Assembly: GCA_947489665.1 (NCBI GenBank)
Contig: CANLEH010000001.1
Coordinates: forward strand, 124,001-188,000
From: an uncultured Roseicyclus sp.
Lineage (GTDB): Bacteria; Pseudomonadota; Alphaproteobacteria; Rhodobacterales; Rhodobacteraceae
Length of the DNA: 64,000 nt
Reading direction: 5' to 3'
Shown here piece by piece: positions 1 to 64,000 of this stretch (within the stretch, counting starts at the first letter, position 1; each line of letters begins with the position of its first letter). The position numbers and the translations under genes were made by a program. The notes beneath the pieces are model-generated. The model saw only the letters and a program-made list of their open reading frames with translations, was not told the DNA's origin and did no database searches.

Positions 1-610
1 GAAAGTCGCCAAGCCCGAATGCGGCAGACAAACTGGTATGCACGCTCTTCTCAATGGGATTAAGACCAAGGCATTCATGAAAGGTGGCAACCGCATCTGC
101 GCCCGGCATGTAGCTTTCATCGGCAAGGATCAGGGCGTGGGCCAGAACGCGCTGCCGGCCCCCGCCAATGGGGCGAAGCCGTTGGGCGGTGCCAACGATT
201 TTTCGCCCGTCGACCGATAGATTCCAGGCACCGTCGCAAAAGCTGCCCGGGGTGTCGCCGGTTTTCAGTCGGGAACCATGAGGGCCAAGCCCATCGGTGA
301 TGATCTGCGTCAGCAGCCGATAGCCCGCTTCGATCGTAAAACCATTCGGCGCGTCAAACGCGAGAGCAATGTTTACGCTCCCAGGCCCTTGCGGCACGGC
401 GCCGCCGCCCGTGGGACGCAGATGAACAGGGTATCCAAGCCCCTTCAAGGCCAGCGCCGCCGCGTCGAAGCCCGCCTTCTTCTCAAAGCGTCTTGGGCAG
501 ACAACGGCACGGGATGCCGCTGACCAAAGCCCTACTTGCTGCCCGCCTGACACAAACAGCCCATGCTCGAACGCCAGACCTTCGGCTGCGGTTTCTACTT
601 TTGTGATCAT
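1..610 (-). CDS. Lipoate-protein ligase A-like protein (partial, C-terminus beyond left edge)
   Basis: An open minus-strand frame runs from ATG at 610 to the left edge with no stop, giving about 203 residues. It contains RPTGGGAV followed by PGSVNIAL and later a stretch with SFCDGAWNLSVDGRKIVGTAQR-like spacing (SFCDG, then KIVGTAQR). This is the pattern of the LplA/BPL fold that binds lipoyl-AMP and transfers lipoate to E2 or GcvH proteins. The family call is firm; whether it is a true ligase or an octanoyl-/amidotransferase relative cannot be told because the C-terminus is missing. Its promoter must lie in 611-840. No neighbour in the window explains its role. Confidence 0.8.
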   Translation of the reverse strand, partial: MITKVETAAEGLAFEHGLFVSGGQQVGLWSAASRAVVCPRRFEKKAGFDAAALALKGLGYPVHLRPTGGGAVPQGPGSVNIALAFDAPNGFTIEAGYRLLTQIITDGLGPHGSRLKTGDTPGSFCDGAWNLSVDGRKIVGTAQRLRPIGGGRQRVLAHALILADESYMPGADAVATFHECLGLNPIEKSVHTSLSAAFGLGDF

Positions 611-644
611 GGCTTGGGGCTCACGGGCAATTCGATTTTCGTAC

Positions 645-674
645 GGCTCAGGCTCGGGCTCGGGCTCGGGCTCA
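645..674. repeat. Hexanucleotide tandem repeat GGCTCR x5
   Basis: Five consecutive six-base units read GGCTCA, GGCTCG, GGCTCG, GGCTCG, GGCTCA. They lie just upstream of the lplA-like start (on its 5' side). A slippage-prone array here could alter promoter spacing, but that is inference. Confidence 0.8.
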
Positions 675-841
675 GTAAGCCACCATCTTCTGTGTCGTCC
701 AGCATGCAATGATCCAATGAAGCGGATCGCGACTGAAGGAAAGCCGAGGAGGCACTTTTATCCGCAACCGAATTCTGAATTCGATCGGGGCTTCTGTATT
801 GGCCTAAAGGAAGAAAATACATCCTCCCCAAGGCGTTATAG

Positions 842-994
842 CCGATTACCAAGGGCGAGCGCTTCAATTTCGTGCTGTGGCTTTTCGGCGACCACGGGCA
901 AATTCCGCCATCGGGTGGGCCAGTGAAGGCCGCAAGTGCCAAGGAACGCTGGTCGATACCCGACGCAAAAAACGACGGCTTCGCGCCGTTCTAA
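842..994 (+). pseudogene. Remnant of a 2OG-Fe(II) oxygenase C-terminus
   Basis: Directly after an in-frame TAG at 839-841, fifty codons read PITKGERFNFVLWLFGDHG and on to a TAA at 992-994, ending DGFAPF. The block PI(T)xGxRFxxVLW(L/C)FG is typical of the last strand of prolyl-4-hydroxylase-like 2OG-Fe(II) dioxygenases, just after the catalytic His and Arg. No start codon, iron ligands or upstream domain remain in frame, so this is read as a decayed gene tail. The residue pattern is seen directly; the family assignment is recognition from one motif. Confidence 0.55.
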
Positions 995-1001
995 CACGCA
1001 T

Positions 1002-1026
1002 GGGCCTCCGTCTAGGGAGGCCCTTT
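1002..1026 (+). terminator. Intrinsic terminator-like hairpin
   Basis: An 8-bp perfect stem, GGGCCTCC (1002-1009) with GGAGGCCC (1016-1023), encloses a 6-base loop and is followed by TTT. It sits 8 bases after the stop of the oxygenase remnant, so it is probably that gene's old terminator. Confidence 0.65.
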
Positions 1027-1071
1027 CACATCGTTCGGGTGATCGAATTTGAACCCATAGCAGCACGTTAA

Positions 1072-1086
1072 GCCTAACTTTTAGGC
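1072..1086. promoter_or_regulatory. 15-bp dyad upstream of nasT
   Basis: GCCTAACTTTTAGGC is a 6-bp inverted repeat around CTT, 78 bases before the nasT start. A near-copy, GCCCAACTTTTGGGC, lies at 2919-2933 ahead of the nrt leader. The one stem difference is matched on both arms, so the dyad is kept. It is not an obvious NtrC or sigma-54 site. Shared operator is inference. Confidence 0.55.
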
Positions 1087-1163
1087 AGGGTTCGCCCCGG
1101 CGCAGGGCGGGTGCTGGAAACCAATTGAAGTTCCCGCCCGTTGCGCCAATCCACGGCGTCATC

Positions 1164-1748
1164 ATGCGCACTGCTCTCACAATTGTTGTCGTCGAAGAAG
1201 ATCGTGATCGCGCGATTGCAATTGTCGATGCCCTCAAAGATGAGGGCGAGAATGATGTGCATGTCATTGGAAATATGACAGGCTTGGCGCGCCGGATCGC
1301 CGCCTATAGCCCCGACATCGTCCTGATAGACATTGATCACCCGACCCGCGACGTCATCGAGGAATTGACCCTCGCGTCGGGCCCGCTGGAACGACCGGTT
1401 GCCATGTTCGTGTCAGGTGCGGCAGGGGGCCTTGCAAGAGCTGCGGTTGAGGCGGGCGTAACAGCTTACGTCGTGGATGGGTTGCACCCTGATCGCCTCA
1501 AACCGGTCATTGACGCGGCCATCGCTCGGTTTCAGATCATGCGCCAGATGAGGACCGAACTGGATGAAACCCGTCGCGCCCTCGAAGAACGCAAGGTGAT
1601 CGATCGTGCCAAGGGCCTTGTGATGAAGGCAAGGCAAGTCGACGAGGAAGAGGCCTATGCCATCCTTCGCAGAGCAGCCATGGATCAGGGAATGCGGGTG
1701 GCCGAGGTTGCGCAGTCATTGGTCACAACGGCAGGACTGCTCCGATGA
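1164..1748 (+). CDS. nasT: NasT-type ANTAR response regulator (nitrate antiterminator)
   Basis: NasT binds leader RNA and prevents termination of nitrate assimilation transcripts when released by the sensor NasS. The protein (194 aa from ATG 1164) has a receiver-like domain (about 1-125) with EED near the start and LIDIDHP at the phosphoacceptor strand, a linker helix, then the ANTAR domain with ERKVIDRAKGLVMKARQ and MDQGMRVAEVAQSLV. The receiver's usual lysine region reads AYVVDG, as in NasT proteins, so phosphorylation is probably not the trigger. The upstream in-frame TTG at 1125 is a poor start; no strong Shine-Dalgarno is seen at 1164. The stop overlaps nasS by four bases. Its likely RNA target is at 2981-3052. 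Confidence 0.92.
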   Translation: MRTALTIVVVEEDRDRAIAIVDALKDEGENDVHVIGNMTGLARRIAAYSPDIVLIDIDHPTRDVIEELTLASGPLERPVAMFVSGAAGGLARAAVEAGVTAYVVDGLHPDRLKPVIDAAIARFQIMRQMRTELDETRRALEERKVIDRAKGLVMKARQVDEEEAYAILRRAAMDQGMRVAEVAQSLVTTAGLLR

Positions 1749-2917
1749 AGTCGGTCTCGGTCTCCGTTGCGTATATGCCGCTGGTTGACGCCGCTCCGTT
1801 AATCGTTGCTCAGGAAATGGGGTTTGCAGAGGCCGAGGGCCTCGCCCTCGATTTAATCCCGGCCCCGTCATGGTCTTCGGTACGCGATATGCTGGCCTTC
1901 GGGCGCGTTGATGTGGCGCATCTGTTGTCGGTGGTTCCGGTCGCTATGGCTTTGGGCTTGGGTGGGGTCAGTACGGCCCTCTCCGCCGTCTCGGTTCTGT
2001 CGGTCAACGGAAACGCCATCGGGGTTAGCCGAGCGTTAGAGGCCAACTTACGAGACATCGGGTATCTCTTCGATTTCGAGGACGCTCATGGCGCCGGGGC
2101 CGCCCTCGCAACGGTAGCCCCGCAGGGGCTGACCATTGGCGTGCCGTTTCCTTTCTCGATGCACATCGAATTGATCGAGATTTGGCGCGAAGCGACCCCG
2201 TTGCGTGGCATACCGTTGAAGATCCGAACTGTTCCGCCGCCCATGATGGCGCAGGCCTTGGCCGAAGGCGAGATCGATGCATTCTGCGTTGGGGAGCCAT
2301 GGGGATCAATGGCAGTGGAAGGCCATGTCGGCGCGCTCCTTTTGCCGGGCCGCGCGATTTGGAATTTCGCCCCCGAGAAGGTCTTGGCCACACGCGCCGA
2401 ATGGGCGGAAACCGAACCGCATCTGTTGGGCCGTCTGATCCGCTCCGTCTGGCGCGCAAGCCGATGGCTGGCCGATCCGGCAAGCCGAACCGCGGCGGCA
2501 GAGCTCTTGGGTCGTCCGCAATGGCTGGATGTCCCTTCCGAAATCGTCGACCGGGCCTTGACGGGAAAGCTGGCGATTTCACCGGGCGGAGAGCTTCGGG
2601 ACGTGCCCGCGTTCCTCGAGTTCCACAACAGCGCCGCGACCTTCCCTTGGCGAAGCCAGGGCAAGTGGATCGCACATCGCCTGGCGCTACGATCCGGATT
2701 GGATGTGCCTGCTGCAATGATCCGCGCAGCGGATGTCTTCCGAAGTGATCAATACCGTTTTGCGCTGGATGGAACTGGCGCAGACATGCCAGGCGCCTCT
2801 GAAAAAGTAGAAGGCTCTCTCTCTAGCCCCATGGCGGTGGGGTCGACTCGGGGGGAGATTGTTTTGGGGCCGGATGCTTTTTTTGACGGACGCATTTTTG
2901 ATCCGTTCGAGGTGTGA
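1745..2917 (+). CDS. nasS: NasS nitrate/nitrite sensor, cytoplasmic NrtA-like protein
   Basis: NasS belongs to the CmpA/NrtA solute-binding family but lacks a signal peptide. The 390-aa protein begins directly with [22 protein letters not shown], i.e. the first strand of the binding fold, with FCVGEPWG and PEKVLATR motifs shared with NrtA. In Paracoccus and Azotobacter, NasS holds NasT inactive until nitrate or nitrite binds. The ATGA overlap with nasT implies translational coupling and a 1:1 complex. It is followed at once by the 15-bp dyad at 2919. Confidence 0.9.
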
Positions 2918-2918
2918 T

Positions 2919-2933
2919 GCCCAACTTTTGGGC
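2919..2933. promoter_or_regulatory. 15-bp dyad ahead of the nrt leader
   Basis: GCCCAACTTTTGGGC starts two bases after the nasS stop and 48 bases before the first ANTAR hairpin. It is the twin of the dyad at 1072-1086 (13 of 15 bases identical, the two changes complementary). Its place suits an operator at the promoter of the nrt leader transcript; it is unlikely to be only a nasS terminator because there is no T-run. Confidence 0.55.
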
Positions 2934-2980
2934 AAACTCGCCTGAAAGTTGCGGCAGTGCAGCATTTACAACTGACCAAA

Positions 2981-3052
2981 ACGCAAACGGGCTTGCGTGC
3001 ACACACAGCACTCGCAATCCTAGGCGTGTCGAAGGCAATGGCGTCTTCACAC
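2981..3052 (+). ncRNA. Two-hairpin ANTAR-binding leader RNA of the nrt operon
   Basis: Hairpin 1: ACGCAA (2981-2986), loop ACGGGC (2987-2992), TTGCGT (2993-2998). Hairpin 2: GTGTCGAAGGC, loop AATGGC (3037-3042), GTCTTCACAC, with one bulged C and one G-U pair. Both loops are six bases with A at position 1 and G at position 4, the signature established for ANTAR-protein RNA targets. The pair lies between the nasS stop and the terminator at 3086, 150 bases ahead of nrtA. The expected ligand is NasT encoded just upstream. Structure was drawn by eye, not folded by program. Confidence 0.85.
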
Positions 3053-3085
3053 ACCCTTTCTTCCCACCGACCGGGATGTCTGAGC

Positions 3086-3140
3086 AAAGCCGCTCGATGC
3101 CGCTGCGATCTGCGCAGCGTGTGTCAGCGGCTTTTGTCAT
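3086..3140 (+). terminator. Leader terminator controlled by NasT
   Basis: AAAGCCGCT (3086-3094) pairs with AGCGGCTTT (3126-3134), with a second stem CGCTGCG/CGCAGCG (3101-3107, 3113-3119) nested inside. A T-rich tail TTTTGTCATTTTT follows. It lies 34 bases after ANTAR hairpin 2 and 62 bases before nrtA, as expected for a regulated attenuator. Confidence 0.85.
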
Positions 3141-3201
3141 TTTTAGCCCTTCGCGCCTCCTCCCAAAAAACGTGCGTCGGGCATCAGGTAGGAGACCATC
3201 C

Positions 3202-4560
3202 ATGAAACGCCTTTTTGCAGCGCTCGCTACGACCACCGCTCTTAGCGCGCCGTTGGCGGCGCAGGAGCTGGAGATTGACGAGCTGACCTTCGGCTTCATC
3301 AAACTGACCGACATGGCGCCGCTCGCTGTGGCCTACGAACTGGGCTACTTCGAGGACGAGGGTCTTTTCGTCACCCTTGAAGCGCAGGCCAATTGGCGCG
3401 TCCTTCTCGACGGTGTCATCGATGGCACGCTCGACGGCGCGCACATGCTGGCCGGTCAGCCCATCGCGGCCACTATCGGCTACGGAACACAGGCCAACAT
3501 CATCACGCCATTCTCGATGGATTTGAACGGCAACGGCATCACCGTATCCAACGAAGTTTGGGATCTGATGCGCCCGCATATCCCGTCGATGGATGATGGA
3601 CGCCCGCAGCACCCGATCAGCGCCGAAGCGCTGGTTCCGGTGGTCGAGCAATACCGCGATGAGGGCACGCGGTTTGACATGGGCATGGTTTTCCCGGTCT
3701 CCACGCACAACTACGAAATCCGCTTCTGGCTGGCTGCTGGCGGGCTGAACCCGGGCTTCTACAGCCCTGAAGACATTACAGGAACCATCGATGCGGACGT
3801 CTTCCTGTCGGTGACACCTCCGCCGCAGATGCCCGCCACTTTGGAGGCCGGCACGATCTTCGGTTACGCCGTGGGTGAGCCGTGGAACCAGCAGGCCGTG
3901 CAGCGCGGCATCGGCGTTCCGGTTATCACCGATTACCAGCTTTGGCCCAACAACCCCGAGAAAGTCTTCGGCATCACCGAAGAATTCGCGGAAGAGAACC
4001 CAAACACTACACGCGCCATCGTCCGCGCCCTGATCCGGGCCGGTATGTGGCTTGACGAGAACGACAACGCCAACCGCGAAGAAGCGGTGGAGATGCTGTC
4101 CTGGCCCGAATATGTGGGTGCGGATGCCGAGGTGATCGCGGCGTCGATGACCGGCACGTTTGAGTTCGAGCCCGGCGATGTGCGCGAGATCCCCGACTTC
4201 AACGTGTTCTTCCGCTATTACGCGACCTATCCGTATTACTCGGACGCCGTGTGGTACCTGACGCAGATGCGTCGCTGGGGCCAGATTGCCGAGCCGCAGA
4301 CGGACGAGTGGTATCATGAGGTCGCGGCACAGGTGTATCGCCCGGACATCTATCTGGAGGCCGCGCGGTCGCTGGTGGATGACGGTCTGGCGCTTGAAGC
4401 CGACTTCCCCTGGGACACCGATGGCTTCCGGGAGCCGGTATCCGAGATGATTGACGGCATCACCTACGACGGTCGCTTCCCCAACGCCTATATCGACGCC
4501 TTCCCGATTGGCCTGACCGGCGATGAGGTGGTGGTCGACGGTGCCGTGACAGGCGGCTGA
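3202..4560 (+). CDS. nrtA: Nitrate ABC transporter, periplasmic substrate-binding protein
   Basis: Periplasmic nitrate-binding component of the NrtABCD importer. From ATG 3202 (Shine-Dalgarno TAGGAGA) the 452-aa product has a Sec signal ending ALSAPLAAQ, then the CmpA/NrtA fold with [18 protein letters not shown] near residue 30, [12 protein letters not shown] near 110 and [12 protein letters not shown] near 220. The open frame extends upstream through the leader RNA, but the signal peptide and Shine-Dalgarno fix the start. No lipobox cysteine is seen. It is the first gene of an eight-gene operon and is preceded by the ANTAR leader, so its expression should depend on NasT. Confidence 0.93.
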
Positions 4561-4572
4561 TCTCAGCCAATC

Positions 4573-4589
4573 GGTGGGTTTTGCCCACC
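4573..4589. repeat. Short dispersed-type hairpin GGTGGG/CCCACC
   Basis: GGTGGG, loop TTTTG, CCCACC followed by CTACG lies 12 bases after the nrtA stop. GTGGGTTTTGCCCACCCTACG-like elements are common between genes in Rhodobacterales (from memory). It may stabilise the nrtA transcript end. No T-run follows. Confidence 0.5.
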
Positions 4590-4686
4590 CTACGCTGCGG
4601 GCGCGAACACACAGCGCCCGTGGCAATGCCCAAAAAACAGGCGGCGAAATCGGCGTAATGAAGCTGTAGTGAATCTGTAGTTTTTT

Positions 4687-4708
4687 TGTAACTACAATTG
4701 TAGTTACA
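4687..4708. promoter_or_regulatory. 22-bp perfect palindrome upstream of nrtB
   Basis: TGTAACTACAA is followed immediately by its exact inverse TTGTAGTTACA. Two extra TGTAGT hexamers lie just upstream (near 4663 and 4675). The palindrome is 60 bases ahead of nrtB in the longest intergenic gap inside the operon, which suggests an operator for an internal promoter. The regulator is unknown. Confidence 0.6.
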
Positions 4709-4768
4709 CGCCCCTTCGCCGCCTTTTCCAGCTGCCCACGCTGCGATGCAGAAAAGGACGCGAGAGAC

Positions 4769-5851
4769 ATGACGACGGTAGACCCGAATTTCGACAAATC
4801 CTCTGATCCGGGCCGCGAGGCGCGCCGCGAGCGGACCTTCACCCGGATCAACAAGGCCGACACCTGGTTCAAGGTTCTGGGGCTGGCCTGGATCACGCCG
4901 ATGCTGCGGATTGCGGCGGGCGATAACCCCAAAGCGCAAGGCGGCGAGATCTGGCGTTTGCTGGGGGTGCCGTTGCTGGCCATTGCCGGGTTCCTTTTGC
5001 TGTGGGCGACTTTGGCGCCGCAGGTTCAAACCTCGCTCGGCGCGATCCCCGGCCCGGCGCAAGTCTGGGAACAGGTGGGCAACCTGAACGAAGACGCGCA
5101 GCGCACCCGTGAACGGGCCGCCGATTTCTATGAGCGGCAGGAGCAGCGGAACGCCGATAGGATCGCCGCCGGAGAAGAGCCGCGCCCGATCCGCGATTTC
5201 ACCGGCGCGCCGACCTACTATCAGCAGATTTGGACCTCCATTAAGACAGTCTTCTTCGGCTTCCTGATCGCCACCATCGTCGCCGTCCCGCTGGGCATTG
5301 CGGCCGGTCTTTCGGCCACAGCAAATGCCGCGCTGAACCCGATCATCCAGGTCTTCAAACCGGTCAGCCCGCTGGCCTGGCTTCCGATCGTGTCCATCGT
5401 GGTATCCGCTTTAGCCGCCGATGATGGGTTGTTCGAAAAGTCGTTCATCGTGTCGGCCATTACCGTGACGCTCTGTTCGCTTTGGCCCACGTTGATCAAC
5501 ACGGCGCTGGGTGTGGCAAGCATCGACAAGGATCTGGTGAACGTGTCGAAGGTTCTGAAGATGGGCACCTGGACGAAGATTCAGAAGCTTGTTCTGCCCT
5601 CGGCCTTGCCGCTGATCTTCACGGGTCTTCGACTGAGCCTCGGTGTCGGCTGGATGGTTCTGATCGCGGCGGAGATGCTGGCGCAGAACCCGGGCCTTGG
5701 CAAATTTGTCTGGGACGAGTTCCAGAATGGGTCGAGCCAGTCGCTGGCGAAGATCATGGTGGCGGTTCTGACCATCGGGATCATCGGCTTCCTGCTGGAT
5801 CGCCTGATGTACACGATCCAGTCGCTTTTCACCTTCACCAACAACCGCTGA
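4769..5851 (+). CDS. nrtB: Nitrate ABC transporter permease
   Basis: Inner-membrane channel of the nitrate importer. The 360-aa protein has a cytoplasmic N-terminus, a first membrane span at about residues 68-90, a charged loop rich in Arg/Glu (about 110-145), and the BPD_transp_1 core with several spans from about 155 to 345. The EAA-like loop reads SKVLKMGTWTKIQKLVLPSALP (about 255-276), the site that contacts the ATPase. It is longer at the N-terminus than ordinary SsuC/TauC permeases, as known for NrtB. The next gene starts 10 bases later. Confidence 0.92.
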   Translation: MTTVDPNFDKSSDPGREARRERTFTRINKADTWFKVLGLAWITPMLRIAAGDNPKAQGGEIWRLLGVPLLAIAGFLLLWATLAPQVQTSLGAIPGPAQVWEQVGNLNEDAQRTRERAADFYERQEQRNADRIAAGEEPRPIRDFTGAPTYYQQIWTSIKTVFFGFLIATIVAVPLGIAAGLSATANAALNPIIQVFKPVSPLAWLPIVSIVVSALAADDGLFEKSFIVSAITVTLCSLWPTLINTALGVASIDKDLVNVSKVLKMGTWTKIQKLVLPSALPLIFTGLRLSLGVGWMVLIAAEMLAQNPGLGKFVWDEFQNGSSQSLAKIMVAVLTIGIIGFLLDRLMYTIQSLFTFTNNR

Positions 5852-5861
5852 GGTCGGGCAG

Positions 5862-7532
5862 ATGGCATTTCTTGAACTGAAGAATGTGTCCAAGAGCTTT
5901 GGCGAAACGCCGGTTCTGAAGGACATCAACCTTGAGGTCGCGGAAGGAGAGTTTCTGGTGCTGCTGGGCTTCTCGGGCACCGGCAAGACCACGCTGATCA
6001 ACCTGATGGCCGGCCTTGAGATGTCCACAAAGGGGGAGGTCCTGTTCAAGGGCGCCCCCGTGACGGAGCCGGGGCCGGAACGCGGCGTGATCTTTCAGAA
6101 CTACTCGCTGATGCCGTGGCTGACGGTGAACGGCAATGTGAGCCTGGCGGTTGATACGATGTTCCCGGATCTCAGCAAGGCTGAGAAGGCCGCGAAGGTT
6201 TCGAAATATGTTGAGATGGTCGGTTTGGGGCACGCGGCTGCGCGGCGTCCCGCAGAGCTCTCGGGGGGCATGCGTCAGCGCGTTAACGTCGCGCGTGCAC
6301 TGGCCATGGACCCCGAGATGCTTCTTCTGGATGAGCCGTTGAGCGCCTTGGATGCGTTGACGCGGGGCAATCTGGCCGAAGAGATCGAGCGGATCTGGGA
6401 GGCAGACAAAAAGACCTGTGTGCTGATCACCAATGATGTGGACGAGGCGATCTTGCTGGCGGATCGGATCATTCCGCTAAACCCCGACGGGACGCTGGCG
6501 GACCCGATTGAGGTGGGGATTGCGCGGCCGCGGGATCGATCTGCGATGAACAACGATGCGGAGTTCAAGCGGCTGCGTGCCGAGGTGACGACCTATCTGA
6601 TGGATGTTGGGATCGAGGCGAAGGTCGAGGGCTCTCGAGTGTTGCCCGAGGTGACGCCGATCCATGGTGTGCCGGTGGCGGTGAAGAACGCCGCGCAATC
6701 GGCGTTGGAGGACCGGTATCTGGAGTTCTCCAAGGTGCTCAAGGTGTACCCGACGCCAAAAGGTCCGTTGACGGTGGTGGAGGATTTCGATCTGAAGCTG
6801 CGGAAGGGCGAGTTCATCTCGCTGATCGGGCATTCGGGGTGCGGGAAATCGACGGCCCTGACGATGGTTGCTGGTTTGAACGAGATCAGCAAAGGCGCGA
6901 TCAAGCTGGATGGCGTCGGCGTGGAAGGCGCGGATCCGGAGCGCGCGGTGGTGTTCCAGTCGCCGTCGCTGTTCCCGTGGCTGACGGCACGGGAGAACTG
7001 CGCGATTGGTGTGGACAAGGTCTATCCGAAGGCGTCGCGGGCCGAGCGCCAGGATGTGGTGGAATACTACCTTGAGCGTGTGGGTCTGGCCGATGCGATG
7101 GACAAGGCGGCGGCCGATCTGTCGAACGGGATGAAGCAGCGGGTGGGGATCGCGCGGGCATTTGCGTTGTCGCCGAAGCTGCTGCTGCTGGATGAGCCGT
7201 TCGGGATGTTGGATAGCCTCACGCGGTGGGAACTCCAAGAAGTGCTGATGGAGGTGTGGAGCCGCACGAAGGTGACGGCGATCTGCGTGACGCATGACGT
7301 GGACGAGGCGATCTTGCTGGCCGACCGGGTGGTGATGATGACCAACGGGCCGCAGGCGACCATCGGCAAGATCACCGAGGTGGACCTGCCGAGGCCGCGC
7401 ACGCGAAAGGCGCTGTTGGAGCATCCGGATTACTACACCTACCGGCAGGATGTGCTCGATTTTCTTGAAGAATATGAGCACGGCGCGAAGCCGAAACCCA
7501 AAACGCCTGCCCCGGCGATTGCGGCGGAGTAG
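5862..7532 (+). CDS. nrtCD: Nitrate ABC transporter ATPase with two fused nucleotide-binding domains
   Basis: One 556-aa chain carries two complete ABC ATPase modules. Domain 1: Walker A GFSGTGKTT (about 38), LSGGMRQRV (about 133), Walker B LLLLDEP (about 154). Domain 2: GHSGCGKST (about 322), LSNGMKQRV (about 420), LLLLDEP (about 443). The switch histidine is Asn191 in domain 1 (LITND) but His478 in domain 2 (CVTHD), so the first site may be a degenerate ATPase site. Cyanobacteria split this role between NrtC and NrtD; here the fusion needs no second gene. The C-terminal tail is Pro/Lys/Ala-rich. Confidence 0.92.
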   Translation: MAFLELKNVSKSFGETPVLKDINLEVAEGEFLVLLGFSGTGKTTLINLMAGLEMSTKGEVLFKGAPVTEPGPERGVIFQNYSLMPWLTVNGNVSLAVDTMFPDLSKAEKAAKVSKYVEMVGLGHAAARRPAELSGGMRQRVNVARALAMDPEMLLLDEPLSALDALTRGNLAEEIERIWEADKKTCVLITNDVDEAILLADRIIPLNPDGTLADPIEVGIARPRDRSAMNNDAEFKRLRAEVTTYLMDVGIEAKVEGSRVLPEVTPIHGVPVAVKNAAQSALEDRYLEFSKVLKVYPTPKGPLTVVEDFDLKLRKGEFISLIGHSGCGKSTALTMVAGLNEISKGAIKLDGVGVEGADPERAVVFQSPSLFPWLTARENCAIGVDKVYPKASRAERQDVVEYYLERVGLADAMDKAAADLSNGMKQRVGIARAFALSPKLLLLDEPFGMLDSLTRWELQEVLMEVWSRTKVTAICVTHDVDEAILLADRVVMMTNGPQATIGKITEVDLPRPRTRKALLEHPDYYTYRQDVLDFLEEYEHGAKPKPKTPAPAIAAE

Positions 7533-7537
7533 CTGAC

Positions 7538-9973
7538 ATGAGCAAACAGAAACTCGTTGTGATTGGCGCCGGGATGGCCTCGGGTCGGGTGCTGGAGCAT
7601 CTGACGGACGCCGCGCCGGACGCCTTTGACATCACCCTGTTCAACGCGGAGCCGCGCGGGAACTATAACCGCATCATGCTGTCGCCGGTTCTGGCGGGGG
7701 ATCAAACCTACGCCGACATCGTCACCCATGACGAGGCTTGGTACGCCGAGCGTGGCATTGCCACGCGGTTTGGCGAAAAGGTTCTGGAGATTGACCGCGA
7801 GGCAAAGGTTGTCGTGGGCGAAAACGGCCACGTTCCGTACGACAAGCTGATCTTTGGCACGGGATCGAACCCGTTCATGATCCCGCTGCCGGGCCATGAT
7901 CTGGAGGGTGTCATAGCCTACCGGGACCTGGAAGACACCGAGCGGATGATGGGCCTGACTGCCGGTCAGAAATGCGTTGTGATTGGTGGCGGGTTGTTGG
8001 GCCTTGAAGCTGCCGCAGGCATGGCCGCGCGGGGTGTCGCTGTAACGGTCGTGCACATCATGGGCCACCTGATGGAGCGGCAGTTGGACGAGGCGGCGGG
8101 CTATCTGCTGCGCAAGTCGCTGGAAGACAAAGGCATCACGATCAAGCTGCAGGCGAACTCGAAGGAGATTGTCGGAGAAAACGGCAAGGTGCGCGCGTTG
8201 ATGCTGGACGATGGCACTGAACTGCCCTGTGACCTGTTGGTCATGGCAGTGGGCATTCGGCCCAATGTCGCGTTGGCACAAGCCGCCGGACTGGCGGTGG
8301 GCAAGGGCATCCACGTGGATGACCAGCTCTGCACGTCTGACGAAGAAATCTTCGCGGTTGGCGAATGTGTGGAGCATCTGGGTGCGATCTTTGGCCTTGT
8401 CGCTCCGCTCTACGACCAAGCCAAGGTGCTCGCCCAAACCCTGTTGGGGGAAGAGGCTGCCTTTGTGCAAAAATCACTTTCGACCAAGCTGAAGGTGACG
8501 GGCTGCGACCTGTTCAGCGCGGGTGATTTTGCAGATGGCGAAGGGCGGGAAGATGTCGTTTTTCGCGACCCGTCGCGGGGCGTCTACAAGCGACTTGTTA
8601 TAGAAGATAACAAGCTGGTCGGCGCTGTCATGTATGGTGACACAGCCGATGGCAGCTGGTTCTTTGGCCTGATCCGTGACGGCACGGACATCGAGGAGAT
8701 GCGGGAGACGCTGATCTTCGGGCCTGCCTATCAGGGGGGCGACACTGCGGACCCTCTCTCAGCCGTTGCAGCCTTGCCGCTTGATGCGGAGATCTGTGGC
8801 TGTAACGGCGTTTGCAAAGGCACCATCGTTGAGGCGATCGAAGGCGGCGCGGGGGATCTGGGTTCGGTGCGGGCAAGCACCAAGGCCAGCGCATCCTGCG
8901 GGACCTGCACGGGGCTGGTCGAACAGCTGTTGCAGGTGACACTGGGCGATGCGTTCGAGATGCCCGCCGCGCAGCCGGTGTGTGGATGCACCGACCACAC
9001 CCACGAAGACGTGCGGCGACTGATCAAGACGATGCCGTTGAAATCGCAGGAGGCCGTCTGGCAGGAATTGGGGTGGAATACCCGGAACGGCTGCCATGTC
9101 TGCCGCCCGGCGATCAACTTCTACCTGCTGGCTGATTGGCCACTGGACTATCAGGACGACCCACAATCGCGGTTCATCAACGAACGCAAGCACGCGAATA
9201 TCCAGAAGGACGGCACGTTTTCCGTCGTGCCGCGCATGTGGGGCGGGATCACCAACCCCCGCGAATTGCGCGCGATTGCAGATGCGGCGGACAAATACAA
9301 CGTGCCGACCGTGAAGGTGACGGGCGGGCAGCGGATCGACCTGCTGGGTGTGAAGGGGGAAGACCTGCCTGCGATCTGGTCCGATTTGAACAAGGCGGGG
9401 CTGGTCTCGGGCCATGCCTATTCGAAGGGTTTGCGCACGGTGAAGACCTGCGTGGGCACGGATCATTGCCGGTTTGGGACACAGGACTCCACAGGTTTGG
9501 GTATCAAGCTGGAGCAGGCGCTCTGGGGGTCGTGGACACCGCACAAGGTAAAGCTGGGTGTCTCGGGCTGCCCGCGCAATTGCGCGGAGGCGACCTGCAA
9601 GGATGTGGGCATCATCTGTGTCGATAGCGGCTATCAGGTGGGCGTTGCGGGTGCCGCTGGCATGGACGTGAAAGAAACCGAGCGTCTGATCGATGTGGCG
9701 ACCGAGGCCGAGGCGATCGACGTTACGGTCGCGTTTGTGCAGCTTTACCGTGAAAACGCGAAGTATCTGGATCGGCCCTACAAGTGGGTCGCGAAGGTCG
9801 GTCTCGATTGGGTGAAGGAGCGGATCGAGGATCTGGATGAGCGCGCGCGACTGATCGAGGCGTTCGAGCTTTCGCAAAGCATTTATCGCAAGGACCCTTG
9901 GGCCGAGCATGCCGCGGAGAAAGCGGAGCGCTATCAGCCGCTGGCCGACCTGACGCTGGAGGCGGCGGAATGA
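7538..9973 (+). CDS. nirB: Assimilatory nitrite reductase [NAD(P)H], large subunit
   Basis: Reduces nitrite to ammonium with six electrons from NAD(P)H in the cytoplasm. The 811-aa protein has an FAD/NAD-binding half (VVIGAGMASGRVLE at the start; VVIGGGLLGLEAA near 150), a first BFD-type [2Fe-2S] motif CGCNGVC...CGTC (about 420-460), a second CGC...CHVC (about 485-525), a ferredoxin-like half-domain, then the [4Fe-4S]-siroheme ligands TCVGTDHC (about 637) and CPRNCAEATC (about 678). Length matches NirB/NasB. It is 5 bases from nrtCD, in one operon with nirD, and depends on siroheme from cysG downstream. Confidence 0.95.
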   Translation: MSKQKLVVIGAGMASGRVLEHLTDAAPDAFDITLFNAEPRGNYNRIMLSPVLAGDQTYADIVTHDEAWYAERGIATRFGEKVLEIDREAKVVVGENGHVPYDKLIFGTGSNPFMIPLPGHDLEGVIAYRDLEDTERMMGLTAGQKCVVIGGGLLGLEAAAGMAARGVAVTVVHIMGHLMERQLDEAAGYLLRKSLEDKGITIKLQANSKEIVGENGKVRALMLDDGTELPCDLLVMAVGIRPNVALAQAAGLAVGKGIHVDDQLCTSDEEIFAVGECVEHLGAIFGLVAPLYDQAKVLAQTLLGEEAAFVQKSLSTKLKVTGCDLFSAGDFADGEGREDVVFRDPSRGVYKRLVIEDNKLVGAVMYGDTADGSWFFGLIRDGTDIEEMRETLIFGPAYQGGDTADPLSAVAALPLDAEICGCNGVCKGTIVEAIEGGAGDLGSVRASTKASASCGTCTGLVEQLLQVTLGDAFEMPAAQPVCGCTDHTHEDVRRLIKTMPLKSQEAVWQELGWNTRNGCHVCRPAINFYLLADWPLDYQDDPQSRFINERKHANIQKDGTFSVVPRMWGGITNPRELRAIADAADKYNVPTVKVTGGQRIDLLGVKGEDLPAIWSDLNKAGLVSGHAYSKGLRTVKTCVGTDHCRFGTQDSTGLGIKLEQALWGSWTPHKVKLGVSGCPRNCAEATCKDVGIICVDSGYQVGVAGAAGMDVKETERLIDVATEAEAIDVTVAFVQLYRENAKYLDRPYKWVAKVGLDWVKERIEDLDERARLIEAFELSQSIYRKDPWAEHAAEKAERYQPLADLTLEAAE

Positions 9974-10006
9974 GCCGGTTTTTCGCCGCCTTCGGCGCCG
10001 ACCAAT

Positions 10007-10026
10007 GCGAGGGGCCAGCCCCTCGC
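10007..10026. repeat. Intercistronic hairpin between nirB and nirD
   Basis: A perfect 8-bp stem GCGAGGGG/CCCCTCGC closes a CCAG loop and is followed by CCCCGAGGTATTTTTG. GGGGCCAGCCCC...GAGGTATTTTTGAAA-like blocks recur between genes in Rhodobacterales (from memory). The T-run could cause partial termination or processing inside the operon. Confidence 0.55.
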
Positions 10027-10066
10027 GCTCCCCGAGGTATTTTTGAAACAAGGAAGGGGCGGGCCG

Positions 10067-10396
10067 ATGGCGTGGGTTGATATCGGGGCGCTGGACGATG
10101 TGCCCGTGCGCGGCGCGCGCAAGCTGAAGACCGCACTGGGCTGCGTCGCGGTGTTTCGGACCGACGATGCGGAGGTGTTTGCCGCATCGAACACCTGCCC
10201 CCACAAGGGCGGGCCACTGGTCGAGGGGATCGTGCATGGGCAGTCGGTGACCTGCCCGTTGCACAACTGGGTCTTTGATCTGAACACCGGCCAAGCGAAG
10301 GGCGAGGATGGGCAGATTTCGACCTATCCGGTGCGGGTCGAGGCGGGACGCATCCTTATTGACGGCACGGCGTTGAGCGCGCGGAGTGCGGCGTGA
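10067..10396 (+). CDS. nirD: Nitrite reductase small subunit, Rieske type
   Basis: Small partner of NirB. The 109-aa protein is a Rieske domain with both cluster motifs intact, CPHKGG (about 44) and CPLHNW (about 64), so it should bind a [2Fe-2S] cluster; E. coli NirD has lost these residues. Start ATG 10067 is chosen because AAGGAAGGGG lies just upstream; an in-frame ATG at 10043 would fall inside the preceding T-rich repeat. The stop overlaps the nasA start by one base (TGATG). Confidence 0.92.
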   Translation: MAWVDIGALDDVPVRGARKLKTALGCVAVFRTDDAEVFAASNTCPHKGGPLVEGIVHGQSVTCPLHNWVFDLNTGQAKGEDGQISTYPVRVEAGRILIDGTALSARSAA

Positions 10397-13017
10397 TGGA
10401 CGGCAGCGCGCCAGTAGGTGAAGTGCGCTCGACCTGTCCCTATTGCGGCGTTGGTTGCGGGGTGCTGTTGCGCCCGGACGGGGCCGGGGGGCTGGCGGTG
10501 CGGGGCGACCCGGAGCATCCGGCGAACCATGGGCGGCTGTGTTCGAAGGGCACGGCTTTGGGCGAGACCGTGGGGCTGGGGCACCGCTTGCACGCGCCGG
10601 TGGTGGATGGGGCGGAGGCCAGCTGGGATGAGGCCCTGCAACATGTGGCGGATCGATTTTCGCAGGTTGTGGCCGAGCATGGCCCGGATGCGACGGCGTT
10701 TTATGTGTCGGGGCAATTGCTGACCGAGGATTACTATGTCGCCAACAAGTTGATGAAGGGATTCATCGGCTCGGCCAATATCGATACGAATTCCAGGCTT
10801 TGCATGGCGTCCACGGTGGTAGGGCACAAGCGGGCATTTGGCACCGATACGGTGCCGGGGACCTATGAAGATCTGGATCAGGCGGAATTGGTGGTGCTCG
10901 TCGGCTCGAACCTGGCGTGGTGTCATCCGGTGCTGTTTCAGCGGGTGCGGGCCTCGGGCGCGAAGATCGTGGTGATTGATCCACGGCGGACGGCGTCATG
11001 CGATGGCGCCGCGCTGCATCTGGCGATAGAGCCGGGCGCGGATGTGGCCGTGTTCAACGGCCTGCTGCGCGCGATTGCTGAGGCTGGCGCGGTGGATGCG
11101 GGGTATGCGGCGCATGTCGAGGGTCTGGATGATGCCCTTGCGGCTGCGCGCGCGGACACTGCGAAGACGGGCCTGAGTCCGGAGGAAGAGCGCGTCTTTC
11201 ACGATCTGTGGATCGGGACGGAGAAGGTGGTCACGATCTTCAGCCAGGGGGTGAACCAGTCGACCAGCGGGTCCGACAAGGTCAACGCGATCCTCAACTG
11301 TCACCTTGCGACGGGCCGGATCGGGAAGCCGGGGATGGGGCCATTCAGCGTGACCGGGCAGCCCAATGCGATGGGGGGGCGCGAGGTTGGGGGGTTGGCC
11401 AATATGCTGGCCTGCCATCTGGATCTTGAGAACGCAGATCACCGTGCAGCGGTGCGGGGGTTCTGGAATGCGGGCCCTTTGCCGGAGGCGCCAGGCCTGA
11501 AGGCCGTCGACATGTTTCGGGCGGTGGGGGATGGACGCATCAAGGCGTTGTGGATCATCCACACCAACCCGGCCGTGTCGATGCCCGACGCGGATGCAGT
11601 AAGGGATGCAATCAAAGGGTGCGAGTTCGTGGTTGTCAGCGACGTCACCGGTGCCACGGATACCGCGCGTCTGGCCGATGTTCTGCTGCCTGCCACCGCT
11701 TGGGCCGAGAAGGAGGGGACCGTCACGAACTCCGACCGGACGATCAGCCGCCAGCGCGCTGTTCTGCCTGCACCGGGCCATGCGCGGCCCGACTGGGATA
11801 TTCTGGCGGAGGTTGGGCGCCGGATGGGGTTCGGCACCGCCTTCGACTATGAGACCCCGGCCGAGATTTTCCGCGAACATGCCGCCCTGTCGGGCATCGC
11901 GGGAGGCCGTTTCGGGCGGGATTTCGATATATCGGGCCTCGCCGATCTGAGCGATGCCGCCTATGACGCCCTGTCTCCGACACGTTGGCCCGTCACCAGC
12001 AGCGGCAAGGGTGATCGCTTCTTTGCGGATGGTCGCTTTTTCCATCCGAACGGCAAGGCGCGGCTTCTGCCTGTCACCACGCGCCCACCCGCAGCGATGC
12101 CGACACCGGAGTTCCCCTATCGCCTCAACACCGGGCGGGTGCGGGACCAATGGCACACGATGACGCGCACGGGCCTGAGCCCGCGGCTGTCCGGCCATCT
12201 GGCGGAGCCCTATCTTGATCTGCATCCCCAGGACGCGGCAGCCCTGCAGGTGACACATGCCGACCTGGTCGAAGTCACCAGCCCCTATGGCCGTGCCATC
12301 TTGCGGGCGCGGCTGAGCGATGCCGTTCAACCCGGCCAGCCTTTTGCGCCGATGCACTGGACGGCGGAAACGGCCCCAACGGGCCGGGTCGACGCGCTGG
12401 TCGCGCCTGTAACAGACCCCGTCTCGGGCCAGCCGGAAAGCAAGGCCTCCCTCGTGTCGATCAAACGGATGGAGGCGGCTTGGTATGGCTTTGCGGTCGC
12501 AACGGAAAAGATGAACCCCGATTGTGATTATTGGGCTGTCGCGTCGACCAGCGCCGGGTTTCGCATGGAACTGGCGGGCTACAAGGCCCCGGAAGATTGG
12601 GACGCCACCGCGCGCGCTTTGTTTGGAATATCCGATGCTGCTGCAATCTCGGTCAGTGATCCTGCGCGCGGCACGGCCCGCATCGCGTTTGAACAGGATG
12701 GGCATATCAAAGCTGCCCTGTTCGTCGGGTCGACGCCCATTGCGATCATGCGTGACTATATCGCCGGCCTGCCCGGAACTGCCGCCCCCGCCAACCTGAC
12801 AGGCCGCCCCCCCGCTGATGTCGTCGATGCGGGTGCAATCCTGTGTGCCTGCTTTGGTGTCGGGATCAACACCATCGTGACGGCCATCGAAGCAGATGGC
12901 CTGATGAGTGTGGAGGCCATTGGCGAAGCGCTGCAGGCGGGGACCAATTGCGGTTCCTGCCGGCCCGAATTGGCGAGCCTGATCATGCGCAGCCAGCACA
13001 AGGAGGCCGCGGAATGA
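10396..13017 (+). CDS. nasA: Assimilatory nitrate reductase catalytic subunit
   Basis: Molybdenum bis-MGD enzyme reducing nitrate to nitrite in the cytoplasm. The 873-aa protein has an N-terminal [4Fe-4S] site (CPYCGVGCG, later CSKG), the Mo-ligand cysteine in NSRLCMAS (about 136), MGD-binding blocks (QPNAMGGREVGG near 320; NTGRVRDQWHTMTRTG near 580), and a C-terminal BFD-like [2Fe-2S] domain CACFGVG...CGSC (about 818-860). The extra C-terminal cluster is typical of Klebsiella/Paracoccus NasA. No Tat signal, as expected for an assimilatory enzyme. ATG 10396 is preferred; GTG at 10393 is possible. Confidence 0.95.
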   Translation: MDGSAPVGEVRSTCPYCGVGCGVLLRPDGAGGLAVRGDPEHPANHGRLCSKGTALGETVGLGHRLHAPVVDGAEASWDEALQHVADRFSQVVAEHGPDATAFYVSGQLLTEDYYVANKLMKGFIGSANIDTNSRLCMASTVVGHKRAFGTDTVPGTYEDLDQAELVVLVGSNLAWCHPVLFQRVRASGAKIVVIDPRRTASCDGAALHLAIEPGADVAVFNGLLRAIAEAGAVDAGYAAHVEGLDDALAAARADTAKTGLSPEEERVFHDLWIGTEKVVTIFSQGVNQSTSGSDKVNAILNCHLATGRIGKPGMGPFSVTGQPNAMGGREVGGLANMLACHLDLENADHRAAVRGFWNAGPLPEAPGLKAVDMFRAVGDGRIKALWIIHTNPAVSMPDADAVRDAIKGCEFVVVSDVTGATDTARLADVLLPATAWAEKEGTVTNSDRTISRQRAVLPAPGHARPDWDILAEVGRRMGFGTAFDYETPAEIFREHAALSGIAGGRFGRDFDISGLADLSDAAYDALSPTRWPVTSSGKGDRFFADGRFFHPNGKARLLPVTTRPPAAMPTPEFPYRLNTGRVRDQWHTMTRTGLSPRLSGHLAEPYLDLHPQDAAALQVTHADLVEVTSPYGRAILRARLSDAVQPGQPFAPMHWTAETAPTGRVDALVAPVTDPVSGQPESKASLVSIKRMEAAWYGFAVATEKMNPDCDYWAVASTSAGFRMELAGYKAPEDWDATARALFGISDAAAISVSDPARGTARIAFEQDGHIKAALFVGSTPIAIMRDYIAGLPGTAAPANLTGRPPADVVDAGAILCACFGVGINTIVTAIEADGLMSVEAIGEALQAGTNCGSCRPELASLIMRSQHKEAAE

Positions 13018-13976
13018 GCCTTGCGCCTTTTGTCGCCACGCTGGGCCGTGGCCCGGGCCGCGCGCGGTCGCTGACGCAAAGCGAAGCCGCGCAGGCGATG
13101 GACATCATGCTGTCTGGCCGCGCGGCGCCCGAAGCAGTTGGGGCAATCCTGATGCTGATGCGGATGAAGGGTGAGACCGCGGATGAGATTGCGGGGTTTG
13201 CCAAGGCCGCACAGTCCGCTTGCCCGGACCTGCCGCAGGCTGACCTCGATTGGCCATCTTACGCAGCGGGCCGGACACGCGGCCTGCCCTGGTTCCTTTT
13301 GTCGGCACGGTTGGTGGCCATGGCGGGGCGCCGAGTGGTGCTGCACGGATGGAATGGCCGCGATGATGCTGTGCGCGCCCATCTGGGTGCGGCAGGTATC
13401 CCGATTGCGCGCACATCTGAGGAGATCGCCCGGGCGCTGGACGCGAAGCGAATTGTCTATCTGCCGTTGGACGACCTCCACCCGGCGCTGTTTCACCTAC
13501 TGGCATTGCGCCCGGTCCTTGGCCTCAGATCGTGCATCAACACGGTCGCCCGGATGCTGAACCCGTGTCGTGCGAAGGCCAGCGTGCAAGGGGTATTCCA
13601 TCCCTCCTACCGGTTGGTGCAGTCCGATGCCGCAGCGCGTCTGGGGTGGCAGGCGCTGAGCGTCATCAAGGGTGGCGGTGGCGAGTTTGAGCGTCACCCG
13701 GGCAAGACGATTGCCGGATTCGGGCTGCGCAATGGCGCGGCTTGGGAGGCCTCGTTTGAGGCTCTTTGTGGCGATACACGCCGCCTGGCGGAGGTGGCTG
13801 AGGGCGTTGATCTGGACGCGCTTTGGAGCGGTAGGGCGACGGATGACTTTGCCGAGGCCATCGTAGTCGGCACGGCGGCTTTGGCCTTGGGGACCCTGGG
13901 GGAGACAAAGGCGGAGGCTTTGGCGCAGGACCTTTGGCGCGCCCGCCTCAGTTCGATTTCGGAGGTGGCCGCATGA
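13014..13976 (+). CDS. TrpD-like (anthranilate phosphoribosyltransferase family) protein of the nas operon
   Basis: A 320-aa member of the glycosyl transferase family 3 fold (TrpD/TrpD2/YbiB type). It has the helical N-terminal domain with SEAAQAMDIMLSG and AVGAILMLMRMKGET, and a later loop VIKGGGGEFERHPGK resembling the KGGGGE motif of YbiB-like proteins. It is not in a tryptophan operon: ATGA overlaps join it to nasA upstream and cysG downstream. TrpD2-type proteins such as YbiB bind nucleic acid, and their catalytic role is unclear. A role in nitrate assimilation is implied only by position. Start ATG 13014 has AAGGAGG upstream; the larger open frame from 12843 overlaps nasA. Confidence 0.8.
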   Translation: MSLAPFVATLGRGPGRARSLTQSEAAQAMDIMLSGRAAPEAVGAILMLMRMKGETADEIAGFAKAAQSACPDLPQADLDWPSYAAGRTRGLPWFLLSARLVAMAGRRVVLHGWNGRDDAVRAHLGAAGIPIARTSEEIARALDAKRIVYLPLDDLHPALFHLLALRPVLGLRSCINTVARMLNPCRAKASVQGVFHPSYRLVQSDAAARLGWQALSVIKGGGGEFERHPGKTIAGFGLRNGAAWEASFEALCGDTRRLAEVAEGVDLDALWSGRATDDFAEAIVVGTAALALGTLGETKAEALAQDLWRARLSSISEVAA

Positions 13977-15370
13977 AGAGTTTCCCAATGTTTTTCCGCA
14001 CGAGAGGGCGGCGCATTGTCATCGCTGGCGGGGGCGAGCAGGCGGCGCAGAAGGCGCGACTGATCCTGAAAACCGATGCCCAGATCGTGCTTGCCGCGCG
14101 AACGCTTGAGCCGGAATTGGCAGCCTTGGTGGCGGAGGGGCGGGCCATTCACCATGACGCGCCCCTGACGCCCGGCGACTTCGAGGGCGCGGCCATGGCT
14201 TTCATCGCCACGGGCTGCCCTGGCTGGGATGCGGCGCTTCACGGATTGGCGCAGGCCGCGCATTGCCCGGTCAACGTCGTCGACCGCCCGGACTTATGTG
14301 ACATCACCACGCCGTCCATTGTGGATCGCGATCCGGTTGTGATTGCCATCGGCACAGAGGGGACGGCCCCGGTTCTGGGGCGTGATCTGAAGACCCGTAT
14401 TGAGCAGATGTTGCCTGCCAATCTGGGTGGGTTGGCTGCTTTGGCAGGCCGGTTGCGTCCAGCGGTGGCGGACGCGGTCCCTCGCGCCAAGCGGCGCGCC
14501 TTTTGGGCCTGGGTGTTCAAATCCACCCCCCGCGAGGCGTGGACACGCGGCGCAGAGCGGGAGGCTGCGCGGCAGATCAAGCAGGCGATTGCGGATCGGG
14601 GTGCGCCGGATGCCGAGGACGTGGGGTCGATTGCTTTGGTTGGTGCAGGGCCGGGGGCGCGGGATCTGCTGACCTTGCGCGCGGTGGAGCGGCTGCAAGA
14701 GGCCGATGTCATCTATTATGATCGGTTGGTGGACCCGGAGGTGCTGGAACTCGCCCGGCGCGATGCGGAACGTGTTTTTGTGGGCAAGCATGTGGGCGCG
14801 CATGCCTGGCCGCAGGACAAGATCTCTCAGGTGATTGTGGCCGAGGCCCTGAAGGGGCGGCGTGTCGTGCGGTTGAAATCGGGCGATCCCGGCATTTTTG
14901 GTCGCGCGGGGGAAGAGGTGGAGGCCGCGAAGGCCGCGGGTGTCACGGTGGAGATCGTGCCGGGTGTCACGGCTGCGTCCGCAGCAGCGGCATCTTTGGG
15001 TCAAAGCCTGACGATGCGCGGTGAGACAGATACGTTGGTGCTGGCCACGGGCACCGGGCGCGCGGATGCGCCCTTGCCCGATTGCGTGCGCCATGCCGTG
15101 CCGGGAACGACGGTTGCGATCTACATGGGCGTCCGGCAGGTGGATCGGATTTGCGCGGCGCTGGCCGAGCGGGGGTTTCCGGCTACGGCACAGATCGATG
15201 TATGCGTGAATGTGTCCAAGGCGGGCGAGCACATGTTGACGGCAACCTTGCAGGACTTGCCGGGGCGGTTGCAGGCGGAGCAGGTGGACGGTTGCGCGAT
15301 CTTGCTGGTCAGGTGGCCCGCCCCTGTCGAAGCGGCCAAGCCGGTGCGACAGTTGGCATTGAGCGGCTGA
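13973..15370 (+). CDS. cysG: Siroheme synthase (trifunctional CysG)
   Basis: Makes siroheme from uroporphyrinogen III, the cofactor of NirB. The 465-aa protein has the N-terminal precorrin-2 dehydrogenase/ferrochelatase domain (FPMFFRTRGRRIVIAGGG at the start) and the C-terminal SUMT methyltransferase domain (VGAGPGARDLLTLRA near 222, RLKSGDPGIFGRAGEE near 300, VPGVTAASAAAA near 330). The start overlaps the TrpD-like stop (ATGA). It ends the operon, with only three bases between its stop and the convergent tcuB stop. Confidence 0.94.
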   Translation: MKSFPMFFRTRGRRIVIAGGGEQAAQKARLILKTDAQIVLAARTLEPELAALVAEGRAIHHDAPLTPGDFEGAAMAFIATGCPGWDAALHGLAQAAHCPVNVVDRPDLCDITTPSIVDRDPVVIAIGTEGTAPVLGRDLKTRIEQMLPANLGGLAALAGRLRPAVADAVPRAKRRAFWAWVFKSTPREAWTRGAEREAARQIKQAIADRGAPDAEDVGSIALVGAGPGARDLLTLRAVERLQEADVIYYDRLVDPEVLELARRDAERVFVGKHVGAHAWPQDKISQVIVAEALKGRRVVRLKSGDPGIFGRAGEEVEAAKAAGVTVEIVPGVTAASAAAASLGQSLTMRGETDTLVLATGTGRADAPLPDCVRHAVPGTTVAIYMGVRQVDRICAALAERGFPATAQIDVCVNVSKAGEHMLTATLQDLPGRLQAEQVDGCAILLVRWPAPVEAAKPVRQLALSG

Positions 15371-15373
15371 GGG

Positions 15374-16432
15374 TCAGTGCCTTTGGGCGTCGCGGATCAG
15401 GGCGGCCAGGCGATAGAAGCCGTGGGCCATTTTCGTGTACGGCATCAGCAAGAAGAACCCCAGCACCGACCCGAGGTGGAGCGCCAGGAGCGTTGGCATA
15501 AGCGCGGTCTGTCCCATTGCGTAGAGCACCAAGCCGCTAAGCGCGACAAAGCCCAGAAGTGCGATGAAGGCGACTTCGCCGCTTCGGGCCTGGGCCGCAC
15601 CCAGATGCGGATCGGCCTTGCGCTTGAGGTCAAGCAGCCAGACCGCGCCGAACGTCATCATGATGCCCCCGGGGATGCCCAAGAGCTTGGGCAGGGACAG
15701 CAATCCGTAGGGGGCGGACATATCGAAGGCGTAGTGCAGAACCGTGCCGGACGCGGTGCTGGCGAAGCATAGGGCGAACCCGTAGAGCACGGCTTGATGT
15801 GCAAGGCGGCGGGCTTGAGTGAAGCGGTCTTCATCCTCAAAATTGCAGCCCTCGCCATGGCCGCCTGCCAGATTTCGCAGCGTTGCGGCACTTTGAAAGG
15901 CCGCGCGCACATGTGCGAAGCGGACGGGCCCGCCGCCCGTGGCGACCCAATAGCGCCGCAAGCTGATCGCAATGCTGGCCAAGGGCGCCAGGAAAGCGGG
16001 CGCGAAGATGGCGACCATCAGGTTGTGGGACAGGACGGCGTAAAACCCCTCGCCGTCGCTTGGTCCAACCCATTTCGCCAACGTAAAGAGGAGCGCGAAG
16101 CAAAGCGTGACGGCAATGGTGATTGCCATGCCGTTTCGTTGAAAGGCGCGTGCGACGACCCGTGGAAAGGCAAACTCCTCCCAACTGTCCTGGCGCACGT
16201 CGGCCAAGGCGGCGGGCAGGTTCAGGTCGAATTCATGGGGCGCTGTGTATTGGCAGGCGTAGTAGCACCCACGGCAGTTATGGCAGAGGTTTGCCAGCTG
16301 CGTGATGTCGCCATCCGAGAAGGCGCGATTGGCGTGAAGGGCGGGAAAGACTGAACAATAGCCTTCGCAATACCGGCAGGCATTGCAGATTTCAGCCTGA
16401 CGTCGAGCCTCTTGTATAAGATCAGCTTGCAT
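15374..16432 (-). CDS. tcuB: TcuB-like membrane electron-transfer protein (tricarballylate utilisation)
   Basis: TcuB reoxidises the flavin of TcuA and passes electrons to the membrane. The 352-aa protein has two cysteine clusters at the N-terminus, CNACRYCEGYC (about 16-26) and CHNCRGCYYAC (about 49-59), suited to two Fe-S clusters, then about six membrane spans with histidines that could bind haem. This is the CitB/TcuB family layout. The start overlaps the tcuA stop by 11 bases. Cysteine clusters and spans are seen; the substrate of the partner is inferred. Confidence 0.87.
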   Translation of the reverse strand: MQADLIQEARRQAEICNACRYCEGYCSVFPALHANRAFSDGDITQLANLCHNCRGCYYACQYTAPHEFDLNLPAALADVRQDSWEEFAFPRVVARAFQRNGMAITIAVTLCFALLFTLAKWVGPSDGEGFYAVLSHNLMVAIFAPAFLAPLASIAISLRRYWVATGGGPVRFAHVRAAFQSAATLRNLAGGHGEGCNFEDEDRFTQARRLAHQAVLYGFALCFASTASGTVLHYAFDMSAPYGLLSLPKLLGIPGGIMMTFGAVWLLDLKRKADPHLGAAQARSGEVAFIALLGFVALSGLVLYAMGQTALMPTLLALHLGSVLGFFLLMPYTKMAHGFYRLAALIRDAQRH

Positions 16433-17807
16433 GTTTTGCGGCCTCCGCCCCTGCGATGCGGCCGAAGACCGTGCCGATGGTCATACCGAACCCGGCCAGA
16501 TAGCCCTGACCCAAGATAGAACCCGCCATCGTTTCACCCGCCGCCCAAAGATTGCTGACCGGGCGATTGCCAATGCTGCACTGCGCAGTCTCATCCACCT
16601 TGAGGCCCAGATACGTGAAGGTGACCCCGGTGCGCAGCGAGTAGCCGTAGAACGGTGCCTGCGTGATCGAGCGGGCCCAATTCGTTTTCGGAGGCGTCAG
16701 CCCCTTGGTCGACACGCCGTCCAACTCGGTCGGTTTGAAGCCGCGCGTATCCCCGCAACTTGCGTTAAAGGCGTCCACCGTTGCGCGTAATTTGTCTTCG
16801 GGCAAACCCATCATGCGGGCCAATTCCTCCAACGTGTCGGCTTTGATGGGCGGGAACACCGAGGGCATGAAAAGATCGAGGGATTGAGCATCGATGATCG
16901 CATAGCCCACCTGATCAGGTTGCGCGGCCACGAGCCGCCCCCAGATCGCATAGCGTTTGGGCCAGACATCTTCCCCTTCATCATAGAACCGCTCGGCGTG
17001 CTTGTTCACGACGATGGAGAACGGCACGCAGTCGAGGCGGGTTACGATCCCGCCGTCATATTTCGGCGCGCGCCCATCGATAGCGACCGAGTGGCATTGT
17101 GTGGGGTCGCCCACTTGTTCGACGCCCTGGTCGAGAAGGTCAGCCAATACCACGCCGCGATTGTATGGCGTGCCGCGGATCAGGAAGTTCTTTGCCGCAG
17201 GTCCCCAAGCGCGGGCGAGCCAATCGGTATCGGCCTGAAAGCCGCCCGAGGCAACCACAACGGATTTGGGTTCGAGCCGATGCGTTATGTCGTTTTGCGT
17301 GTAATCGAGATAGACGACGCGGCCATCCTCAACTTCCAGATGCGTGACCTTTGCTTCGTATTCCACAGCCACGCCAAGCTTGGCTGCCGTGCGGTAATAG
17401 GCGTTCACCAACCCTTTGCCGCCGCCCAGAAAGAAGGCGTTTGTGCGGGCCAGTGACAAGGTACCAGAGAGCGAGGGCTGAAACCGGACACCATGGGCTT
17501 CCATCCAGGGAAGGCATTCCTCGGACGTGCGAATGGCCAGCCTCGCCAGCGCCTCATGCGTTTTTCCGCCGGTGACCTTCATCAGATCGGCGAAGTATTC
17601 ATCCTCGCTATAGCTTTCGACCAATGGGCCGAGTGGGCCGTCATGCATGCATCGAAAGTTGCGTGTGTGGCGGGAATTGCCGCCCCGATAGGGCTTTGGC
17701 GCAGCTTCAAGAATCAGAACCTGCGCCCCGGCCTCAGCCGCGGTGATCGCCGCGCAAAGGGCGGCATTGCCGCCACCGATCACCACGATATCGGGAGTGG
17801 GTTTCAT
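16422..17807 (-). CDS. tcuA: TcuA-like FAD-dependent tricarballylate dehydrogenase
   Basis: Flavoprotein of the fumarate reductase/succinate dehydrogenase flavin family, 461 aa. It opens with VVIGGGNAALCAAITAAEAG (FAD site) and GGNSRHTRNFR, and ends with NLWAAGE and GFGMTIGTVFGRIAG, the second FAD-contact region. In Salmonella TcuA oxidises tricarballylate to cis-aconitate. Here it is coupled to tcuB and lies downstream of a tripartite tricarboxylate transporter, which supports a tricarboxylic-acid substrate. No signal peptide, so it acts on the cytoplasmic side. Confidence 0.87.
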   Translation of the reverse strand: MKPTPDIVVIGGGNAALCAAITAAEAGAQVLILEAAPKPYRGGNSRHTRNFRCMHDGPLGPLVESYSEDEYFADLMKVTGGKTHEALARLAIRTSEECLPWMEAHGVRFQPSLSGTLSLARTNAFFLGGGKGLVNAYYRTAAKLGVAVEYEAKVTHLEVEDGRVVYLDYTQNDITHRLEPKSVVVASGGFQADTDWLARAWGPAAKNFLIRGTPYNRGVVLADLLDQGVEQVGDPTQCHSVAIDGRAPKYDGGIVTRLDCVPFSIVVNKHAERFYDEGEDVWPKRYAIWGRLVAAQPDQVGYAIIDAQSLDLFMPSVFPPIKADTLEELARMMGLPEDKLRATVDAFNASCGDTRGFKPTELDGVSTKGLTPPKTNWARSITQAPFYGYSLRTGVTFTYLGLKVDETAQCSIGNRPVSNLWAAGETMAGSILGQGYLAGFGMTIGTVFGRIAGAEAAKHAS

Positions 17808-17813
17808 GCCTTG

Positions 17814-18782
17814 CTACCGTCGAACTTCTGGATTGATGACATGGATGGGGGTGCCATCGGCGTAGGCATTCACCTGATCGAAAATGTCGCTGAATTGCAG
17901 ATCAAACTCATCCTCGGTCACATAGCCGATATGGGGTGTCGGCAGGACGTTTGGATGCGTCAGCAGGGGATGGTCGGTGTCTGTCAAAGGCTCGGTATCG
18001 AAGACGTCCACGGCTGCGTGGATGCGGTTTCTAGAAATCTCGGCCTCTAACGCGCCTTTGGCGATTAGCCCGGACCGCGAGGTGTTCACTAGAAGGCTGC
18101 GCGGGGCCATCGCCGCAAGGTCGGCGGCCGTGATGATCCCGCGTGTCTCAGGCTTTAGGCGTACATGCAGGCTGACAATGTCGGAGGTTGCGAAGAACGC
18201 CGCGCGGCTTTCGGCCACGCGGACGCCGTCGGCATGGGCACGGGCGCGGCCTGCCTCGGACGACCACCATTGCACTAGCAGGCCCAATGCCTCGGCGTAG
18301 GTTGCGACTGCTTTGGCAATGCGCCCGTAGCCATAGAGCCCCAACATCCGCCCGCGCAGGGTTCGGCCAACGCCTGCCTGCCACTGGCCAGCGCGGATGG
18401 AGGCGACCTGCTGGGGGATCTGGCGATAGCTGGAGAGGATCAGGGCCAGGGTCATTTCGGCGGCTGCGTAAGATGGGGTATCGTTGTGCATGTTGGAGCA
18501 CAACATCACGCCATTGGCAGTGCAGGCTTCCACATCAACATGCGGGTAGACGCTGCGTTGTGAGATGAGCCGGAGGTTCGGCAATCGCGTCAGCAGATCA
18601 GCGCCAATGCGCGTCCGTTCCCGAAATAGAACGAGGGCTTCGGCGTCAGCCACGCGGTCGGCAAGACGCGCCGGGTCAGGTTCGTGATCCGTCCAAACGG
18701 TCACGTCATGGCCGCTGAGCTTTGCGAAGCAGGGCAGCCCTTGAAGCGTGTCAAACCAATCGTCGAGGATGTGAACCTTCAT
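17814..18782 (-). CDS. D-isomer-specific 2-hydroxyacid dehydrogenase
   Basis: NAD(P)-dependent oxidoreductase of 322 aa. The N-terminal catalytic half precedes a Rossmann domain with LGLYGYGRIAKAVA (about 146). Catalytic residues are visible: Arg in NTSRSG (about 236), Glu in VFDTEP (about 264) and His in PTPHIGY (about 285). The substrate is not given by sequence; neighbours suggest a 2-hydroxy- or oxo-acid from tricarboxylate breakdown. Six bases separate it from tcuA, and its start overlaps the small upstream gene (ATGA). Confidence 0.85.
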   Translation of the reverse strand: MKVHILDDWFDTLQGLPCFAKLSGHDVTVWTDHEPDPARLADRVADAEALVLFRERTRIGADLLTRLPNLRLISQRSVYPHVDVEACTANGVMLCSNMHNDTPSYAAAEMTLALILSSYRQIPQQVASIRAGQWQAGVGRTLRGRMLGLYGYGRIAKAVATYAEALGLLVQWWSSEAGRARAHADGVRVAESRAAFFATSDIVSLHVRLKPETRGIITAADLAAMAPRSLLVNTSRSGLIAKGALEAEISRNRIHAAVDVFDTEPLTDTDHPLLTHPNVLPTPHIGYVTEDEFDLQFSDIFDQVNAYADGTPIHVINPEVRR

Positions 18783-19018
18783 CGGCTTTCTACACCTGCA
18801 TTGGGTGTTGGTGTGCGGGGGGTGGGCACGAACACTGCCGTGCGCAGGGCGTCCAGTGCGTGACGGATCCGCGCGCGGTCATCCAGCAGGCCGTTGAACA
18901 CGGCATCGCACCCGGAGATAGGTGTGGGATAGCTGCGGATCTCGTCGGTTATCAGACGTTCGGCCATCTGCAGTTCTGCGTGCGCGAGGGTGAGGCATTC
19001 GGTGTATTCATCCGGCAT
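18779..19018 (-). CDS. Small hypothetical protein (79 aa) leading the dehydrogenase-tcuAB operon
   Basis: A 79-residue acidic-to-neutral helical protein beginning MPDEYTECLTLAHAEL, with no signal peptide or membrane span and a Pro/Thr-rich tail. I do not recognise it. The start at 19018 has CGGAGC upstream; a longer frame exists but crosses the dyad at 19038. It is translationally coupled (ATGA) to the 2-hydroxyacid dehydrogenase, so it is probably an accessory to that enzyme or a regulator of the operon. Confidence 0.65.
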   Translation of the reverse strand: MPDEYTECLTLAHAELQMAERLITDEIRSYPTPISGCDAVFNGLLDDRARIRHALDALRTAVFVPTPRTPTPNAGVESR

Positions 19019-19037
19019 TTTAAGCTCCGATTCATAA

Positions 19038-19057
19038 TTGTATACCATAGTATACAA
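19038..19057. promoter_or_regulatory. 20-bp dyad TTGTATAC-N4-GTATACAA
   Basis: Two perfect 8-bp half-sites flank CATA, 20 bases upstream of the 79-aa gene and 12 bases past the PrpF-like stop. Half-sites of this kind (TNGTATACNA) are typical of GntR-family repressors. No gntR gene is in the locus. It probably controls the small gene-dehydrogenase-tcuAB unit. Confidence 0.6.
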
Positions 19058-19068
19058 AACGGAAATGA

Positions 19069-20160
19069 TCAAGCTGGCCTCCAGATGGATTGGGGCACCA
19101 TGACCTCGCCCCGGGCCAGAAGGCGAGCGGTTCGGACGAGGCCGGCGGATTTGAGGGTGATGTCCCCGTCGGACCGGGAGAAGTCGACACTGACTTCGAT
19201 TTGCCCGCTGGCATGTTCGAGAATGATCCGGGCGGGGGCCGCCATGTCGGTTGCCGTCATGCCGTCTGCAACCGACCCCGGGGTCAGCACGCAGGCCGCA
19301 AGGCATTGCGCGCCAGTCACGGCCATTGTCGGGTGCGTTTTCCAGGGCATGAAGTAGCGCGTGGCGACGGTGCCGCCGTCTTTGGCAGGGGCCAGAAGGC
19401 CGAACTTTGGCGTGACGGACTGGGCCACATCCGCAATGCCCATCGCTTCGCCCGCCTTGATGCGTACAGCCTCCATCCGGGCGAAGAAATCAGTGTTTTC
19501 GTTCAGCGCCTCTGCGCTTTCATAGCCGGTCAGGCCAAACGCCTCGGCCCGGGCGATGACCATGGGCATCGCGACGTCCATGCAGGTGACGGCGATCCCG
19601 TCGATCATGTCTTGCCTGTGCCCAGAGGGAAAGAGCGCGCCGGTTGCGCCGCCAATGGTGTCCATAAACTGCAAGGAAATGGGCGCGGCTGTTCCCGGCA
19701 CGCCGTCAATGGCTGCATCGCCTGCGTAGTCCACGGCACACCCCGGCGTTTGCACCGTTGCCACCACCCGCGCGCCTGTATTCACGGCCCGTATGTTGAT
19801 TTGCGTTTGAGGGTCTGTTGCGCGCACCAGGCCCATCTCGATCGCGGCGGGACCCACACCTGTCAGGATATTGCCGCAGGTTGGTTTGAAATCGACCGAT
19901 CGGTCTTCCACGCTGACCTGCGCAAAGAAATAGTCGATATCGGCCCAATCATCCTCCGACGCGCTCAGCATGGCGACTTTGGTGGTGACGGCGTTGCCGC
20001 CGCCGATGCCGTCGATATTGAGCGGATGGCCGGAGCCGATGGCGGCGACAAGAACCTCGGCCAGGGCCTCCCGATCCTCGGGCAGGTCGGAGCGTTTGAA
20101 ATAGGGTCCGCGGGACGTGCCGCCGCGCAGGAACCAGAACGGGATGGCGGTTTGGGTCAT
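19069..20160 (-). CDS. PrpF-family isomerase (4-oxalomesaconate tautomerase / aconitate isomerase type)
   Basis: A 363-aa PrpF-fold protein starting MTQTAIPFWFLRGGTSRGPYF, with IDGIGGGNAVTTKVA (about 50), PTCGNILTGVGPAA (about 95) and MPWKTHPTMAVTGAQCLA (about 275). PrpF relatives move a double bond or isomerise aconitate-like acids without cofactor; GalD acts on 4-oxalomesaconate. Start 20160 is preferred over 20172 because it gives an ATGA overlap with the transporter gene. With TctABC and TcuAB it suggests handling of cis/trans-aconitate or a related tricarboxylate. Confidence 0.82.
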   Translation of the reverse strand: MTQTAIPFWFLRGGTSRGPYFKRSDLPEDREALAEVLVAAIGSGHPLNIDGIGGGNAVTTKVAMLSASEDDWADIDYFFAQVSVEDRSVDFKPTCGNILTGVGPAAIEMGLVRATDPQTQINIRAVNTGARVVATVQTPGCAVDYAGDAAIDGVPGTAAPISLQFMDTIGGATGALFPSGHRQDMIDGIAVTCMDVAMPMVIARAEAFGLTGYESAEALNENTDFFARMEAVRIKAGEAMGIADVAQSVTPKFGLLAPAKDGGTVATRYFMPWKTHPTMAVTGAQCLAACVLTPGSVADGMTATDMAAPARIILEHASGQIEVSVDFSRSDGDITLKSAGLVRTARLLARGEVMVPQSIWRPA

Positions 20161-22184
20161 GTCAGCGGCCATGGCAGATCAAAGTAGCTTTGCAGCAGGC
20201 CGGGTGGGAAATCGCGGTTCAGAAGCGCCGCCATGGCGCAGATGAAGGCGATGCCAGCTGCGGTGTAGAGGGCGGCAAAGCCCCAACCCTTCCCGGCGCG
20301 GAACCGGATGAACAGCAGCAGGAACACGGCCAGCGCCAGGATGAACCCAACAAGCGACGTCAGGATCAGCAGGCCCGCGAACCAGCCAAGGGTGGGCCAG
20401 AGCCCGAAGGCATTGCTGCTCCGATCCTGCACTTCCCGATCTGCAAAGAGCGCGTCGGTTTCCGGCTTGATGCGCATCTGTAGCAGCAGGATTGCGCCGC
20501 CGATCAGGCCGATGGTGGCCACGAAGACCGGGAAGACGCGATCCGTGCGGGCATAGTCGGGGATCGTTGCGGCGTCGTAGTAGGCAATGCCGATATAAGC
20601 TGTCACGGCCAGCAGGAAAATCAGCGGCGCGCGTTTGCCGCCTGAGACGACGGCGCCCTCGGCTTGTATGTTCTTGGCCTGCCGCAGGCCCACGACGACC
20701 GAGACCAGCGTGATGATAATCAGCACGATGACGATGGGGCTGAAGATGTAGTCCAAGCCCTCCTCAAAGCTGCGGCGGAAGCGGGAGCTTGCGATCTGAT
20801 AGGCCTGGTTTGTGTACCGCTCCGCCGGAGCCGAGAGCACGAAGCCGATCAGAAAGGCGGGCCGCGACCAGTCGAACCGGCGCATGAGGATGCCCAGAAG
20901 ACCGATGCCAAAGAGCGCCACAAGATCCCAGATCGACTGGCGAGATTGGAAGGCGGCGAAAGCGATGATCATGAAGAGGAAAGGCGCCAGCAGGGCAAAG
21001 CGTATGCTTGTCAGCCGCGCAATGCCGCCGGCGGCGCCAATACAGATCAGCGTGCCCACGACATTGGCGAGGGCCAGCAGCCAGACGATGGCATAGGTGA
21101 AGTTCAGGTTGTTGTTGATCATCGAGGGGCCAACCTCGATCTGGCCGGTGCCCAGAAGGGCAATGCCCGAGATGAAAATCGCCATGGAGCCAGAGCCGGG
21201 GATGCCGAACAGAAGCGTTGGGACCAGCCCGCCGCCTTCTTTGGCGTTATTGGAACTCTCAGGCCCCACAACGCCCCGGATATCGCCCGAGCCGAATTGC
21301 GATTTGTCCTTGGACGTCTGGACCGCATGGCCATAGGCGATCCAATCCACGACGGATCCGCCAAGGCCGGGGATCACACCGACCGCGACGCCAATCAGCG
21401 AACAGCGGACGGACAGCCATTTGTTCGCCCACCAATCTTTCACGCCAGTCATCCAGCCCCCGCCGAGAAGCTGCCGATCCGAGATCGCCTTGTCCTGCCG
21501 AAGGAGCGCGATGATTTCGGGGATGGCGAAGATCGCGAGGCCCACGATCACCAGTTTGAACCCGTCCACCAGATATGGAAGATCGTAGGAGGCCATGCGC
21601 AGCTCACCCGAGGCCGCGCCCTCACCAATCGTGCCGATCAGAAGACCCAGGCAGGCGGCGACGATGCCTTTGATCGCCACGCGACCCGCGAGGATGCCGA
21701 CCATCGAGAGGCCGAAGATCGTGACCATCAACAGCTCAGGCGTTTGGAACGCCAACACGATGGGGCGGGCGGCGAGGATGAAGAATGTCAAGAACGTCGC
21801 GCCCAGAAGGCCACCGAAAAGGGATGAGGCAAAGGCCGCAGAAAGCGCCCGCGCCGCCTGGCCCTTTTTGGCTAGGGGAAAGCCATCCAGCACGGTGGCT
21901 TGAGATGCCGATGAGCCGGGTATCCCCATGAGCACACTGGCGAAGGTGTCGGATGTTGGGACGACGGCCACCATGCCGACCATCAAGGCGAGGCCGTAAA
22001 GCGGCTCCATCCCGAACATGAACGGCAGCAGCAGGGACAGGCCCGCGATGCCACCCAGACCCGGAAACACCCCAATGCACAGACCCATGCAGACGCCAAG
22101 GATCAGGTATCCCAGCACGGCTGGCTGCAGGATCATGCCAAAGGCTTCAGACAGCGCAGGCAGCGCCGTTGCTAAGAGATCCAT
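20157..22184 (-). CDS. tctA: Tripartite tricarboxylate transporter permease, TctA-TctB fusion
   Basis: The 675-aa membrane protein carries the large TctA module (about 1-500) with GVFPGLGGIAGLSLLLPF (about 39) and the mirrored VGVIPGLGGSVVDWIAYGHAV (about 260) plus GVVGPESSNNAKEGG. It continues through about five more hydrophobic spans (about 520-665) with the layout of the small TctB subunit. No separate tctB gene is present, so the two subunits appear fused. It is cotranscribed with tctC upstream and the PrpF-like gene downstream. Confidence 0.88.
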   Translation of the reverse strand: MDLLATALPALSEAFGMILQPAVLGYLILGVCMGLCIGVFPGLGGIAGLSLLLPFMFGMEPLYGLALMVGMVAVVPTSDTFASVLMGIPGSSASQATVLDGFPLAKKGQAARALSAAFASSLFGGLLGATFLTFFILAARPIVLAFQTPELLMVTIFGLSMVGILAGRVAIKGIVAACLGLLIGTIGEGAASGELRMASYDLPYLVDGFKLVIVGLAIFAIPEIIALLRQDKAISDRQLLGGGWMTGVKDWWANKWLSVRCSLIGVAVGVIPGLGGSVVDWIAYGHAVQTSKDKSQFGSGDIRGVVGPESSNNAKEGGGLVPTLLFGIPGSGSMAIFISGIALLGTGQIEVGPSMINNNLNFTYAIVWLLALANVVGTLICIGAAGGIARLTSIRFALLAPFLFMIIAFAAFQSRQSIWDLVALFGIGLLGILMRRFDWSRPAFLIGFVLSAPAERYTNQAYQIASSRFRRSFEEGLDYIFSPIVIVLIIITLVSVVVGLRQAKNIQAEGAVVSGGKRAPLIFLLAVTAYIGIAYYDAATIPDYARTDRVFPVFVATIGLIGGAILLLQMRIKPETDALFADREVQDRSSNAFGLWPTLGWFAGLLILTSLVGFILALAVFLLLFIRFRAGKGWGFAALYTAAGIAFICAMAALLNRDFPPGLLQSYFDLPWPLT

Positions 22185-22220
22185 GACGGCCTCCGCTTCG
22201 GGTCAGGGAAAGGGATGCCC

Positions 22221-22239
22221 CCCGCGCGGCGCGCGAGGG
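22221..22239 (-). promoter_or_regulatory. GC-rich intercistronic stem between tctC and tctA
   Basis: CCCGCGCG pairs with CGCGAGGG (one mismatch) over a 3-base loop in the 67-base gap. Such stems after binding-protein genes often protect the upstream message and lower downstream expression. No T-run on the minus strand. Confidence 0.4.
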
Positions 22240-22251
22240 ACGTTGGATCGA

Positions 22252-23355
22252 TTACTCGAGGACGACGCCGTAGCGATCCGCAAGCCACTCGATCACGAAG
22301 GTCTGTGCCTCTTCGGGCACTTCCGTGGCAGACGCCATGGCGGTGACAGCAGCGTCACCGGTCATCTGCGGATAGACACCCAGACGCGCGGCCGAGATTT
22401 CGGCGAAGTCGTCGCGCTCGGTGATGGCCTGGAAGGCCTGCGTGTAGGTGTCGATGGCCGCTTGCGGTGCGCCTGCTGGCAAGAACACCATCTTCTGCGC
22501 CGGGAAACCGGCGGTGAAGAAGGCGACCCAGGCGTCCCATGCGGGGCCGGAGGTTTCGCACGACGCTGCCGCTTCGCAGACTTCAGCGAAGGTGGGCATG
22601 TCGGGGAAGGTGGGGTCGCGCACGATGTTGCCATCTGCATCCAGCGCGCCAAAGGAGAACCACGGCACGGCGGTGCCTGCTTCAACCAGGGGCGTTACGC
22701 CCGAGAGGTACGACGACGAGGTCTGATAATCGATATTGGCTTCGCCCCGCTCGAACATCAGGCGGCCATCGCCACGGCCTTCGATACCGAACACAGGCTC
22801 GACGTTCAGACCCAGCATTTCCCACGCCAGAAGCGGCACGAGGTCCAGACGCGTCGCGCCTTGGGACCCGTAGATGAAGTTCTCGCCCGCGATAGCTTCA
22901 ATGCCGCCGTCAGCCAAAGCCGCGCCCAGGTCGGCGGGCAAGTACGCGACGCCGCCGGTGCCGGAGGCCAGAACGACGTTCCAGTCGTTGTACTCATACC
23001 GCACGCGCGGGTCGTTCAGCAGGTAGGGGAACTGTGTCGAGCCGGACGAGCCAAAGATCGTCGTGCCATCTTCATATTCAAGCTCCTGGAAATGGTTTGC
23101 CCCACGGGTGGAGCCTGCGCCGGGCATGAACGTCACCACAACGGTGGGGTTGCCGGGCAACGCTTCGCTGAGCAGCGGTGCATAGAAGTTGGCCCAGCGG
23201 GCCGAGCCGCCGGTTTCCGAGAACGGAATAATCCATTCAACGGTCTCGCCGGACAGGTCCAGCGCGTGACCATCTGCATAGGCTGCGCTGCCGAGTGCGG
23301 CAACCGATACGCCAAAGAGAAGCGCGGTTGAGCGCTTTGCGAGTGTCTTGATCAT
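22252..23355 (-). CDS. tctC: Tripartite tricarboxylate transporter substrate-binding protein
   Basis: Periplasmic TctC/Bug-family binding protein, 367 aa, with a Sec signal (MIKTLAKRSTALLFGVSVAA, cleavage near AYADG). The mature part begins SGETVEWIIPFSETGGSARW, the usual Bug opening, followed by GSTRGANHF. It is longer than the usual 320-330 aa. First gene of the tctC-tctAB-prpF unit, divergent from tctD, whose product is the likely activator. Confidence 0.85.
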   Translation of the reverse strand: MIKTLAKRSTALLFGVSVAALGSAAYADGHALDLSGETVEWIIPFSETGGSARWANFYAPLLSEALPGNPTVVVTFMPGAGSTRGANHFQELEYEDGTTIFGSSGSTQFPYLLNDPRVRYEYNDWNVVLASGTGGVAYLPADLGAALADGGIEAIAGENFIYGSQGATRLDLVPLLAWEMLGLNVEPVFGIEGRGDGRLMFERGEANIDYQTSSSYLSGVTPLVEAGTAVPWFSFGALDADGNIVRDPTFPDMPTFAEVCEAAASCETSGPAWDAWVAFFTAGFPAQKMVFLPAGAPQAAIDTYTQAFQAITERDDFAEISAARLGVYPQMTGDAAVTAMASATEVPEEAQTFVIEWLADRYGVVLE

Positions 23356-23491
23356 GTCTTCCTCCCAAGTGCCGCGTCACGTTGGATGCGGCTTTCCTCC
23401 CAAAAAGGCGAAATTCGCCGTCTTGATGCTGCCTATGATTGAGTGCCAATCTTGCATGAACCTTGCACTTGCGAAGATTTGGGGACTTTTC

Positions 23492-24163
23492 GTGCGGATC
23501 GTCATGGTCGAGGACAACATCGCGGTTGCGAAAGGCGTGGCCTACCGCCTGCGTGACGAAGGTCATGCGGTCGACCTGCTCCACGACGGCGGGCAGGCGC
23601 TTGAGTTCTTGCGCGATGACACTGCCGATTTGATCATCCTCGACATAAAACTGCCCGGGCTCAGTGGGTTGGAGGTGCTCAGCAGCCTGCGCGCCCGCGG
23701 CGATCATCGACCGGTTTTGATGCTGACAGCGCAGTCCGATACCCCAGACCGGATTGCGGGGCTGGATGCAGGCGCCGACGATTACCTTGTGAAACCCTTT
23801 GAGATGGCTGAATTGAGCGCCCGCGTCCGGGCGTTGGGGCGCCGAAACACCACCGCAAATCGCGCAGAGCAATCAATTGGACCGCTGCGGTTTGATGCCA
23901 ATGCCCGCATGATTCTGGGCCCCGACGGGCCTTTGACCGTCCCGCGGCGAGAGGTGTCGTTGTTCGAGACACTCCTGCTTGCCAATGGGCGCACCGTCTC
24001 AAAACAGGGGCTGTTGGATCACCTTTATGGCACCGGTAGCGATGTCGATGAATCCGTGGTCGAGGTCTACGTCTCGCGCTTGCGCAAACGACTCAAGCCC
24101 TTTGGCGTGGAGATCACGGTGCAGCGCAGCTTGGGATATGCTTTGTCTGTGGCCGCGTCGTAA
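23492..24163 (+). CDS. tctD: Response regulator TctD, OmpR family
   Basis: A 223-aa OmpR/PhoB-type regulator. The receiver has VEDN, phosphoacceptor LIILDIKLPG, T at LMLTAQ and K at YLVKPFE; the winged helix includes SVVEVYVSRLRKRL. Start GTG 23492 is chosen because the receiver begins directly after it and GGGGA lies six bases upstream; an open frame from 23348 adds a non-homologous leader. It is divergent from tctC and overlaps the kinase gene (TAATG). Confidence 0.9.
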   Translation: MRIVMVEDNIAVAKGVAYRLRDEGHAVDLLHDGGQALEFLRDDTADLIILDIKLPGLSGLEVLSSLRARGDHRPVLMLTAQSDTPDRIAGLDAGADDYLVKPFEMAELSARVRALGRRNTTANRAEQSIGPLRFDANARMILGPDGPLTVPRREVSLFETLLLANGRTVSKQGLLDHLYGTGSDVDESVVEVYVSRLRKRLKPFGVEITVQRSLGYALSVAAS

Positions 24164-25530
24164 TGCGTCGCTTTTCCCTGCGCGCGCGGCTGACCGCGAT
24201 AATCCTGGTGCCCCTTTTGCTGACCGTTCTGGCGCTGGCGATCTGGGCGTCGCGGGACGCGCAACAACGCGCAGCGGACCGGTTTGACCGCTCGCTTCTG
24301 GTCACAGCCCTCGGCATTTCGCGGGATACGGCCTTTACCGGCGGCGATGCCTTGAGCCGCGAAACCCGCGACTTGCTCAGCGATACGTCCGGCGGTCCGG
24401 TTTTTTATCACGTCTATGCCCCGGATGGGGTCTTTGTGACCGGCTATGCCACGCCGCCTGTTCCGCCCATGGACGAGGCCGCAGGCGGTGCGTTTGCCTA
24501 TTTTGACGCGACCTACCAAGGCCAGTCCGTGCGGGCTGTCCGCTTCTCCGATTTGATGACGATTGATGGGCTATCGGGCGAATTCACTTTCACTGTTTGG
24601 CAAGACCTGACTCTGCGAGACGGCTTTGTGCGAAGCCTGTCGCAACGAACCTATGTGGTCATGCTGACATTGGTTTTGGCCGTCGCATTCATCGTTTGGT
24701 TCGGCGTGCGTCTGGGTCTGGCCCCGTTGTTGGATTTGGAGGACGCGATTGCGCAGCGATCGTCTGAGGATCTGAGCCCCATCCAGCGCCAGATCCCCGT
24801 CGAGGTGCGCGGCATCGTCGGTCGGTTGAACACGCTCTTGCAAGAGCTGTCGGCGACGATGCGGACAAAGGACGACTTTATCTCCAACGCGGCCCACCAG
24901 CTGCGCAATCCGATTGCCGGTGTGCTCGCCTTGTCGGAAGCTGTCAGTGCGGCCAAGACCATCGAGGAAAGTCAGGAGCGAAGCAGGGATTTGCTCGAAG
25001 CGTCCCGAGGGGCCGCAAAACTGACGGAGGATTTGCTTGCATTGGAACGCGCAAAATCGATGCGACCCAATGCAACGGCCGAGCCAGTAGACTTGTCGTC
25101 CGCCCTGCGTGGCATTGCATCCGACCTGAAGGGAACATGTGCGGCCGCAGGCGTCGTTCTTGAAACGGATATTGCCGCGGGCAGTGCCCATTGCCAAATT
25201 GACAGAACACTCTTCGAGCAAGCGGTGACCAACCTGGTCACGAACGCCTTAACGCATGCTGGCCCCACCCTCACCCGCATCGATATTGCCCTTGAAGTGG
25301 ATCAGGGGGGCATCGCGATCACCGTTTCCGACGACGGGCGCGGATTGGACGAAAAGGACTTTCACGCCGCCCTTTCTCGGTTCGCACAAGTGTCCCAAGC
25401 GCCGGGAACGGGTCTGGGGCTGCCGATTGTCCAAGCCATTGTGGAAGGGGCTTGCGGGACGCTGTCCCTGAAATCGCTTCCCGTTGGGCTGTCTGTTTGC
25501 ATGACGCTCCCACCGGCGATGGCGGGCTGA
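24163..25530 (+). CDS. tctE: Sensor histidine kinase TctE
   Basis: A 455-aa membrane kinase. Span 1 is at about 11-28, a periplasmic sensor (2CSK_N-like) spans about 30-160, span 2 about 163-183, then HisKA with phosphoacceptor His in FISNAAHQLRNPIAG (about 247) and the ATPase with QAVTNLVTNALTH (N box), VSDDGRG (G1) and GTGLGLPIV (G2). TctE/TctD sense external tricarboxylates and switch on tctCAB. The island left end starts 94 bases after the stop. Confidence 0.9.
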   Translation: MRRFSLRARLTAIILVPLLLTVLALAIWASRDAQQRAADRFDRSLLVTALGISRDTAFTGGDALSRETRDLLSDTSGGPVFYHVYAPDGVFVTGYATPPVPPMDEAAGGAFAYFDATYQGQSVRAVRFSDLMTIDGLSGEFTFTVWQDLTLRDGFVRSLSQRTYVVMLTLVLAVAFIVWFGVRLGLAPLLDLEDAIAQRSSEDLSPIQRQIPVEVRGIVGRLNTLLQELSATMRTKDDFISNAAHQLRNPIAGVLALSEAVSAAKTIEESQERSRDLLEASRGAAKLTEDLLALERAKSMRPNATAEPVDLSSALRGIASDLKGTCAAAGVVLETDIAAGSAHCQIDRTLFEQAVTNLVTNALTHAGPTLTRIDIALEVDQGGIAITVSDDGRGLDEKDFHAALSRFAQVSQAPGTGLGLPIVQAIVEGACGTLSLKSLPVGLSVCMTLPPAMAG

Positions 25531-25624
25531 TGAAGGAGAAGATTCGGTTTTCGTGGGACGGTTCGGGCATGGTCGAACTAATAGATGCCGCTCCGTCCAA
25601 TTCTTGGGGAGGTTCGAACGTCTT

Positions 25625-25664
25625 TAACCATGCTTGGTTCGGAAAGTGGTGCGCTGAAGGGACT
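25625..25664. repeat. attL-like imperfect copy of the tRNA-Thr 3' end and flank
   Basis: Aligned with 40046-40086, 35 of 41 positions agree with one gap. Identical runs are TAACCATG, GTGGTG and CGCTGAAGGGACT. The last two derive from the tRNA 3' end and CCA region; right of it the match stops. This is what integration at a tRNA 3' end leaves at the far junction; five mismatches suggest an old event. Confidence 0.8.
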
Positions 25665-25721
25665 GTGATTAAGAAGTTAAACACTTGATAAAAAAGCGAT
25701 AAAATATCCATTCAAATCGAA

Positions 25722-25742
25722 ATGCCCCCAAGAATGCCCCCA
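25722..25742 (+). repeat. Left arm-type direct repeats, ATGCCCCCA x2
   Basis: ATGCCCCCA at 25722 and 25734, start-to-start 12 bases, 58 bases inside attL. The same pair with the same spacing is at 39935/39947 inside attR. Putative integrase arm-binding sites. Confidence 0.65.
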
Positions 25743-26407
25743 AAGCACCGAATGAGTAAGAAGATGAACGGTTATTCGTGAGATGCGTCAAATCGAATGA
25801 TGGGTGGTTTGGGCGGAAAGCGGACTTTCGCTGCGATTGCATTGGTTGTTTTTTAACGAAAGCAAGCAGACCTTCTGGATGCAAATACCAACGCGAAGAC
25901 TCCTGGTGAGATGCCTTAAGGCGCAGATATCTTGGCAAAGCCGACCTCCGCTATTTAAGCGCGCTGTTCAGGACTGTGCGAAAGTAGGCTTGTCCATCTG
26001 GCAACATGGTTGGGAAAATCCACGTCGGGTGCCGGCTCCATCGGGGGTAATACGCGATCCGCCGACAGCTGCTTCTGGTTGTTGCTTCAGGATCGATGCA
26101 TGCGACCGAGTGTTAAGCTGGGCGCTTTAGTGCGGAGGTTGGCCTCCTGCTAGCGGGATCGTTCAGATACCACTTGTTCACCCGCAGGCAGGTTGACGTC
26201 TTGCCTTATCATTTAACCCTTGGCGGTGGCGCGCGGCTCCTCGCTATGGAAATGGCCAATGCCCCGACCCTTTGCAGGACGCATGGACATCTGCACCAAG
26301 TTAAGGGGCCGCGTCAGCGGATCGCAAATCGCTACCGTCTTTCGGTTGACTAAAGGATGGTCGGATCAATTGTATCCATGGCGGACACCTGCATCATTCC
26401 AATCTGC

Positions 26408-27088
26408 TCACAAGGACCCCCTTACAGCATCGCGCAATTCAGGATGCAGTATCCAGTTTCCGCGATGCGCATCGGTTTTTGCCGATCCACGAGATGCAAG
26501 GATCGTGTCGCCGTCCAAAGCGGTCGACTGGACATCCGGGCCCGTCTCGGAGGACAGATAACCGGCGATCAGGCGGCCTGCGTTCGCAAGGGATCTGGTC
26601 GCGGAGGCCTGTGAAGTATACCCGACGCTGTTCGCCAGCATCGCGTCTGTCAGCCCGTCATCGCCTGCCAATGACAATGCAAACAGCATCGCCCGCTGCG
26701 GGCGGGTCAGAGCGACGTGATCAAGTGCTTCGGCATATTCCTCGACGCTCGGCACCGCCATGTCCGTGGCCGTATCCTTCCTGCGGACTTCCATTCGGCG
26801 CGCTTCTCTTGCGTCGATGATGTCTTGCAAGGCGGCGATCGCGATATCTTCGGTTTTACCGCTCGCTTCGGCAATCAATCCACGTGTCTTTGTTGGCGGT
26901 TTGGCGAAGGCGCGCGCGACGAACTCTCCTGCGAGAAGTCCGGACTTGATCTGATATCTGCCATGTTCGCTGAGGTGGACCGGAGATTGCGCTTTCTTCT
27001 TGTCGACCTTGGCTTTCTTTGACTTCGTCATGTCTTTGAACACGGCCTGACCCTTAACGGATCGGCTTCCCAAGCTTGAACTCGCCAC
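26408..27088 (-). CDS. Hypothetical protein (226 aa)
   Basis: Not recognised. GTG at 27088 has AAAGGGG upstream; an in-frame ATG at 27031 (MTKSKKAKVDKKK) is an alternative. The N-terminal 35 residues are Lys/Ser-rich and basic, then a mixed helical region with GLIAEASGKTEDIAIAALQ, ALTRPQRAMLFALSL and NSVGYTSQASATRSLANAGRL, the last resembling a helix-turn-helix-like segment with a possible wing. It could be a DNA-associated protein; that is a guess from composition. No signal peptide or span. Downstream on its strand lies only the gene-poor island end. Confidence 0.55.
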   Translation of the reverse strand: MASSSLGSRSVKGQAVFKDMTKSKKAKVDKKKAQSPVHLSEHGRYQIKSGLLAGEFVARAFAKPPTKTRGLIAEASGKTEDIAIAALQDIIDAREARRMEVRRKDTATDMAVPSVEEYAEALDHVALTRPQRAMLFALSLAGDDGLTDAMLANSVGYTSQASATRSLANAGRLIAGYLSSETGPDVQSTALDGDTILASRGSAKTDAHRGNWILHPELRDAVRGSL

Positions 27089-27272
27089 TGGGCATCCCCT
27101 TTCGGACTATGATTTAAACGGATCGGTTGACGCGCAAGGCATTGCGGCTGCCTGGGTGCCGCGACGCTGCATGCCGAACGGATCCACAGTCGCTGCACGG
27201 ATGTGCGACTTGGGATGTTGACGTCCAGGCTGAAGGCCTCGACCGCGTCAGAGGAAGCCATTCTTGGCTGGA

Positions 27273-27297
27273 ATGGGTGCCCCGCTGAGGCACCCAT
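27273..27297 (-). terminator. Hairpin downstream of the cold-shock gene
   Basis: ATGGGTGCC pairs perfectly with GGCACCCAT over seven bases, 10 bases after the csp stop. There is no clear T-run on the minus strand, so it may terminate weakly or protect the 3' end. Confidence 0.55.
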
Positions 27298-27306
27298 CCG
27301 CAATTC

Positions 27307-27513
27307 TCAGGCGAGTGCGATATTCGTTGCACTTTCGCGGCCGTCCCGGCCAGGCTCGATCTCGAACGTCACTTTTTGGTCGTCGTTCAAGCTCGTCATG
27401 CCCGCCTGTTCAAGCGCGGAGATGTGCACGAACACATCCTTTCCACCGGATTCTGGAGCGATAAAGCCGAAGCCTTTGGTGGAGTTGAACCATTTCACTG
27501 TGCCATTGGCCAT
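27307..27513 (-). CDS. csp: Cold-shock protein, CspA family
   Basis: A 68-aa single cold-shock domain: [16 protein letters not shown] contains RNP1 (KGFGFI), DVFVHIS is RNP2, ending with SATNIALA. Such proteins bind single-stranded RNA/DNA and melt structure in mRNA. Start ATG 27513 gives the canonical length; the open frame upstream to 27648 would be the 5' leader. It has its own hairpin at 27273-27297. Island location for a csp gene is unusual but copy number varies widely in alphaproteobacteria. Confidence 0.92.
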
Positions 27514-27768
27514 GTGAATTTTCCTTGTTGATCGCTGCCCGCGACATGCGGCAGCCCGGCTTCTTACGACAATGTCGAGCGCTGTGAGCCGGCAACGGAA
27601 AACAGGAAGTCGAATGGAGGTCAGTAGCACATGTGACGTGGTTACCATCCGACAGGATTACAAGTGGCGCGCCGACCGGAGGCCGATCTTTCCTTTGCCA
27701 ATGGGGTATCGATCTACTATGAGTGCACAGCTACCGGGCACCCTGGTGGCGCGAAAAGGAAAGCCAAA

Positions 27769-27903
27769 ATGTCGTTCAACGACCTGGCGAAGAAAGAGGC
27801 CGCCGACCAAAAGGCCTCGCAAGAAAAAGACCCGAAACAACAAAACAAGACTGACAAGAGCTCCGCTCCGGAGGCCGAGTCCGGCGACCCGAAAAAGACC
27901 TGA
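27769..27903 (+). CDS. Small hydrophilic protein (44 aa)
   Basis: Begins MSFNDLAKKEAADQK and is almost wholly charged or polar with many Lys/Gln/Asp, so probably disordered. AAAGGAAAG lies just before the ATG, a good Shine-Dalgarno. Similar short MSFNDxAKKEA proteins occur in Rhodobacterales (from memory); no function is known. It is divergent from csp. Confidence 0.6.
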   Translation: MSFNDLAKKEAADQKASQEKDPKQQNKTDKSSAPEAESGDPKKT

Positions 27904-27939
27904 CTCACTTCGAAGGATGTATCGTTCTTCGCACCGCTC

Positions 27940-28176
27940 TTAGGGGCGGTGCGCAAGAGTTCCGCCTTCAATGATCTCGTGGATCAGATCAGCGGCTTTC
28001 GCATGCGATTTCCGCTCGGGCTTCGGACAGTCAGCGTTTCCTAGCGTCTCCGCAGCATCGCTGAGAATGCCGATGATCTCGCTGTCGGGAAGCAACTTGC
28101 GATCTTGCAGAGCCAGCAGCAGGGCCTCGCAAATCGAGAGGGCGGCCAACCCCGCCGGGTCTGGTTGGTCTGACAT
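27940..28176 (-). CDS. Hypothetical protein (78 aa)
   Basis: A mainly helical soluble protein: LAALSICEALLLALQDR, then LPDSEIIGILSDAAETLGNA, then HAKAADLIHEIIEGG. AAAGGGA precedes the ATG. I do not recognise a named family, though short proteins of this pattern are frequent in alphaproteobacteria. Divergent from the Crp/Fnr gene, which could control it. Confidence 0.6.
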   Translation of the reverse strand: MSDQPDPAGLAALSICEALLLALQDRKLLPDSEIIGILSDAAETLGNADCPKPERKSHAKAADLIHEIIEGGTLAHRP

Positions 28177-28331
28177 CGCGATATCCCTTTGGTTTTTTCG
28201 TCACGGTACGCAGGCGCGAGGTTTTGATGCCCCTGAATACTGTCAGGCAGGATTTTGTCGTTTGTACTGATTGAAAGCAGTGTCGATGAAGAAATCCAGA
28301 CAGCCATTCTGCAGATCGAGAGGGCCCGGAA

Positions 28332-29063
28332 ATGGCAATTGAAACCAGTCCGCTGACGCGGAAGCTCTCCGCCTTCGTCCAGCTTTCGGCGCCGGAACTT
28401 GGCGTTCTGGAGCGGTTGCATGAGCGACGGAAGTCGTTCTCACCAGGACGCGATCTTGTGCATCAAGGTCAGTCCGAACAGGCGGCGTATATTCTGGCAG
28501 CGGGTTGGGTCGTTTCGTACAAGATCCAACCTGACGGATCGCGCCAGATCGTTGATTTCCAAATACCGGGGGATTTTCTTGGGTTGCGCAGCGTGCTTCT
28601 GCACACCTCCGATCATGGGATCGAACCGATTGTCGAAATAGAGGCCGCTGAGGTCATGGTGGGCGATCTTCTGCAGGCCTTCGCCGAGACGCCACGGCTT
28701 GCAACTGCGATCATGTGGGCCGTGTCGCGCGACGAGGCGATGGTTGTCGAACATCTGGTCGGGTTGGGGCGTCGCGACGCAGATGCCCGCATGGCGCATT
28801 TCCTGCTGGAACTTGGCGTAAGGTTATCCCTTGTCGGGATGGGAAGTAGAGAAGGCTATGCGTGCCCGCTCACGCAGTATCATCTGGCTGATGCGCTGGG
28901 ACTGAGTGCGATTCACGTCAACCGCGTCTTGCGCAAACTCCGGGAAGGCGGGCTTGTCACGTTTAGGGACGGCGTCGTTGTGTTCGATGATTATGAGGGT
29001 TTGGTGGATTTGGCCAATTTCGACCCGGCCTATCTGGATCATGCGCGGCCGTTATTGCCCTGA
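28332..29063 (+). CDS. Crp/Fnr-family transcriptional regulator
   Basis: A 243-aa regulator. The N-terminal cyclic-nucleotide-binding-like beta-roll includes YILAAGWVVSYKIQPDGSRQIVDFQIPGDFLG (about 50-82), followed by the dimer helix and a C-terminal winged helix with LTQYHLADALGLSAIHVNRVLRKLRE (about 180-205). The four cysteines of a Fnr Fe-S cluster are absent, so it is not an oxygen-sensing Fnr. The ligand is unknown. It is the only clear regulator in the left half of the island and may serve the surrounding small genes. Confidence 0.88.
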   Translation: MAIETSPLTRKLSAFVQLSAPELGVLERLHERRKSFSPGRDLVHQGQSEQAAYILAAGWVVSYKIQPDGSRQIVDFQIPGDFLGLRSVLLHTSDHGIEPIVEIEAAEVMVGDLLQAFAETPRLATAIMWAVSRDEAMVVEHLVGLGRRDADARMAHFLLELGVRLSLVGMGSREGYACPLTQYHLADALGLSAIHVNRVLRKLREGGLVTFRDGVVVFDDYEGLVDLANFDPAYLDHARPLLP

Positions 29064-29123
29064 AGCAGTCGCCCAAAATTCGGCTTCGGGCGGCCCGGGA
29101 TCAACAGGATGATTTGGTCAGCA

Positions 29124-29324
29124 TCATGCCAAGGCGCGGCTGGCTTCCTTGAGTTCGCGATGTGCCTCTTCATCGTTGTCCGCATCATGTGCCTTTTCAG
29201 CGGCCTGATAATGCTTCAGCGCGGTCTCCTTCTTGGGTCCTTCAGGGGCCTTGTCCCAAGCCGATTTGACCGAAGCCATGTGCTTCACGGTCTGATTTTC
29301 CTGGCTTTGATTTTCTTCGTTCAT
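29124..29324 (-). CDS. Small charged helical protein (66 aa)
   Basis: Starts MNEENQSQENQTVKHM and continues as an Ala/Lys/Glu-rich helix (KKETALKHYQAAEKAHDADNDEEAHRELKEA). AGGAAAGGA before ATG 29324 fixes the start; the open frame extends further. The heptad-like spacing suits a helical hairpin. Function unknown; the residue pattern resembles small stress-induced proteins of roseobacters, which is an impression only. Confidence 0.6.
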   Translation of the reverse strand: MNEENQSQENQTVKHMASVKSAWDKAPEGPKKETALKHYQAAEKAHDADNDEEAHRELKEASRALA

Positions 29325-29495
29325 GGAATTGTCCTTTCCTGGACAGTCCGACAACGAGAGGCGCAAAAGCCGCGCATTACAGTCGATGCACTGCGTGCCT
29401 TCCGCGCCTCTGAGATACTCAGAAAAAGCGCCACCACGAATTGCGGTGGTCAGGTCGGGCTTAGGCCATGCATGGAAGACGTGGACTGACGCAAG

Positions 29496-29912
29496 TTAGC
29501 CAGGCTGCGCCAGATACAGGATTTGCGCAATCATCGCGCAGCCAATGATCGCCAGCATAACCCAAATTACTGGGATTTGCGGGAACGAATGGCGGCCCGA
29601 TTGAGGTTCTTTGGCGAAAATGGGCGGTGACCGTCTAGGCAGCAAGGATACCAGCCTGGTTGCCCTGCTCTGGCTTGCCAGCGCAAGCGCTGGTATGTCC
29701 TTGATGGTCTCGAAATGTGCGTTCAGGCGTAGCTCGGCATCCTCTTTTCCCAGCCGTGCAAGCGCTTTGGCTTCGCTCCAGGGTTCGAGACCAAGACGCG
29801 CAAGGGCGGACAGGACTGTTACGACCGCTCCGGTTCGGTCTTCGCCCACTTCTGCGTGCAGGAAGGCATCATAGTCCGAGCCATCCGGGTGGAGAACATC
29901 AGAGACAGACAT
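29496..29912 (-). CDS. Hypothetical protein with C-terminal membrane anchor (138 aa)
   Basis: Begins MSVSDVLHPDGSDYDAFLHAEVGEDRTG and has a soluble helical N-terminal part (about 1-85), a Pro/Ser linker, and one hydrophobic helix near the C-terminus (IWVMLAIIGCAMIAQILYL). It is a tail-anchored layout, with the domain in the cytoplasm. AAAGGAA before ATG 29912 supports the start over the longer frame to 29996. I do not recognise a named domain. Confidence 0.65.
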   Translation of the reverse strand: MSVSDVLHPDGSDYDAFLHAEVGEDRTGAVVTVLSALARLGLEPWSEAKALARLGKEDAELRLNAHFETIKDIPALALASQSRATRLVSLLPRRSPPIFAKEPQSGRHSFPQIPVIWVMLAIIGCAMIAQILYLAQPG

Positions 29913-30258
29913 TGAATTCCTTTCTGTCGGCGGCTGACACGGTAACGCGCAGTGCCCAAATCTATTTTCGGACCTACTCTCGCAGCCATTCACCACGCGA
30001 GAGCTAACCTCGATCAGCGTCGCGGCCCCAATGATCGGTTAATGTGCGCTCAATCGCGCCGAATTGCGGAGCGTCTTATCTGCTCACACCGATGCGCCAT
30101 GACTTGGCCGACGACCCAATGTCCTGCCAACGGCACCCAAAACCGATGACGCACAAAAAGAGTTGGGGGCGCGCTGCACGCAGTTCCATGCGGTCCTGCC
30201 CTGTTTCGAACTTACAAAAAACTGGCGAAGCGGCGCTTTCCCCGCTGGAGGATACAAA
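29913..30258. other. Intergenic stretch, no gene seen
   Basis: 346 bases between divergent genes. I see no motif-bearing frame. It must hold the promoters of both flanking genes; no clear sigma-factor or operator motif could be read. Confidence 0.5.
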
Positions 30259-30612
30259 ATGAAGACACCTGAATGGCTGAAGCCCGGTCTCTACGGTGCA
30301 ATAGCCGGCGCTGCACTTGTTGCGATCGCGGGATTTTCCTGGGGTGGCTGGATGACCAGTGCCGGTGCCAACGAGTTGGCCGACGACCTTGCCCAGGAAA
30401 GGGTGGTAGCAGCGCTTGTCCCGGTTTGTCTGGATATCTCGAACGCCGACCCGGACAGGGTTGCCCTGATCGAAACGATCCAGGCTGCCTCGGGTTTTCG
30501 GCGCCGGGACGCGTTGATCGAGGCGGGGTGGGCCACGGTGCCGGGCGCGGATGCGCCCAATCGGGATCTTGCTTTGGCTTGCGTCGAGGGGCTTGAGCTT
30601 GATGAGTCGTGA
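30259..30612 (+). CDS. Small membrane-anchored protein (117 aa)
   Basis: Starts MKTPEWLKPGLYGAIAGAALVAIAGFSWGGWMTSAGA: an N-terminal membrane helix at about 12-32 with Gly/Ala packing faces, then a periplasmic or cytoplasmic domain of about 80 residues with VPVCLDISNADPDRVALIETI and WATVPGADAP. Proteins of this pattern are common in alphaproteobacteria without known function. GGAGG lies 8 bases upstream. Its end overlaps the repeat-protein gene by 11 bases, so the two are coupled. Confidence 0.7.
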   Translation: MKTPEWLKPGLYGAIAGAALVAIAGFSWGGWMTSAGANELADDLAQERVVAALVPVCLDISNADPDRVALIETIQAASGFRRRDALIEAGWATVPGADAPNRDLALACVEGLELDES

Positions 30613-31384
30613 TATTGCGGCGTTGGCAAAACCCCTGCTGTTTGCCCTTATTGCTGCGCTAGCAGGAGCGGCCCCGGCCTACGCACAGGTCGATGACGAC
30701 ACGATCCCGGAAAACGCCCAACCCAGAAGTTTTGGAGGTGGATGGGAATGCTTGAGCACCTTTCGAAGGGACGGCGGGGCCTGTTTGCCCGTTGTCGTGC
30801 CCGAAAACGCATTTCCGACGAACCGAACCTATGGCAACGGGTGGGAGTGTTCGCATGGGTATCGGGAAACAGCGGATGCGACCTGCGCCGCAGTGCATGT
30901 CCCCCAAGGTGCCTATCTTGATCCGTCAGGATTGAGTTGGACATGCGTGCGTGGATTTCGGGAGGTCGACGATACCTGCCAGGCGATTGTTCTGCCAGCC
31001 AACGGATATCTTACCGGCAATTCCTTCGGGGCAGAATGGACCTGCGATCGTGGTTTTGAGCGCATCAGCGAGCTTTGCGCAGCAATTGCTGTGCCCGAAA
31101 ACGGGTATTTGAACGGCTCAAATCATGGCCGCCCTTGGGATTGCGAACGCGGCTACGTGGCGCAGCGCGACACATGCGTGGAGATTGCCGTCCCCGAGAA
31201 CGCGTATTTCGACGATGCGAGATATGGCCCGGGTTGGAGATGTGAGCGTGGATTCGCGGCGTCCGACAACGCGTGCACTTTGATCGAGGTGCCGGCCAAT
31301 GCGCATCTCAACCGCTCTGGAAACGGTTGGGAATGCAACCGGAATTTCCACCGCGCAAGCGGACGCTGTGCCCTGAACGAGTAG
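30602..31384 (+). CDS. Secreted protein of seven cysteine-pair repeats (260 aa)
   Basis: A Sec signal (about 1-28, cleavage near AYAQ) is followed by seven repeats of about 31-34 residues filling the rest of the protein. Each has the pattern VPxNAYL-x(3-7)-G-x-W-x-C-x-RGF-x(6-7)-C-x-x-I. Each unit has two cysteines, 14 in all, suited to one disulfide per repeat in the periplasm or outside. Residues are diverged between units, so the array is old or under selection. It resembles short EGF-like or adhesive modules only in spacing; I know no named family for it. Coupled to the small membrane protein upstream. Confidence 0.75.
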   Translation: MSRDIAALAKPLLFALIAALAGAAPAYAQVDDDTIPENAQPRSFGGGWECLSTFRRDGGACLPVVVPENAFPTNRTYGNGWECSHGYRETADATCAAVHVPQGAYLDPSGLSWTCVRGFREVDDTCQAIVLPANGYLTGNSFGAEWTCDRGFERISELCAAIAVPENGYLNGSNHGRPWDCERGYVAQRDTCVEIAVPENAYFDDARYGPGWRCERGFAASDNACTLIEVPANAHLNRSGNGWECNRNFHRASGRCALNE

Positions 31385-31481
31385 CGGGCGCTCACTTAAC
31401 ACCAAACAATGTCCGACTTTCACAATCATGTCGCGTGTCGACGCATTGGCGGTCATGCGGCGCTGAGAAAAGGAACGCGCT

Positions 31482-32681
31482 ATGAAACCAATAGATACAC
31501 AAACACCAACCGCAAGGCTTTCGAGCATGGGGCCGCAAGCCCCGCCCAGCCCAACAATGATTGGCTCACCGGATGGTAGCATCACGGTCACCGAAAAGGT
31601 GCCAACAGCGGTCGTTTATTGCGAAGGGAACTTCGGACAGATCGACGGCAAGACGGCAAACGGGCTTGTTCGCCACAGCCAAGCCTACCGCATTCTTTCT
31701 GTGATCGACAGCACGCTCGCAGGGCGCGACAGCGGACAGGTGCTCGATAATGTCAGCAACAGAGTGCCTATACTTGAGGACATCGCGGTCGCCCTGGACG
31801 GCGCAACAAGCATCCCCGATACGCTCATCTATGGCATGGCCCCATCAAATGGAAAGCTGTCGCTGTCAGATCGCGAAGTCGTACTCAATGCGATCGCGCT
31901 CGGTATGAACATCGTCAGCGGCCTGCACGAATACCTCGGTGATGATCTCGAGATTTCGGCGGCTGCGCAGGCCGCAAACGTGACCATCCGCGACATTCGC
32001 AAACCTCGGCCGAGCAAGGATATGCGCTTGTTTGACGGCAGTGTCGCAAATGTCGGGGCGATCCGCATCGCGGTGCTGGGAACCGATTGCGCAATCGGCA
32101 AGCGCACGACGGCGACCGTCCTCGCACGAGCATTGAACGTCCGTGGCATCAAGACGATCCTTGTGGGCACAGGCCAGACCGGCCTGATGCAGGGCGCAAA
32201 ATACGGCGTCGCCATGGACGCCGTGCCGCCACAATTCTGCTGTGGGGAGCTTGAACGCGTGATCGTCGCGGCATCCGGTGGCGAAACGCCGGATGTCATC
32301 TTGGTGGAAGGACAAGGTGCGCTCAGCCATCCGGCCTTTTGTACGTCTGCGTTCATCCTGCGTGGCAGCCAACCCCAGGGTGTCATTCTTCAGCACGCGC
32401 CAAAGCGTGCTCATCGATGCGATTTTCCAGCCTTTCCAATGCCGGACCCGAAAGACGAAATTGTCCTCATCGAAGCCTTTTCCGACACACAGGTCATCGG
32501 TTTGACGATCAATCACGAGGCTATGACGGAGTCGGAGGTGGATCTGGCAATCAAAACGCTGTCGCGCGATCTCTGTATCCCAGTGACAGACGCGTTGACC
32601 CGACCGGAAGTTCAACTAGCCGACATGGTCCTATCGGCCTTTCCGCAACTGCGTTCAATACCGCTCGTGGCTGCAGAATGA
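31482..32681 (+). CDS. DUF1611 family protein (P-loop; DgcN-like)
   Basis: A 399-aa DUF1611 protein. An N-terminal Rossmann-like half holds DTLIYGMAPSNGKL and the helix GMNIVSGLHEYL; the C-terminal half is a P-loop domain with VLGTDCAIGKRTT (about 198-210), GTGQTGLMQG (about 227) and ILVEGQGALSHPAF (about 270). Some DUF1611 proteins (DgcN) have been reported to act on D-glutamate as N-acetyltransferases. Here it overlaps by ATGA an alanine/ornithine racemase-like gene rather than the enolase-family partner DgcA, so a role on amino acids is plausible but the substrate is open. AAAAGGAAC precedes the start. Confidence 0.82.
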   Translation: MKPIDTQTPTARLSSMGPQAPPSPTMIGSPDGSITVTEKVPTAVVYCEGNFGQIDGKTANGLVRHSQAYRILSVIDSTLAGRDSGQVLDNVSNRVPILEDIAVALDGATSIPDTLIYGMAPSNGKLSLSDREVVLNAIALGMNIVSGLHEYLGDDLEISAAAQAANVTIRDIRKPRPSKDMRLFDGSVANVGAIRIAVLGTDCAIGKRTTATVLARALNVRGIKTILVGTGQTGLMQGAKYGVAMDAVPPQFCCGELERVIVAASGGETPDVILVEGQGALSHPAFCTSAFILRGSQPQGVILQHAPKRAHRCDFPAFPMPDPKDEIVLIEAFSDTQVIGLTINHEAMTESEVDLAIKTLSRDLCIPVTDALTRPEVQLADMVLSAFPQLRSIPLVAAE

Positions 32682-33799
32682 TCACACCGCGTGTCGAGAT
32701 CGATCTTGAAAAAATCACTCAAAACGCCCGATGCCTCACAGGTAGGCTTGGCCCGCGGGGTATCTCCGTCACTGGTGTGACCAAGGCCGTTTGCGGCCAT
32801 CCTGGCGTCGCTGAAGCAATGTTGACCGGAGGTGTCGTCGGCCTTGCAGACTCGCGTATCAGAAGTGTCATGAGGATGCGGCAAGCGGGGATCCGTTGCC
32901 CCATTTCGATGATACGCGCGCCAATGGTCCAAGAGGTTGCAGACGTCATCAGGTACTGTGACACAAGCCACAATTCCGAGAAGAGCACGATCCTGAACCT
33001 CGGCGCTACCGCACGGCAAGAAGGGAAAACGCATCAGGTCATTCTGACTGTCGAAATGGGGGATATGCGCGATGGCATCTTGCCCGAGGACCTTAACGAT
33101 CTTGCCTCACTTGTCGTTGCCACGCCGGGCCTCGCCCTCAAGGGGGTTGCTGCGAATTTCGCCTGCTTGAGCAACGTGGCGCCGACAGCCAAAGACATGG
33201 CCAAATTCTCGCGACTGGCCGACAAGGTCGAAGGCGAATGCGGGCCCTACGTGGCGGTGGCATCTGGCGGCAGCTCGGCCAATTTGGCATGGGCGCTCGG
33301 CAAAGAGCCGACCGGTCGGGTCAACAATTTGCGCCTGGGCGAGGCGATCCTTTTGGGCATCGACCCCGTTTCGGGGCAGCCGATCGACGGTCTTCATACA
33401 GATGCATTTGCTCTTTTTGCCGAAGTCATCGAAGCAAACCTCAAACCAAGCTCAATGCCAATGAGACCGAGTGCGCCGACGTTCGGGAAGCCCTTTCTGA
33501 TTTCGAATGGCGATCAACGACATCGCGCCGTCCTTGCCGTTGGGCGCCAAGACACGGATGCAACCGGCCTATTTCTTCCATCGGGGTTTGGGTTTGCCGG
33601 AGCGTCGAGCGACCACACCGTGGTCGACACCGGCAAAACCAGCGTATCCGTCGGTTCTGAAATGAAGTTTGGAATGAACTATGCTGCCCTGATCAGGGCG
33701 ATGAGCGCGTCCGATGTCGAAAAAGTCGTGCATCACGGGCTGCCGATTAAGCGAACGAGCACAGACACCAGACCTCAGCCGTTTCTGAGGTTGATATGA
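32678..33799 (+). CDS. Alanine/ornithine racemase-family PLP enzyme
   Basis: A 373-aa fold-type III PLP protein. It begins RVEIDLEKITQNARCL, with the PLP lysine at about 36 in SVTGVTKAVCG. GLADSRIRSVMRMRQAG and the phosphate-cup region VASGGSSANL (about 195) follow. This matches the alanine/ornithine racemase (Orr) group rather than biosynthetic Alr. Start ATG 32678 overlaps the DUF1611 stop; a long frame upstream is a shadow of that gene. The pair probably converts a D/L amino acid or its derivative. No transporter is intact nearby: LysE downstream is broken. Confidence 0.83.
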   Translation: MITPRVEIDLEKITQNARCLTGRLGPRGISVTGVTKAVCGHPGVAEAMLTGGVVGLADSRIRSVMRMRQAGIRCPISMIRAPMVQEVADVIRYCDTSHNSEKSTILNLGATARQEGKTHQVILTVEMGDMRDGILPEDLNDLASLVVATPGLALKGVAANFACLSNVAPTAKDMAKFSRLADKVEGECGPYVAVASGGSSANLAWALGKEPTGRVNNLRLGEAILLGIDPVSGQPIDGLHTDAFALFAEVIEANLKPSSMPMRPSAPTFGKPFLISNGDQRHRAVLAVGRQDTDATGLFLPSGFGFAGASSDHTVVDTGKTSVSVGSEMKFGMNYAALIRAMSASDVEKVVHHGLPIKRTSTDTRPQPFLRLI

Positions 33800-33926
33800 G
33801 ATCCAAATGACCCGGCCGGGGCCGCCATTGCGCCGCAAACGAAGGGTCGCCAAGCGCACTCCTCCCTTCATTCCTCTCCAAGGAACAATGGAAAAGATCT
33901 TGTGCCCAATTGAATGTGGAGAAGCC

Positions 33927-34145
33927 ATGCAAGGTAAACGTGATGACATTGAATTGGATAGGCCCAGGCGTGCCCTTGGTGACGCACCGAAAGCGCGTTC
34001 CTGCTTGCGGTGCGAGGCCTCATTCTGGAGCGAAGGGTTCGGCCAGAGAATATGTAACCGATGCAAAGGATCTTCGGTCTGGCGCACGGAAGTGCCGGAA
34101 GGCATCGGTCAAGGTCGACGCCGTCCCGGCGGTCGATCCTACTAG
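33927..34145 (+). CDS. Small zinc-ribbon protein (72 aa)
   Basis: The C-terminal half is a treble-cysteine ribbon CLRCEASFWSEGFGQ-RICNRCKG: two CxxC pairs 14 residues apart, followed by WRTEVPEG. Short proteins with C-x2-C-x14-C-x2-C and SEGxGxRIC are frequent on alphaproteobacterial mobile elements. GGAGA precedes ATG 33927. Zinc binding is inferred from the motif; function unknown, perhaps a DNA- or RNA-contacting accessory. Confidence 0.65.
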   Translation: MQGKRDDIELDRPRRALGDAPKARSCLRCEASFWSEGFGQRICNRCKGSSVWRTEVPEGIGQGRRRPGGRSY

Positions 34146-34154
34146 GGTTCGCCT

Positions 34155-34313
34155 GTGGTGTTTATCACAATCACATACGCAACGACGCATCGCTATCGAA
34201 CCCCTGCATGACTTGGTCCGCACCGACCCACCCTACGCCACCGTGAGACTCGGGACCTCGCCATGGCATATCTTGATCTCAAGATCGTTCCGACCGCATG
34301 CATCGCGCCATGA
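34155..34313 (+). pseudogene. Transglutaminase-like N-terminal domain remnant
   Basis: One frame reads ITYATTHRYRTPA, an in-frame TGA (34209-34211), then LGPHRPTLRHRETRDL and onward to a TGA at 34311. The pattern (TxYRYxxPVxLGPHRLxLRPR) is the start of bacterial transglutaminase-like proteins (Bact_transglu_N). The catalytic domain is absent downstream, where the small integrase gene follows on the other strand. So it is a truncated, stop-interrupted fragment. Confidence 0.65.
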
Positions 34314-34403
34314 ATGCATAGCCGGTATGGTGAAGCTGCACTGCAGCGCGCAGCCATGAACCGAACGGCAGCTCAGGGCCGTCTCTGAAGACGGCACAAG
34401 TCA

Positions 34404-35036
34404 TTAGATTTCAATGGCTTCTGCAATCGCAAGAGCATCCTCAAGCTCGACGCCGAGGTATCTGACGGTGCTGTCCATCTTCGTGTGGCCCAACAGCAGC
34501 TGGACTGCACGCAGGTTGCCCGTCTTTTTGTAGATCTGTGTCACCTTCGTGCGCCGCATCGAGTGCGTGCCGTATGCGCTCGCCTCCAGGCCGATCGACG
34601 TCACCCAATCACGGACAATCCGCGCATATTGGCGGGTCGAAATATGCAGCCGCTCGTGGAACCGGCCGGGCCAGAGGTATTCGGATCCGACCATCAGCGG
34701 GTCCCGCATCCACCTTTCGAGCGAGGCTCGGGTGCCTTCCGAGAGTTCGAAGCGGACAGGTTTCTGCGTCTTGCTCTGCAGAACCGACGCACGTTCCTTG
34801 ATCTGGCCAGATGCCATGACATCGACGACCTTCATTTTGACCAGATCGCAGCCACGCAGTTTGCTGTCGATGGCCAGGTTGAAGAGCGCCAGGTCACGAT
34901 GGTTCTCGGCCAGTTCAAGCCGAACTCGGATCGCCCAGACGTGCTTTGGCTTCAGCGGTCGTTTCTGGCCAACGATACGTCCTTTGTTCCAGGCTGGGCG
35001 AAGCGCGCGAATGGCCGGTAAGTTTGGTGCTTCCAT
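34404..35036 (-). CDS. Short tyrosine recombinase (210 aa)
   Basis: A compact tyrosine recombinase with the catalytic domain and little else: Arg in SKLRGCDL (about 65), HSMRRTKV (His-x-x-Arg, about 157), LLLGHTKMDSTVRYLG (His and nucleophile Tyr, about 180-195). Short integrases of this type occur on plasmids and conjugative elements. Start 35036 is set by GGAGG; the frame is open upstream. It lacks a SAM-like core-binding domain, so it may depend on another factor or act in element resolution. Confidence 0.82.
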   Translation of the reverse strand: MEAPNLPAIRALRPAWNKGRIVGQKRPLKPKHVWAIRVRLELAENHRDLALFNLAIDSKLRGCDLVKMKVVDVMASGQIKERASVLQSKTQKPVRFELSEGTRASLERWMRDPLMVGSEYLWPGRFHERLHISTRQYARIVRDWVTSIGLEASAYGTHSMRRTKVTQIYKKTGNLRAVQLLLGHTKMDSTVRYLGVELEDALAIAEAIEI

Positions 35037-35157
35037 GACTGATCCTCCGATCCGCCATACCCTCCTCAAGCGACAACCCGACGTTGACAAGGCACGATAT
35101 CACGGGATTGTTGCGCTGCCTCCGAGGTCGGCAGTGAGCCCAATCCTGCTGCGCGAT

Positions 35158-35790
35158 CTACGGGCGGTAGGTGACGAGTTTATAGCTGGCGAAGCAGAAG
35201 TAGACGCCAAGCACTCCTTCGATCCATCGGCGGGCTTTCGCATAGACCGCGACCACCGGCGATGTGGAGAACGCCACTGCGTAAGTCACATGTCCGACTG
35301 CGGAAATGATGCTGGTGCCGACAACGACCAGAGCAGCCACCCAGATTGGTGCTTGCCCGTCCATCTCGAGGGACATTATCGCGATCCAGACCAAAGCGGC
35401 CTTGGCGTTCGTCATTTGGATCACAAGCCCACGCCGATAGAACGCAAGTGGTCCACCATTCAGATGAACAGGTCGCACCTCTAACTCTTTGACAGTCATA
35501 GCCGACTTGAACGCCTTGAAGGCCAACCAGAGCAATTATGCTGCGCCGACCACCTTCAGAAGGACCATGATTGAAGCATAGGTCGAGACGAGTGCTGTGA
35601 GGCCCAAAGCGGTCAGCATTGACCAGCAAAACGTTCCCGTCGCCACGCCAAGCGCAAGGGCTTTCCCTTCCGTTCTACCGATGGACATTGATGTGCCAAT
35701 CACCGCCAAGATGTTTGGCCCAGGCGTGAACATACCAATCATGAAAACGCCGTAGGCGAGCAAAATGCCGGTTAGATAAGGGTCAAGCAA
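35158..35790 (-). pseudogene. LysE/RhtB-type exporter with an internal stop
   Basis: One continuous minus-strand frame starts at TTG 35790 (LDPYLTGILLAYGVFMIG, then TPGPNILAVIGTSMSIGR, the LysE N-terminal motif) and ends at YKLVTYRP. It is broken only by TAA at 35536-35538 within VVGAA-stop-LLWLAFKAF. Family members have a Tyr or similar at that site (GAAYLLWLG), so one base change from TAT/TAC explains it. The full length of about 210 aa with six spans matches the amino-acid exporter family. Unless the stop is read through it is inactive; a recent mutation or sequencing error is possible. Confidence 0.85.
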
Positions 35791-35979
35791 GACAACCTAC
35801 GTTCCTTAGGACAATACACAATTCCGCCAAGAAGCAAATGGCGGCAATGTCCCGTGTTCAGCCATCCGTCCACAGTTAGGTTTGCCAGCGCAGAGAATGT
35901 CCGGTTCGACGGGCCGCGCCGCAGCAAAAGCGAAGGCGGTTGAACGGCAGCTTTGGGCCGGACGCTCCGGTTTTCCCGT

Positions 35980-37008
35980 TCATTGAACGGCATCTGGTTT
36001 TCGGATCAAGTCCGCTTGCCGGTCCTGCGAGACCATCAAGTAGGCTCCCACCGTTGTCACTTCGCTATCGTGGCCAATGTTCTGAGAAAACGCCTTGAAT
36101 GCCTCGCGCGATTTGTAGTGACCGTCGGCCCATTTCACGATGGTCTTGCGGAAACTATGCGGCCCGAAGGCGGGCAATCCGGTTGTGACGAAAGCAGACT
36201 TGATCACGGCGCGAAGAGCGTTGGTGTTTTTGTATGGCTCGCGTTCCAGGCCCATTACCGCGAAGCCTCCATCGATACGTCCCATCTTAGGCGGCGGGAA
36301 CAACGGGTCGTCATGGCCGAACAGCAAGTCGTCTCGCAGGTGGTGGACCCATGCCTCGAAACAGGAGCGATAGACCGGATCGATGGGCAGAAAATACGTC
36401 GTGAAAGTCTTCGCGCCTTTGGTGCGGACTTGTCGGGCGTCTTGGAAAACCGAACCTTCAACAAGGTCGATGTGCTTGAGGCGGAACGAGGCAATCGCAC
36501 TGCCTCGTGCGGCGGTGATCATCAGGAATGCAAATAGCGCTTTGTTTCGGCGATCTATCTCCGTCACCTCCGGCATTGCATCGAAGGCGTGACGACATTG
36601 TGCCAGGGTTGGGCAACGCCCCTCGCGCTGGGCATGGGCAACGCGAGCGTCCTTGGCGGGTTGGTTGAAGTAGTCGGCGTCGGAGTAGCTGATCCGCGAC
36701 TTGAAACCGGGTTGCCCAGCCAGCCATTGAAAGAACGCCTTGTTTGCGCGGAGGATGCTACTGACAGTTGCTTTGGAAAGGGGCTTCCCGGTCGCGCTGC
36801 TTGGGTCTTCAGCCAGCTTGGCTTTGAACGCGCGCGGTTGCTCAATATGGAAACGCTTGAAGCTCTTGTAGCCAGTGCTCGCCTCGAACCTCAGGATCGC
36901 ATCTGCGACTTTGTGAACGGTAGCTTCATCGCGCCGGTTCACATCACGAAAGTAGATCAGGTAAGCGCGTTTGATCCGTTCGTTTTCTTCATTCACTTTG
37001 CGGGCCAT
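35980..37008 (-). CDS. Tyrosine-type recombinase/integrase (342 aa)
   Basis: The N-terminal half is a core-binding helical domain (about 1-120; SKATVSSILRANKAFFQWLAGQPGF), the C-terminal half the catalytic domain: Arg in ITAARGSAIASF (about 170), HSFRKTIVKWAD (about 282), NIGHDSEVTTVGAYLMVS with His and nucleophile Tyr (about 312-325). It belongs to the integrase group found with AlpA-like factors on alphaproteobacterial islands. It sits upstream of an HTH gene and an AlpA-like gene on the same strand, a likely integration module distinct from the tRNA-proximal integrase. Confidence 0.85.
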   Translation of the reverse strand: MARKVNEENERIKRAYLIYFRDVNRRDEATVHKVADAILRFEASTGYKSFKRFHIEQPRAFKAKLAEDPSSATGKPLSKATVSSILRANKAFFQWLAGQPGFKSRISYSDADYFNQPAKDARVAHAQREGRCPTLAQCRHAFDAMPEVTEIDRRNKALFAFLMITAARGSAIASFRLKHIDLVEGSVFQDARQVRTKGAKTFTTYFLPIDPVYRSCFEAWVHHLRDDLLFGHDDPLFPPPKMGRIDGGFAVMGLEREPYKNTNALRAVIKSAFVTTGLPAFGPHSFRKTIVKWADGHYKSREAFKAFSQNIGHDSEVTTVGAYLMVSQDRQADLIRKPDAVQ

Positions 37009-37056
37009 GGGGCATCCTTTTGAAGTGCGGGTTTCAGTAGGGCCGGGACGTATCCA

Positions 37057-37485
37057 TTAGGCTGCTTTGGTAGAATTGGAGCTGATCCGAAAAACCCGGT
37101 GCAGATTGCGGATGTCAGCGCGCTTAACCATTTGGCTGCATACGGTTTCGCAGACCTCGCAGAAGCCCTGTACGCGGGGTGTTCGGCCAGGCTCTTCGAT
37201 TAGGTCGACCATTCCTTCAAACACCCTACGCGGGACTTTGCATGTCATGCACAGAAGCTCGTCAGCTTGGGTTGGTTGCCGTTTCTTTTGGCGACGGGCT
37301 ACAAGGAAAGCCTTAGCCGCTTCTCCAGTAATTAACGTTGGGCGCTTGGTTGTCAGAGCGGGGAGTCCCTCACCCAACCAAATGCGGACGGTGCCTTCAG
37401 TCACGCCACACACTCGGGCAAGTTCCGAAACCGTGTATGTGAGAGCCGAACGTATTCGGCGCGGATCAGGACGCTTCGTCATCAC
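37057..37485 (-). CDS. HTH protein with zinc-ribbon-like cysteines (142 aa)
   Basis: The N-terminal part has a MerR/excisionase-type helix-turn-helix: YTVSELARVCGVTEGTVRIWLGEG (about 17-40). The middle is basic, and the C-terminal part carries CMTC (about 80) and CEVCETVC (about 110), enough for one zinc site. This suits an excisionase or a transcription factor of the recombination module. It overlaps the AlpA-like gene by 20 bases, so the two are expressed together. Confidence 0.7.
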   Translation of the reverse strand: MMTKRPDPRRIRSALTYTVSELARVCGVTEGTVRIWLGEGLPALTTKRPTLITGEAAKAFLVARRQKKRQPTQADELLCMTCKVPRRVFEGMVDLIEEPGRTPRVQGFCEVCETVCSQMVKRADIRNLHRVFRISSNSTKAA

Positions 37486-37681
37486 ACGTACCTTCGAAAA
37501 GGCCGCGGATATCCTCGACGCGCCATACGGTCGTGCGAGGGCCGAGCTTCATAGGTTGCGGGAAGCGCCCTTCTTTAACGCCCAGCCACCAGGTGGATTT
37601 GCTGACGGGGATTGGGCCTTTGGGTGCAAGAATTTGGGAAAGCCGAACAAAGCCGGTGCGGGGAAAATCGGGAGTGTGCAT
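37466..37681 (-). CDS. AlpA-family regulator / excisionase-like (71 aa)
   Basis: A short winged-helix protein: FVRLSQILAPKGPIPVSKSTWWLGVKEGRFPQPMKLGPRTTVWRVEDI follows the AlpA (CP4-57 regulatory) pattern, in which the helix-turn-helix is followed by a P-P-x-K-L-G wing and a W-R-x-x-D-I helix. AlpA activates excision of P4-like elements. Start ATG 37681; 99 bases separate it from the next gene on the right. Confidence 0.8.
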   Translation of the reverse strand: MHTPDFPRTGFVRLSQILAPKGPIPVSKSTWWLGVKEGRFPQPMKLGPRTTVWRVEDIRGLFEGTCDDEAS

Positions 37682-37780
37682 TTAGGTCTACCCTGATGCT
37701 GTTTCATCTAGGCAGATCCTGTTTGGTTCTGTCCAAAAGGTGTGGGATTGGCAAACTTTCCTCAGGGAATCCCGTTACGT

Positions 37781-38683
37781 TCAGTTGTCCCAATAGGCAT
37801 CATCGACCGCCTCAGAGGCGGTCTTCAGCCATTTCCTAATTGTCTTGGGGTCCATTGTAATTCCAACCCTGTCTAGATCCTCTGCGATGCGAGAGGTGGC
37901 TTCGCTCCGAGGTTTCTTGGGATCGTAACCATATTGCTCGCATGACATCGCAGCGAATAATTTCAGAAGGGTTGCCCGCTCCTGACTTGTGAGCGACTTG
38001 GTTACGGTCACTACCTGAGCCGATGTTTCTCCCAGGCGATTGTCTATGGCGCGACGCAAACCAGGATGTATGTGCAGATCGATGTCTCGGAACCAGTTGT
38101 CGAGGGTGCTCAAAGGGACAGGAGCAAAACCGAAGCCGGTTGATGGAAAAAATCTGGTCATCAATTCGAAGCGTTCGAGTAGGAATGTATACGCAGACCA
38201 CATGTCGCGGCCTTTCTCGGCAGTCTTTTTCAACTCATAGAGACGCTTTTCGGTCATCGACTTTGGGTCGGCACCGACCGACAAAGCAGTCGCCTCATAA
38301 AGGTCGAGACGTGGCATCTGGCACCAATATTTGAAATCCGGCGCAAATCTCGGGTGGCCGAAGCCGTAAGCGATTGTTGGTGGGATATTTTTGATCAGAT
38401 TTTTAGGATTGACGCTCAGTTGATCGCACCAAGCATTATCACGAGTAGCTTCATCATCAGCTTGCTCCTCGCGAATGACCGCCAAAGCCTGATCGCTCAG
38501 TTGCGCGAGATCAGCGCGCGCGCGTTCGCGGAAATCGCCCAAGCGCCCCTCAAACTGATCAACATAGTCGATGTCATCAGGTCCAAACGGTTCGTCTATC
38601 TTGTCTCGTGTCCAATCCCATACTTTCGAGAACTCGGCACGAAGTATGGTCTCGATTTTTTCATCTCGGCTTGATGTGGTCAT
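37781..38683 (-). CDS. Hypothetical island protein (300 aa)
   Basis: A soluble protein rich in Asp/Arg with no signal or membrane span. The middle has FAPDFKYWCQMPRLDLYEATALSVGADPK, and the C-terminus a helical DPKTIRKWLKTASEAV. The last block recurs at the C-terminus of uncharacterised proteins on Rhodobacterales islands (impression). The combination of a small structured domain and a C-terminal DNA-contact-like helix may point to a replication or regulatory role, unproven. It lies between AlpA and the integrase. Confidence 0.65.
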   Translation of the reverse strand: MTTSSRDEKIETILRAEFSKVWDWTRDKIDEPFGPDDIDYVDQFEGRLGDFRERARADLAQLSDQALAVIREEQADDEATRDNAWCDQLSVNPKNLIKNIPPTIAYGFGHPRFAPDFKYWCQMPRLDLYEATALSVGADPKSMTEKRLYELKKTAEKGRDMWSAYTFLLERFELMTRFFPSTGFGFAPVPLSTLDNWFRDIDLHIHPGLRRAIDNRLGETSAQVVTVTKSLTSQERATLLKLFAAMSCEQYGYDPKKPRSEATSRIAEDLDRVGITMDPKTIRKWLKTASEAVDDAYWDN

Positions 38684-38715
38684 GGCACCAGAGAAGCAGG
38701 CCTCCTCGGGATTCG

Positions 38716-39903
38716 CTAGTCGCCACGTAACTCAGCAAGATAACCGGCCCACCATTCCATCATCCTCACACGCTCCTCCCAATGCTCACCGCGTGCATAG
38801 GCGCGGCGTACAGCGTTAGCCTCGATATGGGCGAGTTGGCGCTCGATGGCGTCGGGGTTCCAGAAGCCGCTCTCGTTTGCCAGTGTTGAGAATGTCGCAC
38901 GGAACCCGTGGGCGGTCATTTCGTCGCCCGTGTAACCGATGCGACGGAGGCCAGCGTTTAAGGTGTTCTCACTCATAGGGCGTTGCAGCGTCCGAAGGCT
39001 GGGGAACAGGAAGGCGCTTTGGCTGTGCAAAGCTTGCAACTCTTGGATCAGGTCGATGGCTTGATCGGGTATGGGAACGCGATGCGGGCGGCGCATTTTC
39101 ATGCGGGCTTCTGGAATGATCCAGATTTTCGCAACTAAGTCGAACTCGTCCCATCTTGCGTGACGCAGTTCGCCGGGGCGCTGCACCAGCAATGCCAACA
39201 GTTGCAGTGCAATGCGGGTGGTCACTTGGCCGTGGAAGGTGTCGATGGCGCGCAGCAAGCCGCCCAGCGCCTTGGGGTCGGTTATGGCCGCGCGCGGCGT
39301 CACGGTGGGGCGGATCAAGGCATCGCGAAGAGCATAAGTTGGGTCTGTCTCCGTAACGCCATTGGCGACGGCATAGCGGAACACGCCGCCGATCTTGGCG
39401 CGGAGGCGTTTGGCGGTCTCATAATTGCCCTTGGCTTCAACCTTTCGCAAGCAGGCGAGAACCATGGGCGAGGTAATGTCCGTGATCGGCTTATCTCCGA
39501 AGTCTGCTCGTGCCATGTCCAAGAGCCACTCGGTCTTAGCCATGGTCGCATCGGCCTTACCCTCGCGGCGTGCTTTGTAGATGAACGCGTCGGCTTGGGA
39601 CGCGAAGGTGATGCCGCGCCGTTCGCGCTCTGCGCGTTTGCGTTCTTGTTTGGCCGCGCCTGGATCATCACCCTTCGCCAAGGTTGTCCTAGCTTGATCC
39701 TTCAGTTTGCGGGCATCAGCCAAGGAAACGTCAGGATAGGCTCCAAACGACAAACGCTTTTCGCGCCCGTCAATTCGGTACTTCAGGTGCCAAAGGCGCG
39801 ATCCGCTTGGCGTGACGGTTAGATACAACCCGTCGAAGTCACCAACTTTATAGGGCTTTCCCTTTGGTTTCAGCGTTCGAATCTTCGCATCACTTAGGGG
39901 CAT
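38716..39903 (-). CDS. int: P4-type tyrosine integrase (395 aa)
   Basis: Site-specific recombinase with the DUF4102 arm-binding domain (about 1-85; MPLSDAKIRTLKPKGKPYKV, LSFGAYPDVSLADARKL), a SAM-like core domain and the catalytic domain: Arg in QRPGELRHARWDEFD (about 243), TAHGFRATFSTLANE (about 330), LAHIEANAVRRAYAR with His and nucleophile Tyr (about 350-360). It is the gene next to tRNA-Thr and reads away from it, the standard arrangement. Its start codon lies inside the TGCCCC repeat array, so the enzyme may bind its own promoter. Confidence 0.92.
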   Translation of the reverse strand: MPLSDAKIRTLKPKGKPYKVGDFDGLYLTVTPSGSRLWHLKYRIDGREKRLSFGAYPDVSLADARKLKDQARTTLAKGDDPGAAKQERKRAERERRGITFASQADAFIYKARREGKADATMAKTEWLLDMARADFGDKPITDITSPMVLACLRKVEAKGNYETAKRLRAKIGGVFRYAVANGVTETDPTYALRDALIRPTVTPRAAITDPKALGGLLRAIDTFHGQVTTRIALQLLALLVQRPGELRHARWDEFDLVAKIWIIPEARMKMRRPHRVPIPDQAIDLIQELQALHSQSAFLFPSLRTLQRPMSENTLNAGLRRIGYTGDEMTAHGFRATFSTLANESGFWNPDAIERQLAHIEANAVRRAYARGEHWEERVRMMEWWAGYLAELRGD

Positions 39904-39955
39904 TTGGGGGCATCCTGTTTTCGCGTCTCACGCGATGCCCCCAGAAAAGCCCCCA
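39895..39955. repeat. Right arm-type repeat array at the integrase start
   Basis: Inverted copies ATGCCCCTA (39895-39903, containing the int start codon) and ATGCCCCCA (39905-39913) on the minus strand, then direct copies ATGCCCCCA (39935) and AAGCCCCCA (39947), start-to-start 12 bases. The same 12-base pair lies inside the far island end. Putative integrase arm sites with possible autoregulation. Confidence 0.65.
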
Positions 39956-39969
39956 GATTGGGGGCTTTT
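39945..39969 (+). terminator. GC hairpin with T-run between int and tRNA-Thr
   Basis: AAAAGCCCCC pairs with GGGGGCTTTT over AGATT; both sides end in A/T runs, so it could terminate in either direction. On the minus strand it would stop tRNA-Thr transcription before int. One arm coincides with an arm-type repeat. Confidence 0.65.
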
Positions 39970-40045
39970 CATTGGATGTGATTAGACCAAGTTGGACAAT
40001 CCTACATCGCAAAGCCCTTATATATAAGGTCCTATCGGATGTCTC

Positions 40046-40086
40046 TAACCATGTCTGGATTGGAAGGTGGTGCCGCTGAAGGGACT
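40046..40086. repeat. attR: tRNA-Thr 3' end and flank
   Basis: Partner of 25625-25664. The tRNA itself is intact, as expected at the integrase-side junction. The match reaches 22 bases past the CCA into the island side. Confidence 0.8.
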
Positions 40087-40143
40087 CGAACCCCCGACCC
40101 CATCATTACGAATGACGTGCTCTACCATCTGAGCTACAGCGGC
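40068..40143 (-). tRNA. tRNA-Thr(CGU)
   Basis: 76 bases on the minus strand including an encoded CCA. The acceptor stem GCCGCTG/CAGCGGC is perfect, the D arm has TAGCTCAGATGGTAGAGC, the anticodon stem CGTCA/TGATG closes loop TTCGTAA with anticodon CGT (reads ACG, Thr), and the T arm has GGGTTCGAGTCCC. Integration site of the island. Confidence 0.96.
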
Positions 40144-40187
40144 GTAACCGCGGCGCTATTAGCAAGGCGCGCGCGGGTTGAATAGAC

Positions 40188-41708
40188 CTAATTTCGCGTT
40201 TCTACCGTGACATCCGCGTCCTCAACCTCTGAGGAAGTCGCGTCTTCACTTGTCACGCTGTCGTCTGTCGAAAGTGCGATTTCGGGGACCTCCACGATAT
40301 CAGCATCTTCTGCCGGTGCGGAGTGGTCTTCCAATGCGCCTACGATCAACGGCAGCATCTGTGCCGGGCCGGCCAAGGCAGCCTCGGATTGGCGCACTTC
40401 GGACCAATCCAGCGTGTCAAAGCTATCGCAATTGCTGCAAACCGGGCGCCAATCCTCATGGACGTGTCCGCAATTTCCGCAGACCCATTGGTTCCCGCGA
40501 GAGGCCGTGACAGCGCGCGCCAACCAGCCGCGAACGACGCGGTCTTCCGCGCCTTCGCCCCTTTCAATAGCAGCCATCAATGTCAAAGAGCGCGCGGTGG
40601 GGCTGGTTTCCGCCAGATCGCCGAGCGCTTGGCGCGCGGCCGGGAAATCCTCCGCCGCAATCTGCAGCTCGGCCTCCAGCATTTTGGTCTCGGGATGCCC
40701 GCGATGCTTGGCAAGCAGGGGGCGGAATCGGCGCAGGCGCAAGGCAGGGGTCTCATCGGGTTCGATATCCGCGAAAGCGGCGGCCAGGTCCGGGTGCGGG
40801 GCCTGATCCCACGCCTTGCGAATGGTCTTCACGGCCTGTCGCTTGTTCCCGGCCTCGGTTGCCAGACGCGCCGACATGACGGAGGCCGGCACAAGGCCTG
40901 GGGCCAGGCGGCTCGCCTCGGCCACATCGCGGGTGGCGGTCACAACCTGCCCCTCAGCCATCGCCTCACGCGCATGGGCGAGCGCCAGAACAGCATCACG
41001 GCGACGGTGCAGATCGCGGGGCACATTGCCTGATTTCAGCGCTTGCGCGAGCGTGCCGCGCGCTCCCTGCCAATCTTCGTGGCGTGATTGCAGCGAGATA
41101 AGAGTGGTCTGTACCTCGGCATTCTTGGGGCGCAACGCCAGAGCCTTTTCCCCAAGTTTCAGGGCCGTATCCGTATCGCCCTCCTCAAGCCGCTGCTTCA
41201 TCAGCCCGCGCACGCCGACAAACCGGGTGCGATCATCCTGGACCAATGCCTTGAAGGTCTCGGTCGCCAGCGCCCGGTCCCCTACCATTTCCGCGCCCTG
41301 CGCTTTCACGAGGTTGGTCAGTTCGGGACGGTTCAGATACTTGCCCGCCCGCTCCGCCTTGCGGATCGCCAGACGGCCTTCGCCCGCGGCCAGCGCCATC
41401 ATGCCCTCGCTCAGCGCCTCGAAGCCTTTGCGTTCCGAGCGGCGGTCGAAATAGCGGCTGACCGCAGTCTCATCCCCGTTCAGGAAGCGCAACGTGGCGA
41501 CCAGAAGGCCCACGACCTTGAACAGGATCCAAACGGCCAGCAGCAGCACAAGCGCACCGATCACGGCCTTCACCGGCGTGATGATGTACTCGGTACCCAA
41601 CACGATCAGCGTGCCAAGATTGTCCATCTCGAACAACGCCGTCACGCCAAGGGTGAGGCCGACGACGATCAGGATGAACAGGATGATTTTCAGTAGCGAC
41701 CAGAGCAT
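40188..41708 (-). CDS. hemY: HemY-like membrane protein with TPR and rubredoxin-like ribbon
   Basis: A 506-aa protein with two N-terminal membrane spans (about 5-25 and 43-65), a HemY_N region, TPR-like helical repeats (about 130-390) and a zinc-ribbon CGNCGHVHEDWRPVCSNC (about 420-437) before an acidic tail. HemY of this family is linked to haem-pathway genes by position but is not a protoporphyrinogen oxidase. The C-terminal CxxC pair resembles that of LapB, which helps assemble envelope enzyme complexes. It follows the mitofilin-like gene by 12 bases. Confidence 0.85.
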   Translation of the reverse strand: MLWSLLKIILFILIVVGLTLGVTALFEMDNLGTLIVLGTEYIITPVKAVIGALVLLLAVWILFKVVGLLVATLRFLNGDETAVSRYFDRRSERKGFEALSEGMMALAAGEGRLAIRKAERAGKYLNRPELTNLVKAQGAEMVGDRALATETFKALVQDDRTRFVGVRGLMKQRLEEGDTDTALKLGEKALALRPKNAEVQTTLISLQSRHEDWQGARGTLAQALKSGNVPRDLHRRRDAVLALAHAREAMAEGQVVTATRDVAEASRLAPGLVPASVMSARLATEAGNKRQAVKTIRKAWDQAPHPDLAAAFADIEPDETPALRLRRFRPLLAKHRGHPETKMLEAELQIAAEDFPAARQALGDLAETSPTARSLTLMAAIERGEGAEDRVVRGWLARAVTASRGNQWVCGNCGHVHEDWRPVCSNCDSFDTLDWSEVRQSEAALAGPAQMLPLIVGALEDHSAPAEDADIVEVPEIALSTDDSVTSEDATSSEVEDADVTVETRN

Positions 41709-41720
41709 GTCCCGCTCTCC

Positions 41721-43100
41721 TTAATTGTCGAGCGTGGCGGCAAGCTCCGCCAGGGCTGCATCTGCGTCGGCGCGGGTTTGCACTTGTGCGACCCAATCCG
41801 CCAAAACGCTGCGCGCCCCTTCAGGCAGGCTCTCGATCTCGGTGAGGGCTGAGGTAAGATCGCCCGCCTCTACGGCGGCGCCAACACGGCTGAGCACGGC
41901 ATCCGGGTCATCGCCTTCGCGCGGCACAACGGACCGTCCGCCAAGCTGGTTTTGCAGGAACGCGCCAAGCCCGCCCATCACGCCATCCTCGGCGGTTTCT
42001 CGGTTGGCCTCGGCAAGTGCCGCCCGGGCTGCAGCGGGGTAGGCGGTTTGCAGGTCTTCCAGTGTCGGCACGCCAGTTTCGGCCACCGCCTGCAAAGCGT
42101 CAGGCACCTCGACATCCATACCCGATAGTGCCTCGGCAAAGGGATCACCGGCGGCCATGGCGATTTGCACGCGGCTCAGTGCGGCCTGCGCCTGTGTGGC
42201 GGCGGCAGTGGCTTGTGCTTCGGCCTGCGCCTCGGCAATTGCGGCCTGTGCCGCGTCGGAGGCTGCTTGCAATTCGGCGGCGGCAGCGGCCTGCGCGGCT
42301 TCAGCGGCGGCAACTGCCTCGGCGGCGGCATTGCGTTCTTCCGCCAGCCGTCCTTCAAGCGCTTCAACGGCGGCGGCCATCGCCGCACTGTCTTCATCGA
42401 TTTCGCCTGTGAAGACCGGTCGCTCTTCAAGTGCCACAACGCGGCCGGTTAATGCCTCAACCGCTGTACCGACGCCCGCAACATCGGACGCAACGCCTGC
42501 GATTGCGTTCTCGACGCCGGACAAATCGACCTCGGGCATTGCGGGCGGTTCAGCTGCGGCAAGCGCCGCGATCTGTTCCTGCAATCCGGCAATCGTGCCT
42601 TGCTGAGTCTCGATCTGTTCCAAGGCGGCCGTCAGGGTCGGGTCAACTTCGGGGGCCTCACTGGGCCGCAATCCGAACAGGGCGGCCCCATAGCCAAGGG
42701 CCGCTGCAACTACACCCCCGATCAGGAGCGGACCAAACCCCGGGCCGGTCCGTTCCACCACACGCTCCACCGTTACGGGCGCAGCGGGCGCCTCGTCCAC
42801 CGGGGCGGCGCCTTCAGCTGGGGCGGTATCTTCCACAATCTCGGTTTGCGCGGGGTCATCATCGGCGCCTTGGGCCGCCGTCGTATCGCCGGGCTCGATC
42901 GTCACGCGGTCACCGGGGTTGGGTTCGGCCGCCACGGCATCCTCGCCCAACGTATCATCCCCCAGCAAAACCGTATCGCCGCCCAGTTCGCCTTCAGGCG
43001 CCTCGGTGCTCACGCTCTCTGCGTCTGGCGAAACACTTTCTTCTGCGTCCGACTTGCGCGATTTCCGGCTGCCCGAACGGGAGGACGTTTGCTTCGCCAT
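41721..43100 (-). CDS. Mitofilin-like inner-membrane protein (COG4223)
   Basis: A 459-aa protein with a basic Ser/Lys/Arg N-terminus, a long acidic Glu/Pro/Ala segment (about 20-125), one membrane span (about 132-150, FGPLLIGGVVAAALGYGAALFG), an Ala/Glu/Gln coiled coil (about 165-320) and a globular C-terminal helical domain ending LAELAATLDN. This is the alphaproteobacterial ancestor type of Mic60, placed between hemD and hemY as usual, and shapes intracytoplasmic membranes in some species. Start 43100 (MAKQTSSRSG) is preferred to 43130. Confidence 0.87.
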   Translation of the reverse strand: MAKQTSSRSGSRKSRKSDAEESVSPDAESVSTEAPEGELGGDTVLLGDDTLGEDAVAAEPNPGDRVTIEPGDTTAAQGADDDPAQTEIVEDTAPAEGAAPVDEAPAAPVTVERVVERTGPGFGPLLIGGVVAAALGYGAALFGLRPSEAPEVDPTLTAALEQIETQQGTIAGLQEQIAALAAAEPPAMPEVDLSGVENAIAGVASDVAGVGTAVEALTGRVVALEERPVFTGEIDEDSAAMAAAVEALEGRLAEERNAAAEAVAAAEAAQAAAAAELQAASDAAQAAIAEAQAEAQATAAATQAQAALSRVQIAMAAGDPFAEALSGMDVEVPDALQAVAETGVPTLEDLQTAYPAAARAALAEANRETAEDGVMGGLGAFLQNQLGGRSVVPREGDDPDAVLSRVGAAVEAGDLTSALTEIESLPEGARSVLADWVAQVQTRADADAALAELAATLDN

Positions 43101-43201
43101 ATGCTGAGGCCCCTCATCTCTGTCATACACAAGCTGTCAACGTAACCTGACAGGGGCTCCGAGTCAGCCCGGTTCAAACTGTCACGACGCAGCAGCGGCT
43201 T

Positions 43202-43897
43202 CTAGGGGGAATTCCGCCGCATTCCATACGGTTCCAATGCCTTGCGCATTTCTTCGCCATTGGGCTCTGAAATTACCTTCACACGCGTCTGGAGCGCTGC
43301 GGGGAGTGCGTCTTTCACGGCATCGCTCATCGCAAAAAGAACTGAATTTTCAGCAGGTTCCGGCGCCGCGTCCGCGAACAAGGCGGCGGAGCGCGGCGAG
43401 AAGAGGGGCACAAGCACCTCCGGCTGCCCAAGCGCCGCGTGAAACGTGGCGTCGGGCGGTAGGATGGCCTGATCATAGGCGGCAATCCCACGCGCATTGA
43501 GGCCCGCATCGCGCAGATGCCCCACCACATCCCCACGCGTATGCCGACCATGAACATGCAAAAGCGTGCCCGCCAGGCGACGCGCCACCAAGTCCGCAAC
43601 CAGCGCCCCAGCATTCGGACCGGATTCGACGGCATCAAACCCGGCTTGGGATGCCGCATGGGTCGTCCGCGGGCCCACGCAAAAGGCGGTCAGGGCGGCC
43701 TGCGGTAGGAACGGGACTGCATTTTCAGAAGTCAGGATCAGGGCCGAGATACCATCCAGCACAACCGGCGCACCCGTCGGAACAATCTCCATCAATGGTG
43801 CAATGAACACATCGAACCCGTCCAAACCTTCTGCGAACCGCTCGGATGCTGCGCGCGGGCGGGTCAAAAGCAGGGTGGGGCGCGAGTGGACAGCCAT
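43202..43897 (-). CDS. hemD: Uroporphyrinogen-III synthase
   Basis: Cyclises hydroxymethylbilane to uroporphyrinogen III in haem and siroheme synthesis. The 231-aa protein has the two-domain HemD layout: [17 protein letters not shown] at the start, [41 protein letters not shown] and [16 protein letters not shown]. Sequence conservation in the family is low, so recognition rests on these blocks and the neighbours hemY and tsaD. Start 43897 avoids a non-homologous leader. Divergent from tsaD by 52 bases. The product feeds cysG at 13973. Confidence 0.88.
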
Positions 43898-43949
43898 GGA
43901 CCACGGTGTTACCCCGCATGGGCTTGGCAGACAACGGCAGCGCGCGCCC

Positions 43950-45014
43950 ATGACCCTGACGATCCTCGGCATCGAAAGCTCTTGTGACGATACCGCCGCC
44001 GCAATCTTGCGTGGCTCGGGCGATGCGCCGCAGATCCTGTCAAACGCAGTGCGAAATCAGACGGATCTACATGCAGCCTATGGGGGCGTTGTGCCTGAGA
44101 TCGCCGCGCGCGCCCATGCCGAGGTGCTTGATCTGATGGTTGAACAGGCGTTGGCGCAGGCCGAAGTCTCGTTGTCAGATGTCGACGCGATTGCCGTCAC
44201 CGCCGGGCCGGGTCTGATCGGAGGCGTGCTCTCGGGCGTCATGGCCGCAAAGGGCCTGGCGATGGGGCTTGGGAAACCCTTGATCGGTGTGAACCATCTG
44301 GCCGGTCATGCCCTGACCCCGCGTTTGACCGATGGGGTCGGCTTTCCCTATTTACTCCTGCTGGTCTCAGGTGGGCATTGCCAATTCCTGCGTGTGGAGG
44401 GGCCGGACGCATTCACCCGCCTCGGCGGAACCATCGACGACGCGCCGGGCGAGGCCTTTGACAAGGTCGCCCGCCTTTTGGGGCTGCCACAACCCGGTGG
44501 TCCGTCCGTCGAGCTGGCCGCGCAAGCGGGCGATGCGAAGCGCTTCAAGCTGCCGCGCCCCCTTTTGGATCGCCCGGGATGTGACCTCAGTTTCTCGGGT
44601 CTTAAAACCGCCGTGTTGCGTGCGCGGGACGATCTGGCGGCAGAGAAGGGCGGGATGACGGAACAGGACCGATCCGATCTGTGCGCCAGTTTTCAGATGG
44701 CAGTAGCAGATGTGCTTGCCGAGAAATCGCGCCGCGCGCTGACAATGTCGGATGTCACCGCCTTTGCCGTGGCGGGTGGTGTCGCGGCCAACAAGACGCT
44801 GCGCGCGCGGTTGGAGGATGTGACCGACCTGCCGTTCATTGCGCCACCCCTTGCGCTTTGCACCGACAATGCCGCGATGATTGCCTATGCGGGCATGCTC
44901 GCATTTGAGGCCGGACGAACGGACGATATGGCCCTCAAAGCGCGCCCGCGTTGGCCGTTGGATGAAACAGCGGCGCCCATGATCGGATCGGGCAAGAAGG
45001 GGGCCAAGGCATGA
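43950..45014 (+). CDS. tsaD: tRNA N6-adenosine threonylcarbamoyltransferase
   Basis: Transfers the threonylcarbamoyl group to A37 of ANN-reading tRNAs, with TsaB/TsaE. The 354-aa ASKHA protein begins [14 protein letters not shown], has [15 protein letters not shown], the metal-binding HLAGHAL (about 112-118), [27 protein letters not shown] and [13 protein letters not shown]. The open frame extends to 43566 over hemD, but the canonical N-terminus fixes ATG 43950. The stop overlaps gpsA (ATGA). Confidence 0.95.
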
Positions 45015-45934
45015 GGTTGGATGTCATCGGGGCAGGGGCCTTCGGCACGGGCCTTGCCATCGCATTTGCCGAGGGCGGGATCGACGTGACCCTTTGGGCG
45101 CGCGACATCGGAACCTTCGCAGGTGGCGAGAGCCATCGACTGCCCGGCCACAAACTGCCTGTGAATATTCGCGCGACGGATGATCTGGCGACCTGTACCG
45201 CCGAAACCGCCGTGTTTGCCTTGCCTACCCAAACCCTGGGCGGCTTTTTGGCTGCACATCGCTTTGGTGCACAAACCGCCATCTCTTGCGCGAAGGGCAT
45301 CGACCGCGCGACGGGTGCCGGACCAACGTCGCTTATCGCAGCCCACATCCCGCAGGTCGCGCAACTCACCGGCCCCAGCTTCGCCGCCGACATCGCCAAG
45401 GGCCTGCCCACGGCCCTGACGCTGGCTTGCGCAGACGATGCCCTTGGGGCGCATCTGCAAACCGCACTCAGTACGCAGGCCCTGCGCATCTACCGCACGA
45501 CGGATGTGATCGGGGCGGAGCTTGGGGGGGCACTCAAGAATGTCATCGCCATCGCTGCGGGCGCCGTCATTGGCGCTGGCCTGGGCGAGTCGGCGCGGGC
45601 CGCCTTGATCGCGCGCGGCTTTGCCGAGATGACCCGCTATGCGACTGAAAAAGGCGCCCTAGCTGAAACCCTCACCGGCCTGTCCGGCCTTGGCGATCTG
45701 ATCCTGACCTGCGGGTCCGAGCAATCGCGCAACTTCCGTTTCGGCCTCGCCCTTGCGCGCGGCGAGGCTCTGCCTGAGGGCACCACCGTCGAGGGCCTGC
45801 ACACCGCCCGCCAACTCAGCGAAAGTGCCGCTGATACGCCGATCGCGGACACGGTTGCGGCCCTTGCAGATGGCAGGCTGGACATAGCCGGCGCGCTCGA
45901 CCACCTTCTCAACCGTCCCCTCAAACCGGAGTAA
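45011..45934 (+). CDS. gpsA: Glycerol-3-phosphate dehydrogenase [NAD(P)+]
   Basis: Makes sn-glycerol-3-phosphate from dihydroxyacetone phosphate for phospholipid synthesis. The 307-aa protein starts with the Rossmann motif [12 protein letters not shown], has [11 protein letters not shown] (about 95), [17 protein letters not shown] (about 118) and the catalytic lysine in [13 protein letters not shown] (about 178). It is at the short end of the family. Coupled to tsaD by a four-base overlap; the YciI-like gene follows three bases later. Confidence 0.95.
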
Positions 45935-45937
45935 GCC

Positions 45938-46210
45938 ATGCTTGTTGCCATTATTGCCACCGACAAACCGGGGCATCTGCAAACCCGCCTCGACAACCGT
46001 GATGCGCATCTCGCCTATGGCAAGGACAGCGGCAAACTGGTGATGGCGGGACCAATGCTGGACGCCGAGGATCAGATGTCCGGAAGCCTTCTGGTGATCG
46101 AGGTCGACACCATTCAGGAGGCATACGATTTCGCCGACAACGACCCCTACGCCAAGGCGGGCCTCTTTGAGAAAGTGCGGATCGAGAAGTGGAAGAAGGT
46201 GATCGGCTGA
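45938..46210 (+). CDS. YciI-like protein
   Basis: A 90-aa ferredoxin-like-fold protein of the YCII family: MLVAIIATDKPGHLQTRLDNRDAHL has the conserved HxxxL segment, followed by GPMLD and ENDPYAKAGLF-type FADNDPYAKAGLF. The family contains a conserved His/Asp pair of unknown catalytic use. It lies in the tsaD-gpsA unit and overlaps the EVE gene by one base (TGATG). Confidence 0.85.
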   Translation: MLVAIIATDKPGHLQTRLDNRDAHLAYGKDSGKLVMAGPMLDAEDQMSGSLLVIEVDTIQEAYDFADNDPYAKAGLFEKVRIEKWKKVIG

Positions 46211-46623
46211 TGCGCTACTGGCTGTTCAAATCCGAACCCTCAACCTGGAGCTGGGATCAACAGGTTGCCAAAGGCGAGGCGGGCGAAGAATGGGATGGAG
46301 TGCGTAACTACCAGGCGCGCAATTTCATGCGCGAGATGGCGTTGGGCGACCGCGGCTTTTTCTACCATTCGCAGAAAGAGAAGGCGGTTGTGGGCATCGT
46401 GGAGGTTTGTGCCGAGTCTCATCCCGACAGCACCACCGACGACGAGCGGTGGGAGTGCGTCGACATCAAGGCGGTTGAGGCGGTGCCATCGCCGGTCACA
46501 TTGGATCAGATTAAGGCGGACGAACGGCTGGCGGACATGGTTCTGGTCAAGAATTCCCGCCTGTCCGTGCAGCCCGTGACCGAGGATGAGTTCAAGGTGA
46601 TCTGCACCCTCGGTGGGCTTTAG
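46210..46623 (+). CDS. EVE-domain protein (PUA-like)
   Basis: A 137-aa EVE domain: RYWLFKSEPSTWSWDQQ, WDGVRNYQARNFMREM, GDRGFFYHSQKEKAVVGIVEV. EVE proteins share a fold with YTH and PUA domains and are thought to bind modified bases in RNA or DNA. It is frequently located in housekeeping clusters such as this one. Start ATG 46210 gives the canonical N-terminus; the frame is open from 46189. Confidence 0.92.
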   Translation: MRYWLFKSEPSTWSWDQQVAKGEAGEEWDGVRNYQARNFMREMALGDRGFFYHSQKEKAVVGIVEVCAESHPDSTTDDERWECVDIKAVEAVPSPVTLDQIKADERLADMVLVKNSRLSVQPVTEDEFKVICTLGGL

Positions 46624-46630
46624 GCTACAC

Positions 46631-47062
46631 TCAGTTCAGCGTGGCCGTCGCGAACAAAACGCTGAAATCCTCGCACCAGATCACGACCGAGCCATAGGCG
46701 CTTACGTCGACATCCGCCGGGATGCTGTAGGTCTGCGTGCCCTGCGGCGATTGCAGCCGCCCGAGCGATACCCACTGGCTCGCCAGAACCGCGCCGCTTG
46801 TTGCGGGCGAGCCATCGACCACCAGCCAGACCTCAAGGTCCGGGCCGGGCGTGACCGAGAATTCCGACAATTGCAGGATTGTGTCGCCGTCCGCTGTTGT
46901 GGCGATCGTTGCCGTGCCGTCGCCCTGATGGCGCGCGTCGGCGTCCTGGAACTGGCCGGAGGCCACGGCGGTCGCAGTGGCTTGCGCCTCTGCCGGTACG
47001 GTGAAGCCTCCAAGTCCGGCAAGGCCGACACACATGGCAAGGGAAAGGGTGAAAACGCGCAT
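46631..47062 (-). CDS. Secreted DM13-domain protein
   Basis: A 143-aa exported protein. The Sec signal (about 1-27, cleavage after AEAQ region) precedes a DM13 domain: ASGQFQDADARHQGDGTATI, LQLSEFSVTPGPDLEVWLV and VVIWCEDFSVLFATATL. DM13 is proposed to bind metal or haem through a conserved cysteine (WC near 131) and to take part in redox steps outside the cell. Convergent with the EVE gene, 7 bases apart. Confidence 0.85.
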   Translation of the reverse strand: MRVFTLSLAMCVGLAGLGGFTVPAEAQATATAVASGQFQDADARHQGDGTATIATTADGDTILQLSEFSVTPGPDLEVWLVVDGSPATSGAVLASQWVSLGRLQSPQGTQTYSIPADVDVSAYGSVVIWCEDFSVLFATATLN

Positions 47063-47430
47063 GGCTTGTCCTCCGGCACGAGATTGGATGCCGCAAACCT
47101 AGTCGCGTCGCGCATCAAACACGAAATCACGTTCGCGGCACAGCCGCGTGAACACTGCATTGCCGCCAATAGAAATGGGGGGCTCCGACCCCTTGGAACC
47201 CCCCATCCACCCACGCGCGGCCTCGCTCCGCTCGTGTAACTGAAATTCGGGTCCGCCTTACTGGCCAGACGACGGTGTTATGCCATCCATGCCGCCTTGC
47301 AGCAAAGGAATTGCATTTCGCATTTGACCTAAATGTTAGTGCACTTTGCGTTTTATCTGAGGCTCGCATTCCGCGTTCGCGCTATCGGCGCGAGGCGGCG
47401 GGTTGCGATGCAATTCAATCGCAAAGTGCT
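47063..47430. other. Intergenic stretch, no gene seen
   Basis: 368 bases with no credible frame. It contains the DM13 promoter and a GGGGGG/CCCCCC stem near 47175-47210 that may form a strong hairpin without a T-run. The rest, including an AT-richer patch near 47310-47350, shows nothing I can name. Confidence 0.5.
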
Positions 47431-47745
47431 CTAGCGCTCGGCGGGCGGAAGATTGGCAAGGCGATCCGATAGAATGGCCACCTCTGCCGCGCTCCATTGC
47501 GAATGCACCCGCGTGGTGCTGGCGGGTTGATGCCCCAAGCCCAATGTCTTGCCCTCCCGATGCGCGCCGCGCGGGCGGATCGGCCGCGGTTGAAAGCCTC
47601 CGCCGCAAGTTGGGCAGACATTCCGCAAAACCTGTTCCACGCAGTCCGCGCAATAAGTGCACTCATAAGAACAAATGCGCGCCTCCGCCGCGTCCGGCGG
47701 AAGATCCTTGTCGCACCATTCACAGTTTGGCCTCAGCTCAAGCAT
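47431..47745 (-). CDS. DUF1272 zinc-binding protein
   Basis: A 104-aa protein whose first 55 residues are a DUF1272 domain: LRPNCEWCDKDLPPDA, ICSYECTYCADC and CPTCGGG give four CxxC-like pairs for two zinc ions. The C-terminal extension (about 60-104) is basic then helical (WSAAEVAILSDRLANL). Its function is unknown. Start ATG 47745 is fixed by GAGGAG a few bases upstream; a larger overlapping frame is a shadow. Confidence 0.88.
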   Translation of the reverse strand: MLELRPNCEWCDKDLPPDAAEARICSYECTYCADCVEQVLRNVCPTCGGGFQPRPIRPRGAHREGKTLGLGHQPASTTRVHSQWSAAEVAILSDRLANLPPAER

Positions 47746-47762
47746 AACCCACTCCTCAAACG

Positions 47763-47790
47763 AAAAAGGCCCACCCGAATTGGGCAGGCC
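47763..47790 (-). terminator. Intrinsic terminator of the DUF2853 gene
   Basis: On the minus strand GGCCTGCCC pairs with GGGTGGGCC over AATTC, followed by TTTTT. It sits 24 bases after the DUF2853 stop. Confidence 0.8.
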
Positions 47791-47813
47791 CTCCACAGTC
47801 AACGCACCCGGTC

Positions 47814-48155
47814 TCAGCCGTAAACGCTCTCTTTGCCGAAATGCTTGGTCAGCATGTAGTAGACCACGGCGCGGTATTTGTTGCGCTCGGATCGGCCATA
47901 GGTCTCGATGACTGAATTGATCGCGTTCATCAGATCTGGGCTGTCGGGCAAACCCAGCTTCTTCATCAGGAAGTTGTTCTTCACGGTTTCCAGCTCGCCT
48001 GCCTGCGTTGCCGCCACAGTCGATGCGTCCGCGTCGTAGATCGACGGGCCGCAGCCGATGGTCACTTTGGTCAGCAGCGCCATGTCCGGCTCCATGCCGC
48101 ACTTGTTCTTCAGGTCATCCGCATATTGCGCGATCAGATCGTCACGTTTGCCCAT
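47814..48155 (-). CDS. DUF2853 family protein
   Basis: A 113-aa soluble helical protein: KRDDLIAQYADDLKNKCG at the start, then NNFLMKKLGLPDSPDLMNAINSV and KYRAVVYYMLTKHFGKESVYG. This matches DUF2853, a single-domain family found in Rhodobacterales and some Bacteroidetes with no assigned function. It stands alone with its own terminator. Confidence 0.85.
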   Translation of the reverse strand: MGKRDDLIAQYADDLKNKCGMEPDMALLTKVTIGCGPSIYDADASTVAATQAGELETVKNNFLMKKLGLPDSPDLMNAINSVIETYGRSERNKYRAVVYYMLTKHFGKESVYG

Positions 48156-48292
48156 GGGTTGGTTTCTCCCCCGTTAGTGTTTTCATGTCTCGCACCGGAC
48201 CTTTCGGCCTGGCTCTCGCGGAGGTTAAACGCGCGCACCCTTTCGAAGAAAGAAAAAGTTGCAGGGAAAAACGTCCCGGCGGTCCCCTGCGC

Positions 48293-48895
48293 TTATGCTG
48301 CAACAAGCGGCGAGACTTCGCCTTCGCGCAAAACATCAGCCGCATAGGCCTTTCGGCCAAAGACCTCACGCACCATCGGCTCAAAATGATTTAGCGTCTC
48401 GCTGTCATAGTCCGGATCGAAACTGGACTGATCCCAGCGCTCGCAGAAGGTCGCGCAGCTCTCGAAACAGGGATGATCGCGGTAGCGGTCCCGCGCGTTG
48501 CGATCCCAGCCATAATGGTGCCCATAGTAGAGCATCTGGAAAAGCCCATGATGTTCCACCACCCAGGCCACATCCCAACGCACGAATGGGCGGATCACTT
48601 CGGCTGACAGGCGATCGTGGTTTTGCGGGGCCAGCCCGTCGCCGATATCATGCAGGAGCGCGCCGACGATCCAGTCGATGTCCGCACCATCCCGTTCCGC
48701 TCTGGTGGCGCTTTGCAGGCCATGGTCCAGCCGAGTGATCGGATAACCTTCCAAGGTGATGTGCTCCTGTCGCAGCAACTCCTCAAGCACGCGGTCGGCC
48801 GTCAGGGCTAGGAACGGCTTTTCCAGCCGCTCGAGCATCTCGTAATCGGCCTTCGTGCCATCCTTCATCTGCGTGAAACTGACGGTTTCGCTCAC
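48293..48895 (-). CDS. HD-domain protein, TmpB/PhnZ-like di-iron oxygenase candidate
   Basis: A 200-aa HD protein with six metal-ligand positions recognisable: LDHGLQSA (first His), LLHDIGD (HD), NHDRLSAE, VEHHGLF, and the late Asp in WDQSSFDPD. PhnZ and TmpB, members of this fold, cut the C-P bond of a 1-hydroxyphosphonate that a 2OG oxygenase has made. The gene overlaps by ATGA a PhyH-type 2OG oxygenase, the same pairing. However, the Tyr/Glu that in PhnZ precede the first His by about 10 and 7 residues appear as Leu and Tyr here, so substrate or even chemistry may differ. Ordinary phosphohydrolase is the alternative. Confidence 0.72.
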   Translation of the reverse strand: MSETVSFTQMKDGTKADYEMLERLEKPFLALTADRVLEELLRQEHITLEGYPITRLDHGLQSATRAERDGADIDWIVGALLHDIGDGLAPQNHDRLSAEVIRPFVRWDVAWVVEHHGLFQMLYYGHHYGWDRNARDRYRDHPCFESCATFCERWDQSSFDPDYDSETLNHFEPMVREVFGRKAYAADVLREGEVSPLVAA

Positions 48896-49752
48896 AGCTT
48901 GGCCCCTTCATACATCGCCACATCGGCTTCGGCCCCGGCCGTCAAGGCAGCCGATTGGGCGGCCAAGACCTCCTCGTAGAGGGCCAGATCTCGTGGGTCG
49001 AACAAACCGCGTGCCCCGGCAAGATTGATCCAACCCTGTGCCTTGTCCTGCCCGCGCACGAGCATCGCATAGTCACGATGCAACCCTTGCCGCACGTCCG
49101 GCGTGACATAGCGGATCGCGCAACCGATGCGCCGATCGCCCGAGCGGTTGGGCGCCGAGGCATGGAAGCAGCGCCCGTGATGCAGCGACATCTCACCCGG
49201 GCGCAACGGGCCGGGCACCGCGCGCGCCTCATCGACACCCGCAATTTGCTGTCCGCGGCTCAGAAGGTTCGCGTCGTCAAACGTGTCTTCATGGCTGACA
49301 ATGCCACCGACATGACTGCCGGGAATGAACCGCATGCACCCGGCCTCAACCGACACGTCACTTAGCGCAAGCCATGCCGTCACTTCCTCGTCGGTCTCGC
49401 CCATGCCCCAATAGGTGATGTCCTGGTGCCAACTGACAATGGTGCCATCGCCGGGTTCCTTGATGAACAACTCGACCGACCAGACCAGAAGGTCGGGGCC
49501 AAGAACGCCTTCCACGGCATCCAGAATTGCGGGTGCACGCGCGATCTCAGCCAGAAGCGGGATGACCAATTGCCCATTTACCCTGAAAAACTGGCTTAGG
49601 CTGTGACCGCCCGCTCGGTCGCCATGTGCCGCTTCCAAGGCCTCAACCTCGGCGCGCAGATCGGCGGCTTCGCGTTCCGTGAAGACCGGGACGGGGTGAA
49701 GGACACCGTCCGCACGATATCGCGCGATTTCTGCGTGATTGAGTCCAGCCAT
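48892..49752 (-). CDS. PhyH-family 2OG-Fe(II) dioxygenase, TmpA/PhnY-like
   Basis: A 286-aa phytanoyl-CoA-dioxygenase-fold enzyme. Iron ligands are the His and Asp of SWHQDITYWGM (about 106) and the His of HHGRCFHASAPNRSGDRRIG (about 195), with the Arg that holds 2-oxoglutarate nearby. TmpA and PhnY hydroxylate aminoalkyl- or trimethylammonioethyl-phosphonate at C1, passing the product to the HD oxygenase TmpB/PhnZ. The gene runs straight into the HD gene. No phosphonate transporter is near, so the substrate is not set. Confidence 0.78.
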   Translation of the reverse strand: MAGLNHAEIARYRADGVLHPVPVFTEREAADLRAEVEALEAAHGDRAGGHSLSQFFRVNGQLVIPLLAEIARAPAILDAVEGVLGPDLLVWSVELFIKEPGDGTIVSWHQDITYWGMGETDEEVTAWLALSDVSVEAGCMRFIPGSHVGGIVSHEDTFDDANLLSRGQQIAGVDEARAVPGPLRPGEMSLHHGRCFHASAPNRSGDRRIGCAIRYVTPDVRQGLHRDYAMLVRGQDKAQGWINLAGARGLFDPRDLALYEEVLAAQSAALTAGAEADVAMYEGAKL

Positions 49753-50084
49753 GACGAACCCTCCCTTACGCTGAACGGTTTCATTGCGGCTTTGTGGCGT
49801 CTGTCACAAAATCGACCCGTGAAACGTCGCATTTTCTTCATGTCGTTAACGTTTCTGAAACCCCGCCACAGGACAAAGCCTGTCGATGCATCACTGCGGG
49901 GCTTCTCGATAAGGGCGGCACCGCTTCGACGACGGTTTGAAAACCTGGCCGAAGACAGCCCCCGAATTGGGCCTAGGTCAGGTTTCTCGGACGCGCATAT
50001 TCCGCCCCGTTAGCACCGGGGATCGAACCGCCGCACCTGCGCGGCGCCGCGCATCTTGTTTGACGGTTGCCCGATCAAACCATC
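49753..50084. other. Intergenic stretch, no gene seen
   Basis: 332 bases between the PhyH-type start and the methyltransferase-like stop. No motif-bearing frame or clear terminator is visible. It should contain the promoter of the PhyH/HD pair. Confidence 0.5.
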
Positions 50085-50819
50085 CTAAAGCGAGGCGATG
50101 TAGCGATCCGGATCCTGCAACTCGAACGCGCCGAAAAACGCATCGGGCCCGTAATCCGCCATGTCCAATTCTAGGAAATCGGCAAAGATCTCGTGCTCAG
50201 CGTCGAACAGGGTGCGGTTGTTCGGGTCTATGTTTCGGACAACAAGAATGCCCGTGCGCGGCGCACCGACAACCTCCAGCACCAGATCGGGGCGGTATTT
50301 CTGCAGGATAGGAATGATCTTCCATACATCACCTGTCCAGGCATCGATCTCGTCCAGCGCGCTCAGCTCGCGCGTCGTCATCTCTGCATTGAATGGCAAG
50401 ATGTCATGCAGCGCGATCACGCCACCCGCCGCCATTGCAGCTTCGGTATTGCGAAAATCGCGCAGCACATAGTCGATCAGATGCATCCCGTCGATGAAGG
50501 CCAATTGCGGGCTGATCCCGGCGCGCGCCAGAAAGCCGCCTTCGAAAAACGTGTCACTCTCTTCCTGAAAAAACAGCTGAGCGCGGGAGGCGTTGAACAC
50601 ATCGGGCACCAGTTTGAATTCAGGATCAACAGCGACAAAGCTGCACTTTCTGTCCTTAAGTGACGATCCCGTGCGGGAGCCGATCTCAAGATACCAGTCG
50701 GGCGCCACCTGCGTTTCAAGCCCGGCCAGCACACTGCGATACCCCGCCCCGGAGATCTGAGGGAATCCCGGTGCATGCAGCATTTTCCGGCGGGATGATT
50801 TGCGTTTGAACAATGGCAT
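50085..50819 (-). CDS. Class I SAM methyltransferase-like protein
   Basis: A 244-aa protein with a Methyltransf_24-type core: YLEIGSRTGSSL (motif I, about 42-54), FVAVDPEFK, LAFIDGMHLIDYVLRDF (about 107-123) and GGVIALHDILPF. The N-terminus is basic (KRKSSRRK). The pattern fits O-methyltransferases or glycan-associated proteins; the motif I is slightly aberrant (EIGSRTG). It follows a glycosyltransferase-like gene by one base, so both may modify a surface sugar. The SAH formed would go to AhcY, encoded first in the same unit. Confidence 0.72.
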   Translation of the reverse strand: MPLFKRKSSRRKMLHAPGFPQISGAGYRSVLAGLETQVAPDWYLEIGSRTGSSLKDRKCSFVAVDPEFKLVPDVFNASRAQLFFQEESDTFFEGGFLARAGISPQLAFIDGMHLIDYVLRDFRNTEAAMAAGGVIALHDILPFNAEMTTRELSALDEIDAWTGDVWKIIPILQKYRPDLVLEVVGAPRTGILVVRNIDPNNRTLFDAEHEIFADFLELDMADYGPDAFFGAFELQDPDRYIASL

Positions 50820-50820
50820 G

Positions 50821-51762
50821 TCAGCTCAGCACCTCACGAACAATGGTTTCAAGGTCACGCGCGATCTGTTCGGGGCGAACGCGCTCGGCCATGGCCTGAC
50901 CTCGATCTTGTGCCTCAGCCCAATCTGGGCCGTTCCAACTGTCTTTCAGCCGCGCGATGGCATTTTGAATGTCGGGCACGTCGGGCGTATCACACATAAA
51001 CGGATAGTCTTCGCCCAAAAAAGCCTCTGCGTCATCGACGCTGCGATTGACGACCATCGCGGCGCCACACCACGCGGCGGTAAAACCCTTGGTGAAAGGC
51101 TTGAATTTGCGGTTTGGGGCATCCGCGGGATCGGGGCGGATACAGTAATGCGCCGCCGCGTTTGCCAGGGCCGTTTGCGCCGCATCGAATTCGGCAGGTG
51201 TGCCGCCCTCAATCACGTCCACTTGCGGGCGGATGTCATCTGGCAAATGGGTTGAGCGCGCTGATCCCACATAGATCAGGTTCGGCGCGGCATCAGGTTG
51301 CTTCGGCGGCTGACGACGCAAGCGGGCATCCACGTTGTGCAAGAGCGTGCGCGCCTCACCCCTGGAGCCGGTCGCCTCGATCCATCTCGCAAGGCCGTCC
51401 GTTCCAACAAACGATGTCGAAAGATGCACGTCGACAAATTCCGGCGGCATGACGTCAATATTGCTGTCGACATAATCGGCCAATACGGCCCGGCCCTTCT
51501 TGCGCAACGCCTGAAAGGATGCGGCAGGCCAATACCACATGACTTGTTTCGGCACGATGAAGACAACATCTTTGGGCAAGGCAGCGATGGTCAAAGTGCG
51601 CAGCACCCGATTGTGGGTGGCAACCGGCCGCACGATAACATCAACATCGTCCGGCCCATGCTTTTCCATCAGCGACGAAAGCTGCCGGACCCGCATCAGA
51701 TGCGAACCCGACTCAGGTGGCTCTAGCTTGCGCAAGAAACACAGAGTGATCGGGTTCGCCAT
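50821..51762 (-). CDS. Glycosyltransferase-like protein
   Basis: A 313-aa protein without signal or span. It starts ITLCFLRKLEPPESGSHLMRVRQLS, like the first Rossmann strand of GT-B enzymes, and its second half has NLIYVGSARSTHLP and KPFTKGFTAAWCGAAMVVNRSVDD, the region that in family-4 or -1 enzymes binds the sugar nucleotide. Recognition rests on overall pattern rather than a signature motif. It is 9 bases after ahcY and 1 base before the methyltransferase-like gene. Confidence 0.62.
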   Translation of the reverse strand: MANPITLCFLRKLEPPESGSHLMRVRQLSSLMEKHGPDDVDVIVRPVATHNRVLRTLTIAALPKDVVFIVPKQVMWYWPAASFQALRKKGRAVLADYVDSNIDVMPPEFVDVHLSTSFVGTDGLARWIEATGSRGEARTLLHNVDARLRRQPPKQPDAAPNLIYVGSARSTHLPDDIRPQVDVIEGGTPAEFDAAQTALANAAAHYCIRPDPADAPNRKFKPFTKGFTAAWCGAAMVVNRSVDDAEAFLGEDYPFMCDTPDVPDIQNAIARLKDSWNGPDWAEAQDRGQAMAERVRPEQIARDLETIVREVLS

Positions 51763-51771
51763 CTTTGGTGC

Positions 51772-53154
51772 TTAGTACCGGTAATGCTCTGGCTTGAACG
51801 GCCCGTCCTGCGGCACGCCGATATAGTCGGCTTGCTCTTTGTCCAGCTCGGTCAGTTTCACGCCGATCTTTTTCAGATGCAGACGCGCGACTTTCTCGTC
51901 GAGCTTTTTGGGCAGGATGTAGACCTGGTTCTGGTACTCATCTCCGCGCTGCCACAGCTCCATCTGCGCCAGCACCTGGTTGGTGAAGGACGCGGACATC
52001 ACGAAGGACGGGTGGCCGGTGGCATTCCCGAGGTTCAGAAGACGGCCTTCGGACAACAGGATGAGACGGTTGCCCGAAGGCATCTCGATCATGTCCACCT
52101 GCTCTTTGATGTTGGTCCACTTGTGGTTCTTCAGCGCCGCGACCTGGATCTCGTTGTCGAAGTGGCCGATGTTGCCGACAATCGCCATGTCCTTCATCTC
52201 GCGCATGTGCTCGATGCGGATCACGTCCTTGTTTCCGGTGGTGGTGATGAAGATGTCGGCGTCGAGGTTTTCTTCCAGCAGCACAACTTCGAAACCATCC
52301 ATCGCAGCTTGCAGCGCGCAGATCGGGTCGGCTTCCGTCACCTTCACGCGGGCACCAGCGCCGCGCAGCGACGCGGCAGAGCCTTTACCCACATCGCCGT
52401 ATCCCATCACGACGGCGACCTTGCCGGCCATCATCGTATCCGTGGCGCGACGGATGCCGTCGACGAGCGACTCCTTACAGCCATACTTGTTGTCGAACTT
52501 CGACTTGGTGACGCTGTCATTCACGTTGATCGCGGGGAACGGCAGCTGGCCGTTCTTCTGCAGGTCGTAAAGACGGTGCACACCAGTGGTCGTCTCTTCC
52601 GACACGCCTTTGATCTGATCGCGCATCTTGGTGAACCAGCCGGGGCTTGCCGCCAAACGCTTGGCGATCTGCTTCTTGATCACCTCTTCCTCTTCGGACT
52701 GCGGCACGGGGATGATCTCTTCTCCCGCCTCGGCGCGCGCACCAAGCAGAATATAAAGCGTCGCGTCGCCCCCATCGTCGAGGATCAGGTTGGGGCCATC
52801 TTCAAACATGAAGGACTGGTCCAGATAATCCCAATGCTCTTCCAGCGTCTGGCCCTTCACGGCGAAGACCGGAATACCCGCCTTGGCAATCGCTGCCGCC
52901 GCGTGGTCTTGCGTGGAAAAGATGTTGCACGAGGCCCACCGGACATCCGCGCCGAGATCGACCAGCGTTTCAATCAGAACCGCAGTCTGGATCGTCATGT
53001 GGAGCGAGCCCACGATCCGCGCACCAGCCAGCGGTTTTTCTGCGCCGTATTCCTCACGCAGGGCCATCAGGCCTGGCATTTCGGTCTCTGCAATGTCGAG
53101 TTCTTTCCGGCCAAACTCGGCCAGGGCGATGTCTTTGACGACGTAATCGGTCAT
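51772..53154 (-). CDS. ahcY: Adenosylhomocysteinase
   Basis: Hydrolyses S-adenosylhomocysteine to adenosine and homocysteine with tightly bound NAD. The 460-aa protein starts [22 protein letters not shown], has [16 protein letters not shown] (about 55), [16 protein letters not shown] (about 78), [16 protein letters not shown] (about 215) and the NAD site [12 protein letters not shown] (about 250), ending KPEHYRY. Start 53154 is set by GGAGG and the canonical N-terminus; the frame stays open upstream. I looked for an SAH riboswitch in the leader and saw none. Confidence 0.96.
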
Positions 53155-53260
53155 GTTTCTGCCTCCTGCGGGCGCGTCCAAAATCTTGCTTGCCGCCCCC
53201 ATAACAGCGCCGCGGATATTGAGCAATGCGGCGCACATGACCGCATAAAAAGGAACGGAA

Positions 53261-53294
53261 AAGGGCCACACCGCATGGGAGCGGCGTGGCCCTT
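53261..53294 (-). terminator. Terminator after the 40-aa gene
   Basis: AAGGGCCACACCGC pairs with GCGGCGTGGCCCTT (one mismatch) over six bases. On the minus strand it is followed by TTCCGTTCCTTTTT, so it ends the small upstream gene and isolates ahcY; a short T-run on the plus side makes it partly bidirectional. Confidence 0.8.
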
Positions 53295-53321
53295 TCGTAT
53301 GATTTAACACATCCGTGCGGC

Positions 53322-53444
53322 TTACTTGTCGCTCGCGGGACCTTCCTGCGTGTTGGGGCCCTTGGGGCCGCCAGCGCCGGGGGGTGGTGTGGTTGTGGGG
53401 GTTTGGCCGGGGCCTGCGCCGTCGCCTTTTCCAGTCTTGCTCAT
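53322..53444 (-). CDS. Very small Gly/Pro-rich protein (40 aa)
   Basis: ATG at 53444 to TAA at 53322, giving [14 protein letters not shown], a Thr/Pro run, then [23 protein letters not shown] lies 11 bases upstream and a strong terminator 28 bases downstream, so the unit looks like a real one-gene transcript. Composition (about half Gly/Pro/Thr) means disorder. Function unknown. Confidence 0.6.
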
Positions 53445-53594
53445 AAAGGAATATCCTCCGTTCAATCTAAAGTTGCGGGTAGAGGCTAACCTGATCATCG
53501 ACGGATCACCTAGAACTTTCCGTGGCGCGTTGGGTAGGGCTATCCCTACCGCGCAGGTTTGCTAAAACCGCAAAAACGGTTCGGAGCGTTCACC

Positions 53595-54191
53595 TTGCCC
53601 AAACACCCACCCCGCGCATGGCAACGCATGCTGTCTGGTCGCAGGCTTGACCTGCTGGACCCGACCCCGATGGATATCGAGATCGAGGATATCGCCCATG
53701 GCCTTGCATTCGTGGCGCGTTGGAACGGGCAAACCCATGGCGACTATGCCTATTCGGTGGCGGAACATTCGATCCTTGTGACGGATATCCATGCGCGCTT
53801 GGCCCCGGACGCGCCGGTCAAATGGCGACTGGCTGCTTTGCTGCATGATGCCCCGGAATATGTGATTGGCGATATGATCAGCCCCGTAAAAGCCGCGGTT
53901 GGCCCCGGCTACGGCGCACTCGATGATCGATTGGCGGCCGCCATCCACCTACGCTTTGGTCTGCCTGCCGCTTTGCCGAAAACAGTCAAGGCCACGATCA
54001 AAAAGGCCGACAAGATTTCCGCATGGCTGGAGGCAACGCAACTGGCGGGCTTTACCGAAGTCGAAGCCGACAAATTCTTCGGCAAGCCCGATCCAACAAT
54101 CACCCAGGGCCTGACCCTCCACCTCCGCCCGCCATCCGAGGTGCGGGCCGATTTCACTGTGCGTCACGCGGCATTGATGGAGGCCCTATGA
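53595..54191 (+). CDS. HD-domain phosphohydrolase (YfbR-like)
   Basis: A 198-aa HD protein: RAWQRMLSGRRLDLLDPTP, then EIEDIAHGLAFVARWNGQT, the ligand His in SVAEHSILV, ALLHDAPEYVIGDM (HD pair) and a later Asp in KADKISAWLEATQ. This is the layout of 5'-deoxynucleotidase YfbR relatives. TTG at 53595 is chosen as start because GGAG lies eight bases upstream and the PRAWQRMLSG block, conserved in relatives, is kept; ATG 53628 is the alternative. It overlaps the GNAT gene (ATGA). Confidence 0.82.
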   Translation: MPKHPPRAWQRMLSGRRLDLLDPTPMDIEIEDIAHGLAFVARWNGQTHGDYAYSVAEHSILVTDIHARLAPDAPVKWRLAALLHDAPEYVIGDMISPVKAAVGPGYGALDDRLAAAIHLRFGLPAALPKTVKATIKKADKISAWLEATQLAGFTEVEADKFFGKPDPTITQGLTLHLRPPSEVRADFTVRHAALMEAL

Positions 54192-54676
54192 TAACCGTCC
54201 GCAAAGCCCACGACCTCGACGCCCGCGAAATGGCGGCAATCCTGAACGAGGTCATCAGAATTGGGGGCACGACCGCGCTGACAGGCGAGATTGAAGCGCA
54301 ATACTTCCTCGACCGCATGAAAACTGACCCGGATACGTCATCCTGGATCGTCGCTGAAAAGCCCAACGGAGAGATTGTGGGATTTCAGTGGTTCACGAAA
54401 GGCGAAGGTTATTTGCCGTCCGAGGCCGCCGAGATCGCGACCTTTGCCAAGCCCGGGCAGCAAGGCTTGGGGATTGGATCGAAGCTGATGGAGGCGACGA
54501 AGGCTGCCGCCAAGGCCAAGGGCTATAAATGGATCAATGCCAACATCCGCGCCGACAATGAAAGCGGGCTGACGTACTACCAATCCCGCGGGTTCGAGGA
54601 TTACGGCAAGATCGAAGGCTATCAGATGGCCGACGGGAGACGTGTCGACAAGATCCTCAAGCGCTTCGATCTCTAA
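54188..54676 (+). CDS. GNAT-family N-acetyltransferase
   Basis: A 162-aa acetyltransferase of the phosphinothricin acetyltransferase-like type: ITVRKAHDLDAREMAAILNEVI at the start, WIVAEKPNGEIVGFQWF (about 52), PGQQGLGIGSKLMEATKAAAKAKGY (acetyl-CoA motif A, about 94-118) and NIRADNESGLTYYQSRGFEDYG (motif B). The substrate is unknown. Translationally coupled to the HD gene. Confidence 0.87.
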   Translation: MITVRKAHDLDAREMAAILNEVIRIGGTTALTGEIEAQYFLDRMKTDPDTSSWIVAEKPNGEIVGFQWFTKGEGYLPSEAAEIATFAKPGQQGLGIGSKLMEATKAAAKAKGYKWINANIRADNESGLTYYQSRGFEDYGKIEGYQMADGRRVDKILKRFDL

Positions 54677-54739
54677 AGCGCATCGTGCAGGAAAGGGATT
54701 TGGGCCCGCACATTTGAGACGCTCTACTTATACCCTGCT

Positions 54740-54901
54740 TCACAGGATGCCGGTCTGGCGCAGCCACCGACGGCGGTCCGCTTCATCGCGGTGGCGTTGC
54801 GCCGAAGTGCGATGATCATAGGTCGACCAATGGTCGGGGGCATCCCAGTTCCGCTCCTGCCGGGTTGCTATTTTCAGTGAGTTAGCGAGAATTCCAAACA
54901 T
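54740..54901 (-). CDS. Small basic protein (53 aa)
   Basis: Starts MFGILANSLKIATRQERNW and ends RRRWLRQTGIL, with many Arg/His/Trp. GAGAGGAAC precedes the ATG. No membrane span or named domain. It is divergent from the LysR gene, so it could be a LysR target. Its length (162 nt) puts it below usual ORF cut-offs. Confidence 0.6.
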   Translation of the reverse strand: MFGILANSLKIATRQERNWDAPDHWSTYDHRTSAQRHRDEADRRRWLRQTGIL

Positions 54902-54995
54902 GGCGTGTTCCTCTCAGATGACTGCCATGTTGATATCCTCTTGCGCGCCGAAGGCCGAATCCGCAATACTTCCAATATGTCAGATGAGATAACAT

Positions 54996-55901
54996 ATGGA
55001 TTGGCGTGACATCCCCTCCCTCTCGGCGCTGCGCGCGTTCGAGGCAGCGGCGCGCCTTGGCTCGCTTAGCGAAGCCGCGCGCACGCTGAATGTGACACAC
55101 GCCGCCGTCGCCGCCCATGTGCGGACGCTGGAGGCAGAGTTCGGCCAGCCGCTGCTGACCCGCGCGGGTCGCGGCATGGTGCCGACGCAAGCAGGCGCTG
55201 AACTGGCCCGCGACCTCGGGGCTGGCTTTGCCGAGATTGCTGCCGGCGTTCGCGCTGCACGGCAAGGGCGCGAGGATCGTCCGGTGATCCTTTCCACAAC
55301 TCCCAGCTTTGCGGAGAATTGGTTAATGCCATGCCTTGCCGCTTTCTGGACTGCCCATCCGGACGTGCCGCTGAGCGTTCAGACAAGCCAGGACCTTGTT
55401 GATCTGCGACGCGATGGCGTTGATCTGGTCATCCGCCATGGCGAAGGTCCCTGGCCAGGCTTGGAGGGGACGGTTCTGACTGAGGCCAAGATGGTTGTCG
55501 TCGGCAAGCCCGGCCAGTTTGGCCCGGTTCCTGAAAAACTGTGCGGTCGTGCGGCGTGGGATCGTCTGAACACGCTGCCCTGGCTGCTTAATGACGCCAA
55601 CCAGGAATATAACGATCGCCTTGAGAGCCTTGGCGTGGATGTCGAAAACCTGAAGGCGACAGAGTTGGAATCGAACATGCTTCTTCTGCCGGTCTGTCGA
55701 TCCGGCGGCGGTGTTTCGGCGCAACCCTATGCGCTCGTCGAAGGCGATATCGCTGAAGGCCGGTTAGAAGTGCTCGCCGAAGAAGTCGGCGAACGCTATG
55801 CCTATCACCTGTTGCATCTGCCGGGGCCACTCAGCCGACGCGCGCAAACCTTTGTCACCTGGCTGAAACGGGACTTGCAGCGTGGCGCGAAAGCGGGCTG
55901 A
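54996..55901 (+). CDS. LysR-family regulator, GcvA-like
   Basis: A 301-aa LysR regulator. The HTH reads PSLSALRAFEAAARLGSLSEAARTLNVTHAAVAAHVRTLE (about 6-45), the standard GcvA/AmpR subgroup opening, with effector-binding domain from about 90 (VILSTTPSFAENWLMPCLAAF, DLVIRHGEGPWPGLE). GcvA-type members control glycine cleavage, beta-lactamase and other traits; no target is evident here. The 94-base gap to the divergent small gene is the likely operator site. Confidence 0.9.
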   Translation: MDWRDIPSLSALRAFEAAARLGSLSEAARTLNVTHAAVAAHVRTLEAEFGQPLLTRAGRGMVPTQAGAELARDLGAGFAEIAAGVRAARQGREDRPVILSTTPSFAENWLMPCLAAFWTAHPDVPLSVQTSQDLVDLRRDGVDLVIRHGEGPWPGLEGTVLTEAKMVVVGKPGQFGPVPEKLCGRAAWDRLNTLPWLLNDANQEYNDRLESLGVDVENLKATELESNMLLLPVCRSGGGVSAQPYALVEGDIAEGRLEVLAEEVGERYAYHLLHLPGPLSRRAQTFVTWLKRDLQRGAKAG

Positions 55902-55926
55902 CTGGGCGCAACAAACAGGAGCAGAC

Positions 55927-56328
55927 ATGGCCAAATTCAAGGGCTTCGTAAAAATCGCGTCCAGCTTTGACCTGATGGAGGTCCGCATGGCGGTGGCTGC
56001 CCTTGAAGGGGCAGACATCATGGCCATCGCACCGGGCACGGAGCTGTCGAATACTCTGCCCCATGCCAGCCTTGCCTTCGGACCGATGGAAATCCACGTC
56101 CCCGCCGACAAGGCTGATGAGGCGGCTGCGTTGTTGAACGCGGTCGCAGCTGGCACCGTGATCCCGCACGATCAGCGCGACCTAATGGAAGACCCGGAAG
56201 ATCCGCCCGAACCCCTGCGCACAGACGCCACGATTGGCGACAAGATCCGCAATCTGCTCGGGTTTGTCGTTGGTGGCGTATCTCAGCCGCTCAAAGGCCT
56301 GCTGGTCGAAAAACGCAAACGCGATTAA
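55927..56328 (+). CDS. DUF2007-like protein (133 aa)
   Basis: Starts MAKFKGFVKIASSFDLMEVRMAVAALEGADIMAIAPG, a small alpha/beta fold like the putative signal-transducing DUF2007 family (VxxFxxxxEAxxxxxxLEAxGI), then FGPMEIHVPADKADEAAALLN. The C-terminal part (about 85-133) is a linker and an amphipathic segment (IRNLLGFVVGGVSQPLKGLLV). Start ATG 55927 is preferred. It follows the LysR gene by 25 bases and ends convergent with the lipoprotein gene (4-base overlap). Confidence 0.6.
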   Translation: MAKFKGFVKIASSFDLMEVRMAVAALEGADIMAIAPGTELSNTLPHASLAFGPMEIHVPADKADEAAALLNAVAAGTVIPHDQRDLMEDPEDPPEPLRTDATIGDKIRNLLGFVVGGVSQPLKGLLVEKRKRD

Positions 56329-56672
56329 TTGATCGCTAGGGGAGTGCAGGTTTCGCCGGCACCATTCCCTTCATTGCTCCATCCCACCAGATTTCCGTTC
56401 CGAAAGACCAGCAAAGGCCCGTCCTGCCAACGAGCGGCAGAGCGGGTGGAAAGATCGCACGGCAGGATCGTCGGCGCACGACCTTGCAGCCGGGTCATCG
56501 TTTCAATCACGCCTGCCTGCGCGCGTCCAAAGTCGATCCTTTGGCCAGAGCCATCCACCGAAATGCCCTGCGCATCGTAGGATACCGGAAAGATGGGACG
56601 GTCGGAAACCGTCGGAGAAGTGCCACCGATACAGGCGCCGAGAAGCAGAGGAATGGCGTAAGCCAGCCTCAC
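56325..56672 (-). CDS. Small lipoprotein (115 aa)
   Basis: Starts MRLAYAIPLLLGACIGGTSP: a short signal with lipobox LLGAC, so the cysteine at 14 is probably lipidated. The mature part contains YDAQGISVDGSGQRIDFGRAQAGVIETMTRL and a pair of further cysteines (PCDL, ETCTP). No named domain is recognised. The start overlaps the regA stop by four bases, so the lipoprotein is made along with the redox regulator. Confidence 0.7.
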   Translation of the reverse strand: MRLAYAIPLLLGACIGGTSPTVSDRPIFPVSYDAQGISVDGSGQRIDFGRAQAGVIETMTRLQGRAPTILPCDLSTRSAARWQDGPLLVFRNGNLVGWSNEGNGAGETCTPLAIN

Positions 56673-57229
56673 CGAGGAGAGCGTTTTGCGAGGATGCGCT
56701 GCAAGGTCCGGCGGTGCATATTCAATCGCCGAGCGGTCTCTGACACGTTGCGATCACACAGCTCATAGACACGCTGGATATGCTCCCACCGCACGCGATC
56801 CGCGCTCATCGGGTTTTCCGGCGGCGGTGGCATCTCTTCCTCTTCGGCCAGAAGGGCGAAGGTGATGTCATTGGCATCGGCGGGTTTCGACAGGTAGTCG
56901 GTGGCGCCCATCTTTACGGCGGCCACGGCCGTTGCGATTGCACCGTAACCGGTCAACACGACAATGCGTGCATCGGGCCGCTTTTCGCGCAAGCGTTCGA
57001 CAACGTCGAGGCCATTGCCATCCTCAAGCCGCAGATCAACAACGGCATAAGCAGGCGGACGCGCGGTGGCGATGGCGGACCCGGCCGCGACGGAACCAGC
57101 GGCTTCCACCTCAAAACCCCGCTTCTCCATCGCCCGCTCCAGGCGGCGCAGAAACGGTTCGTCATCGTCGACGATAAGCAGTGATTTGTCTGGGCCGATG
57201 TCCCGGAGGCTGCGGTCGGTCGTGGCCAT
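56669..57229 (-). CDS. regA: Redox response regulator ActR/PrrA/RegA
   Basis: A 186-aa response regulator nearly invariant in alphaproteobacteria. The receiver has LLIVDDDEPFLRRLERAMEKRGF, phosphoacceptor VVDLRLEDGNGLDV and LTGYGAIATAVAAVKMGATDYLSKPAD; a Pro linker (MPPPPENPMS) leads to the Fis-type HTH NVSETARRLNMHRRTLQRILAKR. It controls photosynthesis, respiration and nitrogen/carbon genes in relatives. Here the kinase regB and senC are not adjacent; instead a lipoprotein gene is coupled to it. Confidence 0.93.
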   Translation of the reverse strand: MATTDRSLRDIGPDKSLLIVDDDEPFLRRLERAMEKRGFEVEAAGSVAAGSAIATARPPAYAVVDLRLEDGNGLDVVERLREKRPDARIVVLTGYGAIATAVAAVKMGATDYLSKPADANDITFALLAEEEEMPPPPENPMSADRVRWEHIQRVYELCDRNVSETARRLNMHRRTLQRILAKRSPR

Positions 57230-57326
57230 TGCGTTCGTCTCCTCTCATCCCTGCCTCTAAGTTATAGGAATATCTGAAAAATGGTCAAACGGTCGCAGGT
57301 GAAAAGACTGTTGGCGCAAACAGAAA

Positions 57327-57350
57327 AAGGGCGCCGCATTGGGCGCCCTT
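57327..57350 (-). terminator. Intrinsic terminator of trxA
   Basis: AAGGGCGCC pairs with GGCGCCCTT over six bases, followed on the minus strand by TTTTTCTG. It is 23 bases after the trxA stop. Confidence 0.85.
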
Positions 57351-57372
57351 GAAAATTCGGTGGTCGAGCTGA

Positions 57373-57693
57373 TCAGACGGCTTCGTCGATCCACTTCTGG
57401 AGGGCGGCCTTGGGTGCAGCGCCTACCTTGTTGGACACGACCTCACCGCCATTGAACATGAAAAGTGCCGGAATGCCACGAACGCCCAGTTGCATCGGCG
57501 CATTCGGGTTTTCATCGACGTTGACCTTCACGATCTTCACGCGGCCTTCATATTCGGTGGAAAGCTCTTCCAGCGCGGGGCCGATCTGCTTGCAGGGGCC
57601 ACACCATTCGGCCCAGAAATCGACGACGACAGGAATGTCGGACTGCTTCACTTCGGCATCGAAGGTGGCGTCGGTGACGGCGGTGGTAGCCAT
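57373..57693 (-). CDS. trxA: Thioredoxin 1
   Basis: Cytoplasmic dithiol reductant of 106 aa with active site [14 protein letters not shown] (about 27-40), the cis-proline region RGIPALFMF and KVNVDENPN. Canonical TrxA length from ATG 57693 ([11 protein letters not shown]); an upstream ATG at 57711 adds six residues. It is separate from regA by a terminator and follows addA by 60 bases, as commonly seen in Rhodobacterales. Confidence 0.95.
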
Positions 57694-57753
57694 GGTTTGC
57701 CCTCCAGGCACATTTGAATTGGAGTCGGAAGCTATGGTTGGGGGTCGCCCGGG

Positions 57754-60700
57754 TCAAGCACCCCTAGCGCTTTTCAACGCTTCGGACACGAGATCGTGTG
57801 GCAGTTCCATCAAGAACGCTGACTTCGACCAAAGGATCGCAGTGGCAATTTCCCGATCCGGATAAACGGCTTGCAGCAATTCCGCATAGGCGCCCATCTG
57901 GCGCAGCAGGCCGTCGGGAACCTCCTCTGCCTTTGCCGGGACGGTTGCATTTGTCTTGAAATCCACCGCTGTTACCCGGTGCGGCTCCACGATCAGGCGG
58001 TCGATGATTCCAAGCATCGGGGCGTCCAACGTCGCTGAATGCCCGGTGACTTCGACCTCGGCCAAGGTGTCGGGTGCGAAAAGATGGCTCAGACCGGGAT
58101 CGGTCAGGACGCGCGCCGCCTCGTCCAGCATCGGCTGAAGCTCTGCATCGGTCACGTCGGAGGCGTGAAAGGCCGCAATGCCGGGGGCCGCAGCGGACCA
58201 TGCGGCCGCGGGCAAGCGCGGTAAGTGTTCCAGCAAGAGGTGCGTGATCGAACCCCGCCGCATCGCGATTGCGGTTTCATCACCAGCGCCGGGCAGCGCC
58301 TTTGCTCCTCCCAGATCAGATGGCGTCCTAGCCTCCTTGTCTTTGGCGGGCGTCTTCACTCGCTCCATGACCCAATCCGGCAGAGCTGTGCCCGTGTCAT
58401 CCCCTTGATCTGGTTTGCGCACAGTGGGCCATTTCCCCGTCTCAATGCGCAGGCCTTGACCGTCCAGTCCCGGCACTTCCAACGGGCGGGCGCCACTGTC
58501 TTGCATCGCGTCTTCCACGATCTTGTACCAGCACGAGGCGGGCTTCTTTTCACTGCCCAACTTGCCCGCAGCCGCAACGATCAGCCAGCTTTCCGCCCGG
58601 GTCAGTGCAACGTAGAGCAGGCGGTTGGCCTCTTCCTCCTCCCGGGCCTTGGCGGCCTCTTTGGCCTCCAACACGCCGTCGCTTTCCTCGCCGGATTTGG
58701 GCGACCAAACCACCGGACCGCCCTCGGGTGACAGCAGCCTGATCCGCCCACCTTGGCCCCTGTACTCGGCGCAATCCGGCAGGATCACGACGGGGGCTTC
58801 CAACCCCTTTGCCCCATGAACAGTCATTACGCGGATCTGCCCTTCGGCCTGGCTGAGGTCGCGTTTCACCTGCACGTCGCCGGATTCCAGCCACCCGACG
58901 AAACCTGTCAACGAGGGCACTTCGCTAGCCTCATAGCTCAGCGCCTGCGCCAACATCGCGTCGATGGCATCTTCGGCCTCAGGCCCCAGCCGCGCCATCA
59001 GGCGGCGACGGCCGTCATGTCGGATCAGGGCGCGTTCCAGAAGGTCATAGGGGCGCAGAAAATCGGCCTGATTGAACAGATCGCGCAGGATCCCATGGGC
59101 TTCGGGGTAGTCCTCCTTACGGTCGCGCAGGGCTGACCAAAGATACCCGGAGCGACCATGGGCCAGATCGTAGAGCTGCGCTTCGCTCAACCCGATCAGG
59201 GGCGAGCGCAACACGCAAGCCAGCGACAGGTCATCCTCGGGCGTCGCAAGGAAACGGCAGAGCGCCAGCAGATCCTTGACGGCGAGCGGCGAGGTCAGTT
59301 GCGACCGGTCCACGCCCGCAACGGGCAGTTCGCGCGCTTTCAGTTCAGCGATGATCTTGTGAAACAGCGGCGAGCGCCTGCGCACAAGGATCAAGATGTC
59401 GCCAGCCGTCACGGCTTTGCCCGGCGCATATTCGACGGGATTTTCAATCATGTCCTTGATGCGGAGTGCCACGTTTTCCGCCAGTCTTGAGGAGTGATGA
59501 TCCTCGCTCACCAAATCCTGCGGGTCGTCCCAGTTGGGCTTTTCGGCCTTCTCAGCCGGGGCGATATGCGGCCAAAGATCGACCCGGCCCGGCTTCTCGA
59601 AAAACGCCTCGTGCTGAACGTTTTGCCCCAATCCCGGGGCGCCGAGGCGTGTTGCGACACGGTCCACCAGCGCCAGAATGGGCGGCGCCGAGCGGAAGGA
59701 ATGGATCAACGCGGCATCCTGAAACGCAGCCTCGATGGCTTTCAGGCGCGCCCTGAAATAGTCGCGCATACGGTCGAATTCGTCCGGGTCTGCGCCCTGG
59801 AACGAGTAGATGGATTGCTTCTTGTCGCCCACCACAAAGATCGTGCGCTCTACGTCGGTGCGTGCACCTTCGCCGGCTGCGAAATCCTCGGTCAGACGCG
59901 TGACGATATCCCATTGCCGGGGCGACGTGTCTTGCGCTTCATCTACAAGAATGTGGTCGATCCCACCGTCGAGCCGGAACAAAACCCACTGCGCGACGCG
60001 GCTGTCTGACAAAAGGGCGCGGGTCTTGTCAATCAGGTCGTCAAAGTCGAGCCAGCCACGCGCCTGCTTTGCCTGCGCGTAGGCCGGCAGAAAGGCGTCG
60101 GCGAACCGGTGCAGGGCGTGGGTGCGTTTTGCCGTCAGAAGACCGGTGCGCAGGGGGCGGGCTTCTGCAAGCCGTTTTGCGAGCGCATTTACTGCCTCCA
60201 TTGCATCGCCAATGGCGCTGCGCACCTTTGCATTGGCAATCGCATCAATGCGCGGCTCACCCATTTTCGCACCGGATTGGTACACGAAGATCGCTTCCAG
60301 CGTCGCTATGGTTTCAAGCGTTGGCCTGTCCCAGGCTATGGCTTTCAACTTCTCTGCAAGCGTCACATGTGTTTTCGTGCTCGGGTCAAGGTGCGTGCAG
60401 ATGACATGGGCAATATCCGCCTCATCGCCCTGAAAAACGTCCGCGATGATCTGCGCCTCAGTCAGCCCTGGATCAATCCCAACCCAATCGCAAATCTCGG
60501 CCCACTTTGCCGCAGGTGTCATCGCCTCCGCCCTGCCTGCAACGGCGCGGGCCAGCGTGACCGCACCTTCATCGTCGGACAGATGCTCGGCGATCAGCCC
60601 CAAGGCGGTCCGCCCGCTGTCGTCTTCAGCCATCTGGTCCAGCAGGTCCGACAAAAGCCGCGATTGCATCCGCTCATCAATCTCGGTGAAGGCCGGGCTC

Positions 60701-61110
60701 ACCCGCGCCTCCAGCGGGAAGCGGCGCAGGACGGACGAACAGAAAGAGTGGATCGTCTGTATCTTCAACCCGCCCGGCGCCTCAATTGCCCGCGCAAAAA
60801 GCGTGCGCGCTGTGTCGAGGTGATCGTCCGCCAAGGCCAAGACGCCGATGTCGGCCAAGGTCTGGCGCAGCGTCGGATCGTCTTTCATTGCCCATTCGCC
60901 GAGACGTTCGAACAGGCGGTTCTGCATCTCCATCGCGGCGGCTTTTGTGTAGGTCAGGCATAGGATGCGTTCGGGTCGCACACCCGCCAGCAACAGCCGC
61001 GCCACGCGATCCGTCAGAACGCGGGTTTTGCCGGAACCTGCATTGGCCCCCAACCAGGTTGAGATATTGGGCTGCGCAGCACGGGTCTGAGCGCGGGTTG
61101 CGTCATCCAT
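57754..61110 (-). CDS. addA: Double-strand break repair helicase-nuclease AddA
   Basis: The 1118-aa subunit of the AddAB (RecBCD-like) enzyme processes DNA ends for recombination. Walker A is WLGANAGSGKTRVL (about 19-31), then LCLTYTKAAAMEMQNRL (motif Ia), ILVDEAQDTSPRQWDI (Walker B, about 390), FVVGDKKQSIYSFQGADP (motif III), VMTVHGAKGLEAPVVIL (motif V) and LLYVALTRAESWLIV (motif VI). The C-terminal nuclease has VTAVDFKTNATVP (about 1050). The start overlaps the addB stop by 8 bases. Confidence 0.95.
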   Translation of the reverse strand: MDDATRAQTRAAQPNISTWLGANAGSGKTRVLTDRVARLLLAGVRPERILCLTYTKAAAMEMQNRLFERLGEWAMKDDPTLRQTLADIGVLALADDHLDTARTLFARAIEAPGGLKIQTIHSFCSSVLRRFPLEARVSPAFTEIDERMQSRLLSDLLDQMAEDDSGRTALGLIAEHLSDDEGAVTLARAVAGRAEAMTPAAKWAEICDWVGIDPGLTEAQIIADVFQGDEADIAHVICTHLDPSTKTHVTLAEKLKAIAWDRPTLETIATLEAIFVYQSGAKMGEPRIDAIANAKVRSAIGDAMEAVNALAKRLAEARPLRTGLLTAKRTHALHRFADAFLPAYAQAKQARGWLDFDDLIDKTRALLSDSRVAQWVLFRLDGGIDHILVDEAQDTSPRQWDIVTRLTEDFAAGEGARTDVERTIFVVGDKKQSIYSFQGADPDEFDRMRDYFRARLKAIEAAFQDAALIHSFRSAPPILALVDRVATRLGAPGLGQNVQHEAFFEKPGRVDLWPHIAPAEKAEKPNWDDPQDLVSEDHHSSRLAENVALRIKDMIENPVEYAPGKAVTAGDILILVRRRSPLFHKIIAELKARELPVAGVDRSQLTSPLAVKDLLALCRFLATPEDDLSLACVLRSPLIGLSEAQLYDLAHGRSGYLWSALRDRKEDYPEAHGILRDLFNQADFLRPYDLLERALIRHDGRRRLMARLGPEAEDAIDAMLAQALSYEASEVPSLTGFVGWLESGDVQVKRDLSQAEGQIRVMTVHGAKGLEAPVVILPDCAEYRGQGGRIRLLSPEGGPVVWSPKSGEESDGVLEAKEAAKAREEEEANRLLYVALTRAESWLIVAAAGKLGSEKKPASCWYKIVEDAMQDSGARPLEVPGLDGQGLRIETGKWPTVRKPDQGDDTGTALPDWVMERVKTPAKDKEARTPSDLGGAKALPGAGDETAIAMRRGSITHLLLEHLPRLPAAAWSAAAPGIAAFHASDVTDAELQPMLDEAARVLTDPGLSHLFAPDTLAEVEVTGHSATLDAPMLGIIDRLIVEPHRVTAVDFKTNATVPAKAEEVPDGLLRQMGAYAELLQAVYPDREIATAILWSKSAFLMELPHDLVSEALKSARGA

Positions 61111-64000
61111 CCTGCGACCCTCCGACCGGGATCACCTTGGCCTCTTGCGTCTCGTCCCATTCGCCGAGCCGCGCGAGATGATCGTAATCCCCCTCAAACC
61201 GCGTGTCTTTGACGGACCGGCGCGAGGGGAAGCCCACCTGCTTCAGCCGGTAATGGGTAATGAGCGTTTTCAGACCATCCATAACCTGCGCAAAGGTCTC
61301 CGCATCGACGGGTTGTTCCCGAATCTCCGGCTTTGAGCCCAACCCGATATAGGCCAGCTTCGCGACGTCTAGCGGGCGCTCGGCAAAGGCCCCGCCGCGA
61401 GCCATCAGCCCCTCGATCAACAGCTGCTTGTTATACGCGATTTCCTGTTTGTCGGTCGGCAGGTTTCCGGTTTTGTAATCGTAGATGGCCACGCGTCCGT
61501 CTGGCAGCAGATCAATGCGGTCGCCCTTTCCGGTCAGACGCAAGGACAGGACGGGAATATCCCAATGCTTGGATTGCTCCAGCATCCAGGGTTCGGCCAA
61601 GTTCCGCAGGCCTGCCTCCTGTTCGAGATACCAGGGCAGGATGCGGTGCAAGCGCGCGCGCCAGAATTGGCGCGTTGCGGGCCAGGGCGCATCTTCTAGA
61701 AGAATACGTTCGGCAATGTTTGAAAACTGCGCAGGGGCATCGTCGGTCAAACCCTCGGACGTCTCGCGCACGAACTCCTCAAGAATGGCGTGTACGACAT
61801 TGCCCCTCAGCCGCGCATCGGGGCTGGCGCGCAGGGGATCAATGGGGCGCAGGTTCAATATGCGGCGGGCATAGATTGCATAGGGGTCGCGGATGAGCCG
61901 TTCGATGTCTGTGACCGAAAGCTGGGTCAGGCGGGTCCCTATCTGCGGTGCAGGCGCAGGTCGCGGCGCGGGAGGGTCCCACACATCAGGCCGGGTCAAC
62001 TTGGCCGCCTTCGCAAGCCAAGCCTCACCCCTTGCGCGCATCTCCTTCAGCGCGTGCGCTGAAGCAGGGCTGGCCCCACCCAGCAGGTTCACAAGCCGAT
62101 TGACCCAGCGTGCCGGGACCGTGTCTGTCTCATCATCGCGCTTGGATCGGCTCAGCCAGACCTCGCCGCCCGCAATACCCTGTTGGAAGTCATGCGCGCT
62201 TAGCCCGATTACCCTATCAGGCAGGCGCAAACCGGCCTCGGCCCGCAAGGGTCTGTTGAGCCAAGGATCGGCCTCCGCGGCACCGGGCCATGTGCCTTCA
62301 TTCAGGCCTGCGAGAATGGTGATATCCGCCCCCTGGACACGGGCTTCCTGCGTGCCCCAGATCAACACATCGGCATGGGGGCGCAGCGCAAATCGAACCT
62401 CGCGGTCATGGGCAAGCGAGGTGAAGAAATCCGCATAGTCGCGGGCTGACATGGACCCGCCGTAAGGCGCATCGGCGGCGAGGTCCGCCATGAGCCGCGC
62501 CGCTTCGCGGCCTGCCTCCTGTTCGTAAAGCTCACCGCTTTCCTCGGTCCCCGGTCCGCCGGCCAGGCGATGCGCCAAGGCCATATGCGCCTCAAGATGC
62601 CGCGCAATGGGTCGCGGGCCGGTGCGGATGTCCATTGAAAGAAGAGGGCTTAGCCACTCGGCCCAGGCGACCGCGCCATCGTCATTCTCGCGCTCCTGTG
62701 CCCACGCCAGCAGGGCCTCAGGCGTTGGAAAAGCAAGGCCCTTGCGCAGCTTCTGCAGCTCAAAATCGTTGACGCGGCGGGTATGGTCGCCCCGCTCTGC
62801 GCCGGTATGGCAAAGTGGATGCTTGAGCAGCGCGACAAGCGTCTCCGCCGTCAACGGCTCTGTCCGGGCTTCGGCCACTTGGCGCAGGAAACGGCCAGGC
62901 GCGGTTTGTGCCAGCACGTCCCCTGCGGAATCGTCAGGCTTCACACGCCACCGATCCAATTGTGCCGTCACTTTTCGCGCCAACCGCCTGTCGGGCGTCA
63001 CCAGGGCCGCGCGCTGGCCGTCTTCAATCGCGGCACGCAAGCGCAAGGCAATGGCCGTCGCTTCGGCCTGCGGGGTGGGAGCCTCCAGCAAGGTGACGTC
63101 TGCCACCGCGCCTGCAATGTCCGCAAGCTTGGGTCCTTCTGTGCGCCATTGGTTGGTCACGGGCGCCGGGCGCAGAGCCAGGGAAACGAGGGCGTTCCGA
63201 GCGGGCCGCACTTGGGTGTGCTTCCCCCAAAGGGCGATGTCGGCGGGGTCAATCCCGGCCTCGTCCAACACGCGTGCAAGGCGGTATTGCGGATGATCCT
63301 CGCCGGCCAATTCGCGTTTGCGGTCCTCAAGCAAGCGCCGCCACACCGCGCGCGGCAGATCGGTGTCCAACCCCGGCAGGATCACGGCCCCTTGCGGCAG
63401 GGTTGCCACCGCCTGCATCAACCGGAACGTCGCGCGGCGAGAGCCGGTGGATCCCGCAACGATCATCGGATGGTCCGGCGGGTTTTGCCGCCATTGGGCC
63501 ACCAGCCGATCGACCACCATGGCCTGTCGCGCCTCGGGGATCAGGCGGTCATCCTGCGCCAGAAGGGCAGAGGCGATCCCGAGGAATTCCCGTGCCCGGT
63601 CCCAATGTTCTGAATGTTTCCCCATGTCGAGCGCCATGAGATCGGCCGGGCCAACACCTTCTTCGACCATCTCGCCCATGAAATCCGCAAGACTGTCGGC
63701 CAGATCGTAAAGCGCTGCACGGGGGGCGAGATCGGGGTTCGCGTCGATCAACTGTGCAATCAGTTGCGCAAGCTCAAGCCGTACCTCAAGCGGGGATTTG
63801 ACGGGTGGCAGACCGTCGAGGTCGGCGGTTTCGGACAGCGAAAGGATCGGCCGGATGCGCGGCAACAAGCCCGGGCCGCGTTGCATGTAGAGTGCTTGAA
63901 GGCGGCGCTGCATTCGGGCGTTCGCGACGAAGATTTCAACGCGGGCCAGCGCCTCTGGCCCCTGGCCCGCCAGGCGCGCCTCCACCCCGTCGATCAAGGC
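61103..64000 (-). CDS. addB: Double-strand break repair protein AddB (partial, N-terminus beyond right edge)
   Basis: The frame is open to the right edge, so the first residues lie outside the window; the first in-window start-like codon (TTG 63997) is not the true start. About 965 residues are present. They include IFVANARMQRRLQALYMQ near the left end, IVAGSTGSRRATFRLMQAV (about 177-197), DITILAGLNEGTWPGAAEADPW (about 560) and a C-terminal PD-(D/E)XK nuclease with GKGDRIDLLPDGRVAIYDYKTGN (about 825-848). It pairs with AddA encoded downstream. Confidence 0.93.
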   Translation of the reverse strand, partial: ALIDGVEARLAGQGPEALARVEIFVANARMQRRLQALYMQRGPGLLPRIRPILSLSETADLDGLPPVKSPLEVRLELAQLIAQLIDANPDLAPRAALYDLADSLADFMGEMVEEGVGPADLMALDMGKHSEHWDRAREFLGIASALLAQDDRLIPEARQAMVVDRLVAQWRQNPPDHPMIVAGSTGSRRATFRLMQAVATLPQGAVILPGLDTDLPRAVWRRLLEDRKRELAGEDHPQYRLARVLDEAGIDPADIALWGKHTQVRPARNALVSLALRPAPVTNQWRTEGPKLADIAGAVADVTLLEAPTPQAEATAIALRLRAAIEDGQRAALVTPDRRLARKVTAQLDRWRVKPDDSAGDVLAQTAPGRFLRQVAEARTEPLTAETLVALLKHPLCHTGAERGDHTRRVNDFELQKLRKGLAFPTPEALLAWAQERENDDGAVAWAEWLSPLLSMDIRTGPRPIARHLEAHMALAHRLAGGPGTEESGELYEQEAGREAARLMADLAADAPYGGSMSARDYADFFTSLAHDREVRFALRPHADVLIWGTQEARVQGADITILAGLNEGTWPGAAEADPWLNRPLRAEAGLRLPDRVIGLSAHDFQQGIAGGEVWLSRSKRDDETDTVPARWVNRLVNLLGGASPASAHALKEMRARGEAWLAKAAKLTRPDVWDPPAPRPAPAPQIGTRLTQLSVTDIERLIRDPYAIYARRILNLRPIDPLRASPDARLRGNVVHAILEEFVRETSEGLTDDAPAQFSNIAERILLEDAPWPATRQFWRARLHRILPWYLEQEAGLRNLAEPWMLEQSKHWDIPVLSLRLTGKGDRIDLLPDGRVAIYDYKTGNLPTDKQEIAYNKQLLIEGLMARGGAFAERPLDVAKLAYIGLGSKPEIREQPVDAETFAQVMDGLKTLITHYRLKQVGFPSRRSVKDTRFEGDYDHLARLGEWDETQEAKVIPVGGSQDG

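Follow-up and report, generated by a model that had tools for sequence, protein, structure and literature searches.

A probable three-hairpin, NasT-responsive antitermination leader upstream of nrtA in an uncultured Roseicyclus, with a putative PhaR box beside it

This work describes the region 2981-3140 of a 64,000-nucleotide stretch of DNA from an uncultured Roseicyclus sp. (the window) as what is very probably a NasS-NasT nitrate-responsive transcription antitermination leader, in which a hairpin competes with an intrinsic terminator and three hairpins (P0, Pm and P2, from 5' to 3') are present. We report the anatomy of this leader, its conservation and covariation, its loop letters and its spacing. 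The three-hairpin form found in the Rhodobacterales would, as we read the sequences, be a new variant of a known nitrate switch, and it corrects the map of that switch in this order. Additionally, a conserved PhaR-like palindrome was identified upstream of the leader.

All genes and RNA features given here lie on the forward strand. The gene coordinates and Pfam matches agree with the initial annotation of this DNA, which placed nasT-nasS immediately upstream of the leader and nrtA downstream. The nasT gene (1164-1748) encodes an ANTAR-domain antiterminator (Pfam ANTAR, 72.3 bits) with a degenerate receiver domain, whose Response_reg match (26.8 bits) is under the Pfam cut-off. Its product matches the solved ANTAR proteins 1s8n, 6wsh (EutV), 4akk (NasR) and 1qo0 (AmiR), and the genome gives no other ANTAR match. 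The nasS gene (1745-2917), encoding a nitrate/nitrite-binding sensor of the NMT1_2 family (Pfam), overlaps the nasT stop codon; both genes are adjacent to each other and next to assimilation genes, the arrangement that marks NasS-NasT systems. The leader lies inside the 284-base gap between nasS and nrtA. The latter (3202-4560; Pfam NMT1_2, 302.9 bits), named from context as a nitrate ABC transporter substrate-binding protein, is the first gene of the operon controlled by the leader and is followed by the nrtB permease (4769-5851; Pfam, with a TIGR01183 match below cut-off), an nrtCD-type ATPase with two ABC_tran domains (5862-7532; Pfam, with TIGR01184 above cut-off) and nirB, the nitrite reductase large subunit (7538-9973; TIGR02374 above cut-off). 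Among the matches listed, Roseicyclus sp. Amp-Y-6 has the nearest named NasS, with 73% identity. NasS is patchy inside the genus of the window itself, with no match in five of the seven other genus genomes listed.

A pool of related loci was collected by a NasS search of 292 genomes from the same order, 170 of which matched, and the 141 loci above 247 bits were kept. A nasT match is present upstream of nasS in all 141 and an nrtA match downstream in 134. For the alignments, 13 named loci were dropped by hand and near-identical ones were removed, which left 87 of 101; of these, 43 leaders were aligned as set A2 and 22 as a second set, A3. Both sets were picked with A at position 1 and G at position 4 of the loop (A1/G4) required in P0 and P2, which builds in the invariant letters there, and the letters of the middle loop played no part in the picking. 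Loop-letter counts that are free or nearly free of this selection come from a scan for hexaloops of any letters (94 of 116 loci) and from matches to R1, a model built from A2 (80 of 80). The R1 test set is made up of named loci, namely the 80 with the most similar NasS out of 579; 69 of them are not identical to a training row. For linker statistics, 108 loci were used (the 141 minus 19 without a P2 by rule, six of Paracoccus type and eight of the remaining 116 without P0); middle-loop counts use 94 of these and palindrome counts 107, as one gap was too short. The P2 position was set by hand in L057 and L059.

The intrinsic terminator (3084-3134, -33.5 kcal/mol) starts about 35 bases after P0 and precedes nrtA, as had been proposed. 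Its arms pair AAAGCCGCT (3086-3094) with AGCGGCTTT (3126-3134) and are followed by TGTCATTTTT; the T tract is interrupted. A strict terminator scan of positions 1-5000 did not list it, its shape being outside the rules of that scan. The 5' arm lies inside P2 (3081-3096, TGAGC-AAAGCC-GCTCG), where it takes up loop and 3' arm. P2, the predicted antiterminator with an A1/G4 loop, had been missed by the initial annotation, which recognized hairpins at 2981-2998 and 3031-3048 and suggested that the mechanism may differ from that of other leaders, as the second of these does not overlap the terminator. Since the conserved hairpin at 3081-3096 shares bases with the terminator 5' arm, as in the EutV/NasR model, the leader shows the classical competition and there is no need to invoke another mechanism.

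Both elements are conserved together. P2 and a base-sharing terminator were found automatically in 123 of the 141 loci, a count that includes seven in which Pm was mistaken for P2 (L057, L059, L076, L084, L090, L093, L101); they were missing in 18, including Paracoccus-type loci and L048, where the loop starts with G. The P2 stem is almost fixed in A2 (95.8% paired) and fully paired in A3 (100%). Across 116 loci its two arms change together, and it reads GAGC/GCTC in 99, AAGC/GCTT in eight, GGGC/GCTC in four and AGGC/GCCT in two, with GAGC/GCTT, GAAC/GTTC and CGGC/GCCG in one locus each. All 80 R1 matches carry A1 and G4 in the P2 loop. The terminator stem common to the P2 loop shows both-side changes in three of eight pairs in A2 and is 99.6% paired in A3, and the terminator covaries with the P2 loop: an A-U pair is replaced by G-C (columns 70/122) in 12 of the 43 A2 leaders.

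The upstream ANTAR hairpin P0 (3031-3048, GAAGGC-AATGGC-GTCTTC), with a stem extendable to 3023-3055, is the second hairpin of the initial annotation. Both-side changes occur in four of its six stem pairs in A2 (n = 43; 84 cells), with 93.8% of cells paired. The best any-letter hexaloop 40-60 bases before P2 has a stem of at least 4 bp in 94 of 116 loci, and its loop carries G4 in 90 and A1 in 85 of these 94; the other 22 loci have no hexaloop stem of at least 4 bp at this place, many of them showing a three-pair stem. Among the R1 matches, the P0 loop has G4 in 80/80 and A1 in 79/80. RNAalifold, run without a given structure, recovered P0 and the terminator in both A2 and A3; the covariation indicates that these two are more than chance. 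R1 itself, which matches the leader in every locus of its test set, gives one strong match in the genome (7e-19). The next match (E 0.15) was considered as another NasT target and set aside, as it overlaps long open frames. An Rfam search of positions 1-12000 up to E 10 returned no ANTAR leader, only two unrelated matches far below gathering scores.

Between P0 and P2 lies a third hairpin, Pm (3062-3076, TCCC-ACCGACC-GGGA), likewise missed by the first reading. The canonical ANTAR loop has six bases with A1/G4; the loop of Pm in the window has seven, with A1 and G4, and those of relatives six or seven. The P0-P2 linkers (20-49 bases) have a mean fold of -8.6 kcal/mol, compared with -4.6 kcal/mol in letter shuffles, and contain a stem of at least 4 bp in 101 of 108 loci, compared with 63 in shuffles. 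The loop is of six or seven bases in 94/108, once one pair had been opened in the four- and five-base cases, a step decided on after these loops had been inspected. Position 4 is G in 74 of these 94 loops, against a mean of 9.9 of about 54 such loops and at most 18 in 200 shuffles; A1 is found in 53/94, and A1 and G4 together in 43/94 (shuffle maximum 10). In the alignments, the loop has G4 in 42/43 (A2) and 22/22 (A3). The stem shows both-side changes in six of seven pairs in A3 (n = 22; 80.9% of cells paired) and is near-invariant in A2, which therefore says little about pairing. RNAalifold placed two Pm pairs in A2, in a shifted register, and returned none for A3, so the Pm stem rests on the counts and on linker folding. 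Chance as the origin of Pm is rejected by plain letter shuffles, for the stem and G4 counts alike.

Taken jointly, P0, Pm and P2 in A2 have 85 cells changed on both sides versus 28.7 in shuffles, and pairing falls from 93.5% to at most 50.1% when the partners are slid. The number of pairs with a both-side change shows no excess (5 versus 4.7 in shuffles, A2), and the A3 pair-type count for the antiterminator structure is unremarkable, being reached by 155 of 500 shuffles. When the growing transcript of the window was folded, P0, Pm and P2 formed in turn, P2 had been lost once the prefix reached 3130 and the terminator was complete by 3134; the best fold at the prefix ending at 3112 is without P0. 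An ANTAR protein encoded nearby and two A1/G4 hexaloop hairpins, the second overlapping the terminator 5' arm, are the hallmarks of ANTAR leaders, and all are found here. The proposal of a NasT-responsive ANTAR leader before nrtA hence stands, supported by gene context, covariation, loop letters and the sole ANTAR protein alongside one strong leader match.

The median distance between loop starts is 50 nt for P0-P2 (n = 108; 49 in the window), 27 nt (23-30) for P0-Pm (n = 74 with G4; 29 in the window) and 21 nt (10-90% range 20-27) for Pm-P2 (n = 74 with G4; 20 in the window). The linker in the window is 32 nt between P0 and P2 and 4 nt (3077-3080) between Pm and P2. P0 and P2 are thus outside the short-linker range of the eut leaders (5-12 nt), which is approached only if Pm is counted as the first hairpin, P1. 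In 40 more distant NasT loci, scanned without a shuffle control so that a few weak matches (e.g. L218) may be chance, 23 combine P2 and a terminator with an A1/G4 hexaloop further upstream, located 18-27 bases before P2 in 18 and only at 41-62 bases in five. The Pm-P2 spacing is therefore the ordinary spacing of a first loop, so that Pm stands as an ordinary first hairpin with P0 additional, or all three form a ladder. In L215, a NasT locus outside the order, a terminator is preceded by three canonical A1/G4 hexaloops in a row, with distances of 66 and 26 bases from the first and the second to the last.

Three published systems are compared here on the basis of the accessible portions of their sources. 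The Paracoccus denitrificans NasS-NasT/nasABGHC system (PMC3795266, PMC5424462) has the same regulators, the same location between nasS and the operon, and leader hairpins. NasT of this species is reported to bind leader RNA with nitrate present, and to be released by nitrate or nitrite (PMC3795266). The controlled operon is nasABGHC there, whereas it is nrtABD-nirB in the window, and the published leader has two hairpins, HI and HII, compared with three here; in mutants, HI was needed and an HII mutation left induction largely intact (PMC5424462). The leader of P. denitrificans HAMBI_2443 (L239, ~3783-3850) has three tandem hexaloop hairpins, the third identified by eye and of G1/G4 type; no terminator sharing the last hairpin was found in it. 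Tandem hexaloops were also observed in the Paracoccus-type nas leaders L086, L088, L090, L093-L096, L099-L101, L106, L134 and L137, where several have three by eye and in several the last overlaps a GCCACC/GGTGGC terminator.

The EutV antiterminator of Enterococcus faecalis (PMC3369931, PMC8934654) likewise uses A1/G4 hexaloops, the last hairpin overlapping the terminator, and its ANTAR domain has the same G4-contacting residues as NasT. The residues said to contact G4 include R142, K149, E160 and Y164 (PMC8934654). In an alignment read by hand (chain index equal to the paper number plus 2), NasT is identical to EutV at these four as well as at M172 and R177, with N173 replaced by D and R175 by G. 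EutV leaders have two hairpins with a 5-12 nt linker (PMC3369931), unlike the window with its 32 nt and a third hairpin in between. Lengthening the eut linker to 14 nt cut induction (PMC3369931), and 20 nt added between the loops abolished antitermination (PMC8934654). With 32 bases between them, P0 and P2 taken by themselves as the two loops would violate the EutV spacing rule. The Klebsiella oxytoca NasR-nasF leader (PMC3369936) is likewise a nitrate-responsive case of ANTAR antitermination with P1, P2 and terminator overlap, but NasR is sensor and regulator in one protein and two hairpins are described, whereas the window has NasS plus NasT, and three. In the accessible literature covered, no paper was recognized as describing three-hairpin ANTAR leaders.

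On the model of these systems, NasS would hold NasT when nitrate is absent, the terminator (3084-3134) would form and transcription would stop before nrtA. With nitrate, NasS would release NasT, which would bind the G4 loops of the nascent leader, ending on 3081-3096. Kept shut by NasT, P2 would occupy 3086-3094, leave the terminator 5' arm unavailable and so prevent termination. Pm would bridge an otherwise too long gap, either as a stepping stone or as the usual first loop, P0 then being an additional recruiting loop ahead of it. The release of NasT by nitrate and its RNA binding are carried over to this locus from literature on relatives, namely Paracoccus; we infer readthrough into nrtA here, and for Pm a role as a bridge or first loop.

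A more far-reaching reading, to which we give somewhat less than an even chance, is a relay: in Rhodobacterales and P. denitrificans, NasT would step or assemble along three G4 loops separated by about 20-29 nt, and the same promoter region would be linked to carbon storage by the PhaR box described below. In such a relay, Pm would bridge a span too long for an EutV-type two-loop switch, and this layout might correspond to the oligomeric form of NasT that has been reported from P. denitrificans. There is no agreement on the way in which two loops are engaged by an ANTAR dimer, as binding to both at once (PMC3369931, PMC3369936) and to one and then the next (PMC8934654) have each been put forward in the accessible parts of these papers, and spacing is among the main lines of evidence. 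With three loops at even spacing, more than 100 sequence variants and distant two-loop relatives, this natural family offers a ready test of the stepping model.

Alternatively, Pm could be a mere spacer or folding aid that shortens the long linker of a dual-hairpin P0 and P2 switch and is not touched by NasT. The variable loop size of six or seven bases and the loose A1 are in keeping with this, as is the stem being the most fixed part of Pm in A2. A spacer needs no G4, yet G4 is retained in most Pm loops across the loci and in nearly all of the aligned ones, and the Pm-P2 distance equals the upstream-loop distance in most other NasT leaders found; we consider a spacer rather unlikely.

Much less probable is an action of NasT at another level, e.g. 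translation or RNA stability, with the terminator marking where the nasTS transcript ends. It would agree with the position of the leader directly after nasS and with P. denitrificans, where, in the accessible text of PMC5424462, nasTS are cotranscribed and nasABGHC forms a separate transcriptional unit. Against it, the base-sharing P2 and terminator show joint covariation in many genera, and more than 60 nt separate the terminator from the nrtA start codon that follows.

The two hairpins of the initial annotation do exist in the sequence, with six-base loops carrying A1 and G4: hairpin 1 (2981-2998, ACGCAA-ACGGGC-TTGCGT) and hairpin 2, i.e. P0, have predicted fold energies of -5.6 and -5.5 kcal/mol, respectively. 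Their proposed pairing as the NasT target did not hold, as hairpin 1 lacks conservation and hairpin 2 is the upstream rather than the downstream member of the pair. An A1/G4 hexaloop scan of the gaps showed P2 and, less completely, P0 in most loci, but no hairpin 1 in L003 and L004, the two nearest relatives. A hexaloop hairpin of this type with at least 4 bp, at a distance from the conserved block that differs by no more than 3 bases, was found in 3 of 107 other loci (L012, L081, L112). Loss of loop A1/G4 in close relatives that keep nasT had been named as grounds for refutation, and compensatory stem changes as support: hairpin 1 is lost in such relatives, whereas hairpin 2 keeps its loop letters as counted above and shows many compensatory changes. 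Hairpin 1 also covers TTGCGT, the -35 box of a candidate promoter (-35 TTGCGT at 2992-2997, -10 AATCCT at 3015-3020, 17-nt spacer). The positional signal of this promoter is weak (in 77 relatives and relative to the P0 loop, T in 61% at -44, G in 52% at -43 and T in 56% at -17), and a strict sigma-70 scan of positions 1-5000 reported no site, the candidate at 2992-3020 included. Judging from the candidate promoter, transcription likely starts at about 3022-3031, between hairpins 1 and 2, and hairpin 1 is probably upstream of the transcript and not transcribed. Hairpin 1 was rejected as a functional element, being missing from the nearest relatives and near-absent elsewhere, and a NasT pair of 2981-2998 and 3031-3048 acting without terminator overlap is highly improbable in spite of its two A1/G4 loops, given this loss, the overlap with the -35 box and a conserved pair with the classical overlap further downstream.

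On the side of hairpin 1, upstream A1/G4 hexaloop hairpins as a class are modestly commoner in the 108 loci than in shuffles (13 versus 9.7 at ≥ 4 bp, 11 versus 3.6 at 5 bp and 7 versus 1.45 at 6 bp), and several of them lie, by eye, on a PhaR-like palindrome. In the window this palindrome, TGCGGCAGTGCAGCA (2950-2964, no strand assigned), is a DNA site outside the RNA switch and is conserved in relatives. The pattern TGCNGCNNNGCNGCA is present at no more than one mismatch in 81 of 107 relatives, compared with 0.3 in shuffles, 1/107 for the reversed pattern and 1/107 in nasS coding DNA. Its distance to the P0 loop falls into classes of 34-35 (nine loci), 62-71 (19), 75-80 (13), 84-92 (36) and beyond (four), with steps of about 10-12 and 31 that loosely fit helical turns. 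Across the whole window, the one-mismatch pattern is in no excess (12 versus 9.1 by chance); exact sites in the genome number 24, compared with 8 for the reversed control.

The palindrome differs by one mismatch from the PhaR consensus TGCRNYGCASMA of Bradyrhizobium (as given in the accessible text of PMC6201568). In the 107 relatives, TGCRNYGCASMA is found without mismatch in 28 and with one in 62 (90 within one; shuffles 0.07 and 2.1), as opposed to one and nine, respectively, in nasS coding DNA of 107 loci. The genome carries a PHB_acc-domain (PhaR) gene with two facing one-mismatch copies of the box within about 1.5 kb, and two more one-mismatch sites are located in the same 3.1 kb. NtrC was considered as the owner of the palindrome and rejected, as the Paracoccus NtrC consensus differs and PhaR fits better. 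Six other exact palindrome sites were also inspected, and their neighboring genes (8 proteins) show no nitrogen-gene pattern. In the accessible literature covered, no paper was recognized as describing PhaR at nas promoters. We propose, from the conserved box, that carbon-storage status may feed into the nitrate operon via the putative PhaR box, which would be a possible direct carbon-storage input at this operon.

Two further repeats were observed in the window: GGCTCG units in a short tandem array that lies ahead of nasT (~645-675) and a perfect 20-base palindrome, GTAACTACAATTGTAGTTAC, between nrtA and nrtB (4688-4707), located after a T run.
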